This document shows positions 1 through 64,000 of a stretch of 64,000 bases of DNA, in pieces. The stretch comes from Streptomyces sp. NBRC 109706 (GTDB taxonomy: Bacteria > Actinomycetota > Actinomycetes > Streptomycetales > Streptomycetaceae): contig NZ_BBOM01000007.1 in assembly GCF_000974485.1 (NCBI RefSeq), positions 744,001 to 808,000 on the forward strand. Direction: 5' to 3'. The notes beneath the pieces are model-generated. The model searched no databases. It saw only the letters and a program-made list of their open reading frames with translations, and had not been told where the DNA came from. Position numbers and translations under genes: made by a program. Numbering within the stretch: position 1 is the stretch's first letter; every line of letters begins with the position of its first letter.

Positions 1-128
1 CCCAGCTGACCAACGTCCGCGAGATGCTGGCCACGCTGACCGGCGCCCAGGTGGCCGCGGCCACGCTGGACACCGACGACGGCGACGACGGTCTCAGCAA
101 GGGCGTGCCCGCGCAGCAGTCCCACTGA
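1..128 (+). CDS. 3' end of a gene cut by the window edge, possibly FilP/Scy-like coiled-coil protein
   Basis: The frame entering at base 3 stays open for 41 codons and stops at TGA 126-128. It reads QLTNVREMLATLTGAQ, then an acidic stretch (DTDDGDDG), and ends in QQSH. A strong hairpin terminator follows 41 bases later, which supports a real gene end. There is not enough sequence for a family call. From recalled gene order, the coiled-coil cytoskeletal gene filP (SCO5396) sits beside this block in S. coelicolor, and an amphipathic helix plus acidic tail would suit such a protein. That identity is inference only. Confidence 0.45.
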   Translation, partial: QLTNVREMLATLTGAQVAAATLDTDDGDDGLSKGVPAQQSH

Positions 129-169
129 ATCGTCCCTGGTCGCCGCGACCGGGTCACTCCAATGGGCCG

Positions 170-199
170 GGGCCCGCCGCCTGAACAGGCGGCGGGCCC
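170..199 (+). terminator. Intrinsic terminator after the partial first gene
   Basis: Perfect 14-bp inverted repeat: GGGCCCGCCGCCTG at 170-183 and its complement at 186-199, with AA between them, followed by TTTCG. It lies between the stop at 128 and the next start at 223, so it should separate the upstream gene from the ABC exporter. Confidence 0.8.
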
Positions 200-222
200 T
201 TTCGCGTCCTAGCGTCGGGAAC

Positions 223-1155
223 ATGATCGAGCTGGCGGGGTTGACCAAGCGGTACGGCCCGAGGACGGCGGTGCGCGACCTCAGCTGTGTGATCCGACCG
301 GGCCAGGTCACCGGCTTCCTCGGCCCGAACGGCGCGGGCAAGTCCACCACCATGCGGATGATCCTCGGCCTGGACCGTCCGACCTCGGGCGAGGCCCGCG
401 TGGAAGGCCGCCCCTACGCCCGGCTGACCGAGCCGCTGACGGTGATCGGCGCGCTGCTGGAGGCCAGGGCGGTCCATCCGGGCCGCACCGCCTACCACCA
501 TCTGCAGTGTCTGGCGCAGAGCAACGGCATTCCGGCCCGCCGGATCGGCGCCGTGCTGGATCTGGTCGGTCTGGGCGAAGTGGCCACCAAGCGGCCCCGG
601 GGATTCTCCCTGGGGATGGGCCAACGCCTCGGCATCGCCAGCGCTTTGTTGGGCGACCCACGCATTCTGATCTTCGACGAGCCGGTGAACGGTCTTGACC
701 CCGAGGGCATTCACTGGGTCCGCAATCTCATGCGAAGACTGGCCGCCGACGGCCGCACGGTGTTTGTATCCAGCCATTTGATGAGCGAAATGGCCCTGAC
801 CGCTGATCATTTGATCGTGATCGGCCAGGGCGAGCTGTTGGCGGACACCTCGATGGCACGGTTTATCGAGGAGAACGCCCGCTCCTTTACCCGGGTGCGG
901 TCCCCCGAAACAGAGGGGCTGCGCGACCTGTTGGCCGAGGCGGGCCTGGACGCCACCGAGAGCACGGAAGGTACCGCCGGTGCTCTTGAGGTCTCCGGCG
1001 ACCACACCGCGACCATCGGCGAGCGCGCCGCCGAACGCCGTCTGGTACTGCACGAACTGTCCCATCACCGGGCGTCGTTGGAGGAAGCGTTCATGCGGCT
1101 GACCCGGGAGTCCGTCGAATACCAGGCCCGTGGCGCGGGCGGGACGGAGAGCTGA
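223..1155 (+). CDS. ABC transporter ATP-binding protein (ABC-2 exporter, pair 1)
   Basis: A 310-residue nucleotide-binding subunit of an ABC-2 type exporter. It has a Walker A (GPNGAGKST, about residues 34-42), a signature-like FSLGMGQ and a Walker B followed by the switch region (LIFDEPVNGLDPEG). The C-terminal third after the D-loop matches the regulatory extension common in actinobacterial multidrug or lantibiotic exporters. The ATG at 223 is the first in-frame start after the terminator; its ribosome site is weak. The permease follows after 3 bases, so the two are co-transcribed. It closely resembles the ATPase at 2808, which suggests a local duplication. The substrate cannot be told. Confidence 0.93.
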   Translation: MIELAGLTKRYGPRTAVRDLSCVIRPGQVTGFLGPNGAGKSTTMRMILGLDRPTSGEARVEGRPYARLTEPLTVIGALLEARAVHPGRTAYHHLQCLAQSNGIPARRIGAVLDLVGLGEVATKRPRGFSLGMGQRLGIASALLGDPRILIFDEPVNGLDPEGIHWVRNLMRRLAADGRTVFVSSHLMSEMALTADHLIVIGQGELLADTSMARFIEENARSFTRVRSPETEGLRDLLAEAGLDATESTEGTAGALEVSGDHTATIGERAAERRLVLHELSHHRASLEEAFMRLTRESVEYQARGAGGTES

Positions 1156-1158
1156 GCC

Positions 1159-1926
1159 ATGTCCCATGCCACCCAGGTGCTCAACTCCGAGTGGACCAAG
1201 ATCCGCACGGTGCGCTCCACCGGATGGACGCTGGCCAGCGTCCTGGTGGTGACGGTGGGCTTCGGCATGCTGATCAGCGCGCTGATCCGACACGGTTTCG
1301 ACGATCTCTCCCGCGAGGAGCGGCTCACCTTCGACCCCACCCTGACCAGCTTCGCCGGCCTTACGATCGGCCAGCTGGCGATGATCGCCTTCGGCATCCT
1401 GGTGGTGTCCAACGAGTACAGCACGGGGATGATCCGCGCCTCCCTCTCGGCGGTGCCGATCCGCGGCCAACTCCTCACCGCGAAGGTCGCGGTGGCGACG
1501 GCCCTGGCTCTGGCGGTCGGCATGGTCACCAGCTTCGCCACCTTTCTGCTCGGCCAGGCGATGCTGGGCGAACACCGCACGGACCTGGGCGCGCCCGGCG
1601 TGCTGCGTGCGGTGCTGGGCGCCGGCCTCTATCTGGGGCTGATCGCGCTCTTCGCGATGGGCGTCACCTGGATGCTGCGCAGCCCGCTGCTGTCGTTCGG
1701 GGTGCAGATCCCGTTCTTCTTCATGATCTCCAGCATCCTGGCCAACGTGCCGGCGACGGAACGCATCGGCGACTACCTGCCGGACCAGGCGGGTTCCCGC
1801 GTGCTGGCGGTGGTGGACAGCGGCGACTGGCCCTACGGCCCCTGGACCGGCCTACTGATCATGCTCGCCTGGGTGGCCGCCGCCCTCCTCGGCGCCTGGT
1901 ACGTCCTCCGCCACCGCGACGCGTAG
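1159..1926 (+). CDS. ABC-2 type transporter permease (pair 1)
   Basis: A 255-residue integral membrane subunit that should pair with the ATPase three bases upstream. It opens with the hallmark of this permease family (LNSEWTKIRTVRST) and carries about six hydrophobic segments. Near residue 90 it has NEYSTGMIRASLSAVP, the conserved cytoplasmic motif of ABC-2 permeases. It is the counterpart of the permease at 3971 but lacks that protein's Gln/Pro-rich N-terminus. The transported substrate is unknown. Confidence 0.92.
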   Translation: MSHATQVLNSEWTKIRTVRSTGWTLASVLVVTVGFGMLISALIRHGFDDLSREERLTFDPTLTSFAGLTIGQLAMIAFGILVVSNEYSTGMIRASLSAVPIRGQLLTAKVAVATALALAVGMVTSFATFLLGQAMLGEHRTDLGAPGVLRAVLGAGLYLGLIALFAMGVTWMLRSPLLSFGVQIPFFFMISSILANVPATERIGDYLPDQAGSRVLAVVDSGDWPYGPWTGLLIMLAWVAAALLGAWYVLRHRDA

Positions 1927-2051
1927 CCCTCGCCCCGGGCCGGGGTGAGCAGCCCCCGGACGGGGTGGGGACGGCTCCCGGAGAACGGGCCAGAACCAGC
2001 CACCGGATTGCCGGCCCCGGGGCCAGCCCCGGGAAGAACCCCCACCCGGCC

Positions 2052-2107
2052 GGGCCGCCGGGCCACCGGGCCACCGGGTCGCCGGGTCGCCGGGTCGCCG
2101 GGTCGCC
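2052..2107. repeat. Seven tandem copies of an 8-base unit
   Basis: Consecutive octamers of the form GGG(C/T)C(G/A)CC. The order is one GGGCCGCC, two GGGCCACC, then four identical GGGTCGCC, with no gaps. Such short-unit repeats are prone to slippage and may vary in copy number between strains. Confidence 0.85.
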
Positions 2108-2120
2108 GGGCAGGCTCCGG

Positions 2121-2241
2121 CCGCTTCGCGGTCGACCGCCACACGGCCGGCCCGCTCCCGGCCCGGGGCCGAAACCCGGGACGAGTCCCGCGAACCGACG
2201 GGCCACCGCCCGGGCCCCGCCCGCTTCGCGGTCGACCGCCA
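2121..2241. repeat. 21-base direct repeat, two copies 100 bases apart
   Basis: CCGCTTCGCGGTCGACCGCC followed by A occurs at 2121-2141 and again at 2221-2241. Each copy is soon followed by a CCGCTCCCGGCC-like string. Each copy contains the self-complementary core GCGGTCGACCGC. Function unknown; it may be a duplicated protein-binding site or a remnant of local duplication. Confidence 0.75.
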
Positions 2242-2711
2242 GGAAACCGAACCGCTCCCGGCCGGGTCCTGCCCCGACATGAACCACCCGGGCCGCGGAG
2301 CCACCGCCCGGGCAACGGCCCGGGGGTGATCCACCCACGCCAACGGGCCGGCCGGCCAGGCCCGAACCCGGCAGGAGCCGCACCGCTACCGCACAAGCAA
2401 CGGTCCGGGGGGTGAGCCACCTGCGCCACCGTCCGGGGCCAGGCCCGCGCCGCTCTGCGGGGCGGTCAACTCCCCCCGCGTCCGGCCGTGTTCCCGCCCG
2501 GCCGGCCGGGCACCGTCGGCAACCGGCGGTGGCCCGTTCCCGTCGCACCCCGGAAGACGGCGAACGGGCGCCGGCCCCCGTTCGACCAACACCCCCCGGC
2601 CGGGCACCGCGCAGCGGCCCGCCGTCGCGATCCGTACCCCAAAAACCGGACGCCCGCCCGCGGGTGGCCGAGCCCCCGGCAGGGGACCGGTGCGGGGTTG
2701 GTACAGGAACT

Positions 2712-2742
2712 TTGCCTTGGCGTGAGGGCGAGCCGCTAGGGT
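2712..2742 (+). promoter_or_regulatory. Candidate promoter of the second ABC exporter
   Basis: TTGCCT at 2712-2717 and TAGGGT at 2737-2742 with a 19-base spacer, 65 bases before the ATG at 2808. The AGGGTGACGCACG just before that ATG can serve as ribosome site. Confidence 0.4.
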
Positions 2743-2807
2743 CTGCGAAACCGGGGCGAGTTGTGGCCGTACCCACGCCCCACCCCAGACGACCAGGGTG
2801 ACGCACG

Positions 2808-3974
2808 ATGATTGAGGCAATCGGCCTGACGAAGAGCTTCGGCTCGAAGACGGCCGTCTATAACCTGACCTTCCGGGTCCAGCCCGGAAAAGTCACCGGC
2901 TTTCTCGGCCCGAACGGCGCCGGAAAGTCCACCACCATGCGGATGATCCTCGGCCTTGACACGCCGAGCAACGGATCGGTCACCATCGGCGGCTACGACT
3001 ACCGCCAACTGCCCAACGCCCCGCGCCAGGTGGGTGCCCTGCTCGACGCGAACGCCAAGCACGGCGGGCGGAGCGCCCGTTCGCATCTGCTCTGCCTGGC
3101 CCAGCTGTCGGGCATTCCGGCGCGCCGGGTGGACGAGGTCATGGACGTGGTCGGCCTCTCGCAGGTCGGTGGGAAGCGTTCCAAGGGCTTCTCGCTCGGC
3201 ATGGGCCAACGTCTCGGCATCGCGGCGGCGCTGTTGGGGGACCCACAGGTGCTGCTCTTCGACGAGCCGGTCAACGGTCTCGACCCGGAGGGCATCCGTT
3301 GGGTGCGTGAGCTGATGCGGCGGCTGGCGAGCGAGGGGCGGACGGTCTTCGTCTCCAGCCATCTGATGAGCGAGATGGCGCAGACCGCCGATCATCTGAT
3401 CGTGATCGGCCGGGGGCAGTTGATGGCCGACCTGCCGGTGAAGACCTTTATCGAGCAGAACTCGACCAGTTTCGCGCGGGTGCGGGTCCCGGACAACGAG
3501 GAAGCGCAACGCGAAGCGTTGACCAGGGCGTTGGGGGAGGCCGGCGGTCAGGTGCTGGCCGAGCCGGAGGGCACGTTGAAGGTGACGGGCCTCGAACTGC
3601 CCAGGATCAGCGAGTTGGCGCACCAGGCCGATGTTCGGCTGTGGGAGCTGTCCCCGCACCACGCGTCCCTGGAGGAGGCGTATATGCGGATGACCCAGGG
3701 CGCGGTCGACTACCGCTCGACCGTCGACCAGCGGGCCGGGCTGCAGGGCCCGCCGGTCGGCTACGCACAGGGCTACGCCCCGCCGCAGGGGCCGCCGCAG
3801 GGCGGGTATCTGGTACCGGAGGCCGTGCCGGCCGGTGGCTATGGCGCGCCGCCGGCGCCCGGTGGTTACGGCGTGCCGCCCGCGCCCGGCGGGTACCAGA
3901 CGCCGCCGCCCGGACAGGTTCCGCCGCCGCCCGCGCAAGGCCCCGCCCCGTTCAGCCCCAAGGACGCCCGATGA
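2808..3974 (+). CDS. ABC transporter ATP-binding protein with Pro/Gly/Tyr-rich tail (pair 2)
   Basis: A 388-residue exporter ATPase, closely related to the protein at 223. It shares the same Walker A (GPNGAGKSTTMRMILGLD), SLGMGQ signature and LLFDEPVNGLDPEG. It differs by a C-terminal extension of roughly 80 residues, starting near residue 305, made of repeats such as GGYGAPPAPGGYGVPPAP. The permease gene starts inside its stop codon (ATGA at 3971-3974), so the two are translationally coupled. The tail is probably disordered and may tether partners. Substrate unknown. Confidence 0.92.
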   Translation: MIEAIGLTKSFGSKTAVYNLTFRVQPGKVTGFLGPNGAGKSTTMRMILGLDTPSNGSVTIGGYDYRQLPNAPRQVGALLDANAKHGGRSARSHLLCLAQLSGIPARRVDEVMDVVGLSQVGGKRSKGFSLGMGQRLGIAAALLGDPQVLLFDEPVNGLDPEGIRWVRELMRRLASEGRTVFVSSHLMSEMAQTADHLIVIGRGQLMADLPVKTFIEQNSTSFARVRVPDNEEAQREALTRALGEAGGQVLAEPEGTLKVTGLELPRISELAHQADVRLWELSPHHASLEEAYMRMTQGAVDYRSTVDQRAGLQGPPVGYAQGYAPPQGPPQGGYLVPEAVPAGGYGAPPAPGGYGVPPAPGGYQTPPPGQVPPPPAQGPAPFSPKDAR

Positions 3975-4972
3975 GCTCGACACCTCCCCCGCCCCCGCAG
4001 CACGCCCCGCAGCAGCAGCCCACCATGGCGGCCATGCCGGCGCAGACACCGCCGCCCCAGGCACCGCCGCACGCCGTGCCCCAGCAACAGCAACAGCAAC
4101 AGCAGTACTGGGACGGCAACGCCGGTTACAGCTCGCCGATCCCGGTGGTCACCACGCATCTGGGGCATGCCGTCGCCTCGGAGTGGACCAAGATCAAGAC
4201 GGTGCGCTCCACGGTGTGGACGCTGGCGCTGACGGTGGTGCTCACCGTCGGCATCGGGTTGATCTTCGCCTCGGCGCTGAGCACCGAGGAGTATGTGGGG
4301 ATGCCGCTGCTGTCCGGCGGCTTCTTCGGCCTGATGTTCGGCCAGCTCTGCGTGATCACCTTGGGCGTTCTGGTGATCACTTCGGAGTATGGAACGGGCA
4401 TGATCCGCACCACGTTGACCGCCTGTCCCAAGCGGTCCCGGGTGTTGCTGGCCAAGGCGCTGGTGTTCTTCGCGCTGGCCTTCACGGTCACCCTGGTCTC
4501 CACCGGGCTCACCGCGCTGATCCACTCCTCGATGCTGAGCGACCAGGTGGTCCCCAGCTACGACTACGACGACCCGTTCATGGAGGGGTCGATCGAGAAC
4601 GGGGAGCTGGTGGCGACCAGCGGCCACTGGATGGGGGCCACGGTGGGCGCCGCGCTCTATGTGGCGACGTTGGGGCTGTTGGCCATGGCGGTCGGCGCGT
4701 TGCTGCGGCATTCGGCCGGGGCGATCACCACGATGCTGGGCATCGTGCTGGTGCCGCTGATCGCGGCGCTGTTCATGTTCGGGCAGAGTCTGGAGGAGAC
4801 CAGGGAGAAGCTGATCGAGTACTCCCCGCTCAACGGTCTGGCCTCGTTGTTCCGCATTCCGATAGCCGGCGGCGAAACGGCCACCGGATGGCCGATGTTG
4901 GGCCTGTTGGCCGCCGTGACCCTGGCGGCGATGATCGGCGCGATGGCCAGGTTGACCACTTCGGACGTCTGA
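3971..4972 (+). CDS. ABC-2 type transporter permease with Gln/Pro-rich N-terminus (pair 2)
   Basis: A 333-residue permease. The start was set to the ATG that overlaps the upstream stop by four bases. Residues 1 to about 45 are Pro/Gln-rich and include a run of Gln, then comes the family hallmark ASEWTKIKTVRSTVWT and about six membrane segments. TSEYGTGMIRTTLTACPKR is the typical cytoplasmic loop. It works with the ATPase at 2808. The low-complexity N-terminus mirrors the low-complexity tail of its partner, which the first exporter pair lacks. Confidence 0.92.
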   Translation: MSSTPPPPPQHAPQQQPTMAAMPAQTPPPQAPPHAVPQQQQQQQQYWDGNAGYSSPIPVVTTHLGHAVASEWTKIKTVRSTVWTLALTVVLTVGIGLIFASALSTEEYVGMPLLSGGFFGLMFGQLCVITLGVLVITSEYGTGMIRTTLTACPKRSRVLLAKALVFFALAFTVTLVSTGLTALIHSSMLSDQVVPSYDYDDPFMEGSIENGELVATSGHWMGATVGAALYVATLGLLAMAVGALLRHSAGAITTMLGIVLVPLIAALFMFGQSLEETREKLIEYSPLNGLASLFRIPIAGGETATGWPMLGLLAAVTLAAMIGAMARLTTSDV

Positions 4973-4997
4973 TGACCGGATCGGCGGGCGAACGCCC

Positions 4998-5318
4998 TCA
5001 GTAGCGCGGCGCGTTACGGGACCGCTGGGGCCTCGCGCCCCGGCGGTCCCTCGCGTTCCAGCAGGAGCGGTGCCAGTGCCTGCGGTCGTCGACGGCGCCC
5101 ATTCTGGGCCAGCTCACCACGTGGGGTACGCCGGGCGGGATCTCCTGGTCGCAGCCGGGGCAGCGGTAGTGCTTGGTGGCCCCGCTGCCGGTGACCCCGC
5201 GCACCACCCACTCCTCGCCCCGCCACTCGTCCGTCCGCTCAAGACCGAACTCGCGCGGGCCCTCACCGGTGGGGGACGGCTGCTTGGCACCGCGCTGGCG
5301 GTTGCGACGCGGGGACAC
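4998..5318 (-). CDS. Small basic zinc-ribbon-like protein of unknown function
   Basis: 106 residues, starting at GTG 5316-5318 behind a CCGAGG-type ribosome site. The middle holds HYRCPGCDQEIPPG, and further on HWHRSCWNARDRRG, so two Cys of a CxxC plus downstream His and Cys could bind one zinc ion. Both ends are rich in Arg. Streptomyces homologues are usually called ATP/GTP-binding or hypothetical proteins; no nucleotide-binding motif is visible here. It is convergent with the exporter permease, whose stop lies 25 bases away, and divergent from the oxidoreductase at 5514. Confidence 0.8.
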   Translation of the reverse strand: MSPRRNRQRGAKQPSPTGEGPREFGLERTDEWRGEEWVVRGVTGSGATKHYRCPGCDQEIPPGVPHVVSWPRMGAVDDRRHWHRSCWNARDRRGARPQRSRNAPRY

Positions 5319-5416
5319 GGAACACCTCGGAGTGGTTTGGCGGGAGTACGCAACCGAGTTTACGCGCGCCCTTCACCAGCCCCATTGATGATCATCGGAA
5401 AAACCTGCCGCTGTCC

Positions 5417-5431
5417 CGTGCCTTTGGCACG
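5417..5431. promoter_or_regulatory. Short inverted repeat in a divergent promoter region
   Basis: CGTGCC-TTT-GGCACG lies between the divergent genes at 5318 and 5514. It could be an operator half-pair or a short hairpin. The rest of 5319-5513 shows no gene. Confidence 0.3.
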
Positions 5432-5513
5432 TGTCAAGCGTTAAGGCCCATGGGGAGACCCGGAGGTAGCAGGTCAGGGGGAGCACGCAGCGAGTGCGCG
5501 AAGGACGGGAGCC

Positions 5514-6629
5514 ATGGCGACGATACGGATAGGGACTTTTGTGCTGGCCGGTCAGTACCCGGGCCAGGGGCAGCGGGAGGCGTTACAACGGGCGGTCCGG
5601 TCCGCCGAGGTGGCCGACGAGGTGGGCCTGGACGCCGTCTGGCTGGCCGAACACCACTTCGTGCCCTACGGGTTGTGCCCCTCGGCGACCACTCTGGCGG
5701 CGCTGCTGCTGGGTCGCACCCGTCGGATCGGGGTGGGCACCGCGATCAGCGTGCTGTCCACCAACCATCCGGTCACCCTGGGCGAGCAGACCGCGCTGCT
5801 GCACATGACCTCGGGCGGCCGGTTCACCCTGGGCGTGGGACGCGGCGGCCCCTGGGTCGACCTGGAGGTCTTCGGCACCGGCCGGGAGGCGCTGGAGAAG
5901 GACTTCCCCGAATCCCTCGACCTGCTGCTGCGCTGGCTGACCGAGCCCGTCGTCGACGCGGCGGGCGAGCGGTATCGCTTCCGGCCGGTGCCCGTGGTGC
6001 CCACGGGGGTCGAGGCCGCGGAGGCGCCGCCGCCGGTGGTGGTGGCGTGCACCTCGCCGAGCACGGTGCGGCTGGCCGCACGGCGCGGGTTGCCGATGCT
6101 GTTGGGCATGCATATCGGCGACGAGGAGAAGGCAGAGATGGTCGCGCTGTGGCGGACCACGGCGACGGAGGCGGGGCTGCCCGCCGAGACGGTGCGCCAG
6201 GCGGACCATGTGGCGGCCGGGGTGGCCCAGGTCGGGGACAGTCACAGCGAGGCGGTGCAGACACTGCGCCGCGCACTGCCCGGCTGGCTCCGCCAGGGGC
6301 TGGCCGCACACCAGACCCTGGACGGCGGCCCCCGTGCCATGCGGGATCCGCTCTCCTACACCGAACTGCTCTGTGAGATCCACCCGGTGGGCGATCCCCA
6401 GCTCTGTGCCGACCGGCTGACCAGGACGAGCGAACGCACCGGCATCACCCGGTTCGCCCTGCTGGTCGAGGGATCGGGCGATACGGCCGCGACCGAGCGC
6501 AACGTGCGTCGGCTGGCCGACGACGTGCTGCCGCTCCTCCCCGGACACACGGGGAAGGCGGCAGCGACCAGCGCGTCGGTGAGCGGCTCTCAGCAGTCGC
6601 GCAGCTCCGGTGACTGGTTGAGTATCTGA
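5514..6629 (+). CDS. LLM-class (luciferase-like) flavin-dependent oxidoreductase
   Basis: 371 residues of the bacterial luciferase-like monooxygenase family, a TIM-barrel enzyme expected to use reduced FMN or F420. It shows the family N-terminus (ADEVGLDAVWLAEHHF), the barrel strand RIGVGTAISVLSTNHPV, and SGGRFTLGVGRGGPWVD. The ATG at 5514 follows AAGGACGGGAGCC. Its last 40 bases overlap the end of the convergent small gene at 6590-6982. The substrate cannot be inferred. Confidence 0.9.
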   Translation: MATIRIGTFVLAGQYPGQGQREALQRAVRSAEVADEVGLDAVWLAEHHFVPYGLCPSATTLAALLLGRTRRIGVGTAISVLSTNHPVTLGEQTALLHMTSGGRFTLGVGRGGPWVDLEVFGTGREALEKDFPESLDLLLRWLTEPVVDAAGERYRFRPVPVVPTGVEAAEAPPPVVVACTSPSTVRLAARRGLPMLLGMHIGDEEKAEMVALWRTTATEAGLPAETVRQADHVAAGVAQVGDSHSEAVQTLRRALPGWLRQGLAAHQTLDGGPRAMRDPLSYTELLCEIHPVGDPQLCADRLTRTSERTGITRFALLVEGSGDTAATERNVRRLADDVLPLLPGHTGKAAATSASVSGSQQSRSSGDWLSI

Positions 6630-6982
6630 CCGCGGATGGAAGTGAACCGGGCGTGCCGCTGGTCGCTCGACGCGTCGAGCGGGAAGACGGCCACCCGGTG
6701 GCAGTTCTGAAAGGCCAGACGGACGCCGAAGTGCCGCTCCAGGGAACCCCGGATGGCGTCGCTGGCGAGCGCCCGCAGCAGCTGGCCCCTGGCCTGCTCG
6801 TCGGGCGGCGGTGTGGTGTTGTCGGCGAACTCGCCGCCGTCAACCTGAAGTCGGGCTACCAGATTGCTGATCATGTCCCAGGCGAAGGGCAGGGATGTAC
6901 GGACGCAGTCGACGAACTCCGCTTCGTCGACCTCGCCCCGCTCGGCCTGTTCCAGCAACGCCGGTGAGACGTCGAGCGACAT
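6590..6982 (-). CDS. Small conserved actinomycete protein (SCO5389-like)
   Basis: 130 residues, starting at the ATG at 6980-6982 because AGGAGAAACCC sits directly before it; an upstream in-frame start lacks this. The protein begins MSLDVSPALLEQAERGEVDE and has a mostly helical, acidic N-terminal half. It continues with RGSLERHFGVRLAFQNCHRVAVFPL and ends in NQSPELRDC. It resembles a small family found across Streptomyces, to my recollection around SCO5389, with no known function. No catalytic motif or membrane segment is seen. The gene is convergent with, and overlaps, the LLM oxidoreductase by 40 bases. Confidence 0.8.
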   Translation of the reverse strand: MSLDVSPALLEQAERGEVDEAEFVDCVRTSLPFAWDMISNLVARLQVDGGEFADNTTPPPDEQARGQLLRALASDAIRGSLERHFGVRLAFQNCHRVAVFPLDASSDQRHARFTSIRGQILNQSPELRDC

Positions 6983-8567
6983 GGGTTTCTCCTCTCGCGA
7001 CCCCGGATCCGGGGTCTGGCGCGGACGGGCCCGAGGGACCTCCACCGCTCCAACCCCACACTGACGTGCGTGCGTTCGAGCAGTGACCCCCGAGGGTCAC
7101 GTTAGGCCGCCTGGCACGTGTGTGTCAGTGGATTGGGCACATAACTGGCCACTGTCGAACCCAATGAATCCCACCCATAACAGACGCCTCTGACCTCACC
7201 CGGTTACCGTCCCACCACCACCGGCTAACCATCCTCATCCGGCCAGCGCCGGATCGACCGCGGCGCGGCCCGGCGGGAACGGTGCCCGGTCGGCGCCGTT
7301 CGCCCCGCGCCGGCCCGATATCGACCGGCTCCGAAACGGCGGCGTCGACGCCGCCCGACCGTGACCGGCGTACCGAATCGATCACGGAGCGTCGCGGGCG
7401 CGGGTGTCGGGGGCGCACTGCCGCCAACGGCGCGGCGGCCCTCGCCATGCAGACGTCAGAACGGCAGGGCCCGAGCGGGGCTGCACCGCCGTGGCGGCTG
7501 AACGCCGGTGCGGGCGGGGGCAGTTGGCGCGCCGGGACGGGAACGGCTCCCCGGCGCGCGGTCGGGGCGGCGAGCGCCCGGCGGGGCGTTGGCGCCTTGC
7601 CGGCGTCGTTGTATCGCCGGCCCGCGTCCGGTGTTGCCCGTTCGCCCCGTCGCCGTTCCTGGCGGCCCGCCCAGGGGAGGGCGCTCGATGTTCCGCCTGG
7701 TAGCGCAGCGTGATCGGTTGGCGTCGCCCGAATCCGCCCGTCCCGGACCGGTGTTGTCCTCGATCGACCGGAGCCGTCGGGCGGGCCGGCCGGCTTCGGC
7801 GGCGCGGTCATTGGTCGGGATCCGGCCATCCCGGCGCTGTCGCAGCCGTCCCTCCCGTACCGCGCGACGCGTCGTCCGACGGTTGGCGCGCATCCGGCTC
7901 ATTCAGGCCGGGCGCCCGCCGTCGGGGCGCGGGCGAACGTCGCGCAAGCGCCCCTTCCCGCCCCGCGGGCCCGCGCCGGGTGACGGCGCTGACCTGCCCG
8001 GACTCCCCGCGTCCGGGATGTCGGGGCGTCCGGCGCCCGCCCGGCGGGGCCGGCCTCGCGGGCCGCCTCCCGGCGTGGTCGCCGCCCGGGTCCGGCGCCT
8101 GGGTGGGCCGGCGGCGGAGATGGTGAAGTCGGGGTCGGGGAAACCGGGTTCGGTGTGGCCGATAAGGCTCAGCCGATCCGCTCCGGGATCGCGCCGCGCC
8201 CGCCGGATCCGGCGCACCGCCACCATGCTGGCCGCTACCGCCGTAACGCGGCGCCGCCGGCGCCCGGGCCGCGTCCCCGGCAACCCGCGCGCCCCCACCC
8301 GCCCCTGTGCGCCCCGCCCGTGCGCGGTCGCGGGGCAAGTGCCACGCCGCGCCGGGTCATCAGCGCGGACGTTGACCGAAACCAGTCGGTAACAGAGCCG
8401 GAACACCGCGTGCGAACTCGGCGAACGCCCCGACCGGGGAGCGGCGGCCTGGCTCGACCGGCCCCCTGGTCCGGACGGCGCACACCGGCGCGCGACGGGA
8501 GGATCCGGACGGTGGCGCGTTCCGGGCCACCGGCAGAGGGGCGCGCGAGCGAGGTGTCGCCAGCCTC
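6983..8567. other. 1.6-kb stretch with no recognisable gene
   Basis: Open frames of up to about 290 codons exist on both strands. They translate to Arg/Pro/Gly/Ala-rich sequence with no domain, hydrophobic pattern or ribosome site, so I treat them as composition artefacts. The first 280 bases (to about 7260) are less G+C-rich and probably hold the promoter of the gene at 6982. The remainder is dense in CGG/CCG and may be a decayed insert. Confidence 0.6.
7083..7100. promoter_or_regulatory. Perfect 7-bp inverted repeat upstream of the SCO5389-like gene
   Basis: GTGACCC-CCGA-GGGTCAC, about 100 bases upstream of the minus-strand start at 6982. Placement and symmetry suit a repressor operator or a small RNA hairpin. 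Confidence 0.4.
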
Positions 8568-8573
8568 TAGGCT
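8568..8573 (+). promoter_or_regulatory. -10 box of a probable leaderless nucS promoter
   Basis: TAGGCT ends exactly six bases before the ATG at 8580, so transcription should start at or next to the A of the start codon. There is no ribosome site upstream. The same TAnnnT-N6-ATG layout recurs at 15797 and 48102 in this window. Confidence 0.65.
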
Positions 8574-8579
8574 GCCCCT

Positions 8580-9254
8580 ATGCGTCTTGTCATCGCTCGC
8601 TGTTCCGTCGATTACGCCGGCCGGCTCACCGCCCATCTGCCTCTGGCGCCCCGGCTCATCCTGGTCAAGGCCGACAACTCCGTCTCCGTTCATGCGGACG
8701 ACCGTGCCTACAAGCCGCTCAACTGGATGTCGCCGCCCTGCACGCTCAAGGAGAGCGAGGGCGAGGAGGGCGGCACGGTCTGGACCGTGATCAACAAGGC
8801 GGGCGAGAAGTTGATCATCACCATGGAGGAGGTACTGCACGACTCCTCCCACGAGTTGGGCGTCGACCCGGGGTTGATCAAGGACGGCGTGGAGGCACAT
8901 CTCCAGGAACTGCTGGCCGACCGGATGGAGACCCTGGGCGAGGGCTGGAGCCTGATCCGCCGGGAGTACCCGACCGCCATCGGACCGGTGGACATCCTGG
9001 GCCGGGACTCCGACGGCGGCACAGTGGCCGTGGAGATCAAGCGGCGGGGCGAGATCGACGGGGTCGAGCAGCTCACCCGCTATCTCGAACTGCTCAACCG
9101 CGATCCCCATCTCGCCCCGGTACAGGGGCTGTTCGCCGCCCAGGAGATCAAGCCGCAGGCCAGAACCCTGGCCACCGACCGGGGCATCCGCTGCGTCACC
9201 CTCGACTACGACGCGCTGCGCGGCGTCGAGGACGACAAGCTCCGCCTCTTCTAG
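8580..9254 (+). CDS. nucS: Endonuclease NucS/EndoMS, non-canonical mismatch repair
   Basis: 224 residues, full length for NucS, the endonuclease that cleaves both strands at mismatches (G-T, G-G, T-T) in actinobacteria lacking MutS/MutL. The N-terminal binding domain starts [20 protein letters not shown]. The PD-(D/E)xK-type nuclease core is visible as [13 protein letters not shown] followed by VAVEIKRRG, which supplies the catalytic Asp, Glu and Lys. The extreme C-terminus (DDKLRLF) resembles the peptide that contacts the sliding clamp. A leaderless promoter precedes it, and a strong hairpin separates it from the convergent ATPase gene. Confidence 0.97.
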
Positions 9255-9283
9255 GGCTGCCCCCTCCAGGGCCTGCTCTTCCA

Positions 9284-9325
9284 GGGCCTGCCGTCGGCCG
9301 GTGGTTGCCGGCCGACGGCGGGCCC
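9284..9325. terminator. Bidirectional hairpin terminator between nucS and the ATPase gene
   Basis: 18-bp stem (one G-T pair): GGGCCTGCCGTCGGCCGG at 9284-9301 and its partner at 9308-9325, with a six-base loop. It abuts the stop of the convergent gene at 9326, so it can serve both transcripts. Confidence 0.8.
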
Positions 9326-11620
9326 TCAGCCCGTCTCGGCCGGCGGGGTGCTGATCGGCGGGGTGTCCTGCGGGGCCGAGGGCGTGCTCCCCGGGCCGCC
9401 GCTGTCGCCGCCGCCGGACGAGGGCGGATCCGGATCCTCCGTGGGTGGGTCCGTCGGCTCCTCGGTGGGCGGATCCGGATCCTCCGTCGGCGGGTCGGTC
9501 GGCTCGTCCGTCGGGTCCTCCGTGGGCGGATCGGTGTCCCCGCCACCCGAGCCGCCGCCCGAACCGTCCCCGGGGGAAGGGGTCTCGGTGGGCGTGGGCC
9601 CCGGCGTGGTGGGGTCCGGCGTGGTCGGCGGATCCGTCGGTGTGGCGGGCTCCGTCGGGGACGGCTCCTCGCTGGGCGACGGGCTCTCGCTCTCCTCCTC
9701 GTCCTCCGGCTCCTCGCTGGGGGACTCCTCGGCCGTGCTCTCCTCCACCGCCGGCGGCTCGTCCTCGGCGGTGGCCGCCGGATCCTTGCGGGTGACGTTC
9801 TCGGCGTCGCCCTCGGGCTCGCCCGAGGTGAGGGTGAGCGCGACCACCGTGCCCAGCACGGCGGCGACCAGCGCCCCGGCGCCGGTGGCGACGGTGTTGC
9901 GGCGGTTTCCCCGGGCGAGCATCCTGCGGAGCGTGGCCCCCGACTCCTCGGGGGAACCGCCGCGGATCACCAGCGTCAGCTCCGTCGAGCCGGCCGGCGG
10001 CGTCTCCGGCGCGTTCACCTCGGGAGGCGGCGCCTGGACGAGCGCCGGCGGGGAGCCGACGGGCGGGGTGTGCTCGACGGGCGGCGCCGGCGGCCTGGTG
10101 AGGTCGTCGACCAGCGTCAGCGCCCGGCGCCCCGCGACGGCACCACCGGCGTCGGAGAGCACGCCGCGCAGGGCTATGGACGCCTCCAACTCGGCCCGGG
10201 CACGGGCCAGCTGGCCCTCACAGATGGCGAGCACGCCCAACTCGTGGTGGAAATACGCCTCCTGCGCCACGGCCCCGGCGAGCCTGGCGGCCTCCTGCCC
10301 GGTGCGCAGCACCCGCTCCCAGGCGCCCCAGCGGAGCCCGGCGGCCATCAGGGGGGCGGTCAGCCGCACCAGCTCCGTGGTCTCGGCGGCGAGCCCGGCC
10401 TGCTGGGCGGTGCGCAGCGCGGCGATCAGCACATCGGCCTGGGCCACCGCCTCGTGGGCGTCGACCTCCGACTCCTTGAGCCACCAGCTGAAGTGGCGGG
10501 TGAGGGCCGCTATTCGGGACTGCTCGGCGACGGAACGATCGGCCTCGGACAGCGCGGCCAGCACATCGGGCGCGAGCCGGCGACGCTGGCCGACCGAGCT
10601 GAGCAGACCGCAGTCGATCAGCTCGGTGTGCGCGGCGACGGCGTCCGGATCGCCGGTGAGCGCGGGCAACGCGGCCGGCTCGGGAAGCTCGCCGCCCAGG
10701 ACGACGGCGAAGCGCGTCAACTCCCTGGCGCTCTCCGAGATCGAGGCGACCAGCGTGGCCGGGAGCCCGCCGACCGAGGGCAGCGGCCCGGCCGTCGTCA
10801 ACGAGCGGTACCGCAGCACGGCACCGGCCTGGATGAAGTGGGTGGGCAGCCCGCCGCCGGCCCGCCAGAGATCGACCGCCCATTCCTGCTCCGCCGCCGT
10901 CAGCGCGCGGGCGACCGCCAGCCGCAGCAGCTCCAGGCAGGCGTCGGCGCTGAGGCCGCCGAGCGTGATCTCCTCAAGCCCGGCCCGCTCGCCGGGCGCC
11001 GCCGCCTCCGGGCGGGACGCCAGCAGATAGGCGCACTCGGGGGTGGCGGTAAGCATCTCGTCCAGCGCGGCGCCGCCGAACTCGATGTCGTCGAGCACCA
11101 CCACCGCGCCGATCCCCCGCAGCGCCGCGCTCAACTCCGTCGGGCCGGGGCGGTAGTTGGTGACCTGGTGCACCGACGCGTACAGCTCGTGCAGCAGATC
11201 GCGCGGGGTGCGGCGATGGCCGCTGAGCCGGATCACCCCATCAGGGGCGAGGCCGGCGCAGTCATCGGCGACGGCGGCCAGCAGCGCGCTGCGGCCGGCG
11301 CCCGAAGGCGCGTCGAGCCGCACCGAACGACCGCTGGCCAGCAGCCCGCGCAGCTTGGCGCGCTCCTCCTCGCGTTCCAGCAGCGGCGGCCCAGGCACGG
11401 CATCGCCCGGCTGGGCCGCCCCGTCCCTCGCGGCGGACGCCCGGCGCGGCGCGATGGGCCGGCGGCCCGGCGGACAGGGCACGATCTCGCTGCCGTCGAT
11501 CGGGTTGACGGTGACCAGGAAGTCGCCCGCGATCAGCCATGCGGCCCGTCCCGACCCTTCGCCGGCGCCGCTGCGCTGCGCCGGCCGGTCGGCGGGTGAC
11601 GCGGGGTGGTTGGAGTCCAT
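9326..11620 (-). CDS. Membrane-anchored STAND/AAA-like ATPase with secreted Pro/Thr/Glu-rich tail
   Basis: 764 residues. A P-loop domain starts near residue 80. Its Walker A-like APSGAGRS (104-111) carries Arg where Lys is usual; Walker B is VVVLDDIEFG (about 173-182). Helical, possibly TPR-like sequence follows to about 550. One membrane segment (577-600, ATGAGALVAAVLGTVVALTL) then leads to a 164-residue tail of acidic and Pro/Thr/Gly repeats. By the positive-inside rule (RRGNRR-like residues before the segment) the ATPase is cytoplasmic and the tail outside. Similar proteins occur near nucS in Streptomyces, to my recollection, and have no known role. A sensory or wall-spanning function is inference. 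Confidence 0.85.
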   Translation of the reverse strand: MDSNHPASPADRPAQRSGAGEGSGRAAWLIAGDFLVTVNPIDGSEIVPCPPGRRPIAPRRASAARDGAAQPGDAVPGPPLLEREEERAKLRGLLASGRSVRLDAPSGAGRSALLAAVADDCAGLAPDGVIRLSGHRRTPRDLLHELYASVHQVTNYRPGPTELSAALRGIGAVVVLDDIEFGGAALDEMLTATPECAYLLASRPEAAAPGERAGLEEITLGGLSADACLELLRLAVARALTAAEQEWAVDLWRAGGGLPTHFIQAGAVLRYRSLTTAGPLPSVGGLPATLVASISESARELTRFAVVLGGELPEPAALPALTGDPDAVAAHTELIDCGLLSSVGQRRRLAPDVLAALSEADRSVAEQSRIAALTRHFSWWLKESEVDAHEAVAQADVLIAALRTAQQAGLAAETTELVRLTAPLMAAGLRWGAWERVLRTGQEAARLAGAVAQEAYFHHELGVLAICEGQLARARAELEASIALRGVLSDAGGAVAGRRALTLVDDLTRPPAPPVEHTPPVGSPPALVQAPPPEVNAPETPPAGSTELTLVIRGGSPEESGATLRRMLARGNRRNTVATGAGALVAAVLGTVVALTLTSGEPEGDAENVTRKDPAATAEDEPPAVEESTAEESPSEEPEDEEESESPSPSEEPSPTEPATPTDPPTTPDPTTPGPTPTETPSPGDGSGGGSGGGDTDPPTEDPTDEPTDPPTEDPDPPTEEPTDPPTEDPDPPSSGGGDSGGPGSTPSAPQDTPPISTPPAETG
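9422..9530 (-). repeat. 45-bp repeats encoding the PTE-rich tail
   Basis: The string GGGCGGATCCGGATCCTCCG plus T occurs at 9422-9442 and 9467-9487, 45 bases apart, and a degenerate third unit follows. They encode 15-residue acidic Pro/Thr units (DPPTEDP-type) in the ATPase tail. Length variation between strains is likely. Confidence 0.7.
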
Positions 11621-11776
11621 GGGTTACGAGTCTCTCGGCTGTGGTGCGGCGAGCGCCGCGTCAGTGGTGGGCCTCCACGCTACCCGTGGGCACTGACAAG
11701 GCGAACCTCGGTACCGTGAATTCCCGGCGTATCGGGGCCCGTTCCGTTCCGGCACCGCCCCGACCGGCGAAGGCGC

Positions 11777-12070
11777 TCAGGAGGCGATGGTCAGGATCCG
11801 GTGCAACCGGGCCGCGACCAGCACCCGGTGCATCCGGGGCGGCACATCCCGCAACACCAGTCGGCGGCCGAGCCGTCCGGCCCTGCGGTGCGCGCCCATG
11901 ATCACACCGAGCCCCGTCGCGTCCCAGGCGTCCAGGCCGCTCAGGTCCAGCACCAGGTCGCCCTCCCCCGCGTCGACGGCGCGGTGCAGCGCGAGCCGCG
12001 CGTCGGCCGCACTGCGCACGTCCAGCCGACCGCCGACGACCAACTCGGCGTGGTCGCCCGTGATGTGCAT
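11777..12070 (-). CDS. STAS-domain protein, anti-anti-sigma factor-like
   Basis: 97 residues, starting at ATG 12068-12070 after a GGGGGAA ribosome site. The fold is read from DLVLDLSGLDAWDATGLGVIMGAHRRA, the core of the SpoIIAA/RsbV family. The residue phosphorylated in SpoIIAA (second Ser of DSSGLG) is Thr here (DATGLG), so phospho-control by an anti-sigma kinase remains possible. The N-terminus MHITGDHAELVVGGRLDVRSA forms the usual first strands. No cognate kinase lies next to it; the upstream neighbour on the strand is the dehydrogenase at 12466. Confidence 0.9.
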   Translation of the reverse strand: MHITGDHAELVVGGRLDVRSAADARLALHRAVDAGEGDLVLDLSGLDAWDATGLGVIMGAHRRAGRLGRRLVLRDVPPRMHRVLVAARLHRILTIAS

Positions 12071-12465
12071 ATACGTTCCCCCGCTCGCTGGGGTGGCCGG
12101 TTGGGAAAGGGAGGAGAGGAGGGTCCGCCGCCTGGGCCGCTGGCTGGGGGCGTCCCGGTCGGCCGCGGAATGGACAACTGCGCTGATGACGGTGCTGGAA
12201 ACGGTGCTGACTCTTCCGTTGATCGCGGTCGGTTCGTGGGGGTTTGCGGTTCGTTGGGGTTTGCGATTCGTGTCTCTGTGGGGTCGGTTCGCGGGTCGGT
12301 CGGGCACCGGCCCTGGGGGCGGGCCGGCGCCGATGCCTGGGGAGACCTTTGTGCGGTGGGGCGGGGCCCCGGATCGGGGAGCCCCATCGGCGGGAATGCG
12401 GGGAATCAGCGGGAGTCGCCGAGGGGCGCCGGGAGCCGGTGAACCCCCGTGGGACCCAGCGTGGC
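12071..12465. other. 395-base spacer with a short tandem repeat, no gene seen
   Basis: It lies upstream of the STAS gene and downstream of the dehydrogenase stop. It contains a 17-base tandem repeat at 12232 and otherwise shows no frame with family features. The STAS promoter must be here, but I could not place it. Confidence 0.5.
12232..12272. repeat. 17-base tandem repeat, two copies plus a partial third
   Basis: GTTCGTGGGGGTTTGCG at 12232-12248 and GTTCGTTGGGGTTTGCG at 12249-12265 differ by one base. ATTCGTG follows as a partial third copy. It is T/G-rich on this strand, which is unusual locally. Confidence 0.7.
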
Positions 12466-13314
12466 TCAGTGCGAGTAGAAGCCCTGGCCGCTCTTGCGCC
12501 CGAGGGAGCCCGCGTCCACCATCCGCCGCATCAGCTCGGGTACGGCGAACTTCCCGTCCTTGGACTCCTGATGGATGTTGTCGGTGGCGTGCAGCAGCAC
12601 ATCGACGCCGGTGAGATCGGCCGTGGCCAGCGGCCCCATGGCGTGGCCGAAGCCCAACTTGCAGGCGTTGTCGATGTCCTCGGCGGTGGCCACGCCCGAC
12701 TCGTAGAGGCTGACCGCCTCCACCAGCAGCGCGGCGATCAGGCGGGTGGTGACGAATCCCGCCACGTCACGTTCGACGACGATGCAGGTCTTGCCGGTCG
12801 ACTCGGCGAACTCCCGGGCGGTGGCGAGGGTCTGGTCGCTGGTCAGATGGCCGCGCACCAGCTCGCAGAGCGCCATCAGCGGGACCGGGGAGAAGAAGTG
12901 GGTGCCCACCACGCGGTCCGGGCGCCGGGTCGCGGCGGCCAGCTTGGTGATGGGGATGGCGGAGGTGTTGGAGGCCAGGACCGTCTCGTCCTTCACCAGG
13001 CCGTCGAGGGTGCGCAGCAACTCCCGCTTGGTGTCGGCGTCCTCGAAGATCGCCTCGACCACCAGATCGGCGTCGGCGGCGGCGTCCAGATCGGTGGTGG
13101 TGACGATCCGGGCCAGTGCGGCGTCCGCCTCGTCCCTGGTCACCCGTTCCTTCTCGACGAACTTGGCGAGCGACGCCTCGATGCCTCGACGCCCTCGGCC
13201 CAACGCGTCCTCGGTGAGGTCGCGAAGCACCACGTCCCAGCCGGCCTGTGCGGCGACCTGGGCGATGCCCGATCCCATGAGACCGGAACCGATGACGGCG
13301 AGCTTCCTGGGCAC
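12466..13314 (-). CDS. 3-hydroxybutyryl-CoA dehydrogenase
   Basis: 282 residues, the standard length of this NAD(P)-dependent enzyme, which oxidises or reduces the 3-hydroxy group of short acyl-CoA (fatty-acid or PHB metabolism, ethylmalonyl-CoA supply). It starts at GTG 13312-13314 behind GGGAGA. The Rossmann motif is KLAVIGSGLMGSGIAQ. The catalytic His lies in THFFSPVPLM, with SNTSAIPI before it. The C-terminal domain ends GLGRKSGQGFY-like (SLGRKSGQGFYSH), as is typical. Convergent or divergent partners give no operon; the TetR gene upstream is 113 bases away on the same strand. Confidence 0.95.
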   Translation of the reverse strand: MPRKLAVIGSGLMGSGIAQVAAQAGWDVVLRDLTEDALGRGRRGIEASLAKFVEKERVTRDEADAALARIVTTTDLDAAADADLVVEAIFEDADTKRELLRTLDGLVKDETVLASNTSAIPITKLAAATRRPDRVVGTHFFSPVPLMALCELVRGHLTSDQTLATAREFAESTGKTCIVVERDVAGFVTTRLIAALLVEAVSLYESGVATAEDIDNACKLGFGHAMGPLATADLTGVDVLLHATDNIHQESKDGKFAVPELMRRMVDAGSLGRKSGQGFYSH

Positions 13315-13427
13315 GAGTGATCTCCCTTGATACACGGCGAGTCCGGGGAGACTAGACCCTAGTCGCCGCCGGGCGCTCATGGGGGGAGAAGAGACACGCG
13401 TCACGGAGGCTCGGCGGTGGCGGCCCG

Positions 13428-14066
13428 TCAGCCCGGCGGGCGACGCGCGAAGTCCCGCACCTCCTGACTCAGCAGCCGCTCGCTGATCTCCAGCCGCAGC
13501 AGCAACTCCGTGGCGATCTCGGCCGGCGCCCGGCCCTCCGACTGGCGGGAGCGCACGGTCTGGTGGATGTTGCCGTGAACGGCCATGAGTTGTGCGGCGA
13601 TCAGCTCGGGCAGCGGATCCCCTGGCGGACTCCCGCTCTCCTGGGCCAGGGTCCTGGCCAGCCGCTCCGTCGTCTGGGCCTGCATCCGCATCAACCGGGC
13701 CATCAACGCGGGGGACTCGAAGGCCACCTGCATGAAGCGCTCGAACCCCTCGATCAGGCCAAGGCGTACGGACTGACCGGCGATGTCGTCACGCAGGCCG
13801 CCGAGGACGGCATCGCTGGCCGACTGCCCCACGGCTCGTTGACGGATCCGGGCGGACGGCTGGTCGACGATGGTCTCCTCGCGGTCGAAGAAAAGATCCT
13901 CCTTGGCGGGGAAGTAGTTGTAGACCGTGTTCACGGAGACGTCGGCCGCCTCGGCGATCTCGGCGACCGTGACGGCCTCGAAGCCGCGCTCGAGGAAGAG
14001 CCCGGTGGCCACATCGGAGATATGGGTCCTGGTCTGTCGCTTCTTCCGCTCCCGCAACCCGGTCAT
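13428..14066 (-). CDS. TetR-family repressor, likely controller of the divergent DrrAB-type exporter
   Basis: 212 residues from ATG 14064-14066. The N-terminal helix-turn-helix is classical: RTHISDVATGLFLERGF, VTVAEIAEAADVSVNTVYNYFPAKEDLF (about residues 12-55). The C-terminal ligand domain contains FERFMQVAFESPALMARLMR and ends ARRPPG. The gene is divergent from an ABC exporter starting 80 bases away, and an inverted repeat lies between them. The usual inference is repression of the exporter and of itself until a toxic ligand binds. The ligand is unknown. Confidence 0.93.
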   Translation of the reverse strand: MTGLRERKKRQTRTHISDVATGLFLERGFEAVTVAEIAEAADVSVNTVYNYFPAKEDLFFDREETIVDQPSARIRQRAVGQSASDAVLGGLRDDIAGQSVRLGLIEGFERFMQVAFESPALMARLMRMQAQTTERLARTLAQESGSPPGDPLPELIAAQLMAVHGNIHQTVRSRQSEGRAPAEIATELLLRLEISERLLSQEVRDFARRPPG

Positions 14067-14075
14067 GACCTCATC

Positions 14076-14093
14076 GTAACCCGCTTGGGTGAC
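14076..14093. promoter_or_regulatory. Candidate TetR operator in the divergent promoter
   Basis: GTAACCC-GCTT-GGGTGAC, an imperfect inverted repeat with one mismatch, lies 10 bases from the TetR start and within the 80-base gap to the exporter. Confidence 0.45.
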
Positions 14094-14145
14094 TTGAAAC
14101 TTGGGGGCATTGCATTTTTTCAGGGACTCTGGTTTTCTCGTTCGC

Positions 14146-14949
14146 ATGGCATCCACCACCGCATCCGCAGCGATCCTCACCACCCACGATCTGGCCCTGA
14201 CCTTCCCGGCCAGGGGCGGCCCCGTCGAGGCGGTCCGAGGCATCGATCTCACGGTCGAGGCCGGCGAGATCCTTGGCTTCCTCGGGCCCAACGGAGCCGG
14301 TAAGAGCACCACGCTGCGGATGCTCACCACCCTGCTGCCGCCCACCAGGGGCAGCGCCACGGTCGCCGGCCACGATCTGGCCACCGAGCCGCGAGAGGTG
14401 CGCCGACGCATCGGGTTCGTCGCCCAGAGCGGCGGCCTGGATCCGGAGGAGTCGGTCCACGCCGAGCTGGTGCTCCAGGGCCGCTTCTACCGCCTGAGCC
14501 GCGTCGAAGCCGAGGCCAGAGCCGAGGAGTTGGCCGCCGAGCTGGAGCTGACCGCACTGCTCGGCCGGCGCTGTCGCGAGCTGTCCGGCGGCCAACGCCG
14601 CCGTCTTGAGATAGCCATGGCGCTGACCCATCGCCCCCGGCTGCTCTTCCTGGACGAGCCGACCACCGGGCTCGATCCGGGCAGCCGCGCCGACCTCTGG
14701 GATCTGGTGCGGCGCATCCGCGCCCGGCAGCGCACCACGGTCTTCCTCACCACCCACTACCTGGACGAGGCGGACGCCCTGGCCGACCGCCTGGTGGTCG
14801 TGGACCACGGCCGAATCGTCGTCGAGGGCACCCCGAGCGATCTCAAGCGGCGGTACGGCGGATCGCCGGACGCCACCCTCCAGGACACCTTTGTCGCCAT
14901 CACCGGCCACGGCCCACGCCAACAGGAGTCCGCGCCCCTCGCCCTGTGA
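14146..14949 (+). CDS. DrrA-type ABC exporter ATP-binding protein
   Basis: 267 residues. Walker A GPNGAGKSTTLRML, Q-loop FVAQSGGLDPEESV, signature ELSGGQRRRLEIAMAL, and Walker B LLFLDEPTTGLDP followed by the switch His in TTHYLDEAD are all intact. The set LSGGQRRR and HYLDEADALADR is typical of the daunorubicin-resistance DrrA family. The ATG at 14146 was chosen over an upstream in-frame start because translation before it lacks conservation. The permease follows at 15033. The TetR gene is divergent. Confidence 0.94.
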   Translation: MASTTASAAILTTHDLALTFPARGGPVEAVRGIDLTVEAGEILGFLGPNGAGKSTTLRMLTTLLPPTRGSATVAGHDLATEPREVRRRIGFVAQSGGLDPEESVHAELVLQGRFYRLSRVEAEARAEELAAELELTALLGRRCRELSGGQRRRLEIAMALTHRPRLLFLDEPTTGLDPGSRADLWDLVRRIRARQRTTVFLTTHYLDEADALADRLVVVDHGRIVVEGTPSDLKRRYGGSPDATLQDTFVAITGHGPRQQESAPLAL

Positions 14950-15032
14950 CGCGCCCCTGCCCCTACCGCGCCCCACCCCGCTGTCCTCCGCACCGCCCTC
15001 CGCCGTCTTCGCGCCGAAAGGCCCCACCCGTC

Positions 15033-15788
15033 ATGACCCCCGTGCTCTCCGATTCCGGCCTGGTCTTCGGCCGCTGTCTGCGGCAGACCCTGCGCTCCCG
15101 GATCGGCCTCCTCTTCGCGCTGATCCAGCCCCTGCTCTTTCTCTCCTTCTTCGGCCCACTCCTCCGGGAGGTGCCGCTGGGCGGCAGAGGCGACTCCTGG
15201 GGGACCCTGGTCCCCGGGCTGCTGATCCAACTCGGCCTGTTCAGCTCCGCGTTCGCCGGCTTCGGCATCGTCATGGAGAAGCAGACGGGCGTGGTGGAGC
15301 GGATGCGGGTCACCCCCGTCAGCCGCACCGCGCTGCTGCTCGGGCGGGTGCTGCGCGATGTGGTCGTGCTGGTGGCCCAGTCCACGGTCCTGGTGCTGGC
15401 CGGGGTGGCATTCGGCCTGCGCGCGCCCGTCCTCGGGGTGCTGATCGGCTTTGTCTTCGTCGCCACCCTGGCCGTCGCGCTGGCCTCGCTCTCCTACGCC
15501 TTCGCCATGCGTGTGAACAGCCCCCAGGAGTTCGCGCCCGTGATCAACTCAGTCAACCTGCCGCTGATGCTGCTCTCCGGCATCCTGCTGCCGATGGCGC
15601 TGGCCCCCGGCTGGTTGGACGCGCTCTCCCGCCTCATCCCGCTCCGCTATCTGGTGGAGGCGGTGCGCGCGGCATTCGTCGGGGACTACGGATCCGCCGC
15701 GATAGCCGAAGGAGCCCTGGCCGCGGCGCTGTTGGCCGTCTGCTCGGCCGCCCTGGGCATCCGCCTCTTCCGCCGGGCCGGCGCCTGA
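15033..15788 (+). CDS. DrrB-type ABC-2 exporter permease
   Basis: 251 residues from the ATG at 15033 (GAAAGG upstream). Six hydrophobic segments; the family motif is FGIVMEKQTGVVERMRVTPVSRTALLLGRVLRD. The segment NSPQEFAPVINSVNLPLMLLSGILLPM is the conserved DrrB/NodJ stretch. It forms the membrane channel for the ATPase 83 bases upstream. Together with the TetR gene this is a self-contained drug-export module. Substrate unknown. Confidence 0.94.
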   Translation: MTPVLSDSGLVFGRCLRQTLRSRIGLLFALIQPLLFLSFFGPLLREVPLGGRGDSWGTLVPGLLIQLGLFSSAFAGFGIVMEKQTGVVERMRVTPVSRTALLLGRVLRDVVVLVAQSTVLVLAGVAFGLRAPVLGVLIGFVFVATLAVALASLSYAFAMRVNSPQEFAPVINSVNLPLMLLSGILLPMALAPGWLDALSRLIPLRYLVEAVRAAFVGDYGSAAIAEGALAAALLAVCSAALGIRLFRRAGA

Positions 15789-15796
15789 AAGCCGAG

Positions 15797-15802
15797 TAGG
15801 CT
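15797..15802 (+). promoter_or_regulatory. -10 box of a probable leaderless promoter for the adenosyltransferase
   Basis: TAGGCT is followed by six bases and then ATG at 15809, with no ribosome site, although the upstream permease ends only 20 bases away. The gene may therefore have its own start besides read-through. Confidence 0.6.
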
Positions 15803-15808
15803 CCCGCC

Positions 15809-16381
15809 ATGGTCAACCTCACCCGGATCTACACCCGTACCGGAGACAGCGGCACCACGGCGCTGGGCGACATGAGCCGGACCGCCAAGACCGACTCGCG
15901 GATCGCCGCCTATGCCGACAGCAACGAGGCCAATGCCGTGATCGGCACGGCGTTGGCTCTCGGCGAGCTGTCCGACGATGTCCGCGCCACGCTGGTGCGC
16001 GTACAGAACGACCTCTTCGACGTCGGCGCCGACCTCTGCACCCCGGTCGTCGAGAACCCGGAGCATCCCCCGCTGCGGGTCGAGCAGAGCTATGTCGACC
16101 GTCTGGAGGCCGACTGCGACCGTTTCCTCGCCGAGTTGGAGAAGCTGCGCAGCTTCATCCTCCCCGGCGGCACCCCCGGCGCCGCCCTGCTCCACCAGGC
16201 GTGCACCGTGGTCCGGCGCGCCGAACGGTCCACCTGGGCCGCCCTCGACGAACACGGCGACACCATGAACCCGCTCACCGCCACCTACCTCAACCGGCTC
16301 TCCGACCTGCTGTTCATCCTGGCCAGGGCCGCCAACGCCGAACAGGGCGACGTGCTCTGGGTCCCCGGCGACAACCGCTGA
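15809..16381 (+). CDS. Cob(I)yrinic acid a,c-diamide adenosyltransferase, PduO type
   Basis: 190 residues. The enzyme transfers adenosyl from ATP to cob(I)alamin to make coenzyme B12. The PduO-family ATP motif is at the N-terminus (TRIYTRTGDSGTTALGD). Helix motifs follow: RIAAYADSNEANAVIGTAL, RVQNDLFDVGADLCTP, and the conserved FILPGGTPGAALLHQACTVVRRAER. The C-terminus NRLSDLLFILARAANAEQGD is typical. No other cobalamin gene is adjacent; mutases elsewhere would be the users. Confidence 0.96.
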   Translation: MVNLTRIYTRTGDSGTTALGDMSRTAKTDSRIAAYADSNEANAVIGTALALGELSDDVRATLVRVQNDLFDVGADLCTPVVENPEHPPLRVEQSYVDRLEADCDRFLAELEKLRSFILPGGTPGAALLHQACTVVRRAERSTWAALDEHGDTMNPLTATYLNRLSDLLFILARAANAEQGDVLWVPGDNR

Positions 16382-16414
16382 TCAGCGCCCACCGGAGCCA
16401 GGGGCGCGGGGCCC

Positions 16415-17014
16415 TCACTCCCCCGCGCCCACCCCCCGGGGCGGCGCCTTCCCCGACGCCGGCGGCAGCCCGGCCCGGACCGAGTAGCCGGCCGCGAACA
16501 GCCCGTGGACCAGCAGCATCCCCAGCGCCCGCAGCCGCACCTCGGCCATCCCCTCGGTGGTGCCCGGCCGGTCCACGTACCAGACCATCAACTGGGCCAC
16601 CACCAGGGAGATCAGCACCGCAAGCAGCGTCAACCGCAACAGCCGCCACTCGTGCCCGACCCGCGCCCGGCCATGGCGCGGCGGTTTCGCCGGCCGGGGC
16701 CCGCCGCCGAACCGATGCGCGGCATGGCCGTCCGCCCACCGGATCACATAGTGGCCATAGGCCACGGTGAACCCCAGATAGAGCACGGCCAGGCCATGGC
16801 CCGTCCCCATCTCCGCCCCACGCCGCAGATCGACCGCCGTGGCCACCAGCAGCGTCAGGTCGATCAGCGGCACCGCACAGAGCAACGCCCCGCCGACACG
16901 CGGCGCCCGCAGTCCGTAGCGCACCGTGAGCCCGGCCCCGAGCACCACCCAGAAGCCCACCTCGGCGGCGAGGATCAGACCGACCACCGACATCGCCCCC
17001 TTCCCCTCCCTCAT
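16415..17014 (-). CDS. Integral membrane protein of unknown function
   Basis: 199 residues from ATG 17012-17014, chosen because GGAGGA lies eight bases upstream; a second ATG seven codons later also has a purine-rich site. There are about five hydrophobic segments (for example VVGLILAAEVGFWVVLGAGL and LTLLAVLISLVVAQLMVW) and a basic cytoplasmic loop (PPRHGRARVGHEWR). No catalytic motif is seen. It ends 33 bases from the convergent adenosyltransferase and is divergent from the sensor kinase at 17155. Confidence 0.82.
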   Translation of the reverse strand: MREGKGAMSVVGLILAAEVGFWVVLGAGLTVRYGLRAPRVGGALLCAVPLIDLTLLVATAVDLRRGAEMGTGHGLAVLYLGFTVAYGHYVIRWADGHAAHRFGGGPRPAKPPRHGRARVGHEWRLLRLTLLAVLISLVVAQLMVWYVDRPGTTEGMAEVRLRALGMLLVHGLFAAGYSVRAGLPPASGKAPPRGVGAGE

Positions 17015-17154
17015 CCGGTATCTCCTCCAGCGTCCCCGGCCGGGGAGGGCCACCGCCTCGTCGTCCCCGACGATTTCCGCACCGCCCGCCTGCACCGTTC
17101 GATGTACCCCCACCGCAGGTGCCGCCGGACGGCGTCAGGTGATGTCATGGGGCC

Positions 17155-18339
17155 ATGCGCACGCTGCCCCGTCCCCACCGCGACGACGGGCTGATCGCCC
17201 TGGCGGGGCTGGTCGGCGGGGTGGTCGCCATCGTCCTCGACCTCTACACGATGGCCCCGGACCGGAGCGCCGACTGGCCGCGGGTGCCCGGCCTGCTGCT
17301 GATGTGCCTGGCGGAGCTGGGCCGTCGCGCGCTGCCCCGATCGGCGCTGGCGCTCTCCGTCCCCGCCCTCGCCCTGGACGCGCTGGCGGGCGGCTCGCTG
17401 GCCGTGCTGGTGATGTTCACTGATGTGATCTACGCGTCGGTCCTCTATGGCCCCGCCCGCTTCGGCCGGGCCCTGGTCCATGGCAGCACCGTGCTCAGCG
17501 TCGCCACCGCGCTCACCCTGGTGGTCTGGCTGCGCCAGGCGGAGGCACTGCTGTTGGGCGCGCTGATCGGCGGGGTCCTGTCCACCCCGGCCTGGACCGG
17601 CCTGCTGCTGCGGGAGCGCAGGGACGAGGCGGCGGCCGAGCGGCTGCGGGCCGAGCAGACGGCGCTGCTGGCCGAGATGGACCGGGTCCAGGCGGTCTCC
17701 GCCGAACGCGCCCGCATGGCCAGGGAGTTGCACGATGTGGTGGCCAACCATCTCTCGGTGATCGCGATCCACTCCACCGCCGCGCTCTCCCTGCGCCGCC
17801 CGGAGACCACCGCCGAGGCGCTGGCCGTGATCCGCGAGAACAGCACCCAGGGCCTGACCGAGATGCGCCGGTTGATCGGCCTGCTCCGTGGGAACGACGC
17901 CGACGATCCTCCCGAGGCCGCCCCCAGCCTCGCCGCGCTCGGCACGCTGCTGGCCAGGGCCGAGCGCAGCGACGCCACCGGGCGGCTGCGGTTCCTCGCC
18001 AGCGACCGGCGTCCGAAGGGCTCCCGGCCGCCGGCGCCCGTCGAGCTGGCCGCCTACCGTATCGTGCAGGAGTCCCTCAACAACGCCGTCAAACACGCCG
18101 CCCCCGGCGAGGTGCGGGTCTGTCTCGACCAGGACGACGTTCGGCTCGCCATCACCGTGACCAGCCCCTACCGGGCCGGGGCCGCCCCCGCCCGCCCCGG
18201 GTTCCGCGCCGGTCTGGTCGGGATGGCTGAGCGCGCCGAACTGCTGCGCGGCTCCTTCCACGCCGGCCCATCGCCGGACGCCCCCGTCTGGCGGGTGACG
18301 GCCGAACTACCGCTGACCGAAAGGGTGTCGAGCGCATGA
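17155..18339 (+). CDS. chiS: ChiS-like sensor histidine kinase
   Basis: 394 residues. About five membrane segments fill residues 12-155, followed by a short coiled linker and the HisKA_3 dimerisation helix with the phospho-acceptor His193 (ARELHDVVANHLSV). The C-terminal ATPase domain has the N box (AAYRIVQESLNNAVKHA) and a degenerate G region (FRAGLVGMAERAELL). The response-regulator gene overlaps by four bases and a chitinase follows, as in the S. coelicolor chiS-chiR-chiC locus (SCO5378-5376, recalled). It probably senses chitin oligomers, directly or not. The symbol rests on context. Confidence 0.88.
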   Translation: MRTLPRPHRDDGLIALAGLVGGVVAIVLDLYTMAPDRSADWPRVPGLLLMCLAELGRRALPRSALALSVPALALDALAGGSLAVLVMFTDVIYASVLYGPARFGRALVHGSTVLSVATALTLVVWLRQAEALLLGALIGGVLSTPAWTGLLLRERRDEAAAERLRAEQTALLAEMDRVQAVSAERARMARELHDVVANHLSVIAIHSTAALSLRRPETTAEALAVIRENSTQGLTEMRRLIGLLRGNDADDPPEAAPSLAALGTLLARAERSDATGRLRFLASDRRPKGSRPPAPVELAAYRIVQESLNNAVKHAAPGEVRVCLDQDDVRLAITVTSPYRAGAAPARPGFRAGLVGMAERAELLRGSFHAGPSPDAPVWRVTAELPLTERVSSA

Positions 18340-18995
18340 CGATCCGGGTGCTGGTCGCCGACGACCAGGCGGCGGTGCGCCAGGGCCTGGTGCTGATCCT
18401 GCGCGACGCCGGGGACATCGAGGTGGTCGGCGAGGCGGGCGACGGCGAGGAGGCGGTGGCGCTCGCCGCCGAGCTACGCCCCGACCTGGTGCTGATGGAC
18501 CTCCAGATGCCACGTCTGGACGGGGTCTCGGCCACCGAGCGGATCGTCGCCGAACGGCTGGCCGAGGTGCTGGTGCTGACCACCTTCGACTTCGACGCCT
18601 ATGTCTTCGGCGCGCTGCGCGCGGGCGCCGGCGGCTTCCTGCTCAAGGACAGCGATGCGGCGACGCTGCTCGCCTCCGTCCGCACGGTGGCCGCCGGGGA
18701 GGGGGTGATCGCCCCCGCGGTGACCCGCCGGCTGATCGCCGAGTTCGCCCGTCACCCCGCGCGGCCGCCCCACCCCGCCGGGAAGGACGCCAAAATCGAC
18801 ACCCTCACCCCCCGGGAGCGCGAGGTGTTGGCGCAGGTCGGTGAGGGCCTGTCCAACGCGCAGATCGCGGACCGGCTGACCATGGCCGAGGCCACCGTGA
18901 AGACCCATGTCAGCCGGATCCTCGGGAAGTTGGGCATCAGCAACCGGGTGCAGGCGGCGGTGCTGGCGCAGGAGGCCGGGCTGAGCGGCCGCTGA
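18336..18995 (+). CDS. chiR: ChiR-like NarL-family response regulator
   Basis: 219 residues. Receiver domain with ADDQ near residue 8, phospho-acceptor Asp55 (LVLMDLQMPRLDG) and the conserved Lys in FLLKDSD. The LuxR-type helix-turn-helix lies at about 155-205 (LTPREREVLAQVGEGLSNAQIADRLTMAEATVKTH). ATGA overlap with the kinase gene couples the two. The adjacent chitinase promoter is the likely target, by analogy with ChiR activation of chiC. Confidence 0.9.
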   Translation: MTIRVLVADDQAAVRQGLVLILRDAGDIEVVGEAGDGEEAVALAAELRPDLVLMDLQMPRLDGVSATERIVAERLAEVLVLTTFDFDAYVFGALRAGAGGFLLKDSDAATLLASVRTVAAGEGVIAPAVTRRLIAEFARHPARPPHPAGKDAKIDTLTPREREVLAQVGEGLSNAQIADRLTMAEATVKTHVSRILGKLGISNRVQAAVLAQEAGLSGR

Positions 18996-19059
18996 CCCGG
19001 CACCGGGTCGGGGTGTGCGTCGACGGTACCGCCGAGCCGTCGGGCGCCGAACCCTGCTT

Positions 19060-19101
19060 TGGTACAGACCTATTGACCCGTGGTCCAGACCACTCTACGC
19101 T
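19060..19101 (+). promoter_or_regulatory. Chitinase promoter with two 12-base direct repeats
   Basis: TGGTACAGACCT (19060-19071) and TGGTCCAGACCA (19081-19092) start 21 bases apart. A promoter sits among them: TTGACC (19073-19078), 17-base spacer, TACGCT (19096-19101). The second repeat lies in the spacer. This matches the known architecture of Streptomyces chitinase promoters, whose repeats mediate chitin induction and glucose repression and resemble DasR sites (TGGTCTAGACCA). Confidence 0.88.
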
Positions 19102-19220
19102 CACGGCATTCACAGTGAGCGCGCCATGACAACACCAGCGCCGTTCCCAACTCGCTGACCTGCGCGCTCCTGTGACGGAGCAGTCCCCACACCGCTGTCC
19201 GACAACTTCGGGAGCCCCCC

Positions 19221-20516
19221 GTGAAACTCTCCCTCAGATCATCAGAACCCACCACCGACCGGCCGCACCCCCGGCGCACCCGGCGTACCCGGCGGCTGAT
19301 CACCCTGCTCACCGCCGTCGCCCTCCCGCTCTCCGGGCTGATCGCCCTGACCGGGCCCAGCCAGGCCGGCGCCGAGGAGGCCGCCCCGCAGGCCGCCGGC
19401 GACGTCCGCCTCGGCTACTTCACCGAATGGGGCATCTACGACCGGGACTACCACGTCAAGGACATCGTGGACTCCGGCTCGGCCGAGCAGATCACCCACA
19501 TCAACTACGCCTTCGGCAACGTGGTCGGCGGCGAATGCGTGATGGGCGACTCCTACGCCGCCTACGACCGCGCCTACTCCGCCGCCGAGAGCGTCAGCGG
19601 CGAGGCCGACGGCTGGGAGCCCGGCGAACTGCGCGGCAGCTTCAACCAGTTGCTCCAGCTGAAGGAGCAGTTCCCGCACATCAAGGTGCTGTGGTCCTTC
19701 GGCGGCTGGACCTGGTCCGGCGGCTTCACCGAGGCCATGCAGAACCCCCAGGCGTTCGCCCAGTCCTGTTACGACCTCGTCAACGATCCGCGCTGGGCCG
19801 GCGTCTTCGACGGCATCGACCTGGACTGGGAGTACCCCAACGCCTGCGGTCTCAGCTGTGACGAGTCGGGCCCCGAGGCCTTCGGCGACATGATGAGCGC
19901 CTTCCGGGGCGTCTTCGGCGACCAGCTGGTCACCGCCGCCATCACCGCCGACGCCTCCGACGGCGGCAAGATCGCGGCATCGGACTACGCCTATGGCGCC
20001 CAGTACGCGGACTACATCGCCGTGATGACCTACGACTTCTTCGGCGCCTTCAACGCGGCCGGGCCCACCGCCCCGCACTCCCCGCTGACCTCCTATGACG
20101 GCATCCCCCAGGAGGGCTTCACCAGCGAGGACGCCATCGACGCGCTGATCGCCCAGGGCGTGCCGGCGGAGAAGCTGCTGCTCGGCATCGGCTTCTACGG
20201 CCGTGGCTGGACCGGCGTCACCCAGACCGAGCCCGGCGGCACCGCCACCGGCGCGGCCCCCGGCACCTACGAGGCCGGCATCGAGGACTACAAGGTCCTG
20301 GCGCAGAGCTGCCCGCCCAGCGGCACCGTCGCCGGCACCGCCTACGCCCACTGCGGCAACAACTGGTGGAGCTACGACACCCCGGCCACCGTCACGGACA
20401 AGATGGCCTGGGCCAACGACCAGGGTCTCGGCGGTGCGTTCTTCTGGGAGTTCTCCGGCGACACCAGCGACGGCGCCCTGCTGGACGCCATCGACTCCGG
20501 CCTGAACGCCGGCTGA
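19221..20516 (+). CDS. chiC: Secreted family 18 chitinase, catalytic domain only (ChiC-like)
   Basis: 431 residues from GTG 19221 (GGGAG upstream). The long signal peptide has a basic start (RRTRRTRR) and a hydrophobic core (LITLLTAVALPLSGLIAL), with cleavage near the Ala-rich stretch before residue 60. The GH18 barrel begins at once (RLGYFTEWGIYDRDYHV). Catalytic DGIDLDWEYP is at about 197-206, and Tyr/Met/Asp of the second motif are in VMTYDFFGAF. It hydrolyses chitin outside the cell. S. lividans/S. coelicolor ChiC also carries an N-terminal cellulose-binding and a fibronectin III domain; neither is present here. Regulation is by the direct-repeat promoter and probably ChiS/ChiR. Confidence 0.95.
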   Translation: MKLSLRSSEPTTDRPHPRRTRRTRRLITLLTAVALPLSGLIALTGPSQAGAEEAAPQAAGDVRLGYFTEWGIYDRDYHVKDIVDSGSAEQITHINYAFGNVVGGECVMGDSYAAYDRAYSAAESVSGEADGWEPGELRGSFNQLLQLKEQFPHIKVLWSFGGWTWSGGFTEAMQNPQAFAQSCYDLVNDPRWAGVFDGIDLDWEYPNACGLSCDESGPEAFGDMMSAFRGVFGDQLVTAAITADASDGGKIAASDYAYGAQYADYIAVMTYDFFGAFNAAGPTAPHSPLTSYDGIPQEGFTSEDAIDALIAQGVPAEKLLLGIGFYGRGWTGVTQTEPGGTATGAAPGTYEAGIEDYKVLAQSCPPSGTVAGTAYAHCGNNWWSYDTPATVTDKMAWANDQGLGGAFFWEFSGDTSDGALLDAIDSGLNAG

Positions 20517-20558
20517 GCCCACCCGGGAACGTTCCCCCACGGAAGCCCCCCACGGGAA

Positions 20559-20596
20559 ATCGGGGTGGAGCCGGCATCCGCCGGTTCCACCCCGAT
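20559..20596 (+). terminator. Chitinase terminator
   Basis: 17-bp stem (one G-T pair): ATCGGGGTGGAGCCGGC at 20559-20575, loop ATCC, partner at 20580-20596. It lies 43 bases after the chitinase stop and could also serve the convergent DUF2550 gene. Confidence 0.85.
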
Positions 20597-20603
20597 CTCG
20601 TGT

Positions 20604-20637
20604 TCCGCGCCGATCTGGTGTCCGCGCCGATCTGGTG
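20604..20637. repeat. Perfect 17-base tandem duplication
   Basis: TCCGCGCCGATCTGGTG occurs twice in a row (20604-20620, 20621-20637) in the intergenic space between the chitinase terminator and the DUF2550 stop. Confidence 0.8.
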
Positions 20638-20668
20638 CCCAAGCCGCCGCCCGCCGGCGGCGAACCGC

Positions 20669-21115
20669 TCAGGCGACGTTGACCCGCTGCCCCGGTGGGG
20701 CCGCCTCCAGCCAGGCCAGAAAGCCCGTCAGCGCGTCCTCGCTCATCGCCAGCTCCACGTCGAGGCCGTCGTGCCGACAGTTGAGCACCACAGCGCCCGG
20801 CAGCAGCGCCAGCTCCTCGTCCCCCTGCGGGATACGCCGGTCCCGCACCTGGATCCGCTCGCGGTGCAACGATCGCCGGGGCCGCCAGGCGTAGGAGAAG
20901 ACGCGGAACCACTCGACGCGATCCCCGCTGTATCGGGCGACCCCGTAGAGCCAGCCCTTGCCCATCGACTGGCCGGCGCGGGGCGGGGCGAACCGCGCGC
21001 TGCAGTCAAAAGTGCCGCCGGAGCGTTGGATCACCCGGCGGCGTAGCCCGAAGGCGAAAAGTCCGAGCACCAGTAGCAGCAGCACCGCGCCCAGCGCAGA
21101 CAAGGCGAGGACCAT
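20669..21115 (-). CDS. DUF2550 membrane-anchored protein
   Basis: 148 residues with one N-terminal membrane segment (MVLALSALGAVLLLLVLGLFAFGLRRR) and a soluble domain containing GGTFDCSARF, GKGWLYGVARYSGDRVEWFRVFSY and RPRRSLHRERIQV. This matches the DUF2550 family found downstream of atpC in actinobacteria. Function is unknown. It is 66 bases after atpC on the same strand and may be the last gene of the atp transcript. Confidence 0.92.
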   Translation of the reverse strand: MVLALSALGAVLLLLVLGLFAFGLRRRVIQRSGGTFDCSARFAPPRAGQSMGKGWLYGVARYSGDRVEWFRVFSYAWRPRRSLHRERIQVRDRRIPQGDEELALLPGAVVLNCRHDGLDVELAMSEDALTGFLAWLEAAPPGQRVNVA

Positions 21116-21181
21116 CCCGACCGACCTCCTCGCCTCATGTGCTCATACCGGCCCCCGAGGGGCGCGATTACTCCGTCCGTC

Positions 21182-21565
21182 TCAGCGCTCCGCCGCCACG
21201 GCCTGCAGCCGGACGGAGGCTCGGCGCTCGGCCGACTCGTCCGTCTCCGCCTTGGCCTGCTCCAGCGCTCGCTGGGCCCGCTCGACATCGATCTCGTCGG
21301 CCAGCTCAGCCACCTCGGCGAGCAGCGACAGCTTACCGTCCGTGTAGGAGAGGAAGCCTCCGTGCACGGCCGCGATCACCGTGCCCTCGCCGCTCTCGCC
21401 CGTGGTGCGGATGGTCACCGGGCCGGACCGCAGCACACTGAGCACCGGCTGGTGGTCGGGCATGATGCCGATGTCACCGGTGATGGTGCGCGCGATCACC
21501 AGGCTGGCGTCGCCGGACCAGACCTGTCGGTCGGCCGCGACCAACTCGACGTGCAGCTCAGCCAC
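21182..21565 (-). CDS. atpC: ATP synthase F1 epsilon subunit
   Basis: 127 residues from GTG 21563-21565 after GGAG. The beta-sandwich domain shows AELHVELVAADRQVWSGDASLVIARTITGDIGIMPDHQPVLSVL, typical of epsilon; the C-terminal helix pair (ADEIDVERAQRALEQAKAETDES) can brake ATP hydrolysis. It is part of the central stalk with gamma. It is separated from atpD by 112 bases that contain a strong hairpin. Confidence 0.98.
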   Translation of the reverse strand: MAELHVELVAADRQVWSGDASLVIARTITGDIGIMPDHQPVLSVLRSGPVTIRTTGESGEGTVIAAVHGGFLSYTDGKLSLLAEVAELADEIDVERAQRALEQAKAETDESAERRASVRLQAVAAER

Positions 21566-21639
21566 GATGGCTCCTGTTCACCTTTGAATATCCTGGATAG
21601 TCACTGGCTTGGTCGAAGAATAGTTCCCGATCTCCGGGA

Positions 21640-21669
21640 CCCGTGGGGCGGGGTGTCCCGCCCCACGGG
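21640..21669 (-). terminator. Hairpin between atpD and atpC
   Basis: Perfect 13-bp stem: CCCGTGGGGCGGG at 21640-21652, loop GTGT, partner at 21657-21669. It starts nine bases after the atpD stop, inside the operon. It could be a partial terminator lowering epsilon relative to beta, or an RNA-processing or stability element. Confidence 0.6.
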
Positions 21670-21677
21670 CAACGGCA

Positions 21678-24064
<2,387 letters not shown>

Positions 24065-24067
24065 GGA

Positions 24068-25639
<1,572 letters not shown>

Positions 25640-25741
25640 CTGGGTTCCCTGCTCTCCTTGTTGGGCCCGTAAGTTCTTCCGCTACGGCCCAACCCGGGCC
25701 GCTGGTCCTGCTTGTTGAGTTGGTGTGCGCGCCGTGCGCGA

Positions 25742-26566
25742 TCAGCCCGCCATGCGCCGGGTGACCTCGTCCAGCCGGTCGGCGATGGTGCCGTGGATGA
25801 CCTCGTCACCGATCCGGACCGTGATCCCGCCGAGGACCTCGGGGTCCACGTCGAGATTGAGCTGGACCTGCCGGCCGTAGAGCCGGCCGAGGGCATCACC
25901 GAGGCGCTGCCGCTGCTGGTCGGTGAGGGGCACCGCCGAGGTGACCACCGCGACTGAACGATTCCGCCGCTCGGCGGCGACCGCGCTCAGCGCTTCGAGC
26001 CCACCCTCCAGGCTACGTCCCCGCGGATGTTCCACGAGGCGGACGATCAGCCGGAGCGTGACCTCGTGAGCCCGGCCGCCCAGCAGCCGGCGCACCAGCT
26101 CGGTCTGGGCGGCGACGGCGCGCTCGCCCCGGTCCTTGACGCTGAGCGCGGAACGCAGCTCGGGGGCGGTGACGACGATCCGGCCGAACCGGAACAGCTC
26201 GTCCTCCACCGAGTCCAGGCTGCCGTCCCGCTCGGCCACGATCAGGTCGGCGGTGTCCGCCAGCGCCTCGATCGCGTCCACCAGATCACGCGAAGCGGAC
26301 CAGCGGGACCGGACCATGCCCGAGACCAGGTCGACCGCCTCGCCGCCCACCTGGCCCGACAGCAGCCTGCCGACCAGCTCCGCCTTGGCCTCACCGGCCT
26401 GGGCGGGGTCGGTCAGCACCCGTCGCAGCCCGACCTCGCGGTCGAGCAGGACGGTGACGGCGGCCAGCTCACCGGCCAGCGCGGCGACATCCACGCCGGT
26501 GCTGTCGGCCAACGTGTCCAGCCGTTCCCGCGCGGCGTCCAGCGCCTCGCGGCTCGCTCCCATCAT
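25742..26566 (-). CDS. atpH: ATP synthase F1 delta subunit
   Basis: 274 residues, long like other actinobacterial delta subunits (E. coli has 177) because of an N-terminal extension. The C-terminal part carries the family pattern SVAVVTSAVPLTDQQRQRLGDALGRLYGRQVQLNLDVDPEVLGGITVRIGDEVIDGT-like sequence. It joins the b stalk to the top of F1. Two ATG codons in tandem (26564-26566 and 26561-26563) could start it; the first overlaps the atpF stop by four bases and is used here. Confidence 0.97.
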   Translation of the reverse strand: MMGASREALDAARERLDTLADSTGVDVAALAGELAAVTVLLDREVGLRRVLTDPAQAGEAKAELVGRLLSGQVGGEAVDLVSGMVRSRWSASRDLVDAIEALADTADLIVAERDGSLDSVEDELFRFGRIVVTAPELRSALSVKDRGERAVAAQTELVRRLLGGRAHEVTLRLIVRLVEHPRGRSLEGGLEALSAVAAERRNRSVAVVTSAVPLTDQQRQRLGDALGRLYGRQVQLNLDVDPEVLGGITVRIGDEVIHGTIADRLDEVTRRMAG

Positions 26567-27117
26567 CGGGCGGCCTCGGTTCCCGCCGCCTCGGCCTTGG
26601 CCTCCAGCTCGTCGAGGAAGCGGTCGATCGTGCGGCTCTGTCGGGCATGGTCCTCAAGGGACTCCCCGACCAGCCGACCGGCCAGCTCCACGGCCAGCTT
26701 TCCGACGTCCTGCCGGAGCAGTTCGGACGCCTGCTTGCGGTCGGCGTCGATCTGGGCATGGCCGGCGGCGAGGATCTCCTCGCGCTGGCGCTGCCCTTCC
26801 TCGCGCATCTCGGCGATGAGCGCGGCGCCCTGCTCCTTGGCCTCCTGGCGCAGGCGCGCGGCCTCGTGCCGAGCCTCCTGCAGCTGCTCCTTGTAGCTTT
26901 CCAGCGTCTGTCGGGCTTCGGCCTGCGTAGCCTCGGCCTTCTCCATCCCGCCTTCGATGGCTTCCCGCCGCTCCTCCAGCGTCTTGTTGATGGAGGGCAG
27001 GAGCTTCTTGTAGAAGACGAAGAAGACGACACCGAAGCAGATGAGACCGATGACGATCTCAGGCACCACCGGTACCACAGGGCTCTGCGGTTCCTCCGCG
27101 GCCAGTTGCAACAGCAT
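26563..27117 (-). CDS. atpF: ATP synthase F0 b subunit
   Basis: 184 residues. One membrane helix (about 23-42, IVIGLICFGVVFFVFYKKLLP) is followed by a long charged coiled coil (TLEERREAIEGGMEKAEATQAEARQTLESYKEQLQEA in part), the peripheral stalk. ATG 27115-27117 follows AGGAAGG. It overlaps atpH by four bases. A second b-type subunit is not seen, so a homodimer is expected. Confidence 0.97.
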   Translation of the reverse strand: MLLQLAAEEPQSPVVPVVPEIVIGLICFGVVFFVFYKKLLPSINKTLEERREAIEGGMEKAEATQAEARQTLESYKEQLQEARHEAARLRQEAKEQGAALIAEMREEGQRQREEILAAGHAQIDADRKQASELLRQDVGKLAVELAGRLVGESLEDHARQSRTIDRFLDELEAKAEAAGTEAAR

Positions 27118-27154
27118 GGTGGACCCTTCCTCGGTAGTGGCTTCGAGACCTACG

Positions 27155-27379
27155 TCAGAGGGCGAAGGCGAGCACGAAGCCCATCAGCGCCAGCGCCTCG
27201 ACGACGGCGAAACCGAGCAGCATGTTCTGGCGGATCAGGCCGGCGGCCTCGGGCTGACGGGCGATGGCCTGGACACCGTTACCGAAGATGATGCCGATAC
27301 CAATACCGGGGCCGAGGGCCGCGACACCGAAGCCGATGGTGTTGATGCTGCCTTCAACTGCGGCGAGAGCTGCGGACAT
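27155..27379 (-). CDS. atpE: ATP synthase F0 c subunit
   Basis: 74 residues, two membrane helices joined by the polar loop ARQPEAAG. The proton-carrying carboxylate is Glu61 (FAVVEALALMG). The start ATG 27377-27379 follows AGAAGGA and gives MSAALAAVEG; an upstream in-frame start would add 15 residues without conservation. Monomers form the rotor ring. Confidence 0.98.
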   Translation of the reverse strand: MSAALAAVEGSINTIGFGVAALGPGIGIGIIFGNGVQAIARQPEAAGLIRQNMLLGFAVVEALALMGFVLAFAL

Positions 27380-27490
27380 GTCCGTGTATTCCTTCTCTGT
27401 GGTGACCCGGCGGGGGATGTCCACCGGGATGCGTTGCGGTTTCTTCAGTGGCGGCTACCCGCCGGGTCCCGGGCGACCGGGACGGGCCTC

Positions 27491-28300
27491 TCAGTGCGCC
27501 TCTTCGAGGGCCTGGGAGATGTAGGAGGCGGCCAACACCGTGAACACATACGCCTGGAGCGCCTGGATGAACATCTCGAAGAGCGTGACGAGCAGCGTCA
27601 CGAGCAGCGAGGAGATCGAGAAGAACGTCCCGATGACGGTACCCAGGGTGTACCAGGTGCCGATGGTGAAGACCAACAACAACAGGTGGCCCGCGAACAT
27701 GTTCGCGAAGAGCCGGACCGTCAACGTCAGCGGCCGGATGAAGACGTTCGAGAGGAACTCGATCGGCGTGAGGATCACATAGATGCCCTTGGGCAGACCC
27801 CCGGGCACACAGAGGTTCCTGATGCCGCCGACCAGACCGTGGTTCTTGAACGTCAGGAACATGTACGTGGACCAGACGATCAGCGCGAGCGCCGCCGGAT
27901 AGGCGATGATCGAGGTCGCCGGGAACTGGGCGAACGGGATGATCGCCCAGATGTTCATGATCCAGACGAAGAAGAACAACGAGACCAGGAGGGGCACATA
28001 GGGCTCGCCCTTCTTACCCATGGTCTCGCGGGCGACGCCCCGGTGCACGAAGTCGTAGCCCGCCTCGGCGATCATCTGGAGCTTCCCCGGCACCACCTTG
28101 GGCCGGGCGAAGGCCGTCCAGAAGAACCCGCAGATGATGACGGTGCTCAGAAACACCAGCGCCATCGGCTTGTTGACCTCGAACGACCCGATGGTGAACA
28201 GCGGCTCAAAGATGAACGACCACTCAGACGGGGCGGGGAAGCCACAGTCCTTGAAGAGATGGCAGTCGGTCTCGAAGGCGAGCACCTGGTCATTACTCAC
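27491..28300 (-). CDS. atpB: ATP synthase F0 a subunit
   Basis: 269 residues from GTG 28298-28300 behind GGGAG. About five to six membrane helices. The essential Arg lies in IRPLTLTVRLFANMFAGHLLL, and the C-terminal helix FEMFIQALQAYVFTVLAASYI is the other channel-forming element. It conducts protons against the c ring. Confidence 0.98.
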   Translation of the reverse strand: MSNDQVLAFETDCHLFKDCGFPAPSEWSFIFEPLFTIGSFEVNKPMALVFLSTVIICGFFWTAFARPKVVPGKLQMIAEAGYDFVHRGVARETMGKKGEPYVPLLVSLFFFVWIMNIWAIIPFAQFPATSIIAYPAALALIVWSTYMFLTFKNHGLVGGIRNLCVPGGLPKGIYVILTPIEFLSNVFIRPLTLTVRLFANMFAGHLLLLVFTIGTWYTLGTVIGTFFSISSLLVTLLVTLFEMFIQALQAYVFTVLAASYISQALEEAH

Positions 28301-28526
28301 CGCGAGACTCCCTCGGCGTGACGCATGGATACGGCTACCTCGATGTGTCGGCGTGGTGGCATACCACGGAGCGGCACTGGACTAGGTGTGACGGAAGGGC
28401 GGCTGGTCCGCGGCCGTGGCGTTGTCCCGCACAGCGCGCGCGTCGCCCTGAGGCCAGCCCTCGGCGACGGACGATAGCAGCCCGCGAGGACAGTGCTTAT
28501 ACAGCCCCCTTCGCCACCACGGCTGG

Positions 28527-28964
28527 TCATGGGGAACCACCCGGCGTGACGGCGGCCCGGTCGGTGTCGGCCTCAGGCTCGACGTAGAGGATCTTCGCCG
28601 TGAGATGGCTCCGGGCCTGCCCGGCCAGCCAGACGACGGTACCCACCACGACACCGATGGCGAACGCACGCCCGTTGAGGAAGTCGGCGTCCTTCAGCAA
28701 CACCAGCAGCAGGAGCAACAGACCCATCTGCGTGGTGTAGATGAGGAACGCCGCGCCGAGGAAGAGCTCCGGCCAGCGTTGTCCCACATAGCCCAGGGAG
28801 AGCAGCCCGATCGCGAAGAAGGCGGCGGCCACGAAGACTCCGAGCGCCGTTCCTCCCGCTCCGGAGGCCCCAGCCAACAGCGCGGCGACCACGGTGGCGA
28901 CGGCGCCTACGGCGGCAGTGGGGATCGCGGCGCCTCGGATGATCCGGGCGTCGATGGACTGCAT
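28527..28964 (-). CDS. atpI: AtpI-like membrane protein, first gene of the atp operon
   Basis: 145 residues from ATG 28962-28964 (GGAG ten bases upstream); an in-frame GTG at 29016 would add 18 residues but has no ribosome site. About four membrane helices (AVGAVATVVAALLAGASG, ALGVFVAAAFFAIGLLSLGYVG and others), then a cytoplasmic acidic tail. Position before atpB and topology match AtpI, which helps c-ring assembly in some bacteria. The 226-base gap to atpB holds no gene that I can see. Confidence 0.88.
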   Translation of the reverse strand: MQSIDARIIRGAAIPTAAVGAVATVVAALLAGASGAGGTALGVFVAAAFFAIGLLSLGYVGQRWPELFLGAAFLIYTTQMGLLLLLLVLLKDADFLNGRAFAIGVVVGTVVWLAGQARSHLTAKILYVEPEADTDRAAVTPGGSP

Positions 28965-29018
28965 GGAAGTGTGACTCCGACGGGCTTGGGGACTGTCGTC
29001 GTTGACGAGCGGTTTCAC

Positions 29019-29110
29019 CCCGACTCTGGGGCTAGCTACGGGGTTTCGTGAACGCTATCACAATCTTTTTGATGAGGTCTTTACTCGAACGTGTGCAGGA
29101 CCTCACACCC
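29019..29110 (-). promoter_or_regulatory. Probable promoter region of the atp operon
   Basis: This stretch is clearly less G+C-rich than its surroundings (minus strand reads ...CATCAAAAAGATTGTGATAGC...) and precedes atpI with no other gene between. I could not fix -35 and -10 boxes with confidence. Confidence 0.4.
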
Positions 29111-29161
29111 ATAGGAGTACCGTCGGCGCGCCCCGACGGGCGTCTCCGACCAGCTGTGTTA

Positions 29162-29175
29162 GGGCCGCGAGGCCC
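29162..29175 (-). terminator. Short GNRA-loop hairpin after the WecA-like gene
   Basis: GGGCC-GCGA-GGCCC, five base pairs closed by a GCGA tetraloop, five bases after the stop at 29180. It is weak, but it is the only hairpin between this gene and the atp promoter. Confidence 0.35.
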
Positions 29176-29179
29176 CCGG

Positions 29180-30568
29180 TCACGACCTGGTGTCGATCTT
29201 CCGGCGGACCGCGAACCGCTGCCGGTCCCCCACCGCCGTGGCCCCGTTCAACCCGGGCGTCGGCCGATCCTGCCGGGCGCCGTCCGAGCCCCGCGCCGGC
29301 TCCTCCGCCGGCTGCGCCGGCTGCGCCGGCTCCAGCCGGCGGGTCGGCTCCTCGGCCCAGGCGCGGGCCGCCGGCTCCGCCGGACGCGCCGGCCCGTCCT
29401 CGCGCCGCACCCGGTAGCGGGGCGGCACCAGCCGCTCGGCCCAGGACGGCACCCTGGGGGTGAACCGGGGCAGCAGCAGCGCCACCAGACCCACCGCGGA
29501 GAGCCCGACCACCAGCGGCACCACCCAGGCGTCGGAGCGGACCGAGTACCCCACCGCGCCGAAGGCCACCAGGGCCGACCAGAAGTACATGATCAGCACC
29601 GCCCGGCTCTGCGAGTGGCCGATCTCCAGCAGCCGGTGGTGCAGATGCCCCCGGTCGGCGGCGAACGGCGAACGGCCGTTCCAGGTGCGGCGGACGATCG
29701 CCAGCACCAGGTCGAGGAAGGGCACGATGATGATCGTCAGCGGCAGCAGCAGCGGCATGTAGACGGGAACCGTCGTGCTCACCGCGCTCCGCTCCGAGCC
29801 GGCGAACAGCTTGAGCGCGTCCGGGTCCACCTGCCCGGTGATGGAGACCGCGCCGGCCGCGAGCACCAGGCCCAGCAGCATCGAGCCCGAGTCGCCCATG
29901 AAGATCCGCGCCGGATGCACGTTGTGCGGCAGGAAGCCGAGGCACATCCCCACCAGCACGGCGGCGAAGAGCGTGGCCGGGGCCGCCGCCTCGATGCCGT
30001 AGCCGTACCAGATGCGGTACGCGTACAGGAAGAACGCCGCGGCGGCCACGCACACCATGCCGGCCGCGAGCCCGTCGAGGCCGTCCACGAAGTTGACCGC
30101 GTTGATGGTGATCACCACGATCGCCACGGTCAGCAGCGTGCCCTGCATCGGGGTCAGCGCGACCATGCCGACGCCGGGCACCGGGAGCCACAGGATGGTC
30201 AGCCCCTGGAGCACCATCACCCCGGCGGCGATCATCTGCAGGCCCAGCTTGACGAGCGCGTCCACCCCGTACTTGTCGTCCAGCACGCCGACCACCCAGA
30301 TCAGCGCGGCCCCGGAGAGCAGCGCCTTGGGCTCGTCCGAGAGCCGGAACACCGCGCCCACGTTGGTCAGTTGGGAGGCGACCAGCAGGCCGGCGCAGAG
30401 GCCGCCGAACATCGCGATCCCGCCCAGCCTGGGCGTGGGCTCACGATGGACGTCACGCGCCCTGATCGGTGGCATGGCCCCCCAGGCGATGGCGAACTTC
30501 CGCACCGGGCCGGTCAGCAGGTAGGTGACGGCCGCCGCGACGCAGAGCGTCAACAGGTATTCGCGCAC
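29180..30568 (-). CDS. Undecaprenyl-phosphate sugar-1-phosphate transferase, WecA/TagO/MraY family
   Basis: 462 residues from GTG 30566-30568 (GGGG upstream), giving MREYLLTLCVAAAVTYLLTG. About eleven membrane helices. Family motifs are RDVHREPTPRLGG, NAVNFVDGLDGLAAG, IFMGDSGSM and ADRGHLHHRLLEIGHSQ, which bind UDP-sugar, magnesium and polyprenyl phosphate. It should start a cell-wall glycopolymer on undecaprenyl phosphate. The last ~100 residues are a low-complexity Arg/Ala/Pro/Glu-rich cytoplasmic tail not needed for catalysis. The gene lies just upstream of the atp operon, as in other streptomycetes. Confidence 0.94.
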   Translation of the reverse strand: MREYLLTLCVAAAVTYLLTGPVRKFAIAWGAMPPIRARDVHREPTPRLGGIAMFGGLCAGLLVASQLTNVGAVFRLSDEPKALLSGAALIWVVGVLDDKYGVDALVKLGLQMIAAGVMVLQGLTILWLPVPGVGMVALTPMQGTLLTVAIVVITINAVNFVDGLDGLAAGMVCVAAAAFFLYAYRIWYGYGIEAAAPATLFAAVLVGMCLGFLPHNVHPARIFMGDSGSMLLGLVLAAGAVSITGQVDPDALKLFAGSERSAVSTTVPVYMPLLLPLTIIIVPFLDLVLAIVRRTWNGRSPFAADRGHLHHRLLEIGHSQSRAVLIMYFWSALVAFGAVGYSVRSDAWVVPLVVGLSAVGLVALLLPRFTPRVPSWAERLVPPRYRVRREDGPARPAEPAARAWAEEPTRRLEPAQPAQPAEEPARGSDGARQDRPTPGLNGATAVGDRQRFAVRRKIDTRS

Positions 30569-30702
30569 AAGCTGCCCCAGAGGTCTCGCTGGTCTACCGC
30601 GCAACACCCTCTCATGCCCCAACCCCCACCTCGGCGCCACGCAAGGGCGGTTATCGGCCTGACTCCAGCGTAGGCCCCGCCCCGCCGGGCGGCCGAAACC
30701 GC

Positions 30703-31407
30703 CTAGACCGCCGCGTTCCCGGCATCCGTCCGCCGCGCGGGCACCCCGGTGAGCGCGGTGACCACCGGATCCAGCGCGACCCTGATCTCCTCGCCCACGC
30801 TGCGGAAGTAGGGCAGCGGGGCGCCGTACGGGTCCTGCACCTCGTCGGCCTCCACGTTCGGCGCCAGCAGCCAACCGCGCAGCGCGGCTGCCGCCCTGGC
30901 CAGCGCGCGGGCGCGGTACACCAGCGCCTCGGGGGAGCCGGCGGCCGGCAGGGTCGCCAGGTCGATGGCACGCACCAGCCGGGTGAACTCCTTGAGCGTG
31001 AAGGTGCGCAGCCCGGCGGAGTGCCCCATCGAGATCACCTGGGCCCGGTGGTCCCTGGTGGCCGTGAGCACCAGATCGGCCTCTATCACATGCTCGTCCA
31101 GCAGCTCCCGGCCGAAGAACCCGGACGGGCTGGCGCCGTACTCGGCCAGCAGCTCGGCGGCGTGCTCCTCCATGGGCGCGCCCTCGTGCCCCCAGGTGCC
31201 GGCGCTCTCCACCACCACGCTCCGCGCCCGGTCGCCCAGGCGGTCGACCAGGGCCTGCCGGGTGAGACGTTCGGTGATCGGGGAACGGCAGACGTTGCCC
31301 GTGCTGACGTGCAGAATCCGGAAGACCGGGGTTTCGGGGCGACGCCCGCTCGCGGTGCCGGGCGCCGCTATGCCGGGGTCAGGGGGGCCCTCAGCGGAGG
31401 CCGTCAA
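30703..31407 (-). CDS. Low-molecular-weight protein-tyrosine-phosphatase-like protein with Ser replacing the nucleophile Cys
   Basis: 234 residues. The fold is evident from ILHVSTGNVCRSPITERL, the LMW-PTP P-loop; DPYGAPLPYFRSVGEEI supplies the general-acid Asp-Pro. In active enzymes the loop reads V-C-x-G-N-x-C-R-S. Here the first Cys is Ser35 (AGC, bases 31303-31305) while Cys40 and Arg41 remain. It may be inactive, or bind phosphotyrosine or arginine-phosphate. The best start is TTG 31405-31407, which overlaps the stop of the upstream gene and implies coupling. The N-terminal 25 residues are low-complexity. Confidence 0.85.
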   Translation of the reverse strand: MTASAEGPPDPGIAAPGTASGRRPETPVFRILHVSTGNVCRSPITERLTRQALVDRLGDRARSVVVESAGTWGHEGAPMEEHAAELLAEYGASPSGFFGRELLDEHVIEADLVLTATRDHRAQVISMGHSAGLRTFTLKEFTRLVRAIDLATLPAAGSPEALVYRARALARAAAALRGWLLAPNVEADEVQDPYGAPLPYFRSVGEEIRVALDPVVTALTGVPARRTDAGNAAV

Positions 31408-32051
31408 TGCGTGGTCTCCAGATCGGGTACGACCTTGCGGAGCTCCTCCTCGCTCACCGCCCCGGCGCGCAGAAGCACCGGCACCCGTCCCGTGACGTCC
31501 ACGATCGAGGACGGCACGCTGTCCGGGGTGGGCCCGCCGTCCAGGTAGACGGCGACCGAGTCGCCCAGCATGTCCCGGGCCTGGTCGCAGGTCTGCGGTG
31601 CCGGCTTGCCGGTGAGGTTGGCGCTGGAGACGGCCATCGGGCCGATCTCCTTGAGCAGTTCGATGGCCACCGGGTGCAGCGGCATCCGCACCGCGACGGT
31701 GCCCCTGGTCTCCCCCAGGTCCCAGTTGAGGGACGGCTGGTGCCGCGCGACCAGGGTCAGCGCGCCCGGCCAGAAGGCGTCCACCAGCTCCCAGGCCAGC
31801 TCGGAGAAGTCCGTGACCAGCCCGTGCAGGGTGGTCGGCGAGCCGACCAGCACCGGCGACGGCACGCCCCGGCCCCGACCCTTGGCGCGCAGCAGCCCCG
31901 CCACCGCCTTGGCGTCGAACGCGTCGGCGCCGATCCCGTAGACCGTGTCGGTCGGCAGGACGACCAGATCGCCCCTGCGGACAGCGGACGCCGCCTCGCG
32001 CAGACCGTGCTTACGGTCGACCTCGTCCGCGCAGTCGTAACGCCGGGCCAT
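31404..32051 (-). CDS. L-threonylcarbamoyladenylate synthase (TsaC/Sua5, YrdC domain)
   Basis: 215 residues from ATG 32049-32051 behind AGGAG. The enzyme makes threonylcarbamoyl-AMP from threonine, bicarbonate and ATP for the t6A modification of tRNAs reading ANN codons. YrdC motifs: LVVLPTDTVYGIGADAFD near the N-terminus, KGRGRGVPSPVLVGS, FWPGALTLVAR and MAVSSANLTGKPA. No C-terminal Sua5 domain, so it is TsaC-length. It sits between prmC and the phosphatase-like gene in one minus-strand series. Confidence 0.96.
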   Translation of the reverse strand: MARRYDCADEVDRKHGLREAASAVRRGDLVVLPTDTVYGIGADAFDAKAVAGLLRAKGRGRGVPSPVLVGSPTTLHGLVTDFSELAWELVDAFWPGALTLVARHQPSLNWDLGETRGTVAVRMPLHPVAIELLKEIGPMAVSSANLTGKPAPQTCDQARDMLGDSVAVYLDGGPTPDSVPSSIVDVTGRVPVLLRAGAVSEEELRKVVPDLETTH

Positions 32052-32085
32052 CAGTGTGCTCCTCTCACAGGGGCGCTGTCGCCGG

Positions 32086-33018
32086 TCACCTGGCCACCCG
32101 TCGGGCGGTGGCGAACCGAGGTCGGTTGTTGAGGTCGGGGTGGTCGGCGGCATCCGCCCAGCCACGGTCCTCGGTGAAGATCCACGGCACCTGGCCGCCC
32201 TGGGTGTCGGCGTGCTCCACCACCACCATCCCGCCGGGGCGCAGCAGCCGGTGCGCGGCGCGCTCCAGGCCGCGGATGGTGTCGAGGCCGTCCTCGCCGG
32301 AGAACAGCGCCAGTTGGGGGTCGTGGTCGCGTGCCTCCGGCGCCACGTGCTCCCATTCGCCGAGCGGGATATAGGGCGGGTTGGAGATCACCAGATCCAC
32401 CTGCCCTGCCAGTTCGGGCAGCGCCTCGCGGGCATCGCCCTGGTGTAGCACGACCCGACTGCCCTCGGCGTTCTTCCTGGCCCAGCCGAGCGCCCGCTCG
32501 TCCAGCTCCACCGCGTGCACCCGGGAGCGCGGCACCTCCTGGGCGAGCGCCAGCGCGATGGCGCCGGAGCCCGTGCAGAGATCCACGATCAGCGGCTCGG
32601 CCACGTCCATGGCGCGGACCGCGTCTATCGCCCAGCCGACCACGGACTCCGTCTCCGGCCTGGGCACGAACACCCCTGGCCCGACCTGGAGTTCCAGATA
32701 GCGGAAGAACGCCCGCCCGGTGATGTGCTGCAGCGGCTCGCGCGCCTCGCGGCGGGCCACCGCCTCCCAGTAGCGGGCGTCGAAGTCGCTGTCGGCGACC
32801 AGGTGCAGCGTGGACCGCTTGGTGCCGTGCACATGCGCGGCCAGCTCCTCGGCGTCGAACCTCGGCGACGGCACCCCGGCGTCGGCCAGCCGCTGGGTGG
32901 CCCTGGCCACCTCCGCCAGCAACAGCGAACGGGGCCCCCCGGACGGCGAGGAACCCGAAGCGCCGGGGGACGAGCCCACGGCCCCGGAAGACCCGGAAGA
33001 CCCGGAAGAAGCAGTCAC
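32086..33018 (-). CDS. prmC: Peptide chain release factor N5-glutamine methyltransferase
   Basis: 310 residues from GTG 33016-33018. PrmC methylates the GGQ glutamine of release factors and its target prfA lies 16 bases upstream. The SAM motif is PLIVDLCTGSGAIALALA; the catalytic NPPY is in DLVISNPPYIPLGE. The N-terminal helical domain begins near residue 30 (SLLLAEVARATQRLADAGVPSPRFDAEELAAHV in part). Residues 2-28 are almost only Ser, Gly, Ala and Pro, encoded by a 9-base repeat (CCCGGAAGA-type on the plus strand, 32989-33010), an unusual extension. Confidence 0.96.
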   Translation of the reverse strand: MTASSGSSGSSGAVGSSPGASGSSPSGGPRSLLLAEVARATQRLADAGVPSPRFDAEELAAHVHGTKRSTLHLVADSDFDARYWEAVARREAREPLQHITGRAFFRYLELQVGPGVFVPRPETESVVGWAIDAVRAMDVAEPLIVDLCTGSGAIALALAQEVPRSRVHAVELDERALGWARKNAEGSRVVLHQGDAREALPELAGQVDLVISNPPYIPLGEWEHVAPEARDHDPQLALFSGEDGLDTIRGLERAAHRLLRPGGMVVVEHADTQGGQVPWIFTEDRGWADAADHPDLNNRPRFATARRVAR

Positions 33019-33034
33019 ATCGCCCACCCTACGT

Positions 33035-34105
<1,071 letters not shown>

Positions 34106-34191
34106 GGTCAGTTGCTCCTGGAGTTGGGTCGGGCCGGCACGGGCCCGAGGGACAGCGACATCGCGGGACAGCGGGTGACGGGGACACGAAA

Positions 34192-34236
34192 GGCGCCGGT
34201 TCGGCCGCTTACCTCGGTGAGCGGCCGGCCGGCGCC
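34192..34236 (-). terminator. Terminator after rpmE
   Basis: Large near-perfect hairpin: the left arm starts GGCGCCGG at 34192, the right arm ends CCGGCGCC at 34236, with small bulges and a short TC loop. It begins ten bases after the rpmE stop. Confidence 0.75.
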
Positions 34237-34246
34237 GACGGGGTCG

Positions 34247-34471
34247 CTACTTGCGGTTCGCCGCGGCGTTCTTACCGAAGCGGGCCTCGAACCTGGCGAC
34301 ACGGCCACCGGTGTCCAGGATCTTCTGCTTGCCGGTGTAGAAGGGGTGGCACTCCGAGCACATGTCGGCGCGGATACTGCCCCCGCTGACCGTGCTGCGG
34401 GTGGTGAACGACGCGCCACAGGTGCAGCTGACCTGGGTCTCGACGTACTCCGGGTGAATGTCGCGCTTCAA
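34247..34471 (-). CDS. rpmE: 50S ribosomal protein L31, zinc-binding (C+) type
   Basis: 74 residues from TTG 34469-34471, chosen because AGGAG lies directly upstream and the product starts [16 protein letters not shown] as in other L31 proteins. Cys residues in SCTCGASF and [13 protein letters not shown] form the zinc site of the C+ paralogue, which is replaced by a C- form under zinc starvation; no C- copy is in this window. C-terminus ends NAAANRK. The genes upstream (LCP, rho) are separate. Confidence 0.97.
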
Positions 34472-34607
34472 GGCTTCTCCTAGGTTCGGGAGGGCACCGG
34501 GTCGGCGCGCGGGCTGCGCACCGTGAACCGGGGCCGACGCTCCAGTCTGCCAGCACTGGTCCTCGTCGACCAAAACGGGGTGCCGGCTCCCGGCATTCCC
34601 CGCGGGC

Positions 34608-35732
34608 TCAGCCCTGGATGATCAGCTGGTCGCCGCCGCCCTCCTCGGCCGCCGAGTCCCTGATCGCGGACTCGGGCACCGGACGGTCGTGCCTGAGCGC
34701 CGTCCACATCTGCCGGGACTGCTCCCTGAGCGGGGCCACCCGGTTGGGGTCGGCCGGATCGTAGCCGACCGGCAGGGTGACCAGCTGGAGCGCGTCGGAG
34801 TCCACCTCGCGCAGGGTGCGGGCCAGGCCGAGCAGCTTGGAGACGGAGGCGAGATCGGAGTCGGTGGTGACGGCCGATGTCGCGGTGTCCGCCAGATCGT
34901 AGAGCCGCTTGGGGTTGCCCAGCAGGTCGACCTCCTCGATCTGCCGCATCAGCGCGTCGAGGAAGGAGTGCTGGAGCTGGATGCGGCTGAGATCGCTGCC
35001 GTCCCCCACCGCCTTCCTGGTGCGCACCAGGGCCAGCGACTCCTTGCCGCTGAGGGTGTGGGTGCCGGCGGTCAGCCGCAGCCGGCTGTCCTCGTCGTCG
35101 ATGTCCTCACGCGTGGTGACGCGCACCCCGCCCAGGGTGTCGACCAGCTTGGCGAAGCCGTCGAAGTCCAGCTCCAGGTAGTGGTCCATGCGCAGCCCGG
35201 TCAGCGCCTCCACCGTCTTCACCGCGCACACCGGGCCGCCTATGCCGTAGGCCTCGTTGAACATGGTCCGCTCGCTGGCGGGCGCGGTGCCGCCGCCGTC
35301 CAGCCGCTCGCAGCTGGGGCGGGGCACCAGGGTGTCGCGCGGGATGGAGACCACCGTCGCCGCGTCGTGCGCCTCGTTGATGTGCACCACCATCGCAGTG
35401 TCCGAACGGGCCTCGCCGTCCGGGTCGTCGCCGCCGAAGACGCCGTTCTCGCCGCTTCTGGTGTCGGAGCCGAGCACCAGCAGGTCGAGGGAGCCGTTGT
35501 CGCTGTCCTCGGGGCGGTCCTCGCCCAGCGCGGACTCGATGTCGATCCCGGAGATATTGCCGTCGAGCTTGAGATAGAGCGCGGTGCCCCCGATGCCGAG
35601 CAGCAGCGCGAGCGCCAGCACGGTGATCAACGTCACGCGCAGCAGGCGGCGACGGAGCGGCTTCGACGGGCGGTCCTGCGGCTCCTCCTCGCCGGGAGCC
35701 GGGGCCGTCCCTTCACCCGATGGAGGGACCAT
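34608..35732 (-). CDS. LytR-CpsA-Psr family cell-wall glycopolymer ligase
   Basis: 374 residues. A cytoplasmic N-terminus (~30 residues, Pro/Glu-rich) is followed by one signal-anchor ([27 protein letters not shown]) and an extracellular LCP domain. LCP hallmarks are [41 protein letters not shown], and the later [24 protein letters not shown], which include the Asp and Arg that bind polyprenyl pyrophosphate. It attaches teichoic-acid-like polymers to peptidoglycan. The WecA-type transferase at 29180 could start such polymers. Confidence 0.94.
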
Positions 35733-35802
35733 TCAGCCATTGTGCCCCGTTATGGACGGCGGTGCGCCCCGGCGGCTACCCGCCGGTCACCCCGGGCACC
35801 AC

Positions 35803-35835
35803 GACGCCCCCGATCCGGCGTGGATCGGGGGCGTC
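35803..35835 (-). terminator. rho terminator
   Basis: Perfect 14-bp stem: GACGCCCCCGATCC at 35803-35816, loop GGCGT, partner at 35822-35835. It lies 24 bases beyond the rho stop. Confidence 0.9.
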
Positions 35836-35859
35836 ATCGGCGGACGCGGCGCGGCGGGG

Positions 35860-37965
<2,106 letters not shown>

Positions 37966-38390
37966 TAAGGGTCCTTCCCTGGAGCGGACGTCGGCCTGTC
38001 TGGCTCGGCGACCGGTCGTGCTGTCCGGCTGCGGCCCCTGTGCGGTGGACCGGCCGGTGCGGTAAACCCGCCTGTTCGATCACGGCGGAAGATCATGCGG
38101 GGTGGTGCGGGGAAATCGACGAGACACGTCGAGAGAACGTTGAACCGTCGAACCGACGCACCGGTTCCGGAGCGTGCTCGGCACTACCAGGCAGGCTGCT
38201 CAGGCAGATGAGGGAGGCTCCCGGAAGAAGAGACGGCCCCAGAGAATGGGACCCCGGATTCGCACGCATTCTGTGTGACGCCCGACAGAACAGTACGTGC
38301 GGACTTGAGGTTAACACTACCGGATACTGCCTTCATTCCCCCTCTCCGGCCCCGCTTCGCCCGACGCCCCCCGGGGTCGAGCACGCCCCC
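37966..38390 (-). other. Upstream region of rho, no gene seen
   Basis: 425 bases between rho and thrB. Frames of 60-75 codons lack ribosome sites and motifs. The part nearest thrB (38290-38345) is less G+C-rich; on the minus strand it contains TAGTGTTAACC, a possible -10 region, which would give rho a leader of roughly 330 bases. A long leader could allow rho autoregulation, but I see no defined hairpin series. Confidence 0.4.
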
Positions 38391-39317
38391 TCACGGAGCG
38401 GCCCCGGTCAGCGGCAGCACCGAGGCGCCCGCCGTGTCCAGGGTCAGTCGGTTGGCCGTCCAGCCGTCGCCGGCCAGGCGGGCGCTCTTGTCGGCCTGCC
38501 CCTCCGTGGCCAGCGCCAGCACCGTGGGGCCGGCGCCCGAGATCACCGCCGGCACCCCGTCGGCCCGCAGCCTGGCGACCAGATCCATGCTCTCCGGCAT
38601 CGCCGAGGCGCGGTAGTCCTGGTGCAGCCGGTCCTCGGTGGCCGGCAGCAGCAGCTCGGGACGTCGGGTCAACGCCTCGACCAGCAGCGCCGCGCGCCCG
38701 GCGTTGACCGCCGCGTCGGCGTGCGGCACGGCGCGCGGCAGCAGGCCGCGCGCGGTCTCCGTCGCCAGCGGGCGTCCCGGCACGAACACCAGCGGCACGA
38801 TCCCGGCCGCCGGCTCCATCCGGATGGCGCGCACGGCGCCCGACTCGCCCCAGGCCAGGGTGAATCCGCCCAGCAGGCAGGCGGCGACATTGTCCGGGTG
38901 GCCCTCGATCTCGGCGGCCAGCTCCAGCAGCGCAACATCGTTCAACTTCGCCTCGCCGCCCGTCGTCACGGCGCGGGCGGCGACCAGCCCCGCGCAGATC
39001 GCGGCCGACGACGAGCCCAGGCCACGGCCGTGCGGCACGCGGTTGGCGCACACGATCTCAAGTCCGCGCGGCTGCCCGCCCAGTGCGTCGAAGGCGGTGC
39101 GCAACGTCCGCACCAGCAGGTTGGATTCGTCGCGCGGAACGGTGTCGGCGCCCTCGCCGGCGATGTCCAGATGCAGGCCCGACTCCGCGACCCGGACCAC
39201 CACGTCGTCGTAGAGGCCGAGCGCCAGGCCCAGGGCGTCGAAGCCGGGGCCCAGGTTGGCGCTGGTGGCGGGCACGCGGACGCGCACGGCGGCGGCGCGG
39301 AAGGCGGGATGGGCCAT
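38391..39317 (-). CDS. thrB: Homoserine kinase
   Basis: 308 residues. GHMP kinase that phosphorylates homoserine for threonine synthesis. Family motifs: VRVPATSANLGPGFDALGLALGLYD, the ATP loop VPHGRGLGSSSAAICAGL, and the C-terminal GAGPTVLALATEG. ATG 39315-39317. It ends the minus-strand series hom-thrC-thrB, with 204 bases between thrC and thrB in which I see no gene. Confidence 0.98.
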   Translation of the reverse strand: MAHPAFRAAAVRVRVPATSANLGPGFDALGLALGLYDDVVVRVAESGLHLDIAGEGADTVPRDESNLLVRTLRTAFDALGGQPRGLEIVCANRVPHGRGLGSSSAAICAGLVAARAVTTGGEAKLNDVALLELAAEIEGHPDNVAACLLGGFTLAWGESGAVRAIRMEPAAGIVPLVFVPGRPLATETARGLLPRAVPHADAAVNAGRAALLVEALTRRPELLLPATEDRLHQDYRASAMPESMDLVARLRADGVPAVISGAGPTVLALATEGQADKSARLAGDGWTANRLTLDTAGASVLPLTGAAP

Positions 39318-39521
39318 CGCTCGATGACTCTCCTTGGTGAGATTGCGGCGCGTGTCCCCTGCGGACGCGCGGCGCAGGGGACAGCGGCACGCGTCGGGTG
39401 GAGAACCCGCCCGCGCATGTCGGCGGCGAGCGGTACCACTCCGGGACGAATACCAGCCTATCGAAGGAAGGTTCAGACGCGATACAGGGCCGTCAGGTGT
39501 CGTGCCCGACCCCGGACGACA

Positions 39522-40610
39522 TCAGGCCAGGCCAAGCCGCTCGGCCGCGGCGTCGGCGTCCACCGGGACCACGACGGGGCGGGGCGCTCCGGCCACCGCC
39601 CAGTCCGGGTCCTTGAGGCCGTTCCCGGTCACCGTGCACACCACGCGCTGACCCCGGTCGAGCAGCCCCGCCTCGGCGGACTTGAGCAGCCCGGCGACCG
39701 AGGCGGCCGAGGCCGGCTCCACGAAGACGCCCTCCTGGGAGGCCAACAGCCGGTAGGCGGACAGGATCTGACGGTCGGTGACCTCGTCGATCAGGCCACC
39801 GGACGCGTCCCGCGCGGCCTCCGCCTGGGACCAGGACGCGGGGTTGCCGATCCGGATCGCGGTGGCGATGGTCGTCGGGTCCTTCACCGGCTCGCCGCGC
39901 ACGATCGGCGCGGAACCGGCCGCCTGGAAGCCCCACATCCGGGGGGTACGGCTGGCCGGACCGTCGGCGGCGTACTCCTGGTACCCCTTCCAATAGGCCG
40001 TGATGTTGCCCGCGTTGCCCACCGGGAGCAGATGGAGGTCGGGGGCGTCGCCGAGCGCGTCGACCACCTCGAAGGCCGCGGTCTTCTGGCCCTCGATCCG
40101 GGACGGGTTGACCGAATTCACCAGCGCCACCGGGTACTTCTCGGAGAGCCCACGGGCGAGGGTGAGGCAGTCGTCGAAGTTGCCGTCCACCTGGAGGATG
40201 CGGGAGCCGTGCACCAGCGCCTGGCCCATCTTGCCCAGCGCGATCTTGCCCTGCGGCACCAGCACGGCGCAGACCATCCCGGCGCGCACCGCGTAGGCGG
40301 CGGCGGAGGCCGAGGTGTTGCCGGTGGAGGCGCAGATCACCGCCTGGGCGCCGGCCTCCTTGGCGTGGCTGATGGCCATGGTCATGCCCCGGTCCTTGAA
40401 GGAGCCGGTCGGGTTGGCGCCCTCGACCTTGAGATACACCTCGCACCCGGTGCGCTCGGAGAGCGTCCCAGCCGCCACCAGCGGCGTACCGCCCTCGCCG
40501 AGGGTGACCACCGGCGTCCCCTCGGTGACCGGCAGGCGGTCGCGGTACTCCTCGATGACCCCACGCCACTGGGCGCTGGTGCGCGGTGCGACGGATGCGT
40601 TCATGACCAT
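39522..40610 (-). CDS. threonine synthase thrC: Threonine synthase
   Basis: 362 residues if started at ATG 40608-40610 (GAGGAG eleven bases upstream); a second ATG two codons later is equally possible. PLP enzyme converting phosphohomoserine to threonine. The PLP Lys is in [17 protein letters not shown]; the phosphate loop is [17 protein letters not shown]; the substrate loop is [14 protein letters not shown]. It lies 61 bases downstream of hom. Confidence 0.97.
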
Positions 40611-40671
40611 CTCTCGTCTTTCTCCTCGCCCGACGGCCGGTTGCCCGGCCCTTCGGCGGTGTCGATCACCG

Positions 40672-41973
40672 TTACTCCCCCTCCACGCGCATGATGCTGG
40701 CCACACCGTGCACCGTGTCCAACTCGCGCAGGGCCGCCACGATCGCGCTCAGCGCCGCGTCCTGGGCCCGGTGCGTCACCACCACCAGCTGGGCCTCGCC
40801 GTCCTTGCCGGTCTGCCGCACGGTGTCGATGGAGACGCCGTGGTCGGAGAAGACCATCGCGCACTGGGCCAGCACACCCGGTTTGTCCATCACGTCGAGG
40901 CTGATGTGATAGCGGGTGATCACCTCGCCCATGGGGCTGACCGGCAGCCGGGAGTACGCGGACTCGCCCGGGCCACGGCCGCCGGTGAGCTTGTTGCGGC
41001 AGGCGGCCACCAGATCGCCCAGCACCGCCGAGGCGGTGGGCGCGCCACCGGCGCCAGGTCCGTAGAACATCAGCTGGCCGGCGGCGTCGGCCTCCACGAA
41101 GACCGCGTTGTACGCCTCACGGACGGAGGCCAGCGGATGGCTCAGCGGGATCATCGCGGGATGCACCCTGGCGGTCACCGACCGGCCGTCCTGGGCCCGT
41201 TCGCAGATCGCCAGCAGTTTGACCGTGCACCCCATCTTGCGGGCGCTGGCGATATCGGAGGCGGTCACCTCGGTGATGCCCTGCCGGTGCACCTCGTCCA
41301 GCGACACCCGGGTGTGGAAGGCGATCCCGGCCAGGATCGCGGCCTTGGCCGCCGCGTCGAAGCCCTCCACGTCCGCCGTCGGGTCCGCCTCGGCGTAGCC
41401 CAGCGCGCTGGCCTCGGAAAGTGCCTCGCCGTAGCCGGCGCCGGAGGACTCCATCCGGTCCAGGATGAAGTTGGTGGTGCCGTTGACGATGCCGAGCACC
41501 CGGTTGACCTTGTCGCCGGCCAGGGACTCCCGCAGCGGGCGCAGCAGCGGGATGGCGCCGGCGACGGCCGCCTCGAAGTAGAGGTCGGCACCGTGCCGTT
41601 CGGCCTCCGCGTAGCGGGCCGGACCGTCCTGGGCGAGCAGCGCCTTGTTCGCCGTGACGACGCTCGCGCCGTGCGCGAAGGCGCTGTCGATCAGCGAACG
41701 CGCCGGCTCGACGCCGCCGATCAGCTCGACCACCACATCGATGTCGCCGGAGGCGACCAGGCCGGCGGCGTCCGTGGTGACCAGCTCGGCCGGCACCTCG
41801 CCCCTGGCCTTGTCCGGGCGGCGGACGGCGACCCCGGCCAGCTCGACGCGGGCGCCGATCCGGGCGGCGAGATCGTCCGCGTTCGTCAGCATCAGACGGG
41901 CCACCTGGGAACCGACAACACCGCAGCCAAGCAGCGCCACCCTCAGGGGACGCGACGGACGAGTGCGCACCAT
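40672..41973 (-). CDS. hom: Homoserine dehydrogenase
   Basis: 433 residues. Reduces aspartate semialdehyde to homoserine. Rossmann motif [16 protein letters not shown]; catalytic region [14 protein letters not shown] and [25 protein letters not shown]; a C-terminal ACT domain ([21 protein letters not shown]) suggests threonine feedback. ATG 41971-41973 with AAAGG upstream. First gene of the hom-thrC-thrB series; lysA is 139 bases upstream. Confidence 0.98.
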
Positions 41974-42112
41974 TCGACCCAGCCTTTCAGCTCACTCGGA
42001 ACTATCAGTCTCACCTACCGGCGGCGGTCCGCCCCGTTTCGTTCACCATGCGGACGCGATCAGTCGGTTACCGATCGTCCACTCCACCGAAACGATCAAC
42101 CCGCTCCAGCGC

Positions 42113-43504
42113 TCAGCCCACGTCCAGACGGAGCAGGTCCTCCTCCGTCTCCCTGCGGATGATCGTCCCCGCCAGGCCGCCGGCCACCGCCACCACGGGT
42201 GGACGCGGGGTGTGGTTGTAGTTGCTGGCCATGGAACGGCAGTAGGCGCCCGTGGCCGGCACCGCGATCAGGTCGCCGGGCGCCAGATCGGCCGGCAGAT
42301 AGGCGTCCCGCACCACGATGTCACCACTCTCGCAGTGCTTGCCCACCACCCGCACCAGGATCGGCGCCGCGGCCGAGGTCCGCGAGGCCAGCGCCACCGA
42401 GTACTCGGCGTCATAGAGCGCGGTCCTGATGTTGTCCGACATCCCGCCGTCCACGCTCACATAGGTGCGCAGCCCCTCAAGCGGCTTGACCGTGCCGACC
42501 TCGTAGAGCGTGAACGCCGTCGGCCCGACCACCGCGCGCCCCGGCTCGACCGAGATCCTCGGCAGCGCAAGACCGGCCGCCTCGCACTCGCGGGAGACGA
42601 TGTCCCGCAGCGACTTGGCGATCTGGTGCGGCTCGCTCGGATCGTCGTCCGGGGTGTAGGCGATGCCGAGGCCACCGCCGAGGTCGATCTCCGGCAGCTC
42701 CACGCCGTGTTGGTCGCGCACCGAACGCAGCAGCCCGACGACCCGGCGCGCGGACACCTCGAAGCCGGCCATGTCGAAGATCTGCGAGCCGATATGCGAG
42801 TGCAGACCGATCAGTTCCAGGCTCTCCTGGGCCATCGCCCGCCGCACCGCCTCCAGCGCGGCGCCGTCCGCCAGGGCAAGACCGAACTTCTGGTCCTCGT
42901 GCGCGGTCGCGATGAACTCGTGCGTGTGCGCCTCCACGCCGACCGTGACCCGGATCTGCACCCGCTGCCGCACCCCGTGCCGGGCGGCGGCCTCGGCCAC
43001 CCGGTCGATCTCCTGGAAGGAGTCCAGCACGATCCGGCCCACGCCGGCGCCGACCGCGCGGTCGATCTCGGCGGGCGACTTGTTGTTGCCGTGCAGCGCG
43101 ATCCGCTCCGGCGGCATCCCGCCCGCCAGCGCCGTGGCCAGCTCCCCGCCGGTGCAGACGTCGAGGTTCAGCCCCTCCTCGCGCAGCCACCGCACCACCG
43201 CGCGGGACAGAAACGCCTTGCCGGCGTAGAACACGTCCGCGTCCGGCGCGAACGCGTCCCGCCAGGCACGGCACCTGGCCCGGAAGTCGGCCTCGTCCAG
43301 CACGAACGTCGGGGTGCCGAACTCCTCGGCCAGCGAACGGACATCGACGCCGCCGACGGTGACCACGCCCTGGGCGTCACGATGCACGGTGCGTGCCCAC
43401 ACCTTGGGATCAAGGGCGTTGAGGTCGACCGGCGGTGCGGCGTAGTGGCCCTCGGGCAGCACATCGGCATGCCGGGGCCCGGCGGGGTGAGCGGAACGGC
43501 TCAT
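42113..43504 (-). CDS. lysA: Diaminopimelate decarboxylase
   Basis: 463 residues. PLP enzyme that makes lysine from meso-diaminopimelate. The PLP Lys is in [23 protein letters not shown] and GGGLGIAY are the phosphate-binding parts; [19 protein letters not shown] carries the active-site Cys. Start ATG 43502-43504. nrtL lies 46 bases upstream on the same strand. Confidence 0.98.
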
Positions 43505-43550
43505 GACGGAACTCTTTCCAAATCTGGCGGCCGACGAGTCACGGTGCGAC

Positions 43551-44396
43551 TCACAGCCGGTGGGGAGCGCTGATGCCCAGGGCGTGCAGGCCGTCGGCGA
43601 GCACCGTCCCGGCGGCCAGGGCGAGGGCCAACCGGGCGCGGTGGACGACCCCGGGTTTCTCGTCGCCCGACGGCAGCGTCGGGCGAAGCCCCTCCACGGT
43701 CAGCAGCCCGTCGGCGACCCGCGTCAGCCGGCCGACCGGCCGGCCCCCCTCGCCGAGCGCGGCCAACAAGGCGCGCTCCGCCGGCAGTTCACAGGGCGCG
43801 GCACCGGGCTCCGCGACCACCCCGAGGGCTTCGGCGGCCCGTTCGAGCCCGGCGCACCGGGCCCGCGCGTACCGCACCAGGAACAGCGGGTTCTCCTCGC
43901 GCTGCGTCAACAGGGCGCCCGTCGGATCGCCGCCGGCCACGGCCGCCCAGCGGGCCGCGTCCAGCGCCGGGTCGTCGGGCAGGCTGGGCGCCGGCGGCGC
44001 CGCCAGGATCTCGCGCAGCAGCGCGGCACCGGCGCCGGCGTCGAGCGCGATGGTCAGAAACCCGCCGCCGGTGATGTGCACGGCGGCCACGCCGGGCTGC
44101 TCCGCCAGCCGCGCGCTCAACATCCGGGCCACCTCGTCGGCCGGCATCCCGGCCGGACCGGCCAGCCGCAGCGCGATTCCGCACGACCATACGTCCCGGG
44201 GCTCCCGGGGCTCCGGGGCTTCCCGCGCCTCCCGGCTTTCGCGGCTTTTACGGCTCTTACGGCCCAGCTGTTCGTCCACATGCCGTGGCGGCCGACGCAG
44301 CACGACCCGCTCGGGCACCGGCGCGCGCAACTCACCACTGTCCACCGCGCCACGCACGGAGCGCAGCACGGCGTGGGAGAGCTGGGCCGGAGTCAC
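43551..44396 (-). CDS. nrtL: ArgS-related anticodon-binding protein NrtL
   Basis: 281 residues from GTG 44394-44396, which overlaps the upstream stop (GTGA). It resembles arginyl-tRNA synthetase pieces without the catalytic HIGH/KMSKS core. The C-terminal half has the DALR-type anticodon-binding features: [63 protein letters not shown], and [19 protein letters not shown] (compare LVRAVADVLRNGLALLGV-type ends of ArgS). Residues about 46-75 are a charged Arg/Glu/Ser repeat ([17 protein letters not shown]). Such proteins are found before lysA in streptomycetes. Function unknown. Confidence 0.88.
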
Positions 44397-44827
44397 GGAG
44401 CAAGCGTACGAGAGGCGGGGCCGCACTCCGCCAACGGTTTCACCAGCTGGACCCACCGGCGCCGCCCCTCGACGCAGAAGCTTCCGACCAGCCGTACCAG
44501 CTCCGCCGGCTCGAACGGCTTGCTCATCACCGCGTCGATACCACCGGGCAACTCCCGCCCGGCGCTGGCCGAGACCAACACCAACGGAATATGCCGCGTG
44601 CCCCGATCCAACCGCAGCCGCGCGACGGTGGCGAGACCGTCCATCCTGGGCATCGCCAGATCCAACGTGATCACATGCGGACGGAACTCGTGCACCGCCT
44701 CCAGGCACTCGGCACCGTCGCAGGCGGTCATCACCTCGAACCCGTCAAGTTCGAGATTGACCCTGATCAGCTGCCGGATGACCTGGCTGTCGTCCACCAC
44801 CAGAACCCGGCCGAGAACGCCTGGCAC
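44393..44827 (-). CDS. Receiver-only (CheY-like) response regulator
   Basis: 144 residues from GTG 44825-44827; no strong ribosome site, so the start is uncertain. A receiver domain with the acidic pair VLVVDDSQ, phospho-acceptor in VITLDLAMPRMDG, Ser/Thr in LVLVSASAGRE, and Lys in VMSKPFEP. No output domain: the last 30 residues (CVEGRRRWVQLVKPLAECG) are short. It couples to nrtL by a four-base overlap and is divergent from tRNA-Arg, starting 158 bases away. No kinase is adjacent. Confidence 0.88.
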   Translation of the reverse strand: MPGVLGRVLVVDDSQVIRQLIRVNLELDGFEVMTACDGAECLEAVHEFRPHVITLDLAMPRMDGLATVARLRLDRGTRHIPLVLVSASAGRELPGGIDAVMSKPFEPAELVRLVGSFCVEGRRRWVQLVKPLAECGPASRTLAP

Positions 44828-44984
44828 ACAGCCAGCGTAAGCGCGTTCCCCCGCCCTCGTCCGGCCTTTCCCCCAACTTCTACCCGGGAGTAGCGCGCCC
44901 CGCACCCACGTGCGGAAACAACCGGTGCGAGGCACCCCCCACAAGCTGGTAATGTTCTTCCCGTCGCCACCCAAGGCGCCAAGC

Positions 44985-45056
44985 GCCCCCGTAGCTCAGG
45001 GGATAGAGCAACGGCCTCCGGAGCCGTGTGCGCAGGTTCGAATCCTGCCGGGGGCA
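44985..45056 (+). tRNA. tRNA-Arg (anticodon CCG)
   Basis: 72 bases. The acceptor stem GCCCCCG/CGGGGGC pairs fully (44985-44991 with 45049-45055), discriminator A. D arm GCTC...GAGC. The anticodon arm ACGGC-CTCCGGA-GCCGT gives anticodon CCG, reading CGG. T arm GCAGG-TTCGAAT-CCTGC. CCA is not encoded. tRNA-Arg genes are common phage and plasmid integration sites in Streptomyces; accessory DNA starts just downstream. Confidence 0.97.
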
Positions 45057-45302
45057 CTTCAAGGGGAACAGCGTGAACGCACCGCTGACCAGCACAGATG
45101 TCGCGAATCCAGGGTTGGGCTCAGTCTCAGTGAGTCCGGCCCTGTTTCGCTGTCCACCGGTGTTCACGTGTGAGTGGCGCGTGGGGCGTCCTGCCGGGGC
45201 TCGTCATCGACGGGGTGGAATGGCATCGCCATGGGTGGGCCGGCTCCGGATGGGGTGAGTGTGGTGCTGTCCGCAGTCGATGACGCGTGGTGTGTCTGGC
45301 GG

Positions 45303-47410
45303 TCATTCGGCTGTGATCCCGTCCCGGGACAACGCGTCGGCGGAGAGTGGCTGTTCGGCCCAGGTCGTCTTGCCTTCGGTGGTGAAGCGTGTTCCCCATG
45401 ATGTGGCGAGTTGGGCGACCAGGAAGAGGCCGCGTCCGCCCTCGTGGTCGGCGGGGGCGCGCCGCATATGGGCCGTGGTGCTGCTGTTGTCGGTGACCTC
45501 GCAGATCAGTGAGGTCTCGCGGATGAGCCGCAGGCCGATAGGGCCGTCCGCGTAGCGGATCGCGTTGGTGATCAGTTCGCTCACCACCATCTCGGTGGTG
45601 AAGGTCAGTTCGTCGAGGTTCCAGTCGCGGAGTTGGCGGGCGGCCATGCGGCGGGCGGCGGCGGCGCTCTCGGGGGTGTTCTCCAACTCCCAGGCGGCGG
45701 TGCGGTCGGCGGCCAGCCGCCGGGTGCGGGCCAGGAGCAGCAGGATGTCCTGGTCCGGAGACCTGGGGAAGAGCGCGGTACTGGCCGCGTCGCAGGCGTC
45801 CTGGAGGGGGCCGTCCGGATCGCGGGCGAGCGCGGCCTGGAGGGTTCCTGGCGCGTGGGGCGGCCAGGCGGAGTTGTGCAGGGCGAGGACGGCGCCGCCG
45901 GGGAGGTCGAGTTCGGTGGTGGGGTAGTCGGGTTCGCCCTGGCCCAGCGGCGGGCCGACGACGGCGTCCACGGGCTGTGGTGAGCTGCCGGGCAGCAGGA
46001 GCATCGGCGGCGGGTGGTCGGCCGCGGCCAGGGTGCAGCGGGTGGTGACCGGATCGTAGATCACTATCAGGCAGCGCGTCCGCGGGGCTTCCGGCCCGGT
46101 GTCGGGCGCGGTCGGGCGTTCCGCGAAGAAGTTGGCGGCCTGGTCGTGCAGGCGGTGGAGGAGTTCACCCGGTTCGAGATCGAGGGCGGCCAGCGCGCTG
46201 ACCGTGGCGCGCAGTCCTCCCATGACGGTGACGGCGGCAAGCCCTCCGTCCTGCACCTCACCGGTGACCAGGCCGACCCGGGCGCCGGAGAGGGACAGCA
46301 CGTCGAACCAGGTGCCGCCGGCTCGGGCCGGCAGATAGGAGTGGCCGGTCTCCACGGCGCTGTGGCCGGGGAGTCGGGGCGGGATCATGCGGCGGCGGAC
46401 CAGTCCGGCCAGCGAGTGTTCGCGCTGGTAGAGGCGGGAGTTGTCCAGGCACAGCGCGGCGCGTTCGGCCAGTTCGGTGGCGACGGTCAGGTCCTCGTCG
46501 TCGAACGAGGGGCTGTCCCCCGTCCGGTAGAAGGACACCAGGCCCATGACGGCGCCGCGCGCGGTGAGCGGGACGGCGATCAGGGAGTGGACGTCGGCCT
46601 CCCGGTACACGCGCGTGACCAGGGGGTCGCGGAGCAGCCACTCGTCGTCCAGGCGGAGCCGACGGACCAGGCGGGGGCGCAGGTCGACGAGGGACTGGCC
46701 CTGGGGGCTGCCGAAGCGCATCAGCCGTACCTGTCCGATGGGCACGATGCCCTGGATATCGTCGCTGAGGGAGTGTGCGAAGCCGGCGCGGCGCATGGCG
46801 AAGGGGTCCGGCAGGGGCGCTGGCCTGGGCGTCTCGCCCTGCAGGACGAGGTCCAGCACGTCCACGGCGGTGATCGCGGCGAGTCCGCGCACCGCGGTGT
46901 CGGCCAGTTCCTGAGCGGTGCGGAAGACGTCGAGGGACGAGCCGATGCGCCGTCCGGCTTCGTTGACCAGCCGGAGTCCGTCGCGGAGCCGGTCCCGGTC
47001 GGTGCGGTCGGCCACGGTGACCGCGACGCCCAGCACCCGGCCGTCCGGCTCCTGGAGCCGGAACGCCGACAGATAGAGGCTGTGGGGGCGGGTGTACTGG
47101 GGGCGTGGTGGATGAAGTGGTGTTCGAGGACCGGTTCGCCGTCGGCCAGCACCTGCCGCAGCATCCGCTGCACGGGTTCCGCGCCGGGCAGGCCCAGTTC
47201 CTCCCAGGTCCGCCCCACGGCGGAGCTCAGGTCGAAGGCGCGCATGCCGGGCGCCGCCGTGTTGAAGCGGACCACCCGTAGCTCGGTGTCCAGGATGTGC
47301 AGCCCATCGGGTGACTCCCCGAACAGCGCGCGCAGCACCGCCGCGTTCAACCGCTCGCCCCCGTCGGGCCCGTCGGGCCCGGCGGGCGGCGGCGGCTGCT
47401 CGCCGGTCAC
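45303..47410 (-). pseudogene. PAS-GAF-SpoIIE phosphatase-HATPase regulator, split by a single-base frameshift
   Basis: The gene starts at GTG 47408-47410 (GGAGG seven bases upstream) and encodes a PAS domain (ALFGESPDGLHILDTELRVVRFN). After codon ~104 the frame changes at a G5 run (47099-47103, C5 in the gene); one more base would restore ...HHAPQYTRPHSLYLSAFRLQEPDGR. The second frame runs 47036-47100 to the stop at 45303. It carries a GAF domain (HSLIAVPLTARGAVMGLVSFYR), a SpoIIE/PP2C domain and a C-terminal HATPase_c (VSELITNAIRYADGP, EVTDNS, GGRGLFLV). Total about 702 residues. The PP2C metal motifs are divergent (GGTWFDV, GEVQDGG). Such proteins act as anti-sigma/anti-anti-sigma switches. 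It may be intact if the indel is a sequencing error. Confidence 0.82.
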
Positions 47411-47651
47411 CCGGGATCCTCCGTCCGGACCCGGCCGGGGCCCGAACGGGACGGTCCTGCCTCAGCCATCGGGCTCACCCTCCAGATATGCGGGCACGAC
47501 GGGGGCCCGCCCCTGATGCGCGCCATGCGCTGGATATCCGCTAAGGGAATGATGCAACGGATATGCCGCCGGCGCGTTCCGGAAAGGGCCGGCGGAGGGG
47601 CTGGGGGGAGGACCGACGGAGGAGCTGCGGCGGAGGGGCTGCGGCGGGGGG

Positions 47652-47798
47652 CTATCGGGGGGCGATGCCGTGGATGAGCCGGTCCAGGCCGCGCCGGAAG
47701 AGCAGGTCGGGGTGGGCGTCGGCCGGGTCGGTGCGCAGCAGTGCGGCCATGGCCCCGGCGAGGTGGGGGCGGCTCCGGTCGGCGGCGATGCTCTCCAA
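47652..47798 (-). pseudogene. 3' remnant of a TetR-family regulator
   Basis: The minus strand reads LESIAADRSRPHLAGAMAAL, then LLRTDPADAHPDLLFRRGLD, then RLIHGIAPR and stop. This is a familiar C-terminus of TetR/AcrR repressors that control exporters. Upstream of codon ~48 (right of 47798) the similarity ends abruptly, with no helix-turn-helix. It meets an ABC permease remnant on the opposite strand, as if DNA between had been deleted. Confidence 0.7.
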
Positions 47799-48024
47799 CG
47801 CCTTCGTACCGACCGACGGCATGCCGTCGGGACTGCGGGCGGTGGCGGAGTGGAACCCGTTCAGCGCCGCCATTGCCGCCGCGCGCTCCCTCTTCGGCAA
47901 CGCGCCGGTGCCCGAGGGGCCGCTGCCGCTGGCCCATCCCGTGCTCACCACGGTGCTCTGGTCGCTCGCGCTGATCGCGCTCTTCGCCCCGCTGACGGCC
48001 CGACGCTTCGCGAAACCCGAGTGA
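47788..48024 (+). pseudogene. 3' remnant of an ABC-2 exporter permease
   Basis: The plus strand reads LSNAFVPTDGMPSGLRAVAE, WNPFSAAIAAARSLFGN, a Pro-rich link and LAHPVLTTVLWSLALIALFA followed by PLTARRFAKPE and stop. This is the last quarter of a DrrB-type permease, including its final membrane helix. Nothing upstream on this strand continues the family, and no ATPase gene is present. It overlaps the TetR remnant by about ten bases at the presumed junction. Confidence 0.75.
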
Positions 48025-48101
48025 ACGGGGCCGGCGGGGCCGAGGACCGGCGGACGAGGCCCCGCTGACCTGCCGGTTCGAAACCTCGCCCCACCGGCCA
48101 A

Positions 48102-48107
48102 TAGCAT
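48102..48107 (+). promoter_or_regulatory. -10 box of a probable leaderless promoter for the VWA gene
   Basis: TAGCAT, six bases, then ATG at 48114; no ribosome site upstream. TTCGAA at 48077-48082 could be a -35 but with a 19-base spacer. Confidence 0.55.
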
Positions 48108-48113
48108 CAACTA

Positions 48114-49391
48114 ATGATCGTTAGAAGACGGTTGGCGACTCTCCTCATCGGGCTGGTCGCCATCCTCACCGTGAGCGGCCCGGCGCCGAGCGCCATGGCC
48201 GACCAGCCCGAACAGGACGCCCCACCACCCCGGGTGGATCTGGTACTGGATGTCAGCGGCTCGATGCGAGAACGCGACATGGGAGGCGGCGAATCCCGAA
48301 TAGCCGCCGCACAGCGCGCGTTCAACGAGGTCATCGACGCCGTCCCCGACGAAGTACACCTCGGCATCCGCACCCTGGGGGCGACCTATCCGGGCGACGA
48401 TCTGGAGATCGGCTGCCAGGACAGCGAACAGCTCTTCCCCGTCGGGCCGATCGACCGCACCGAGGCCAAGACGGCCGTCGCCACGCTGCGGCCCACCGGA
48501 TGGACCCCGATCGGCTTCGCGCTGCGCGGCGCCAACGAGGACCTGGGCGACGGGGAGGGCACCCGCAGGGTCGTGCTGATCACCGACGGCGAGGACTCCT
48601 GCGGTGACCCCGACCCGTGCCTGGTGGCCCACGAACTCGCCGCCAGCGGAACGGATCTGGTCGTCGACACCCTCGGCCTGACCCTGGACGACGCGGTGCG
48701 GGAGCAGCTGAGCTGCATCGCCGAGGCCACCGGCGGCACCTACACCGCCGTCCAGGACGCCGACCAACTCGCGGACCGAATCAACCAGTTGGTCCGAAGG
48801 GCGGATCTGCCGGTCGAGACGCCCGCGACGGTGACCGGCGCCGAGGAGTGCCGGAACGCGCCCTGGCTCGGCATCGGCGTCTACGAGGACCGGGAGGAGT
48901 TCGACGAGCACCGCATGTACCGGGTGCCGGTCCAGCCGGGGCAGGAGCTGCGGGTCTCGGCCAGCGTGACCGCCGACCGGGCCGTCAACCGCGACTACGG
49001 CGTGCTGCTGCGCGCGTTGGACGAGGACGGACGCGAGTTGACGCGCGGCGCCGGGGCCGGCACCGGACGCACCGATGTGCTCTCCACCGGGCTGCGCTAT
49101 CCGATGCCGGAGGCTGACGAGGACGGCGCGGACGGGGACGCGCCGCGCGCCGTCTGCCTGGTGCTCAGCAACTCGTTCTCCGCGCCAGACTCCGTGGTCC
49201 GTACCCCGGGGCTGCCGGTCGAGCTGACCGTGGACCTGGTCTCCGCGCCCGAGGCGTCCCCCGACGCGGCGGCGTTCGGCCTCGCCCGAGGGTGGGTGCC
49301 CGTGCTGCTGCTGGGCGGTGTCGGCCTGCTCGCCGGCCTCGCCGCCGCCGTGCTGGTCCGTGTGGTCTCGGCGTTGAGGAAGGCGATATGA
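48114..49391 (+). CDS. Secreted, membrane-anchored VWA-domain protein
   Basis: 425 residues. Signal peptide (residues 1-29, ending AMADQ). A von Willebrand A domain follows with an intact MIDAS: DVSGSMRERD (Asp, Ser, Ser), Thr in PTGWTPIGFAL, and Asp in LITDGEDSCG. A beta-rich domain lies at about 240-390 (RMYRVPVQPGQELRVSASVTADRAVNRDYGVLLRALDEDG in part). A C-terminal membrane helix (VPVLLLGGVGLLAGLAAAVLVRVV) and short basic tail anchor it, so VWA faces outside. The next gene overlaps by four bases. The likely role is metal-dependent protein contact at the surface; partner unknown beyond its neighbour. Confidence 0.9.
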   Translation: MIVRRRLATLLIGLVAILTVSGPAPSAMADQPEQDAPPPRVDLVLDVSGSMRERDMGGGESRIAAAQRAFNEVIDAVPDEVHLGIRTLGATYPGDDLEIGCQDSEQLFPVGPIDRTEAKTAVATLRPTGWTPIGFALRGANEDLGDGEGTRRVVLITDGEDSCGDPDPCLVAHELAASGTDLVVDTLGLTLDDAVREQLSCIAEATGGTYTAVQDADQLADRINQLVRRADLPVETPATVTGAEECRNAPWLGIGVYEDREEFDEHRMYRVPVQPGQELRVSASVTADRAVNRDYGVLLRALDEDGRELTRGAGAGTGRTDVLSTGLRYPMPEADEDGADGDAPRAVCLVLSNSFSAPDSVVRTPGLPVELTVDLVSAPEASPDAAAFGLARGWVPVLLLGGVGLLAGLAAAVLVRVVSALRKAI

Positions 49392-50206
49392 CCCAGCTGA
49401 CACGGCGCGCCCCGCGCCTGCTCGCCCTCGCCCTGCTGACGGCGGCCGCCGTTCTGCTCGGCGCCGCGCCCGCGAACGCGGACGACGAGTCGACCCCGAC
49501 GGAGGCCGGCACGGCGTTCCGCACCGCCACCGTCATCGACCAGGACCAGACCGCCACGGCCGCGGCCTCCACCGGCGACTACCTCTACTGGGTCTTCCCC
49601 GCCGGCGCGGGGCAGATCCCGACCGCCGAGGCGACCGTGACCCTGCCGGAGACCCGCACCGGGCCGGTGACCTGGCGCCTCGACCTCTACGACGGGCTGC
49701 GGCGCTACCAGTCCTGCACCTCGGGCCAACAGAGCGCCACCGCCGACGAGGACGAGGCCACCGTCACCCTGGACTGCGCCCTGCGCCCCGTCCTCCCCTA
49801 TGCCGACCCCTGGGCCAACACCCCGCTGCCCGGCGCCTACTACCTGCGCCTCTCGGTCGCCGACCTGCCGGAACGCGACCTGGGACTGCCGGTGTCCGTG
49901 ACGGTGACCGTCTCCACCGACGAGGCCAACGGCTCCGCCGCGGTCGGCGGGGACCTCACGGAACCGCTGCTGCCGGTGGGCGCGGCTGGCACCGTGACCG
50001 CCGAGGGCGAGGCGACGGCCATCGACCACGAGGAGGCGAAGAGCCCTTATCTCGCGGCCGTCCCCGAACCGTCCGACGGCTGGAACGGCGGCTGGTGGAA
50101 CGACCGTTGGCTCTGGACCACGGCCGGCGGCATCCTCGCCGCCGCAACCGCCCTCACCGGCTACCGCCTCCTCCGCCCCACCCGAAACACCCCCCAAACC
50201 CCCTGA
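49388..50206 (+). CDS. Secreted single-pass membrane protein, partner of the VWA protein
   Basis: 272 residues from the ATG at 49388 (ATGA overlap with the VWA stop). Signal peptide 1-31 (RLLALALLTAAAVLLGAAPANA). The ectodomain starts with TAFRTATVIDQDQTATAAASTGDYLYWVFPAGAGQ, a pattern that resembles C-terminal beta-sandwich (pre-peptidase-like) domains, and has two Cys (SCTSGQQ, TLDCAL) able to form a disulfide. A membrane helix (WLWTTAGGILAAATALTGYRLL) and short tail end it. I do not recognise the family. Coupling and identical topology suggest it acts with the VWA protein. Confidence 0.85.
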   Translation: MTQLTRRAPRLLALALLTAAAVLLGAAPANADDESTPTEAGTAFRTATVIDQDQTATAAASTGDYLYWVFPAGAGQIPTAEATVTLPETRTGPVTWRLDLYDGLRRYQSCTSGQQSATADEDEATVTLDCALRPVLPYADPWANTPLPGAYYLRLSVADLPERDLGLPVSVTVTVSTDEANGSAAVGGDLTEPLLPVGAAGTVTAEGEATAIDHEEAKSPYLAAVPEPSDGWNGGWWNDRWLWTTAGGILAAATALTGYRLLRPTRNTPQTP

Positions 50207-50231
50207 CCCCCTGACCCCCCGCCGCGCCGCG

Positions 50232-50260
50232 CCGCGCCGGTGGCAACCCCACCGGCGCGG
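50232..50260. terminator. Bidirectional terminator between convergent genes
   Basis: Perfect 12-bp stem: CCGCGCCGGTGG at 50232-50243, loop CAACC, partner at 50249-50260. It lies between the stop at 50206 and the stop at 50271. Confidence 0.85.
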
Positions 50261-50270
50261 CCGGTCGGGG

Positions 50271-50942
50271 TCAGGGGTGGGGGGTGACCAGGCCGGTTTC
50301 GTAGGCGATGACGACGGCTTGGGCGCGGCTTTCGAGGTGGAGTTTGCTCATGGTGCGGTTGAGGTGCGTCTTCACCGTGGCGATGCTGATGTGCAGGCGG
50401 CCGGCGATCTCGGAGTTGGAGAGGCCGAGGCCGGTGAAGCGGAGCACTTCGCGTTCCCGGGAGGTCAACACGTCCAGGTCGCGGCGTGGTGGGCGGTCCA
50501 CCGGGTCGGCGGGCCGGCGGGCGTAGGCCGCGACCAGGCGGCGGGTGACGCTGGGGGCGAAGAGCGAGTCGCCGCCGCTGACGGCGGCCACCGCCGCGAG
50601 CAGGCGCTCCGGGCCCGAGTCCTTGAGGAGAAACCCCGAGGCGCCGGCGCGCAGCGCGCCATAGACGTACTCGTCCAGGTCGAAGGTCGTCAACACGAGG
50701 ATCCGGGGCGGGGGTTCGCGGTCGGTGGTGGCCAGGATGCGTTCGGTGGCCTGGATGCCGTTGGTGCCGGGCATCCGGATGTCCATCAGGATGATGTCGG
50801 GCGAGGTCTCGGCGGCGAGCCTGATCGCCTCCTCGCCGTCGCCGGCCTCGCCGACGACCTCGAAGCCGGGGGCCGCGTCGAGCACCCCGACGAGTCCGGC
50901 CCTGATCAGGAACTGGTCGTCGACGATCAACACCCTGGTCAT
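50271..50942 (-). CDS. NarL/LuxR-family response regulator
   Basis: 223 residues. Receiver domain: VLIVDDQFLIRAGL, phospho-acceptor Asp54 in DIILMDIRMPGTNG, Lys in GFLLKDSG. A LuxR helix-turn-helix at about 158-205 (LTSREREVLRFTGLGLSNSEIAGRLHISIATVKTH). Start ATG 50940-50942 overlaps the kinase stop by four bases. Targets unknown; the adjacent VWA pair or its own operon are candidates. Confidence 0.95.
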   Translation of the reverse strand: MTRVLIVDDQFLIRAGLVGVLDAAPGFEVVGEAGDGEEAIRLAAETSPDIILMDIRMPGTNGIQATERILATTDREPPPRILVLTTFDLDEYVYGALRAGASGFLLKDSGPERLLAAVAAVSGGDSLFAPSVTRRLVAAYARRPADPVDRPPRRDLDVLTSREREVLRFTGLGLSNSEIAGRLHISIATVKTHLNRTMSKLHLESRAQAVVIAYETGLVTPHP

Positions 50943-52165
50943 TCCCGGCGGTTGTCCTTCTCTTCTCGGGTTGTCGCCGAGGTGGGAAGGGCAAGCCGAA
51001 CGGCGAACCCTCCCGTGCTCCGCGGGCCGATGGTGATGGTCCCGCCGTAGAGCTTGACCCGCTCCCGCATCCCGATCAACCCGTGACCGCCCCCCGGCAG
51101 CACTCTGTCCGAATTCACCCCCTTCCCGTCGTCGATGACGCTGACCGCCACCTGGCGCGGCAGATAGTGGATCTCCACGGTCGCGTTCGCGCCGGGGGCG
51201 TGCTTGATGACATTGGTCAGGGCCTCCTGGACCACCCGGTAGGCGCACAGGTCGACACCGGGCGCGAGCGGACGAGGGGCGCCCTCGACCCGCAGTTCGA
51301 CGGGGAGGCCGCCGGCGCGGACCCGGCCCACCAGTTCGTCGACCCGCGCCAGCCCCGGCATGGGCGCCGCCGACTCGCCCGCGCCGCCGTCTCCCGGCCC
51401 GCCCTCGGGACCGTCGTCCCTGAGCACTTCCAGCATCCGGCGCAGTTCGTCCAGGGCCTCGCGGCTGGTCTCGGCGATGGTGCCGAGCGCGGCGCGGGCG
51501 GTCGGCGGATCCGAGTCGAAGACAAAGCTGGCCAGCCCGGTCTGGACCGACACCACCGACATATGGTGCGCGACGATATCGTGCAACTCCCGCGCTATCC
51601 GCCGCCGTTCGTCGGCGACCGCGCGTCTGGCCCGTTCGGCCTGTTCGGCTCTGAGCCGGCGGGTCAGCTCGGCGGAGCGCCGCGCCAGGGTGCCGAACCA
51701 CACCAGCACGACGGAGAACAGCAGCGCCTGCGCCAGCACGGAGAGCGGCGCCTGGCTCTCGCTGACCGCGCCCGCGTAGAGCCAGAGGCAGGTCAGGGCG
51801 CCCGCACAGGCGACGGCCACCCGCAGGGAACGCGCCGAGGCCACCGTGTAGAGCGCGAGCAGCGGCCCGAAGGTGCACACCACCGGCCAGTAGCCGAGGC
51901 TGATGTACCAGAGCCCGGCGACCTGGGTCGCGGCGAACACCAGCACCGGCGCCCGGTTGCGCAGCGCGACCGGCAGCTGCGCGAGCGTCGCCAACACCTG
52001 CGCCTGCCAGTCCGGTTCCGGCCATCCCTGCGCCTCGGACTCGCCGGCGAGCAGCAGCGCCACACACACCATCGCGAGGGCGATCAGCGTGTCGACGGCC
52101 GGGGCGAGACGGGACGGGTACGGGCGGCGCCGACCGTCCCGGTGGGACGTCTGTCTCGGGCGCAT
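50939..52165 (-). CDS. DesK/NarX-type sensor histidine kinase
   Basis: 408 residues from ATG 52163-52165; a TTG at 52204 would add 13 residues and neither has a good ribosome site. About four membrane helices in residues 25-160. HisKA_3 with the phospho-acceptor His in RRIARELHDIVAHHMSVVSVQ. HATPase_c with CAYRVVQEALTNVIKHAPG, SVIDDGKGVNS and GGGHGLIGMRERVKLYGG, all intact. Pairs with the regulator that overlaps it. The signal is unknown. Confidence 0.94.
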   Translation of the reverse strand: MRPRQTSHRDGRRRPYPSRLAPAVDTLIALAMVCVALLLAGESEAQGWPEPDWQAQVLATLAQLPVALRNRAPVLVFAATQVAGLWYISLGYWPVVCTFGPLLALYTVASARSLRVAVACAGALTCLWLYAGAVSESQAPLSVLAQALLFSVVLVWFGTLARRSAELTRRLRAEQAERARRAVADERRRIARELHDIVAHHMSVVSVQTGLASFVFDSDPPTARAALGTIAETSREALDELRRMLEVLRDDGPEGGPGDGGAGESAAPMPGLARVDELVGRVRAGGLPVELRVEGAPRPLAPGVDLCAYRVVQEALTNVIKHAPGANATVEIHYLPRQVAVSVIDDGKGVNSDRVLPGGGHGLIGMRERVKLYGGTITIGPRSTGGFAVRLALPTSATTREEKDNRRE

Positions 52166-52470
52166 CACCGCAGCGTAACGCCGCTCCCGTCGGAGCGGAG
52201 TCAACCCAGCGCGGTACTACAGGAGTTGTAGAGGAACGGCAGCACTGCCACCCCGGGTGACAGCGGAGTTCAACCCGCCGCCGGATGCCCCGGGGGCGAC
52301 GCGCGCCGTACCTTCGTCACCGTGCCGTCGCGCGGGGCGGTCCTCCTCGGGAGGGGGGAGGAGGAACGCCCGGCGCCACCAGGGGAGTTCGGGGAACGGC
52401 CGGTCCGCAGCGCGCCTCGCTGCCACAATGCGGTGGGGTTGAGGATTGGCGTGACGGATCGGGAGGGCGC
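52166..52470. other. Divergent promoter space between kinase and NACHT genes
   Basis: 305 bases with no gene I can support. An inverted repeat CTACA-GGAGT-TGTAG lies at 52217-52231, about 55 bases from the kinase start, and could be an operator. The NACHT gene has GGGAGGGCGC directly before its GTG start. Confidence 0.45.
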
Positions 52471-55400
52471 GTGGTCGCGGAGGCAGCGGCGTTTCGGCTG
52501 GGGACAAAGGTGGCGAGCGCGGCGGCCCGATGGTGGCTGGGGGTACGGCGGCGGGACCAGGAACGCCACCTGCCGATGGAGGAGTTGATCCGGCTCCGGG
52601 TGCAGGGGCTGCGCTACCAGCGCGAGGTGAAGCAGCAGTTCGACCAGATCACCAACGCGGTGTTCGACCGCCTGGAGCCGTTCCTGCGGCACGCGTTCGG
52701 ACGGCTGGACGAGGGCGGCCGACAGGCCGTGCTCGACGCCGTGGCCGACACCTTCGCCCGGGCGGACCTCACCGACGAGGCGCTGTTCGCCGCGAACGCG
52801 CGCCCGGCCGAGCTGAGCCGCGCCATCACCGGATCGGTGAAAAGCCCCACGGGATTGAACGAGGCGGAGACCCGGCTCTACGAGATCTTGTTCGCCGAAT
52901 GCGTCGAGTACTACGCGCATATCGTCCGCAGCCTCCCGGTCTTCGAGGAGCGCGCCACCGGCGAACTGCTGGCCCGGACCGCCTCGTTGGGCGACGGGGT
53001 GACGCGCATCCTGGAACGCCTCCCGGACCGTTCGCTGTTCGCGCCGGACGGCACCGACCAGGACACCGGCTTCCGCCGCGAGTATCTGCAGCTGGTCAGC
53101 CGGGATCTGGACGAGGTCGAGCTGTTCCGCCGCCCGTCCGACCAGGCGACCGGCCTCCGCATGCGGCTCTCCGTCGCCTATGTGAGCCTGCGGGCGACCG
53201 GCGGCAACGGCCGGCGCCGCCGGGGCGCCATCCGCGAACTGCCCATGCCACGACCGGACATGGGCAACTGGGAGAAGGGTGGCGACGACAGCTCCGGCAT
53301 GCGTGTCGAGGCCGCGCTGCGCGACACGAAGCGGGTGCTGCTGCGCGGCGAGGCCGGCTCGGGCAAGACGACGCTGCTGCGCTGGCTGGCCGTGATGGCC
53401 GCACGGGGCACGTTCCAGGGCGAGTTGGTCGACTGGAACGGGCTGACGCCGGTCCTCGTCAAGCTCCGCGAGTACAGCGGGCGACCGATGCCCGCCCCGG
53501 GCGCCATGCTGGACGGCGTCGCCGGCGCGATCACCGGAATCATGCCCCAGGGCTGGGTGGAACGCCAACTGCGGGACGGGCAGGCGCTGTTGCTGATCGA
53601 CGGCGTGGACGAACTGCTGGACCGGGACCGGCGGGCGGTCCGCGACTGGCTGCGCAAACTGCTGGGCCAGTACCCCGAGACGCGGGTGGTCGTCACCTCA
53701 CGACCGGCCGCCGCCAGCGCCCGGTGGCTACACGGGGAGGGCTTCGCGGCCCTGCACCTGGACCGGATGACCCCGCCGGACCTGGCCGCCTTTGTCCGCC
53801 AGTGGCACCAGGCGGTACGCGAGCTGGGCCAGGAACTGCCGTGCGGCGTCGACGAGTTGCCGCGGTACGAACAGTCCCTGCTAGCCAGCCTCAAGGATCG
53901 GGCGCATCTCCAGTCGCTGGCCGGCACCCCGCTGCTGGCCACCATGCTCTGCGCGATGCATCTGAACCGAAGCCGCCAACTGCCGCGCGACCGCATGGAG
54001 TTGTACCGCAGCGCCCTGCACACCCTGGTCCACGACCGGGACGCGGACCGCAATGTGCCCAGCGCGGTGGACAGCCGGCTGAGCCTCGGCGACAAGCTGG
54101 TCGTGCTGCGCGATCTGGCCTGGCGGCTGTCGGACAACAACCGCAGCGAGATCGCCGTCGACCGCGCGGCCGGCTATGTCACGACCAAACTGCGGGCGAT
54201 GCGCCATCTGGACGAGCTGGACGGTCCGGCGGTTCTGGAGCAACTACGGCATCGGGCCGGGGTGTTTGCGCTCATCGGCCGAGGGCCGGATCGACTTCGT
54301 CCACCGCACCTTCCAGGAGTATCTGGCCGCCGAGGAGGCGGCCGAGCAGGACCGCATCGGCAGCCTGGTCGGCCGCGCGCATCTGGACCTCTGGCGGGAA
54401 ACCATCATCATGACGGCCGGCCACGCCAACGCCCCCCAACGCACGGAACTACTCGACGGCATCCTCAACCGCGCGGACGCCGAGCCCCGCCACGCCCGCA
54501 CCCTGCGCCTGCTGGCGGCGGCCTGCCAGGAGACGCTGCCCGAGATCCCCGATGGTCTTGCCGACCGCCTGGAGGAGGCGGTGACGAGACTGCTGCCGGC
54601 GCGGCGCCGGACCGATCCGCCCGCCCTGGCGGCGGTGGGGGCCAGCCTGTTGCGGCAGCTGCCAAGTTCACTGGGCCAACTGTCGGAGAAGGCGGCCATC
54701 CAGACGGTCCGCACGGTGGCCCTGATCGGCGGCGAGGAGTCGCTGAAGGTACTGGCCGACTGGGTGGGCGACGAACGGGAGGGGGTGGTCGGTGCACTGA
54801 TCGCCGCCTGGAACTACTTCGACGCGGATCTCTATGCCGACGAGGTGCTGTCCCAACTTCCGTTGGAGGGCTACGAGGTCCGGCTGACTCACTCCGGGCA
54901 GCTGCGGGTGGCGAGCCGGCTGCATGGGCTGACCAATGTGTTCATCACCTGCCCGGTACGAAACCTCGATTTCCTCGCAGACTTCCCACCCCTGAGGTAC
55001 CTATGGGTGTCCCAACTCGACGGGGAGGCCAACCTGTCCGTGCTCTGCAGCCATCCGCAGTTGGAAACTCTCGGCTTGTTCGGCCTCGGCTCGGTACAGG
55101 GCACGGCCGTGCTCAGCGACCTGCCCCAGCTGAAGCAGCTCGCTCTTCCCCTCGAAGGTGATCTAGCCCCCCAAGCCCTGCCTCTGCTCTCCGAGTTGAC
55201 TTTCCTCAGCATGTGCGGCGGCTCGATGGAGACCGACGACCTCGGCGTACTGACCGCCATGCCAAAGCTAAGGCACGTGGACCTGACGGGCGATGGCACG
55301 GGCACACCGCCGGGCTTCGAGGAACTGGCCGATATGACGGGCCTCACCTCCCTCTGGCTCCGTGACTACGATGTGGACACCTGGCTCTCCTCCCTCCGCA

Positions 55401-55579
55401 GCGTCCCGCCCGCGCTCTCCGAGCTGCACTGCTACTACAGCGTTGTGCCCGCCGACCCCGATGCGTTCGCGCGGCTGGGCAGCCTCGAATATGTGCTTCT
55501 CTTCCACTGCCACACCCCCGACGGCACCCCCGTCACCAGCTACGACATCCCCGGGGCGCACACCAGGGTGATCACCTGA
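52471..55579 (+). pseudogene. NACHT-LRR (NLR-like STAND NTPase), interrupted by a +1 frameshift
   Basis: Starts at GTG 52471 (GGGAGG upstream). Residues 1-250 are a helical N-terminal domain (LRYQREVKQQFDQITNAVFDRLEP) of the kind that precedes NACHT modules in actinobacteria. The NACHT NTPase has Walker A GEAGSGKTT (293-301), Walker B ALLLIDGVDELLD and the Arg sensor RVVVTSRPAA. Near residue 598 the frame breaks at TTT 54265-54267. Removing one T joins ...RHRAGV to LRSSAEGRIDFVHRTFQEYL. The second frame continues through a winged-helix remainder, an ARM/HEAT-like stretch and about seven leucine-rich repeats to the stop at 55579. The full protein would have about 1,035 residues. Bacterial NLRs of this layout defend against phage; this role is inference. 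Confidence 0.85.
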
Positions 55580-57173
55580 CCCCCCGCCCCAGCCTCCGCT
55601 GCGCCGTGGTGAAGATGCCCGCCGCGCCCGAAAGTGCCGCGCGGGCCGCGTTCGCGCCCGGGGCGCCGTGGACGCCGCCGCCGGGGTGGGCGGAGGCGGA
55701 GGCGAGGTAGAGGCCGCGTACCGGGGTCTCGGGGCGGCCGGTGCCGGGGATGGGGCGGAAGACGAGTTGCTGGTGAAGGCTGGTGGTGCCGCCGTTGATC
55801 GCGCCGCCGTGCAGGTTGCTGTCGGCCGCCTCCAAGGCGGGTGGGGCCAGGATCCTGCGGGCCGCGATCAGCGCGCGGAAGCCCGGCGCGTACCGTTCGA
55901 CCAGGTGCTCCATCCGGTCGGCCATGGCCTCCCGTTCGCGCTCGTCCCACCGTCCGGTCAGCCCCGAGGGGCCCGCGTCCGCGCGGACGCGGCGCGGCAC
56001 ATGGGTGTAGGCCCAGGCGGATTCGGTGCCGGCCGGGGAACGGGTGGGGTCGGTGGTGGTCATCTGGCCGAGCAGCAGAAACGGGCGGTCGGGGATGTCG
56101 CCCATGGCGAGTTGGGCGGCGAATCTGGTCAGATCGGCGATATCGGCGGCGAGATGCACCGTGCCCGCCTGGGCCGTCTGTGCCGTGGCCCAGGGGATGC
56201 GCCCGGTCAGGGCCCAGTCCACCTTGAATGTGGCGTGGTCCCACTGGAACCGCCGCAGGTCGTCGAGGAGTTGGGGCGGCAGCTGCTCGGGGCCCACCAG
56301 CTCGTGGTAGAGCTGTGGTGCCGTCACATCGGCCAGCACCGCGCGCCGGGCGGGGATCGTCGCGCCGTCGGCGGTGGTGACGCCGAGGGCGCGTCCGTCG
56401 CGCACCACGACGCGGCGCACGGGTTCGCCGCAGCGCACGGTGACGCCGCGCCGGCCCAGGCGTCGGACGAGCGCCCCCGTCAACTCCCCTGCGCCGCCCA
56501 CCGGTACGGGGAATCCGTGGGTCTGGCCGAGCATGCACATCAGCCAGCCGAAGCCGCCGCTGCCGGCCGATTCGGGCGGTAGGTCGGCGTGCAGGGCGCT
56601 GCCGGCGAGCAGGAGTTGGCCGCCCTCGCCGCGGAACTCCTCCTCGCCGAGGCGGCGGACCGGCAGCAGCATCCGGCGGGCCACCCGCAGTCCGCCGGCG
56701 GCGCGCAGCCGCAGCGCCAGCCGGGCGGCGGCGCGCACCGGCGGGAACGGGGTGAACAGGGTGTTGAGCAACTGCTCGCCCATGGCGTCCCAGAGCGCGA
56801 CCAACTGTTGCCAGGACTGCCCGTCCCCGGCGGCGAACGCGTCCAGGCGGGTGGCGGTCTCGGCGGGGTCGCGGCTCAGCACCGCGCAGCGGCCGTCGAG
56901 CAACGGGTGGGCGAGGACCTGGGGTGCGTGGCTCCAGCGCAGCCCTTCCCGCTCCAGCTGGAGGGCGGCCAGCACGGGCGAGGCTGCGGCCAGCGGATAG
57001 AAGGAGCTGAAGACGTCGGTCACATAGTCGGGGTGGACCGCGCGGTCGCTGCGTACCGCGCCGCCGGGCTCCGGCTGTGCCTCCAGCACCTCGACGGACC
57101 AGCCGGCGTCCGCCAGCAGGTTTGCCGCCACCAGCCCGTTGGGGCCCGCGCCGATCACCACGGCGTCGGTCAT
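55572..57173 (-). CDS. NAD(P)/FAD-dependent oxidoreductase, phytoene-dehydrogenase-like
   Basis: 533 residues. FAD motif at the N-terminus (AVVIGAGPNGLVAANLLADAG) and continuing VEVLEAQPEPGGAVRS, typical of the CrtI/amine-oxidase group. The C-terminus has the family's last FAD contact (GLYLASASAHPGGGVHGAPGANAARAAL). Substrate is not clear: no other carotenoid gene is present, so it need not be a phytoene desaturase. It overlaps the SRPBCC gene by four bases upstream and the NACHT gene end by eight bases (convergent). Confidence 0.93.
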   Translation of the reverse strand: MTDAVVIGAGPNGLVAANLLADAGWSVEVLEAQPEPGGAVRSDRAVHPDYVTDVFSSFYPLAAASPVLAALQLEREGLRWSHAPQVLAHPLLDGRCAVLSRDPAETATRLDAFAAGDGQSWQQLVALWDAMGEQLLNTLFTPFPPVRAAARLALRLRAAGGLRVARRMLLPVRRLGEEEFRGEGGQLLLAGSALHADLPPESAGSGGFGWLMCMLGQTHGFPVPVGGAGELTGALVRRLGRRGVTVRCGEPVRRVVVRDGRALGVTTADGATIPARRAVLADVTAPQLYHELVGPEQLPPQLLDDLRRFQWDHATFKVDWALTGRIPWATAQTAQAGTVHLAADIADLTRFAAQLAMGDIPDRPFLLLGQMTTTDPTRSPAGTESAWAYTHVPRRVRADAGPSGLTGRWDEREREAMADRMEHLVERYAPGFRALIAARRILAPPALEAADSNLHGGAINGGTTSLHQQLVFRPIPGTGRPETPVRGLYLASASAHPGGGVHGAPGANAARAALSGAAGIFTTAQRRLGRGVR

Positions 57174-57634
57174 GACCCGGGCCCTCCCGCGTCCGGGGCC
57201 GGTTCGACGTCCACCACCAGCCGTGCCAGCCGGTTGAGCATGCCTCGGTGGCGTAGCTGCTGCATGGCGTCCAGGAGACGGTTGTGGACGCGCCCGCCGA
57301 AGCCGCGCAGCGGGTGTTCGTCCATGATCACCAGCGTCTCGTCGCCCCAGGGCCGGACGTCCAGGGCGATCCGCGCGGTGCCCAGCGGGCCGCTGTAGGC
57401 CTCCAACTCCAGGATGCGCGGCGGTTCGTAGCGGCGGACCCAGGTGCGGCCGTGCAGATCGGTGCGGCCGATCCGCACCGTGTAGGCCAGGGCGGAGCCG
57501 ACCTCGGGCCAGTCGCCCTCGACCGGGGTCGACTCCCGCGTGCCCACCACCCAGGCCGCGTACCGGTAGGGGTCGCTCAGCACATCCCAGACGGCCGCGG
57601 GCGGTCGGGCGATCAGTCGGTGTCTCACGGCCAT
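57170..57634 (-). CDS. SRPBCC-family (START/polyketide cyclase-like) protein
   Basis: 154 residues. Helix-grip fold signs: VRHRLIARPPAAVWDVLSDPYRYAAWVVGTRE at the N-terminus and RTWVRRYEPPRILELEAYSGPLGTARIALDV in the middle. It likely holds a hydrophobic ligand, perhaps the substrate of the coupled FAD enzyme, with which it shares a four-base overlap. Divergent from the SDR gene with a 149-base gap that is unusually A+T-rich around 57680-57710 and should contain both promoters. Confidence 0.9.
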   Translation of the reverse strand: MAVRHRLIARPPAAVWDVLSDPYRYAAWVVGTRESTPVEGDWPEVGSALAYTVRIGRTDLHGRTWVRRYEPPRILELEAYSGPLGTARIALDVRPWGDETLVIMDEHPLRGFGGRVHNRLLDAMQQLRHRGMLNRLARLVVDVEPAPDAGGPGS

Positions 57635-57783
57635 GCGTGCTCCCGGGTACCGGGCCTGCCTCCCTGCCGGGAACAGGAGGAATGTACTGTTTCTATGGAG
57701 ATAGCATTTTTCCGCCGGTTCAGCAGCCTCGGGGCCACCAGCCGGAGGAATCCCGGGGCCGGCACGGGCGGAGAGGGACGGGC

Positions 57784-58725
57784 ATGCGGCTGCGGAACAG
57801 CGTGGTGGTCATCACCGGGGCGAGCAGCGGAGTGGGGCGCGCCTGTGCGGAACGGTTCGCCGCCCACGGTTGCGCGGTGGTCCTCGCCGCTCGACGGGCC
57901 GAGGAGCTGGCGGCCGTCGCCGAGCGCTGCCGCCGGCACCTGGGGGCCCGCGCGCTGGTGGTCCCTACCGATGTCACCGACACCGGGGCCGTGGCGGCGC
58001 TGGCCCGGCGGGCGCTGGCGGAGTACGGACGCATCGACGTGTGGGTCAACTGCGCGGCGGTGGCCGCGTTCGGCAGCCTGGCCTCCGTTCCGCCCGAGGT
58101 GTTCCGCCGCGTCCTGGACACCGGGCTGATGGGCTGTGTGCGTGGCGCCGGCGCGGCGCTGGCGGCGATGCGGGAGCAGGGCGCGGGCGTCCTGATCAAT
58201 GTCTCGTCGGCCGTCGCCGTCGCGCCCGTCCCCTACAACACGCCCTATGTGCTGGCGAAGAGCGCCGTGCGGGCGCTCGGCGGCTGTCTGCGGCAGGAGT
58301 TGCGGCTGAGCGGCCACCGGAACGTCCGGGTCTGCACCGTGCCGCCGGCCAGCATGGACACCCCGTTCTTCGCCAACGCCGCCAACTACTCGGGGCGCGC
58401 CGTCCGGCCGTTGGTGCCCGTCTACGCGCCGGAACGGGCCGCCCGGCGGATCGTCCGTCTGGTGCGGAGGCCGCGTCGCGAGGTCTTCGTGGGCCCGGCG
58501 GCCGGCGGTCTCGCGGTGCTGACTACCGTGCTGCCCGGCACCACGGAGGCGTTCGTCGCCCGCCGGATGGACCGTTACCACCTCCCCCGCACCGGTCGGC
58601 GCCGGACGGCGCGAGCAGTGTGCTCCACCCGCCGGCCGGGCCCGGCGCCCGGTACGGCGGCTGGCACGGCCGGAGCAGGACGGCGCTGCGCCGGCTGGCC
58701 GCCGGCTCCGCCGGGACGGCCCTGA
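57784..58725 (+). CDS. Short-chain dehydrogenase/reductase, C-terminus altered by a frameshift
   Basis: 313 residues as read from the ATG at 57784 (GAGAGGGACGGGC upstream). Rossmann motif VVVITGASSGVGRACAERF; active-site Ser in INVSSAVAVAPVPYNTPY with YVLAK giving Tyr-x3-Lys. After ~residue 268 the frame appears shifted at a C5 run (58584-58588). One more C gives RYHLPPHRSAPDGASS and the usual tail with GPGARYGGWHGR, ending at 58769. The catalytic domain is intact either way. It may cooperate with the neighbouring FAD, SRPBCC and alcohol dehydrogenase genes. Confidence 0.85.
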   Translation: MRLRNSVVVITGASSGVGRACAERFAAHGCAVVLAARRAEELAAVAERCRRHLGARALVVPTDVTDTGAVAALARRALAEYGRIDVWVNCAAVAAFGSLASVPPEVFRRVLDTGLMGCVRGAGAALAAMREQGAGVLINVSSAVAVAPVPYNTPYVLAKSAVRALGGCLRQELRLSGHRNVRVCTVPPASMDTPFFANAANYSGRAVRPLVPVYAPERAARRIVRLVRRPRREVFVGPAAGGLAVLTTVLPGTTEAFVARRMDRYHLPRTGRRRTARAVCSTRRPGPAPGTAAGTAGAGRRCAGWPPAPPGRP

Positions 58726-58762
58726 TTCTCGTCGGCCGTCGGCTGCGGCGGGCACGCCCCCG

Positions 58763-58795
58763 CCCCTGAGGACGCGGAGAGCCGCGTGTCAGGGG
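58763..58795. terminator. Bidirectional terminator between SDR and alcohol dehydrogenase
   Basis: CCCCTGA at 58763-58769 pairs with TCAGGGG at 58789-58795, and ACGCGG (58772-58777) with CCGCGT (58782-58787), with a small bulge. It includes the stop of the minus-strand dehydrogenase. Confidence 0.6.
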
Positions 58796-59967
58796 GTGAG
58801 CACGGTCTTGCCGGTCTCCTTGTGCTGGAAGCGTTGGTAGGCCGTGGCCGCCTGGTCCAGCCGGACATGGTCGGTGGCGAAGTCGTCCACGCCGAGTGGG
58901 TCGTCCCCGGTGAGCAGGGGCAGGATCTCGGGCACCCAGCGGCGGACGTTGGCCTGGCCCATGCGCAGCTGGATCTGCCGGTCGAAGAGCTTGAGCATGG
59001 GCATCGGGTCGGCCATGCCGCCGTAGACGCCGCTCAGCGAGATGGTCCCGCCGCGCCTGACCATGTCGATGGCCAGATAGAGCGCGGCCAGCCGGTCGAC
59101 GCCGGCCGTCGAGGCGGCCCGCCCGGCCAGCGGGTCGGGGAGCAGGTTGGCCAGGCGCTGCATCAGGGAGCCGACGGATCCGCCGTGCGCCTCCATGCCG
59201 ACGGCGTCGATCACCGCGTCGGGGCCTCGGCCGGCCGTGGCGTCCCAGACGGCCGTCACGATGTCCTGGTGCTCGCCGATGTCGAGGGTCTGGATCCCGC
59301 GCGCGGCGGCGCGTTTCAGCCGGTCGGGCACCAGGTCGATGCCGATCACCTGGCCGGCGCCCCGGTGCTTGGCGATGCGGCAGGCCATGTCCCCGATGGG
59401 GCCGAGCCCCAGGACGGCGACGCTGCCGCCGGGCGGAATGCCGGCGTACTCGACGGCCTGCCAGGCGGTCGGCAGCACATCGGAGAGATAGAGGTAACGG
59501 TCGTCGGGGAGCCCGTCGTCCGGCACCCTGATCGGGCCGTACTGGGCCTGCGGCACCCGCAGGTACTCGGCCTGCGCGCCGGGCACCGAGCCGTAGAGCC
59601 TGGTGTAGCCGAAGATCGCCGCGCCGCTGTCCTGCTCCCTGATCTGGGTGGTCTCGCACTGGGTCTGCAGGCCCTGGCGGCACATGAAGCAGTCGCCGCA
59701 GGCGATCTGGAACGGCACCACGACCCGGTCGCCGGGGGCGAGGTCGGTGACGGCGGCGCCGACCTCCTCGACGATGCCCATCGGCTCGTGGCCCAGGATG
59801 TCGCCGGGCGTCAGAAAGGGCGCGAGTACCTCGTAGAGGTGCAGGTCGGAGCCGCACAGGCCGGTGGAGGTGATGCGGATGACCGCGTCCGTCGACTGTT
59901 GGATGATCGGGTCGGGAACGTTGTCCACCCGGATGTCGCGCTTGCCGTGCCACACCGCCGCTTTCAC
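58789..59967 (-). CDS. Zinc-dependent alcohol dehydrogenase (formaldehyde-dehydrogenase-like)
   Basis: 392 residues. Catalytic zinc ligands Cys in TGLCGSDLHLYE and His-Glu in GDILGHEPMGIVEEVG; structural zinc Cys in CGDCFMCRQGLQTQC; NAD site VAVLGLGPIGDMACRIAKHRG. Length and the QDIVTAVWDATAGRGPDAVIDAVGME stretch place it in the glutathione-independent FDH-like branch of medium-chain dehydrogenases. Substrate unknown. It starts at ATG 59965-59967 and is divergent from the glucanase gene. Confidence 0.94.
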   Translation of the reverse strand: MKAAVWHGKRDIRVDNVPDPIIQQSTDAVIRITSTGLCGSDLHLYEVLAPFLTPGDILGHEPMGIVEEVGAAVTDLAPGDRVVVPFQIACGDCFMCRQGLQTQCETTQIREQDSGAAIFGYTRLYGSVPGAQAEYLRVPQAQYGPIRVPDDGLPDDRYLYLSDVLPTAWQAVEYAGIPPGGSVAVLGLGPIGDMACRIAKHRGAGQVIGIDLVPDRLKRAAARGIQTLDIGEHQDIVTAVWDATAGRGPDAVIDAVGMEAHGGSVGSLMQRLANLLPDPLAGRAASTAGVDRLAALYLAIDMVRRGGTISLSGVYGGMADPMPMLKLFDRQIQLRMGQANVRRWVPEILPLLTGDDPLGVDDFATDHVRLDQAATAYQRFQHKETGKTVLTP

Positions 59968-60180
59968 GCCGGACCACCTCCGCTGTCACGCCGCCGGCGC
60001 CTCGCCTTCCGGACCGGCCGAGTGCCCCGTCGGCGCCGGAGTATGCGGGCCAGCCGTGAAACGGAAGGGCGGTCCGCTTTCGGCCACCCCCAGGCCCAGG
60101 CCCCGGCCCCGGCCGTCTGCCGAGGGGCCCGCTTCCCCAGCAACCCGGTTGTTCCGGTGCGGAGTTCGCCCTCTCGCTCG
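59968..60180. other. Upstream region of the alcohol dehydrogenase, no gene seen
   Basis: Part of the 301-base divergent space; very G+C-rich, with no motif that I recognise. The promoter and operator of the glucanase occupy 60181-60234. Confidence 0.5.
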
Positions 60181-60234
60181 TTGACGGCCCGGAGGGGGCG
60201 TGCAAGCATCGGGCCGCACAGAGAGCGCTCTCTG
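60181..60234 (+). promoter_or_regulatory. Glucanase promoter overlapped by a LacI-type operator
   Basis: TTGACG (60181-60186), 17-base spacer, AAGCAT (60204-60209). Ten bases further lies the perfect 16-base palindrome CAGAGAGCGCTCTCTG (60219-60234), whose centre AGCGCT matches LacI-family operators of streptomycetes (CebR site TGGGAGCGCTCCCA). Position over the transcription start fits repression. Confidence 0.7.
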
Positions 60235-60268
60235 AGCGCCCCTCGCCCCTCCCCCACCTGGACGAACG

Positions 60269-61105
60269 ATGCCGAGAAGCCGAATCCGCAGCTGGGTGGC
60301 GACGGTCGCCGCCACGCTGGTGGCCCTGCTCCCCCAGCTCTCCCCGACGGACGCCGACCCGGCCGCGAGCGAGCGCAAGGGGGTGAACCTCAACCCGGGT
60401 CCCGGCGTCCCTGAGGCACTGGCCGATGTGGGTGTCGGCTGGTACTACAACTGGGCCTCGGGCACGGGCGAGGTCACCGCCCCCGACGGCGTGGAGTTCG
60501 TGCCGATGATCTGGGGCGCGGACTCCGTCACCGACGCCGAGCTGGCGCGGGCCGTCGAGGAGGGCGAGCAGCTGTTGGGCTTCAACGAGCCCGATCTCGG
60601 GGAGCAGTCCGATCTCACCGTGGAGCGGGCGCTGGATCTGTGGCCGCGGTTGGAGGCCACCGGGCTGCGGCTCGGCGCGCCGGCGGTCGCCTACGGCGGT
60701 GACACCCCCGGCGGCTGGCTCGACCGGTTCATGGCCGGCGCCGAGGAACGTGGCCTGCGGGTCGACTTCATTCCGCTGCACTGGTACGGCTCCGACTTCG
60801 GTCCGGACGCGACGGAGCATCTGCGCGGCTATCTGCAGGCGGTGGCCGACCGCTACGGCAAGCCGGTGTGGCTGACGGAGTACGCGCTGATCGACTTCTC
60901 CGGGCCGAACCCGCGCTATCCGAGCGCGGCGGAGCAGGCGGACTTCGTCCGGGCGTCCACGGCGATGTTGGAGGGGTTGCCGTTCCTGGAGCGGTACGCG
61001 TGGTTCACGCTGTCGACGTCGACCCATGCCACCGGGCTCTACGACGGCGCCACGCCCAACGAGAGCGGGCTCGCCTACCGAGCGGCGGGTGCCGCCGGGG
61101 GCTGA
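60269..61105 (+). CDS. Secreted glycoside hydrolase family 128 (beta-1,3-glucanase-like)
   Basis: 278 residues. Signal peptide about 1-29 (SWVATVAATLVALLPQLSPTDA). The GH128 (Asl1-like) barrel begins RKGVNLNPGPGVPEALADVGVGWYYNW. The catalytic acid is in LLGFNEPDLGEQSD, the substrate-binding pair in FIPLHWYGSDF, and the nucleophile in WLTEYALIDFSG. It ends AYRAAGAAGG. It should cut fungal or plant beta-1,3-glucan outside the cell. Controlled by the LacI-type site upstream; no regulator gene is adjacent. The terminator overlaps its stop codon. Confidence 0.93.
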   Translation: MPRSRIRSWVATVAATLVALLPQLSPTDADPAASERKGVNLNPGPGVPEALADVGVGWYYNWASGTGEVTAPDGVEFVPMIWGADSVTDAELARAVEEGEQLLGFNEPDLGEQSDLTVERALDLWPRLEATGLRLGAPAVAYGGDTPGGWLDRFMAGAEERGLRVDFIPLHWYGSDFGPDATEHLRGYLQAVADRYGKPVWLTEYALIDFSGPNPRYPSAAEQADFVRASTAMLEGLPFLERYAWFTLSTSTHATGLYDGATPNESGLAYRAAGAAGG

Positions 61106-61118
61106 GCCCGGCGGCACC
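61088..61118. terminator. Terminator overlapping the glucanase stop
   Basis: 12-bp perfect stem: GGTGCCGCCGGG at 61088-61099 and its partner at 61107-61118. It encloses the TGA at 61103-61105 and lies 11 bases from the convergent phosphoesterase stop, so it can act both ways. Confidence 0.8.
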
Positions 61119-61129
61119 GCACCCGTCGG

Positions 61130-62398
61130 TCAGTTCTCCACGACGCGCTTGCCGTCCGCGTCCCGGTGGACGGTGAACGCGTCGACGACCGTGCCGTCCT
61201 GGGTCTTGGCGCGGTAGGTCAGGGTGTCGGCGGTGACGTCGACGACCTGGTAGGTCTGGGTGTCGCCGAGTTGGGTGCGGACCTCGGCGCCGGCGAGGCG
61301 CCAGTCGGTGGTGGACGGGGTGTACATCTTGGGGCCGGCCACGGAGACCACATAGACGGGCCCCGTGGTGACGGCCGGGTCGTCGGTGCGGCGGGCGGTG
61401 AGGTTGCCCCGGCCGTAGGAGTGGTCGTGGCCCTGGAGGACGAGGTCCACGTCGTGCTCCTCCAGCACGTCGAGCCAGGCGGCGCGCACCAGGGCGCCGG
61501 TGCGGCCCTCGCTGTTGGACATCACGGGCTGGTGGAAGGTGACCACGGTCCACTGGTTGGGGTTGTCGGCCAACACGTCGTCCAGCCAGGTCTCCTGGTC
61601 CTCCAGCCAGTCCACGACGTCGAACCAGGGCGCGTTGGTGTAGTTGCTGTTGAGGGAGATGAAACGGACGCCCTGGTAGTCGGTGTACCAGGCGGTGCCG
61701 TCGAGATCGTCGTCGTCGGGGCCGTTGCCGGCGCCGGGGAACTGGCGGGTCCAGTGGTCGGAGAGGTTCCAGCCGTCGTACTCGTGGTTGCCGGGGGTGG
61801 CGATCTGGTGGGTGGTGGCGGTGTGCGCCACGTCGACGGCGGCGAACCATTCGGCCCATTCGTCGTCGGCGTTGGCGTTGTTGATCAAATCGCCGGCGTG
61901 CACGGTGAGTTCGGCGTGCGGCGCGTCGGCCCGCGCGGCGCGCACCAGGGGGGCGGCGCCCTCGGTGATGTCGTTCTGGATGTCGCCGAGGTAGAGGAAG
62001 GTGAACGGGTCCCCGGCCGCGCCGGCGGTGCGGAAGTCGATCCAGTCGCTCCAGTCCGTGCCGTCGCCGATCCGGTAGCGGTAGGCGGTGTCGGGGGTGA
62101 GCGACGCGAGGTCGGCGCGGTGGTAGTGGCCGCCGCCGGCCTGGCCGGTGGGGGTGGCGGCCACGGTGGTCACGGGGCCGCCTTCGGCCGGCCGGAGTTC
62201 GACGGTGGGGGACGCGCCGGCGGTCGCGGTGCGCCAGGTGACGATCGCCGAGGTGGCGGGGTCGGCCGTCGGGGAGAGCACGATCCGGTCGAAGGTCCCG
62301 TCGGCGGCTGCGGCGTGGCCCGGGGCCACGGACATGGCGCCGAGCAGCAGCGCGGCGGCGAGCAGGGCGCGGCGGGCACGGGGGGCTTGGCTGGTCAT
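61130..62398 (-). CDS. Secreted purple-acid-phosphatase-type metallophosphoesterase
   Basis: 422 residues from ATG 62396-62398 (GAGGAG upstream). Signal peptide 1-32 (RALLAAALLLGAMSVAPGHAAAADG). An N-terminal fibronectin-like domain (IVLSPTADPATSAIVTWRTA) precedes the catalytic domain. Metal ligands: Asp in LYLGDIQNDI, Asp in TVHAGDLINN, Asn-His in TPGNHEYDGW, His in VVTFHQPVM, and the two His in LQGHDHSYGRGN. It likely releases phosphate from organic esters outside the cell. Confidence 0.94.
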   Translation of the reverse strand: MTSQAPRARRALLAAALLLGAMSVAPGHAAAADGTFDRIVLSPTADPATSAIVTWRTATAGASPTVELRPAEGGPVTTVAATPTGQAGGGHYHRADLASLTPDTAYRYRIGDGTDWSDWIDFRTAGAAGDPFTFLYLGDIQNDITEGAAPLVRAARADAPHAELTVHAGDLINNANADDEWAEWFAAVDVAHTATTHQIATPGNHEYDGWNLSDHWTRQFPGAGNGPDDDDLDGTAWYTDYQGVRFISLNSNYTNAPWFDVVDWLEDQETWLDDVLADNPNQWTVVTFHQPVMSNSEGRTGALVRAAWLDVLEEHDVDLVLQGHDHSYGRGNLTARRTDDPAVTTGPVYVVSVAGPKMYTPSTTDWRLAGAEVRTQLGDTQTYQVVDVTADTLTYRAKTQDGTVVDAFTVHRDADGKRVVEN

Positions 62399-62741
62399 TG
62401 CGGGCTCCTCGGGTGCGGCGGGGAACGTGCGCGACAGGTGCACCCCGGAGCATCGTCGGCGCGGCCTACGCCCGCGTGAACGCGATGCGACGGCCGGTCG
62501 GCGGGGTTCCGGCCATCGCGCCGACCCTGGGGCCCGGCGGACGTCAGGATCGCGTACCCGATTGGCGGAAACCTGGATCTGTCATCCTTCGGAGTGATAG
62601 CCAAGTACGTGGTGACCTTGCGCCGACATCCGGCGACCGGCCGTCCGCCCGACCACGGACGCGCCTTGTGTCGCCTCGGGTGAACTCCCCAGCGGTGGAC
62701 GGATGTCGCTGGTCGGGTTCGGTACCGGCCGGGTGTCCACG
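62399..62741. other. Divergent intergenic region, no gene seen
   Basis: Holds the promoters of the phosphoesterase (minus) and the carboxylase (plus). A moderately A+T-rich stretch at 62570-62620 is the likeliest promoter area. One PHO-box-like half site (minus strand GTTCACCCGAG, 62675-62685) is too isolated to call. Confidence 0.4.
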
Positions 62742-62765
62742 TCCACGGCGGTCGACCGCCGTGGA
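62742..62765. promoter_or_regulatory. Perfect 24-base palindrome upstream of the carboxylase gene
   Basis: The twelve bases TCCACGGCGGTC at 62742-62753 are followed by their exact reverse complement, with no loop. It is centred about 70 bases before the GTG at 62823. An operator for a dimeric regulator is more likely than a terminator, since no gene ends nearby on the plus strand. Confidence 0.6.
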
Positions 62766-62822
62766 TCGCCGTGGCACCGGTCCGGGGGCGGGGGACGGAA
62801 CTCTGGAACGGAGAGCGAGAAC

Positions 62823-64000
62823 GTGCGGACAGCGGGGCGGATCGACAGCGGGGACGCGGCCGGGGACCGGGCCGGGGACGGGGAGAGCGGCGGCACGGCG
62901 CGGCGGCTGGCCGAACTGGCCGGTCGCCGCGCGGCGTTAGCGGCACAGTCCAGCCCGGAGCGGACGGCGCGGCAGCATGCCAGGGGCAAGTTGACCGCGC
63001 GGGAGCGGATCGATCTGCTGCTCGACCCCGGCTCCTTCGTCGAGTTGGACGAACTGGCCAGGCACCGCTGCACCAGCTTCGGCATGGAGGGTCAACGCCC
63101 TTACGGCGACGGCGTGGTGACGGGCTATGGCACGGTGGACGGCCGGCGGGTCTGTCTCTACGCGCAGGACTTCACGGTGTTGGGCGGCAGCCTGGGCGAG
63201 GTGTTCGGCGAGAAGATCCTGAAGGTGATGGATCTGGCGTTGCGCACCGGCTGCCCGGTGATCAGCATCAACGACTCGGGGGGCGCCCGTATCCAGGAGG
63301 GGGTGGTGGCGCTCGCCTACTACGCGGAGTTGGTGAGGCGCCATGTTTCGGCCTCCGGGGTGATTCCGCAGATCTCCCTGATGGTGGGTCCCTGCGCGGG
63401 AGGCGCGGTCTACTCGCCGGCGATCACCGATCTGGTGGTGATGGTGGAGGACATCTCCCATATGTTTGTCACCGGGCCCGACGTGTTGCGCGCGGTGACG
63501 GGCGAGGCGGTGGACCGGGACGCGCTGGGCGGCCCCCAGCTGCACAACGCGACCAGCGGCGCGGCGCACTATCTGGCGCCGGACGAGAAGGACGCGTTCG
63601 ACTATGTGCGGGCGGTGTTGGGGCATCTCCCGTCGAACAACATGTCCGAGGCGCCGGTCTACCCACTGCCGCCGGGCCGGTCACGGGACGAGGTCACGGA
63701 GGCGGACCGGGCGTTGGACACGTTGATCCCGGATCGGCGCAACCAGCCGTACGACATGGCGCGGGTGGTGAACGCGGTGGTGGACGACGGGGAGATCGTC
63801 GAGGTCCATCCGCTGTTCGCGCCCAATATCGTCTGTGGTTTCGCCCGGGTGGAGGGCCATAGCGTCGGGGTGGTGGCCAACCAACCGATGCACGGCGCGG
63901 GCGCGTTGGACATCGACGCCAGTGAGAAGGCGGCGCGTTTCATCCGGTTGTGCGACGCGTTCGATCTGCCGGTGCTCACCTTTGTCGATGTGCCGGGCTT
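62823..64000 (+). CDS. Acyl-CoA carboxylase beta (carboxyltransferase) subunit, 5' part
   Basis: The frame from GTG 62823 (GGAGAGCG upstream) stays open to the window edge, 392 codons of an expected ~530. It is propionyl/acetyl-CoA carboxyltransferase-like: [65 protein letters not shown] (oxyanion region), [22 protein letters not shown] and [12 protein letters not shown]. It transfers carboxyl from biotin to acyl-CoA for methylmalonyl- or malonyl-CoA supply. The first ~25 residues are Gly/Asp-rich and unconserved. The biotin subunit is not in the window. Confidence 0.93.

Follow-up and report, generated by a model that had tools for sequence, protein, structure and literature searches.

The window analysed here, a stretch of 64,000 nucleotides of Streptomyces DNA, carries a gene for a protein of the LMW tyrosine phosphatase (LMW-PTP) type in which Ser replaces the nucleophile Cys. 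The replacement is fixed in the genus, the remaining pocket is invariant and the dN/dS of the gene is low. Replacing Cys by Ser is the classical way to inactivate enzymes of this class and the standard laboratory trap. The lost nucleophile together with the guarded pocket led us to read the protein as a putative natural LMW-PTP-fold pseudophosphatase kept for phosphate binding, a reading that we hold with about as much doubt as belief. That it would bind phosphate, would have lost turnover and would take a phosphoprotein as ligand is what we infer from these observations.

The gene, its predicted fold and its locus

The features used in the analysis were as follows:
30703..31407 (-), gene of the LMW-PTP-fold protein; 234-aa ORF with a PF01451 match and a TTG start
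31282..31311 (-), P-loop motif H33-V-S-T-G-N-V-C-R-S42, from the ORF translation
31303..31305 (-), Ser35 codon AGC at the nucleophile position, from the DNA sequence
30829..30834 (-), Asp192-Pro193 with the general-acid Asp of the DP(Y/F) motif, from the ORF translation
30844..30975 (-), insert that follows the FTLKEF region and precedes the DP loop; about 45 residues, with helix 159-175
31404..32051 (-), tsaC (L-threonylcarbamoyladenylate synthase), TIGR00057 190 bits
32086..33078 (-), prmC, TIGR03534 241 bits
33035..34105 (-), prfA ORF, name recognised from sequence, synteny query
29180..30874 (-), wecA-like glycosyl-1-phosphate transferase ORF, PF00953 123 bits, true start inside the ORF
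28527..29018 (-), atpI-like Cg1360-family protein, NF053722 48.6 bits (cut-off 40)
27491..28300 (-), atpB ORF, name recognised from sequence, synteny query

The P-loop stretch of the 234-aa protein reads FRILHVSTGNVCRSPITERL. A preliminary description of this DNA had placed Ser at residue 35 in the position of the nucleophile Cys and had the second Cys, the Arg and the distal Asp-Pro retained. Both statements were confirmed, with AGC at 31305-31303 within HVSTGNVCRSP and with Cys40, Arg41 and Asp192-Pro193; the coordinates it gave, 31303-31326, include Ser35 but span residues 28-35 only, whereas the motif lies at 31311-31282. Ser42 and Tyr194 are also present, and Cys40 is the sole Cys of the protein as read from the translation. 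The family profile PF01451 (LMWPc) matched at 63.6 bits (cut-off 23.2), and at E 0.001 it matched all 86 members of alignment A2; no NCBIfam model scored above its own cut-off against the phosphatase-like protein. The signature of active LMW-PTPs, C(X)4CR(S/T), lacks its nucleophile Cys here (Ser35), and the P-loop Arg and the general-acid Asp are in place as R41 and D192.

An AF2 model of the window protein, built from an alignment of 86 sequences, had a mean pLDDT of 93.9. Its nearest solved structures were LMW-PTPs with YwlE first (4etn, Z 22.6, 1.5 A, 148 residues), and the top solved matches in Foldseek were 4egs, 4pic, 4etn and 4kk4, so that the model and the match to YwlE point to an LMW-PTP fold. 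The 148 residues align with YwlE across the model range 28-221, and the insert, of which helix 159-175 is visible in the model, is absent from YwlE. The phmmer match to solved LMW-PTPs, e.g. 4egs, was broken into residues 21-144 and 189-217; the insert of about 45 residues is also carried by the Cys orthologues.

YwlE/PtpB, the arginine phosphatase of Bacillota, would have its fold in common with the window protein (Z 22.6 and 22.4), but the latter differs by the Ser nucleophile, by Val39 in place of Thr and by the insert. Entry 4kk4 (Z 22.4 against the model) is engineered YwlE C7S, and its title contains the words 'with phosphorylated active site serine'. The loop of this mutant, VSTGNTCRSP, can be aligned with the window P-loop and has Ser for Cys at the equivalent site; the replacement in YwlE is man-made, whereas the Streptomyces Ser form is natural and fixed in a genus. 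MPtpA and the canonical LMW-PTPs share the predicted fold, the P-loop and the DP motif with the window protein, but they have a Cys nucleophile and no insert. The pI258 ArsC arsenate reductase also has the fold in common (1jf8, Z 16.9). It requires three Cys, and an arsenate reductase identity was rejected for the window protein with its single Cys. STYX and MK-STYX have the dual-specificity PTP fold, not that of LMW-PTPs. Both are described as eukaryotic pseudophosphatases in which the nucleophile was lost naturally and the pocket kept (excerpts of PMC4257672 and PMC5106787).

The start of tsaC at MARRYD was picked by comparison with locus L120. Its TGA stop and the TTG start of the phosphatase-like gene overlap, and from this overlap the two genes are probably translationally coupled. 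The wecA-like ORF also matched TIGR02380 at 117 bits, under the cut-off of that model. A conserved block, rho-prfA-prmC-tsaC-[ptp]-(rpiB)-(glyA)-wecA-like-(atpI)-atpB, was found around Cys and Ser forms alike. In most Streptomyces loci compared, glyA lies between ptp and the wecA-like gene; it is missing at 30500-30703 of the window and likewise from several others, among them L223 and L238. One actinobacterial locus (L127) has the order tsaC-ptp-rpiB-glyA, with an rpiB match of 195.6 bits. In B. subtilis, the gene order is ywlC-ywlD-ywlE-ywlF(rpiB)-glyA-atp. For S. aureus, ptpB is described as adjoining glyA (excerpt of PMC8001253). With tsaC, rpiB and glyA nearby on the actinobacterial side, the surroundings resemble the Bacillota arginine phosphatase locus, which makes the window gene a positional counterpart of YwlE/PtpB. 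The preliminary description had deduced envelope control from the tsaC and wecA-like neighbours. This found no support, since the same housekeeping block recurs around Cys orthologues across the phylum and the neighbours therefore say little on function.

Conservation of Ser35 and selection on the gene

Ser occupied residue 35 in 392 of the 392 genomes sampled from Streptomyces and Cys in none, so that the conservation across Streptomyces orthologues by which the preliminary description proposed to check its reading was borne out. An exact DNA pattern, His-Val-Ser(AGY)-Thr-Gly-Asn-Val-Cys-Arg, accounted for 369 of them, and the 23 genomes outside it all have the gene and Ser (18 with TCC, 5 with AGC after Tyr). 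The orthologue was present in every genome of a narrower sample of the genus (101/101) as well as of the wider one (392/392). A sequencing error or strain oddity was rejected on these counts. Among the best 80 loci of a scan of named genomes, 62 were named Streptomyces and 61 of these had Ser, as did one locus named Kitasatospora; the lone exception, Streptomyces sp. HPF1205 (L286), clusters with Actinacidiphila on the tree.

For comparison of residues and rates, we used 150 Streptomyces rows and 65 Cys rows, which are the loci having all three genes (phosphatase-like gene, tsaC and prmC). L161 (same locus as L160) and the frameshifted L120 were omitted from them, G945 and G959 each stand twice among the 65 Cys rows, and species may recur between the named and unnamed collections. 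Residues 34-43 were identical in 150/150 Streptomyces rows (V34 and T36-P43 beside Ser35), as were W72, H74 and H120, while position 33 was His, in some rows Tyr. D192 was found in 149/150 Streptomyces rows (one gap), 65/65 Cys rows and 5/5 rows of another actinomycete family (f82), and Cys40 was invariant in the Streptomyces rows (150/150) and in the Cys35 rows (65/65). The only near-fixed differences between the two sets were C35S, A45T and A130S, with Ser130 also in 3/65 Cys rows.

The median pairwise dN/dS in Streptomyces was 0.16 for the phosphatase-like gene, 0.15 for tsaC and 0.14 for prmC (10,694 pairs), and in the Cys rows the values were 0.28, 0.23 and 0.21, respectively (2,008 pairs; Nei-Gojobori, the pairs being non-independent). 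Relative to tsaC, the ratio of the phosphatase gene was about 1.1 in Streptomyces and 1.2 in the Cys rows, a slight gain in constraint that does little for the binder reading. These rates indicate strong purifying selection of an ordinary kind on the Ser protein, not relaxed in comparison with its Cys relatives; nothing beyond this is claimed, because the dN/dS of the control genes shifts likewise. Decay of the Ser-form gene was rejected by the low dN/dS and the invariant P-loop. The tree requires 4 or more changes of codon class (AGY or TCN) at Ser35, and the residue was Ser in 150/150 rows. Moving from one class to the other takes two base changes, with Cys and Thr as one-step intermediates, neither of which was seen. 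As the codon class switches and the residue stays Ser, selection acts on the amino acid. Switching of this kind as a sign of repeated origin of Ser was rejected, with comparable numbers at Ser68 of the phosphatase-like protein (3) and at one Ser of TsaC (6). Taken from the alignments and the model, a fold that is kept, a nucleophile that is lost and a gene that is held by selection would correspond to a pseudophosphatase.

Other observations concerned single assemblies and additional copies. The phosphatase-like gene is frameshifted at L120 (4436-5720; genome G374, assembly 94% complete), where the Ser loop is present, and genome G685 (90% complete) gave a split match to it (L160/L161); either assembly errors or true losses may lie behind these two cases. 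Some Streptomyces carry an extra homologue unlinked to tsaC (L134, L135, L404-L406), which keeps the nucleophile Cys and has its second P-loop Cys replaced by His or Tyr. The genome of the window itself contains a further LMWPc gene (L001) whose CSGNICRS loop is intact, and catalysis can therefore be supplied elsewhere; two more LMWPc matches on its contig C17 are 150-aa frames (L002, L003), perhaps arsenate-reductase-like.

Cys orthologues and the origins of Ser

In the genomes compared outside Streptomyces and f82, the gene at this locus has Cys. Beside tsaC and prmC, Cys was found in 33/33 genomes from 16 other Streptomycetaceae genera, and elsewhere in the phylum, outside Streptomycetaceae and f82, in 40/40 syntenic rows. 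Seven of the 16 genera have a CTGN loop, eight CTGS (Asn to Ser) and one CTGNICRG. In the eight CTGS genera, 15 loci (L336, L338, L341-L344, L347, L350-L352, L360-L364) keep the nucleophile Cys with Ser for the P-loop Asn (CTGS[VI]CRSP), and in the one genome of genus g301 (L358), the Ser that follows Arg in the P-loop is replaced by Gly (CTGNICRGP). The Cys pattern HVCTGNVCR occurred in 38 of 394 family genomes, from three genera, none of them that of the window. The corresponding stretch of Actinacidiphila reads HVCTGNVCRSPMAERL, with 75-76% identity and the gene order of the window; this genus groups with g298, closest to Streptomyces on the tree (support 89). A set of 40 further homologues had 37 with Cys and 3 (L393, L396, L411) unreadable by the motif. 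A separate count of loci by a first motif had left out ten: seven Cys loci (L029, L134, L135, L171, L197, L213, L221), one Ser loop (L120) and one Cys locus seen twice (L014 and L121). None of the 15 genomes sampled from other families of the order (f71, f72) had a match at 1e-10, and the gene is either lost or too diverged there. The comparison of these sequences shows that Cys is ancestral and Ser derived at the tsaC-linked locus; the Cys orthologues point to this direction of change and are no demonstration of catalysis in Streptomyces.

In f82, Ser was found at the tsaC locus in 5/5 genomes (its order holds 5 genomes), and six additional copies unlinked to tsaC have Cys. In the tree built from TsaC, PrmC and the phosphatase with the P-loop masked, the Ser rows of Streptomyces formed one clade (99) that lies within the Cys genera, and those of f82 formed a separate clade (100). 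This tree, which also gave the support of 89, had 121 rows and was thinned to 1/4 of the Streptomyces AGC rows and 1/3 of the Cys loci L302-L331. Constraining all Ser rows to a single group on the three concatenated genes cost 123 log-likelihood units (AU p 0.0005), whereas with the phosphatase gene alone one origin of Ser gave p 0.054 and missed rejection at 0.05. In an earlier tree, from which the Cys rows of Streptomycetaceae were absent, Streptomyces and f82 had grouped with a single long Cys row (support 90). The earlier, phosphatase-only and three-gene trees used hand-picked Streptomyces rows (17, 28 and 22, respectively). The origin tests were picked after a tree was seen and long branches are flagged in the trees, and for these reasons we regard two origins of Ser, in Streptomyces and f82, as likely rather than certain. 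For the Asn-to-Ser change (N38S), a single origin was rejected when its rows were forced together on the three-gene tree (AU p 8e-6), and at least three lineages at the tsaC-linked locus carry it.

Possible role of the pocket

We propose that the tsaC-linked locus ancestrally held a Cys enzyme, which would have exchanged its nucleophile Cys for Ser on the Streptomyces stem, and that the loss was probably repeated in f82. With the P-loop, Arg41, Asn38, Ser42, Trp72, His74 and Asp192 kept, the pocket should still hold phosphate, and the ligand would most likely be a phosphorylated residue of a partner protein, held without turnover. The preliminary description had suggested a natural phospho-binding protein, and this stands in part: Ser fixed in the genus and a pocket otherwise invariant speak for it, whereas the existence of Cys orthologues speaks against it by the refuting condition that the description itself had set. 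P-loop position 5 is described as setting the substrate type, with Thr for pArg and Ile for pTyr (excerpt of PMC8001253). The window protein fails the Thr rule of YwlE/PtpB, with Val39 in 150/150 Streptomyces rows, and the Cys orthologues at the tsaC locus likewise fail it (Val in 51 and Ile in 14 of the 65 Cys rows of the family). By residue type, Val39 resembles the Ile of pTyr enzymes more than it does the Thr of YwlE, and phosphotyrosine would for this reason be the first candidate ligand.

Against pure binding, the hydroxyl at position 35 is strictly kept, never replaced by Ala, Gly or Thr. Such retention exceeds the needs of pure binding and is compatible as well with a chemical role for Ser35; the general-acid Asp192 is retained though useless in a pure binder, which counts against the binder reading as well. 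Because of these two features, Ser35 chemistry stays a rival. In one form of it, Ser35 would attack a phosphorylated partner and keep a stable phosphoserine as a one-shot sensor or switch. We give this covalent acceptor a small but real chance: the title of 4kk4 names a phosphorylated serine in the active site, so a Ser of this type can take up phosphate, the hydroxyl is kept in 392/392 genomes and Asp192 is there, but 4kk4 represents an arginine phosphatase, whose specificity position holds Thr where the window protein has Val39, and no phosphosite data for the gene were found in a literature search of open-licence papers on SCO5363, which we take to be the S. coelicolor tag of the phosphatase-like gene. 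An extension, which we consider unlikely, is that Streptomyces and, independently, the second family hold a stoichiometric phosphate acceptor charged from a labile phosphodonor, a covalent phospho-switch with its expression coupled to t6A synthesis through tsaC. That Ser35 works as a slow, oxidation-proof nucleophile is quite unlikely, as Cys-to-Ser is established to abolish turnover normally in this class and another Cys LMW-PTP remains in the same genome; yet all other catalytic residues are kept, Ser probably arose twice, and Ser would remove the redox shut-off of the family Cys, described as vulnerable to H2O2 (excerpt of PMC8001253).

Two further explanations give Ser35 no chemistry. The protein could be a scaffold with its active site a relic, and the P-loop changes that arose independently within Streptomycetaceae (C35S, N38S on three or more occasions, S42G in a single genome) could be taken in this way, but residues 34-43 are invariant in 150/150 Streptomyces rows and we consider a relic very unlikely. 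It is most unlikely that Cys40, adjoining Arg41, took over as nucleophile. The nucleophile Cys is the usual redox partner of the second P-loop Cys, and Cys40 is invariant in 150/150 Streptomyces rows despite the loss of that partner; it is, however, equally invariant in the Cys35 rows (65/65). For the preferred reading, a phosphate-binding pseudophosphatase, it also has to be considered that N38S with Cys kept in three Streptomycetaceae lineages may mean that the pocket changes for another reason.

Phosphoarginine has been reported in M. smegmatis, where, according to the excerpt of PMC9604228, its kinase and phosphatase were not identified, and in B. subtilis the McsB/YwlE pair is described as controlling how stable the t6A pathway protein TsaD is (excerpt of PMC7546277). 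Both may serve as leads, not as tests. A profile search for arginine kinase (PF00217) gave no match in the genome of the window and none in 14 control genomes either, so that the negative result carries no weight. The Cys orthologues at the tsaC locus are candidate phosphoarginine phosphatases, despite failing the Thr rule. The LMW-PTP fold, the locus and the meaning of Cys-to-Ser were already known, and no report of the Ser-form protein was found among the matches listed in a search of open-licence papers. As far as these searches show, a natural Ser-form LMW-PTP fixed in a whole genus is new; it has one origin at minimum and probably two, and three lineages with Asn-to-Ser stand next to it. 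For the genus, this means that a gene in 392/392 sampled genomes matches the phosphatase profile PF01451 without the nucleophile, and the name 'phosphatase' would mislead. Actinacidiphila, with the Cys form at a matching locus, makes a clean natural pair with Streptomyces for studying the passage from enzyme to binder, and with probably two Cys-to-Ser and three Asn-to-Ser changes at one locus, a role beyond turnover becomes testable.
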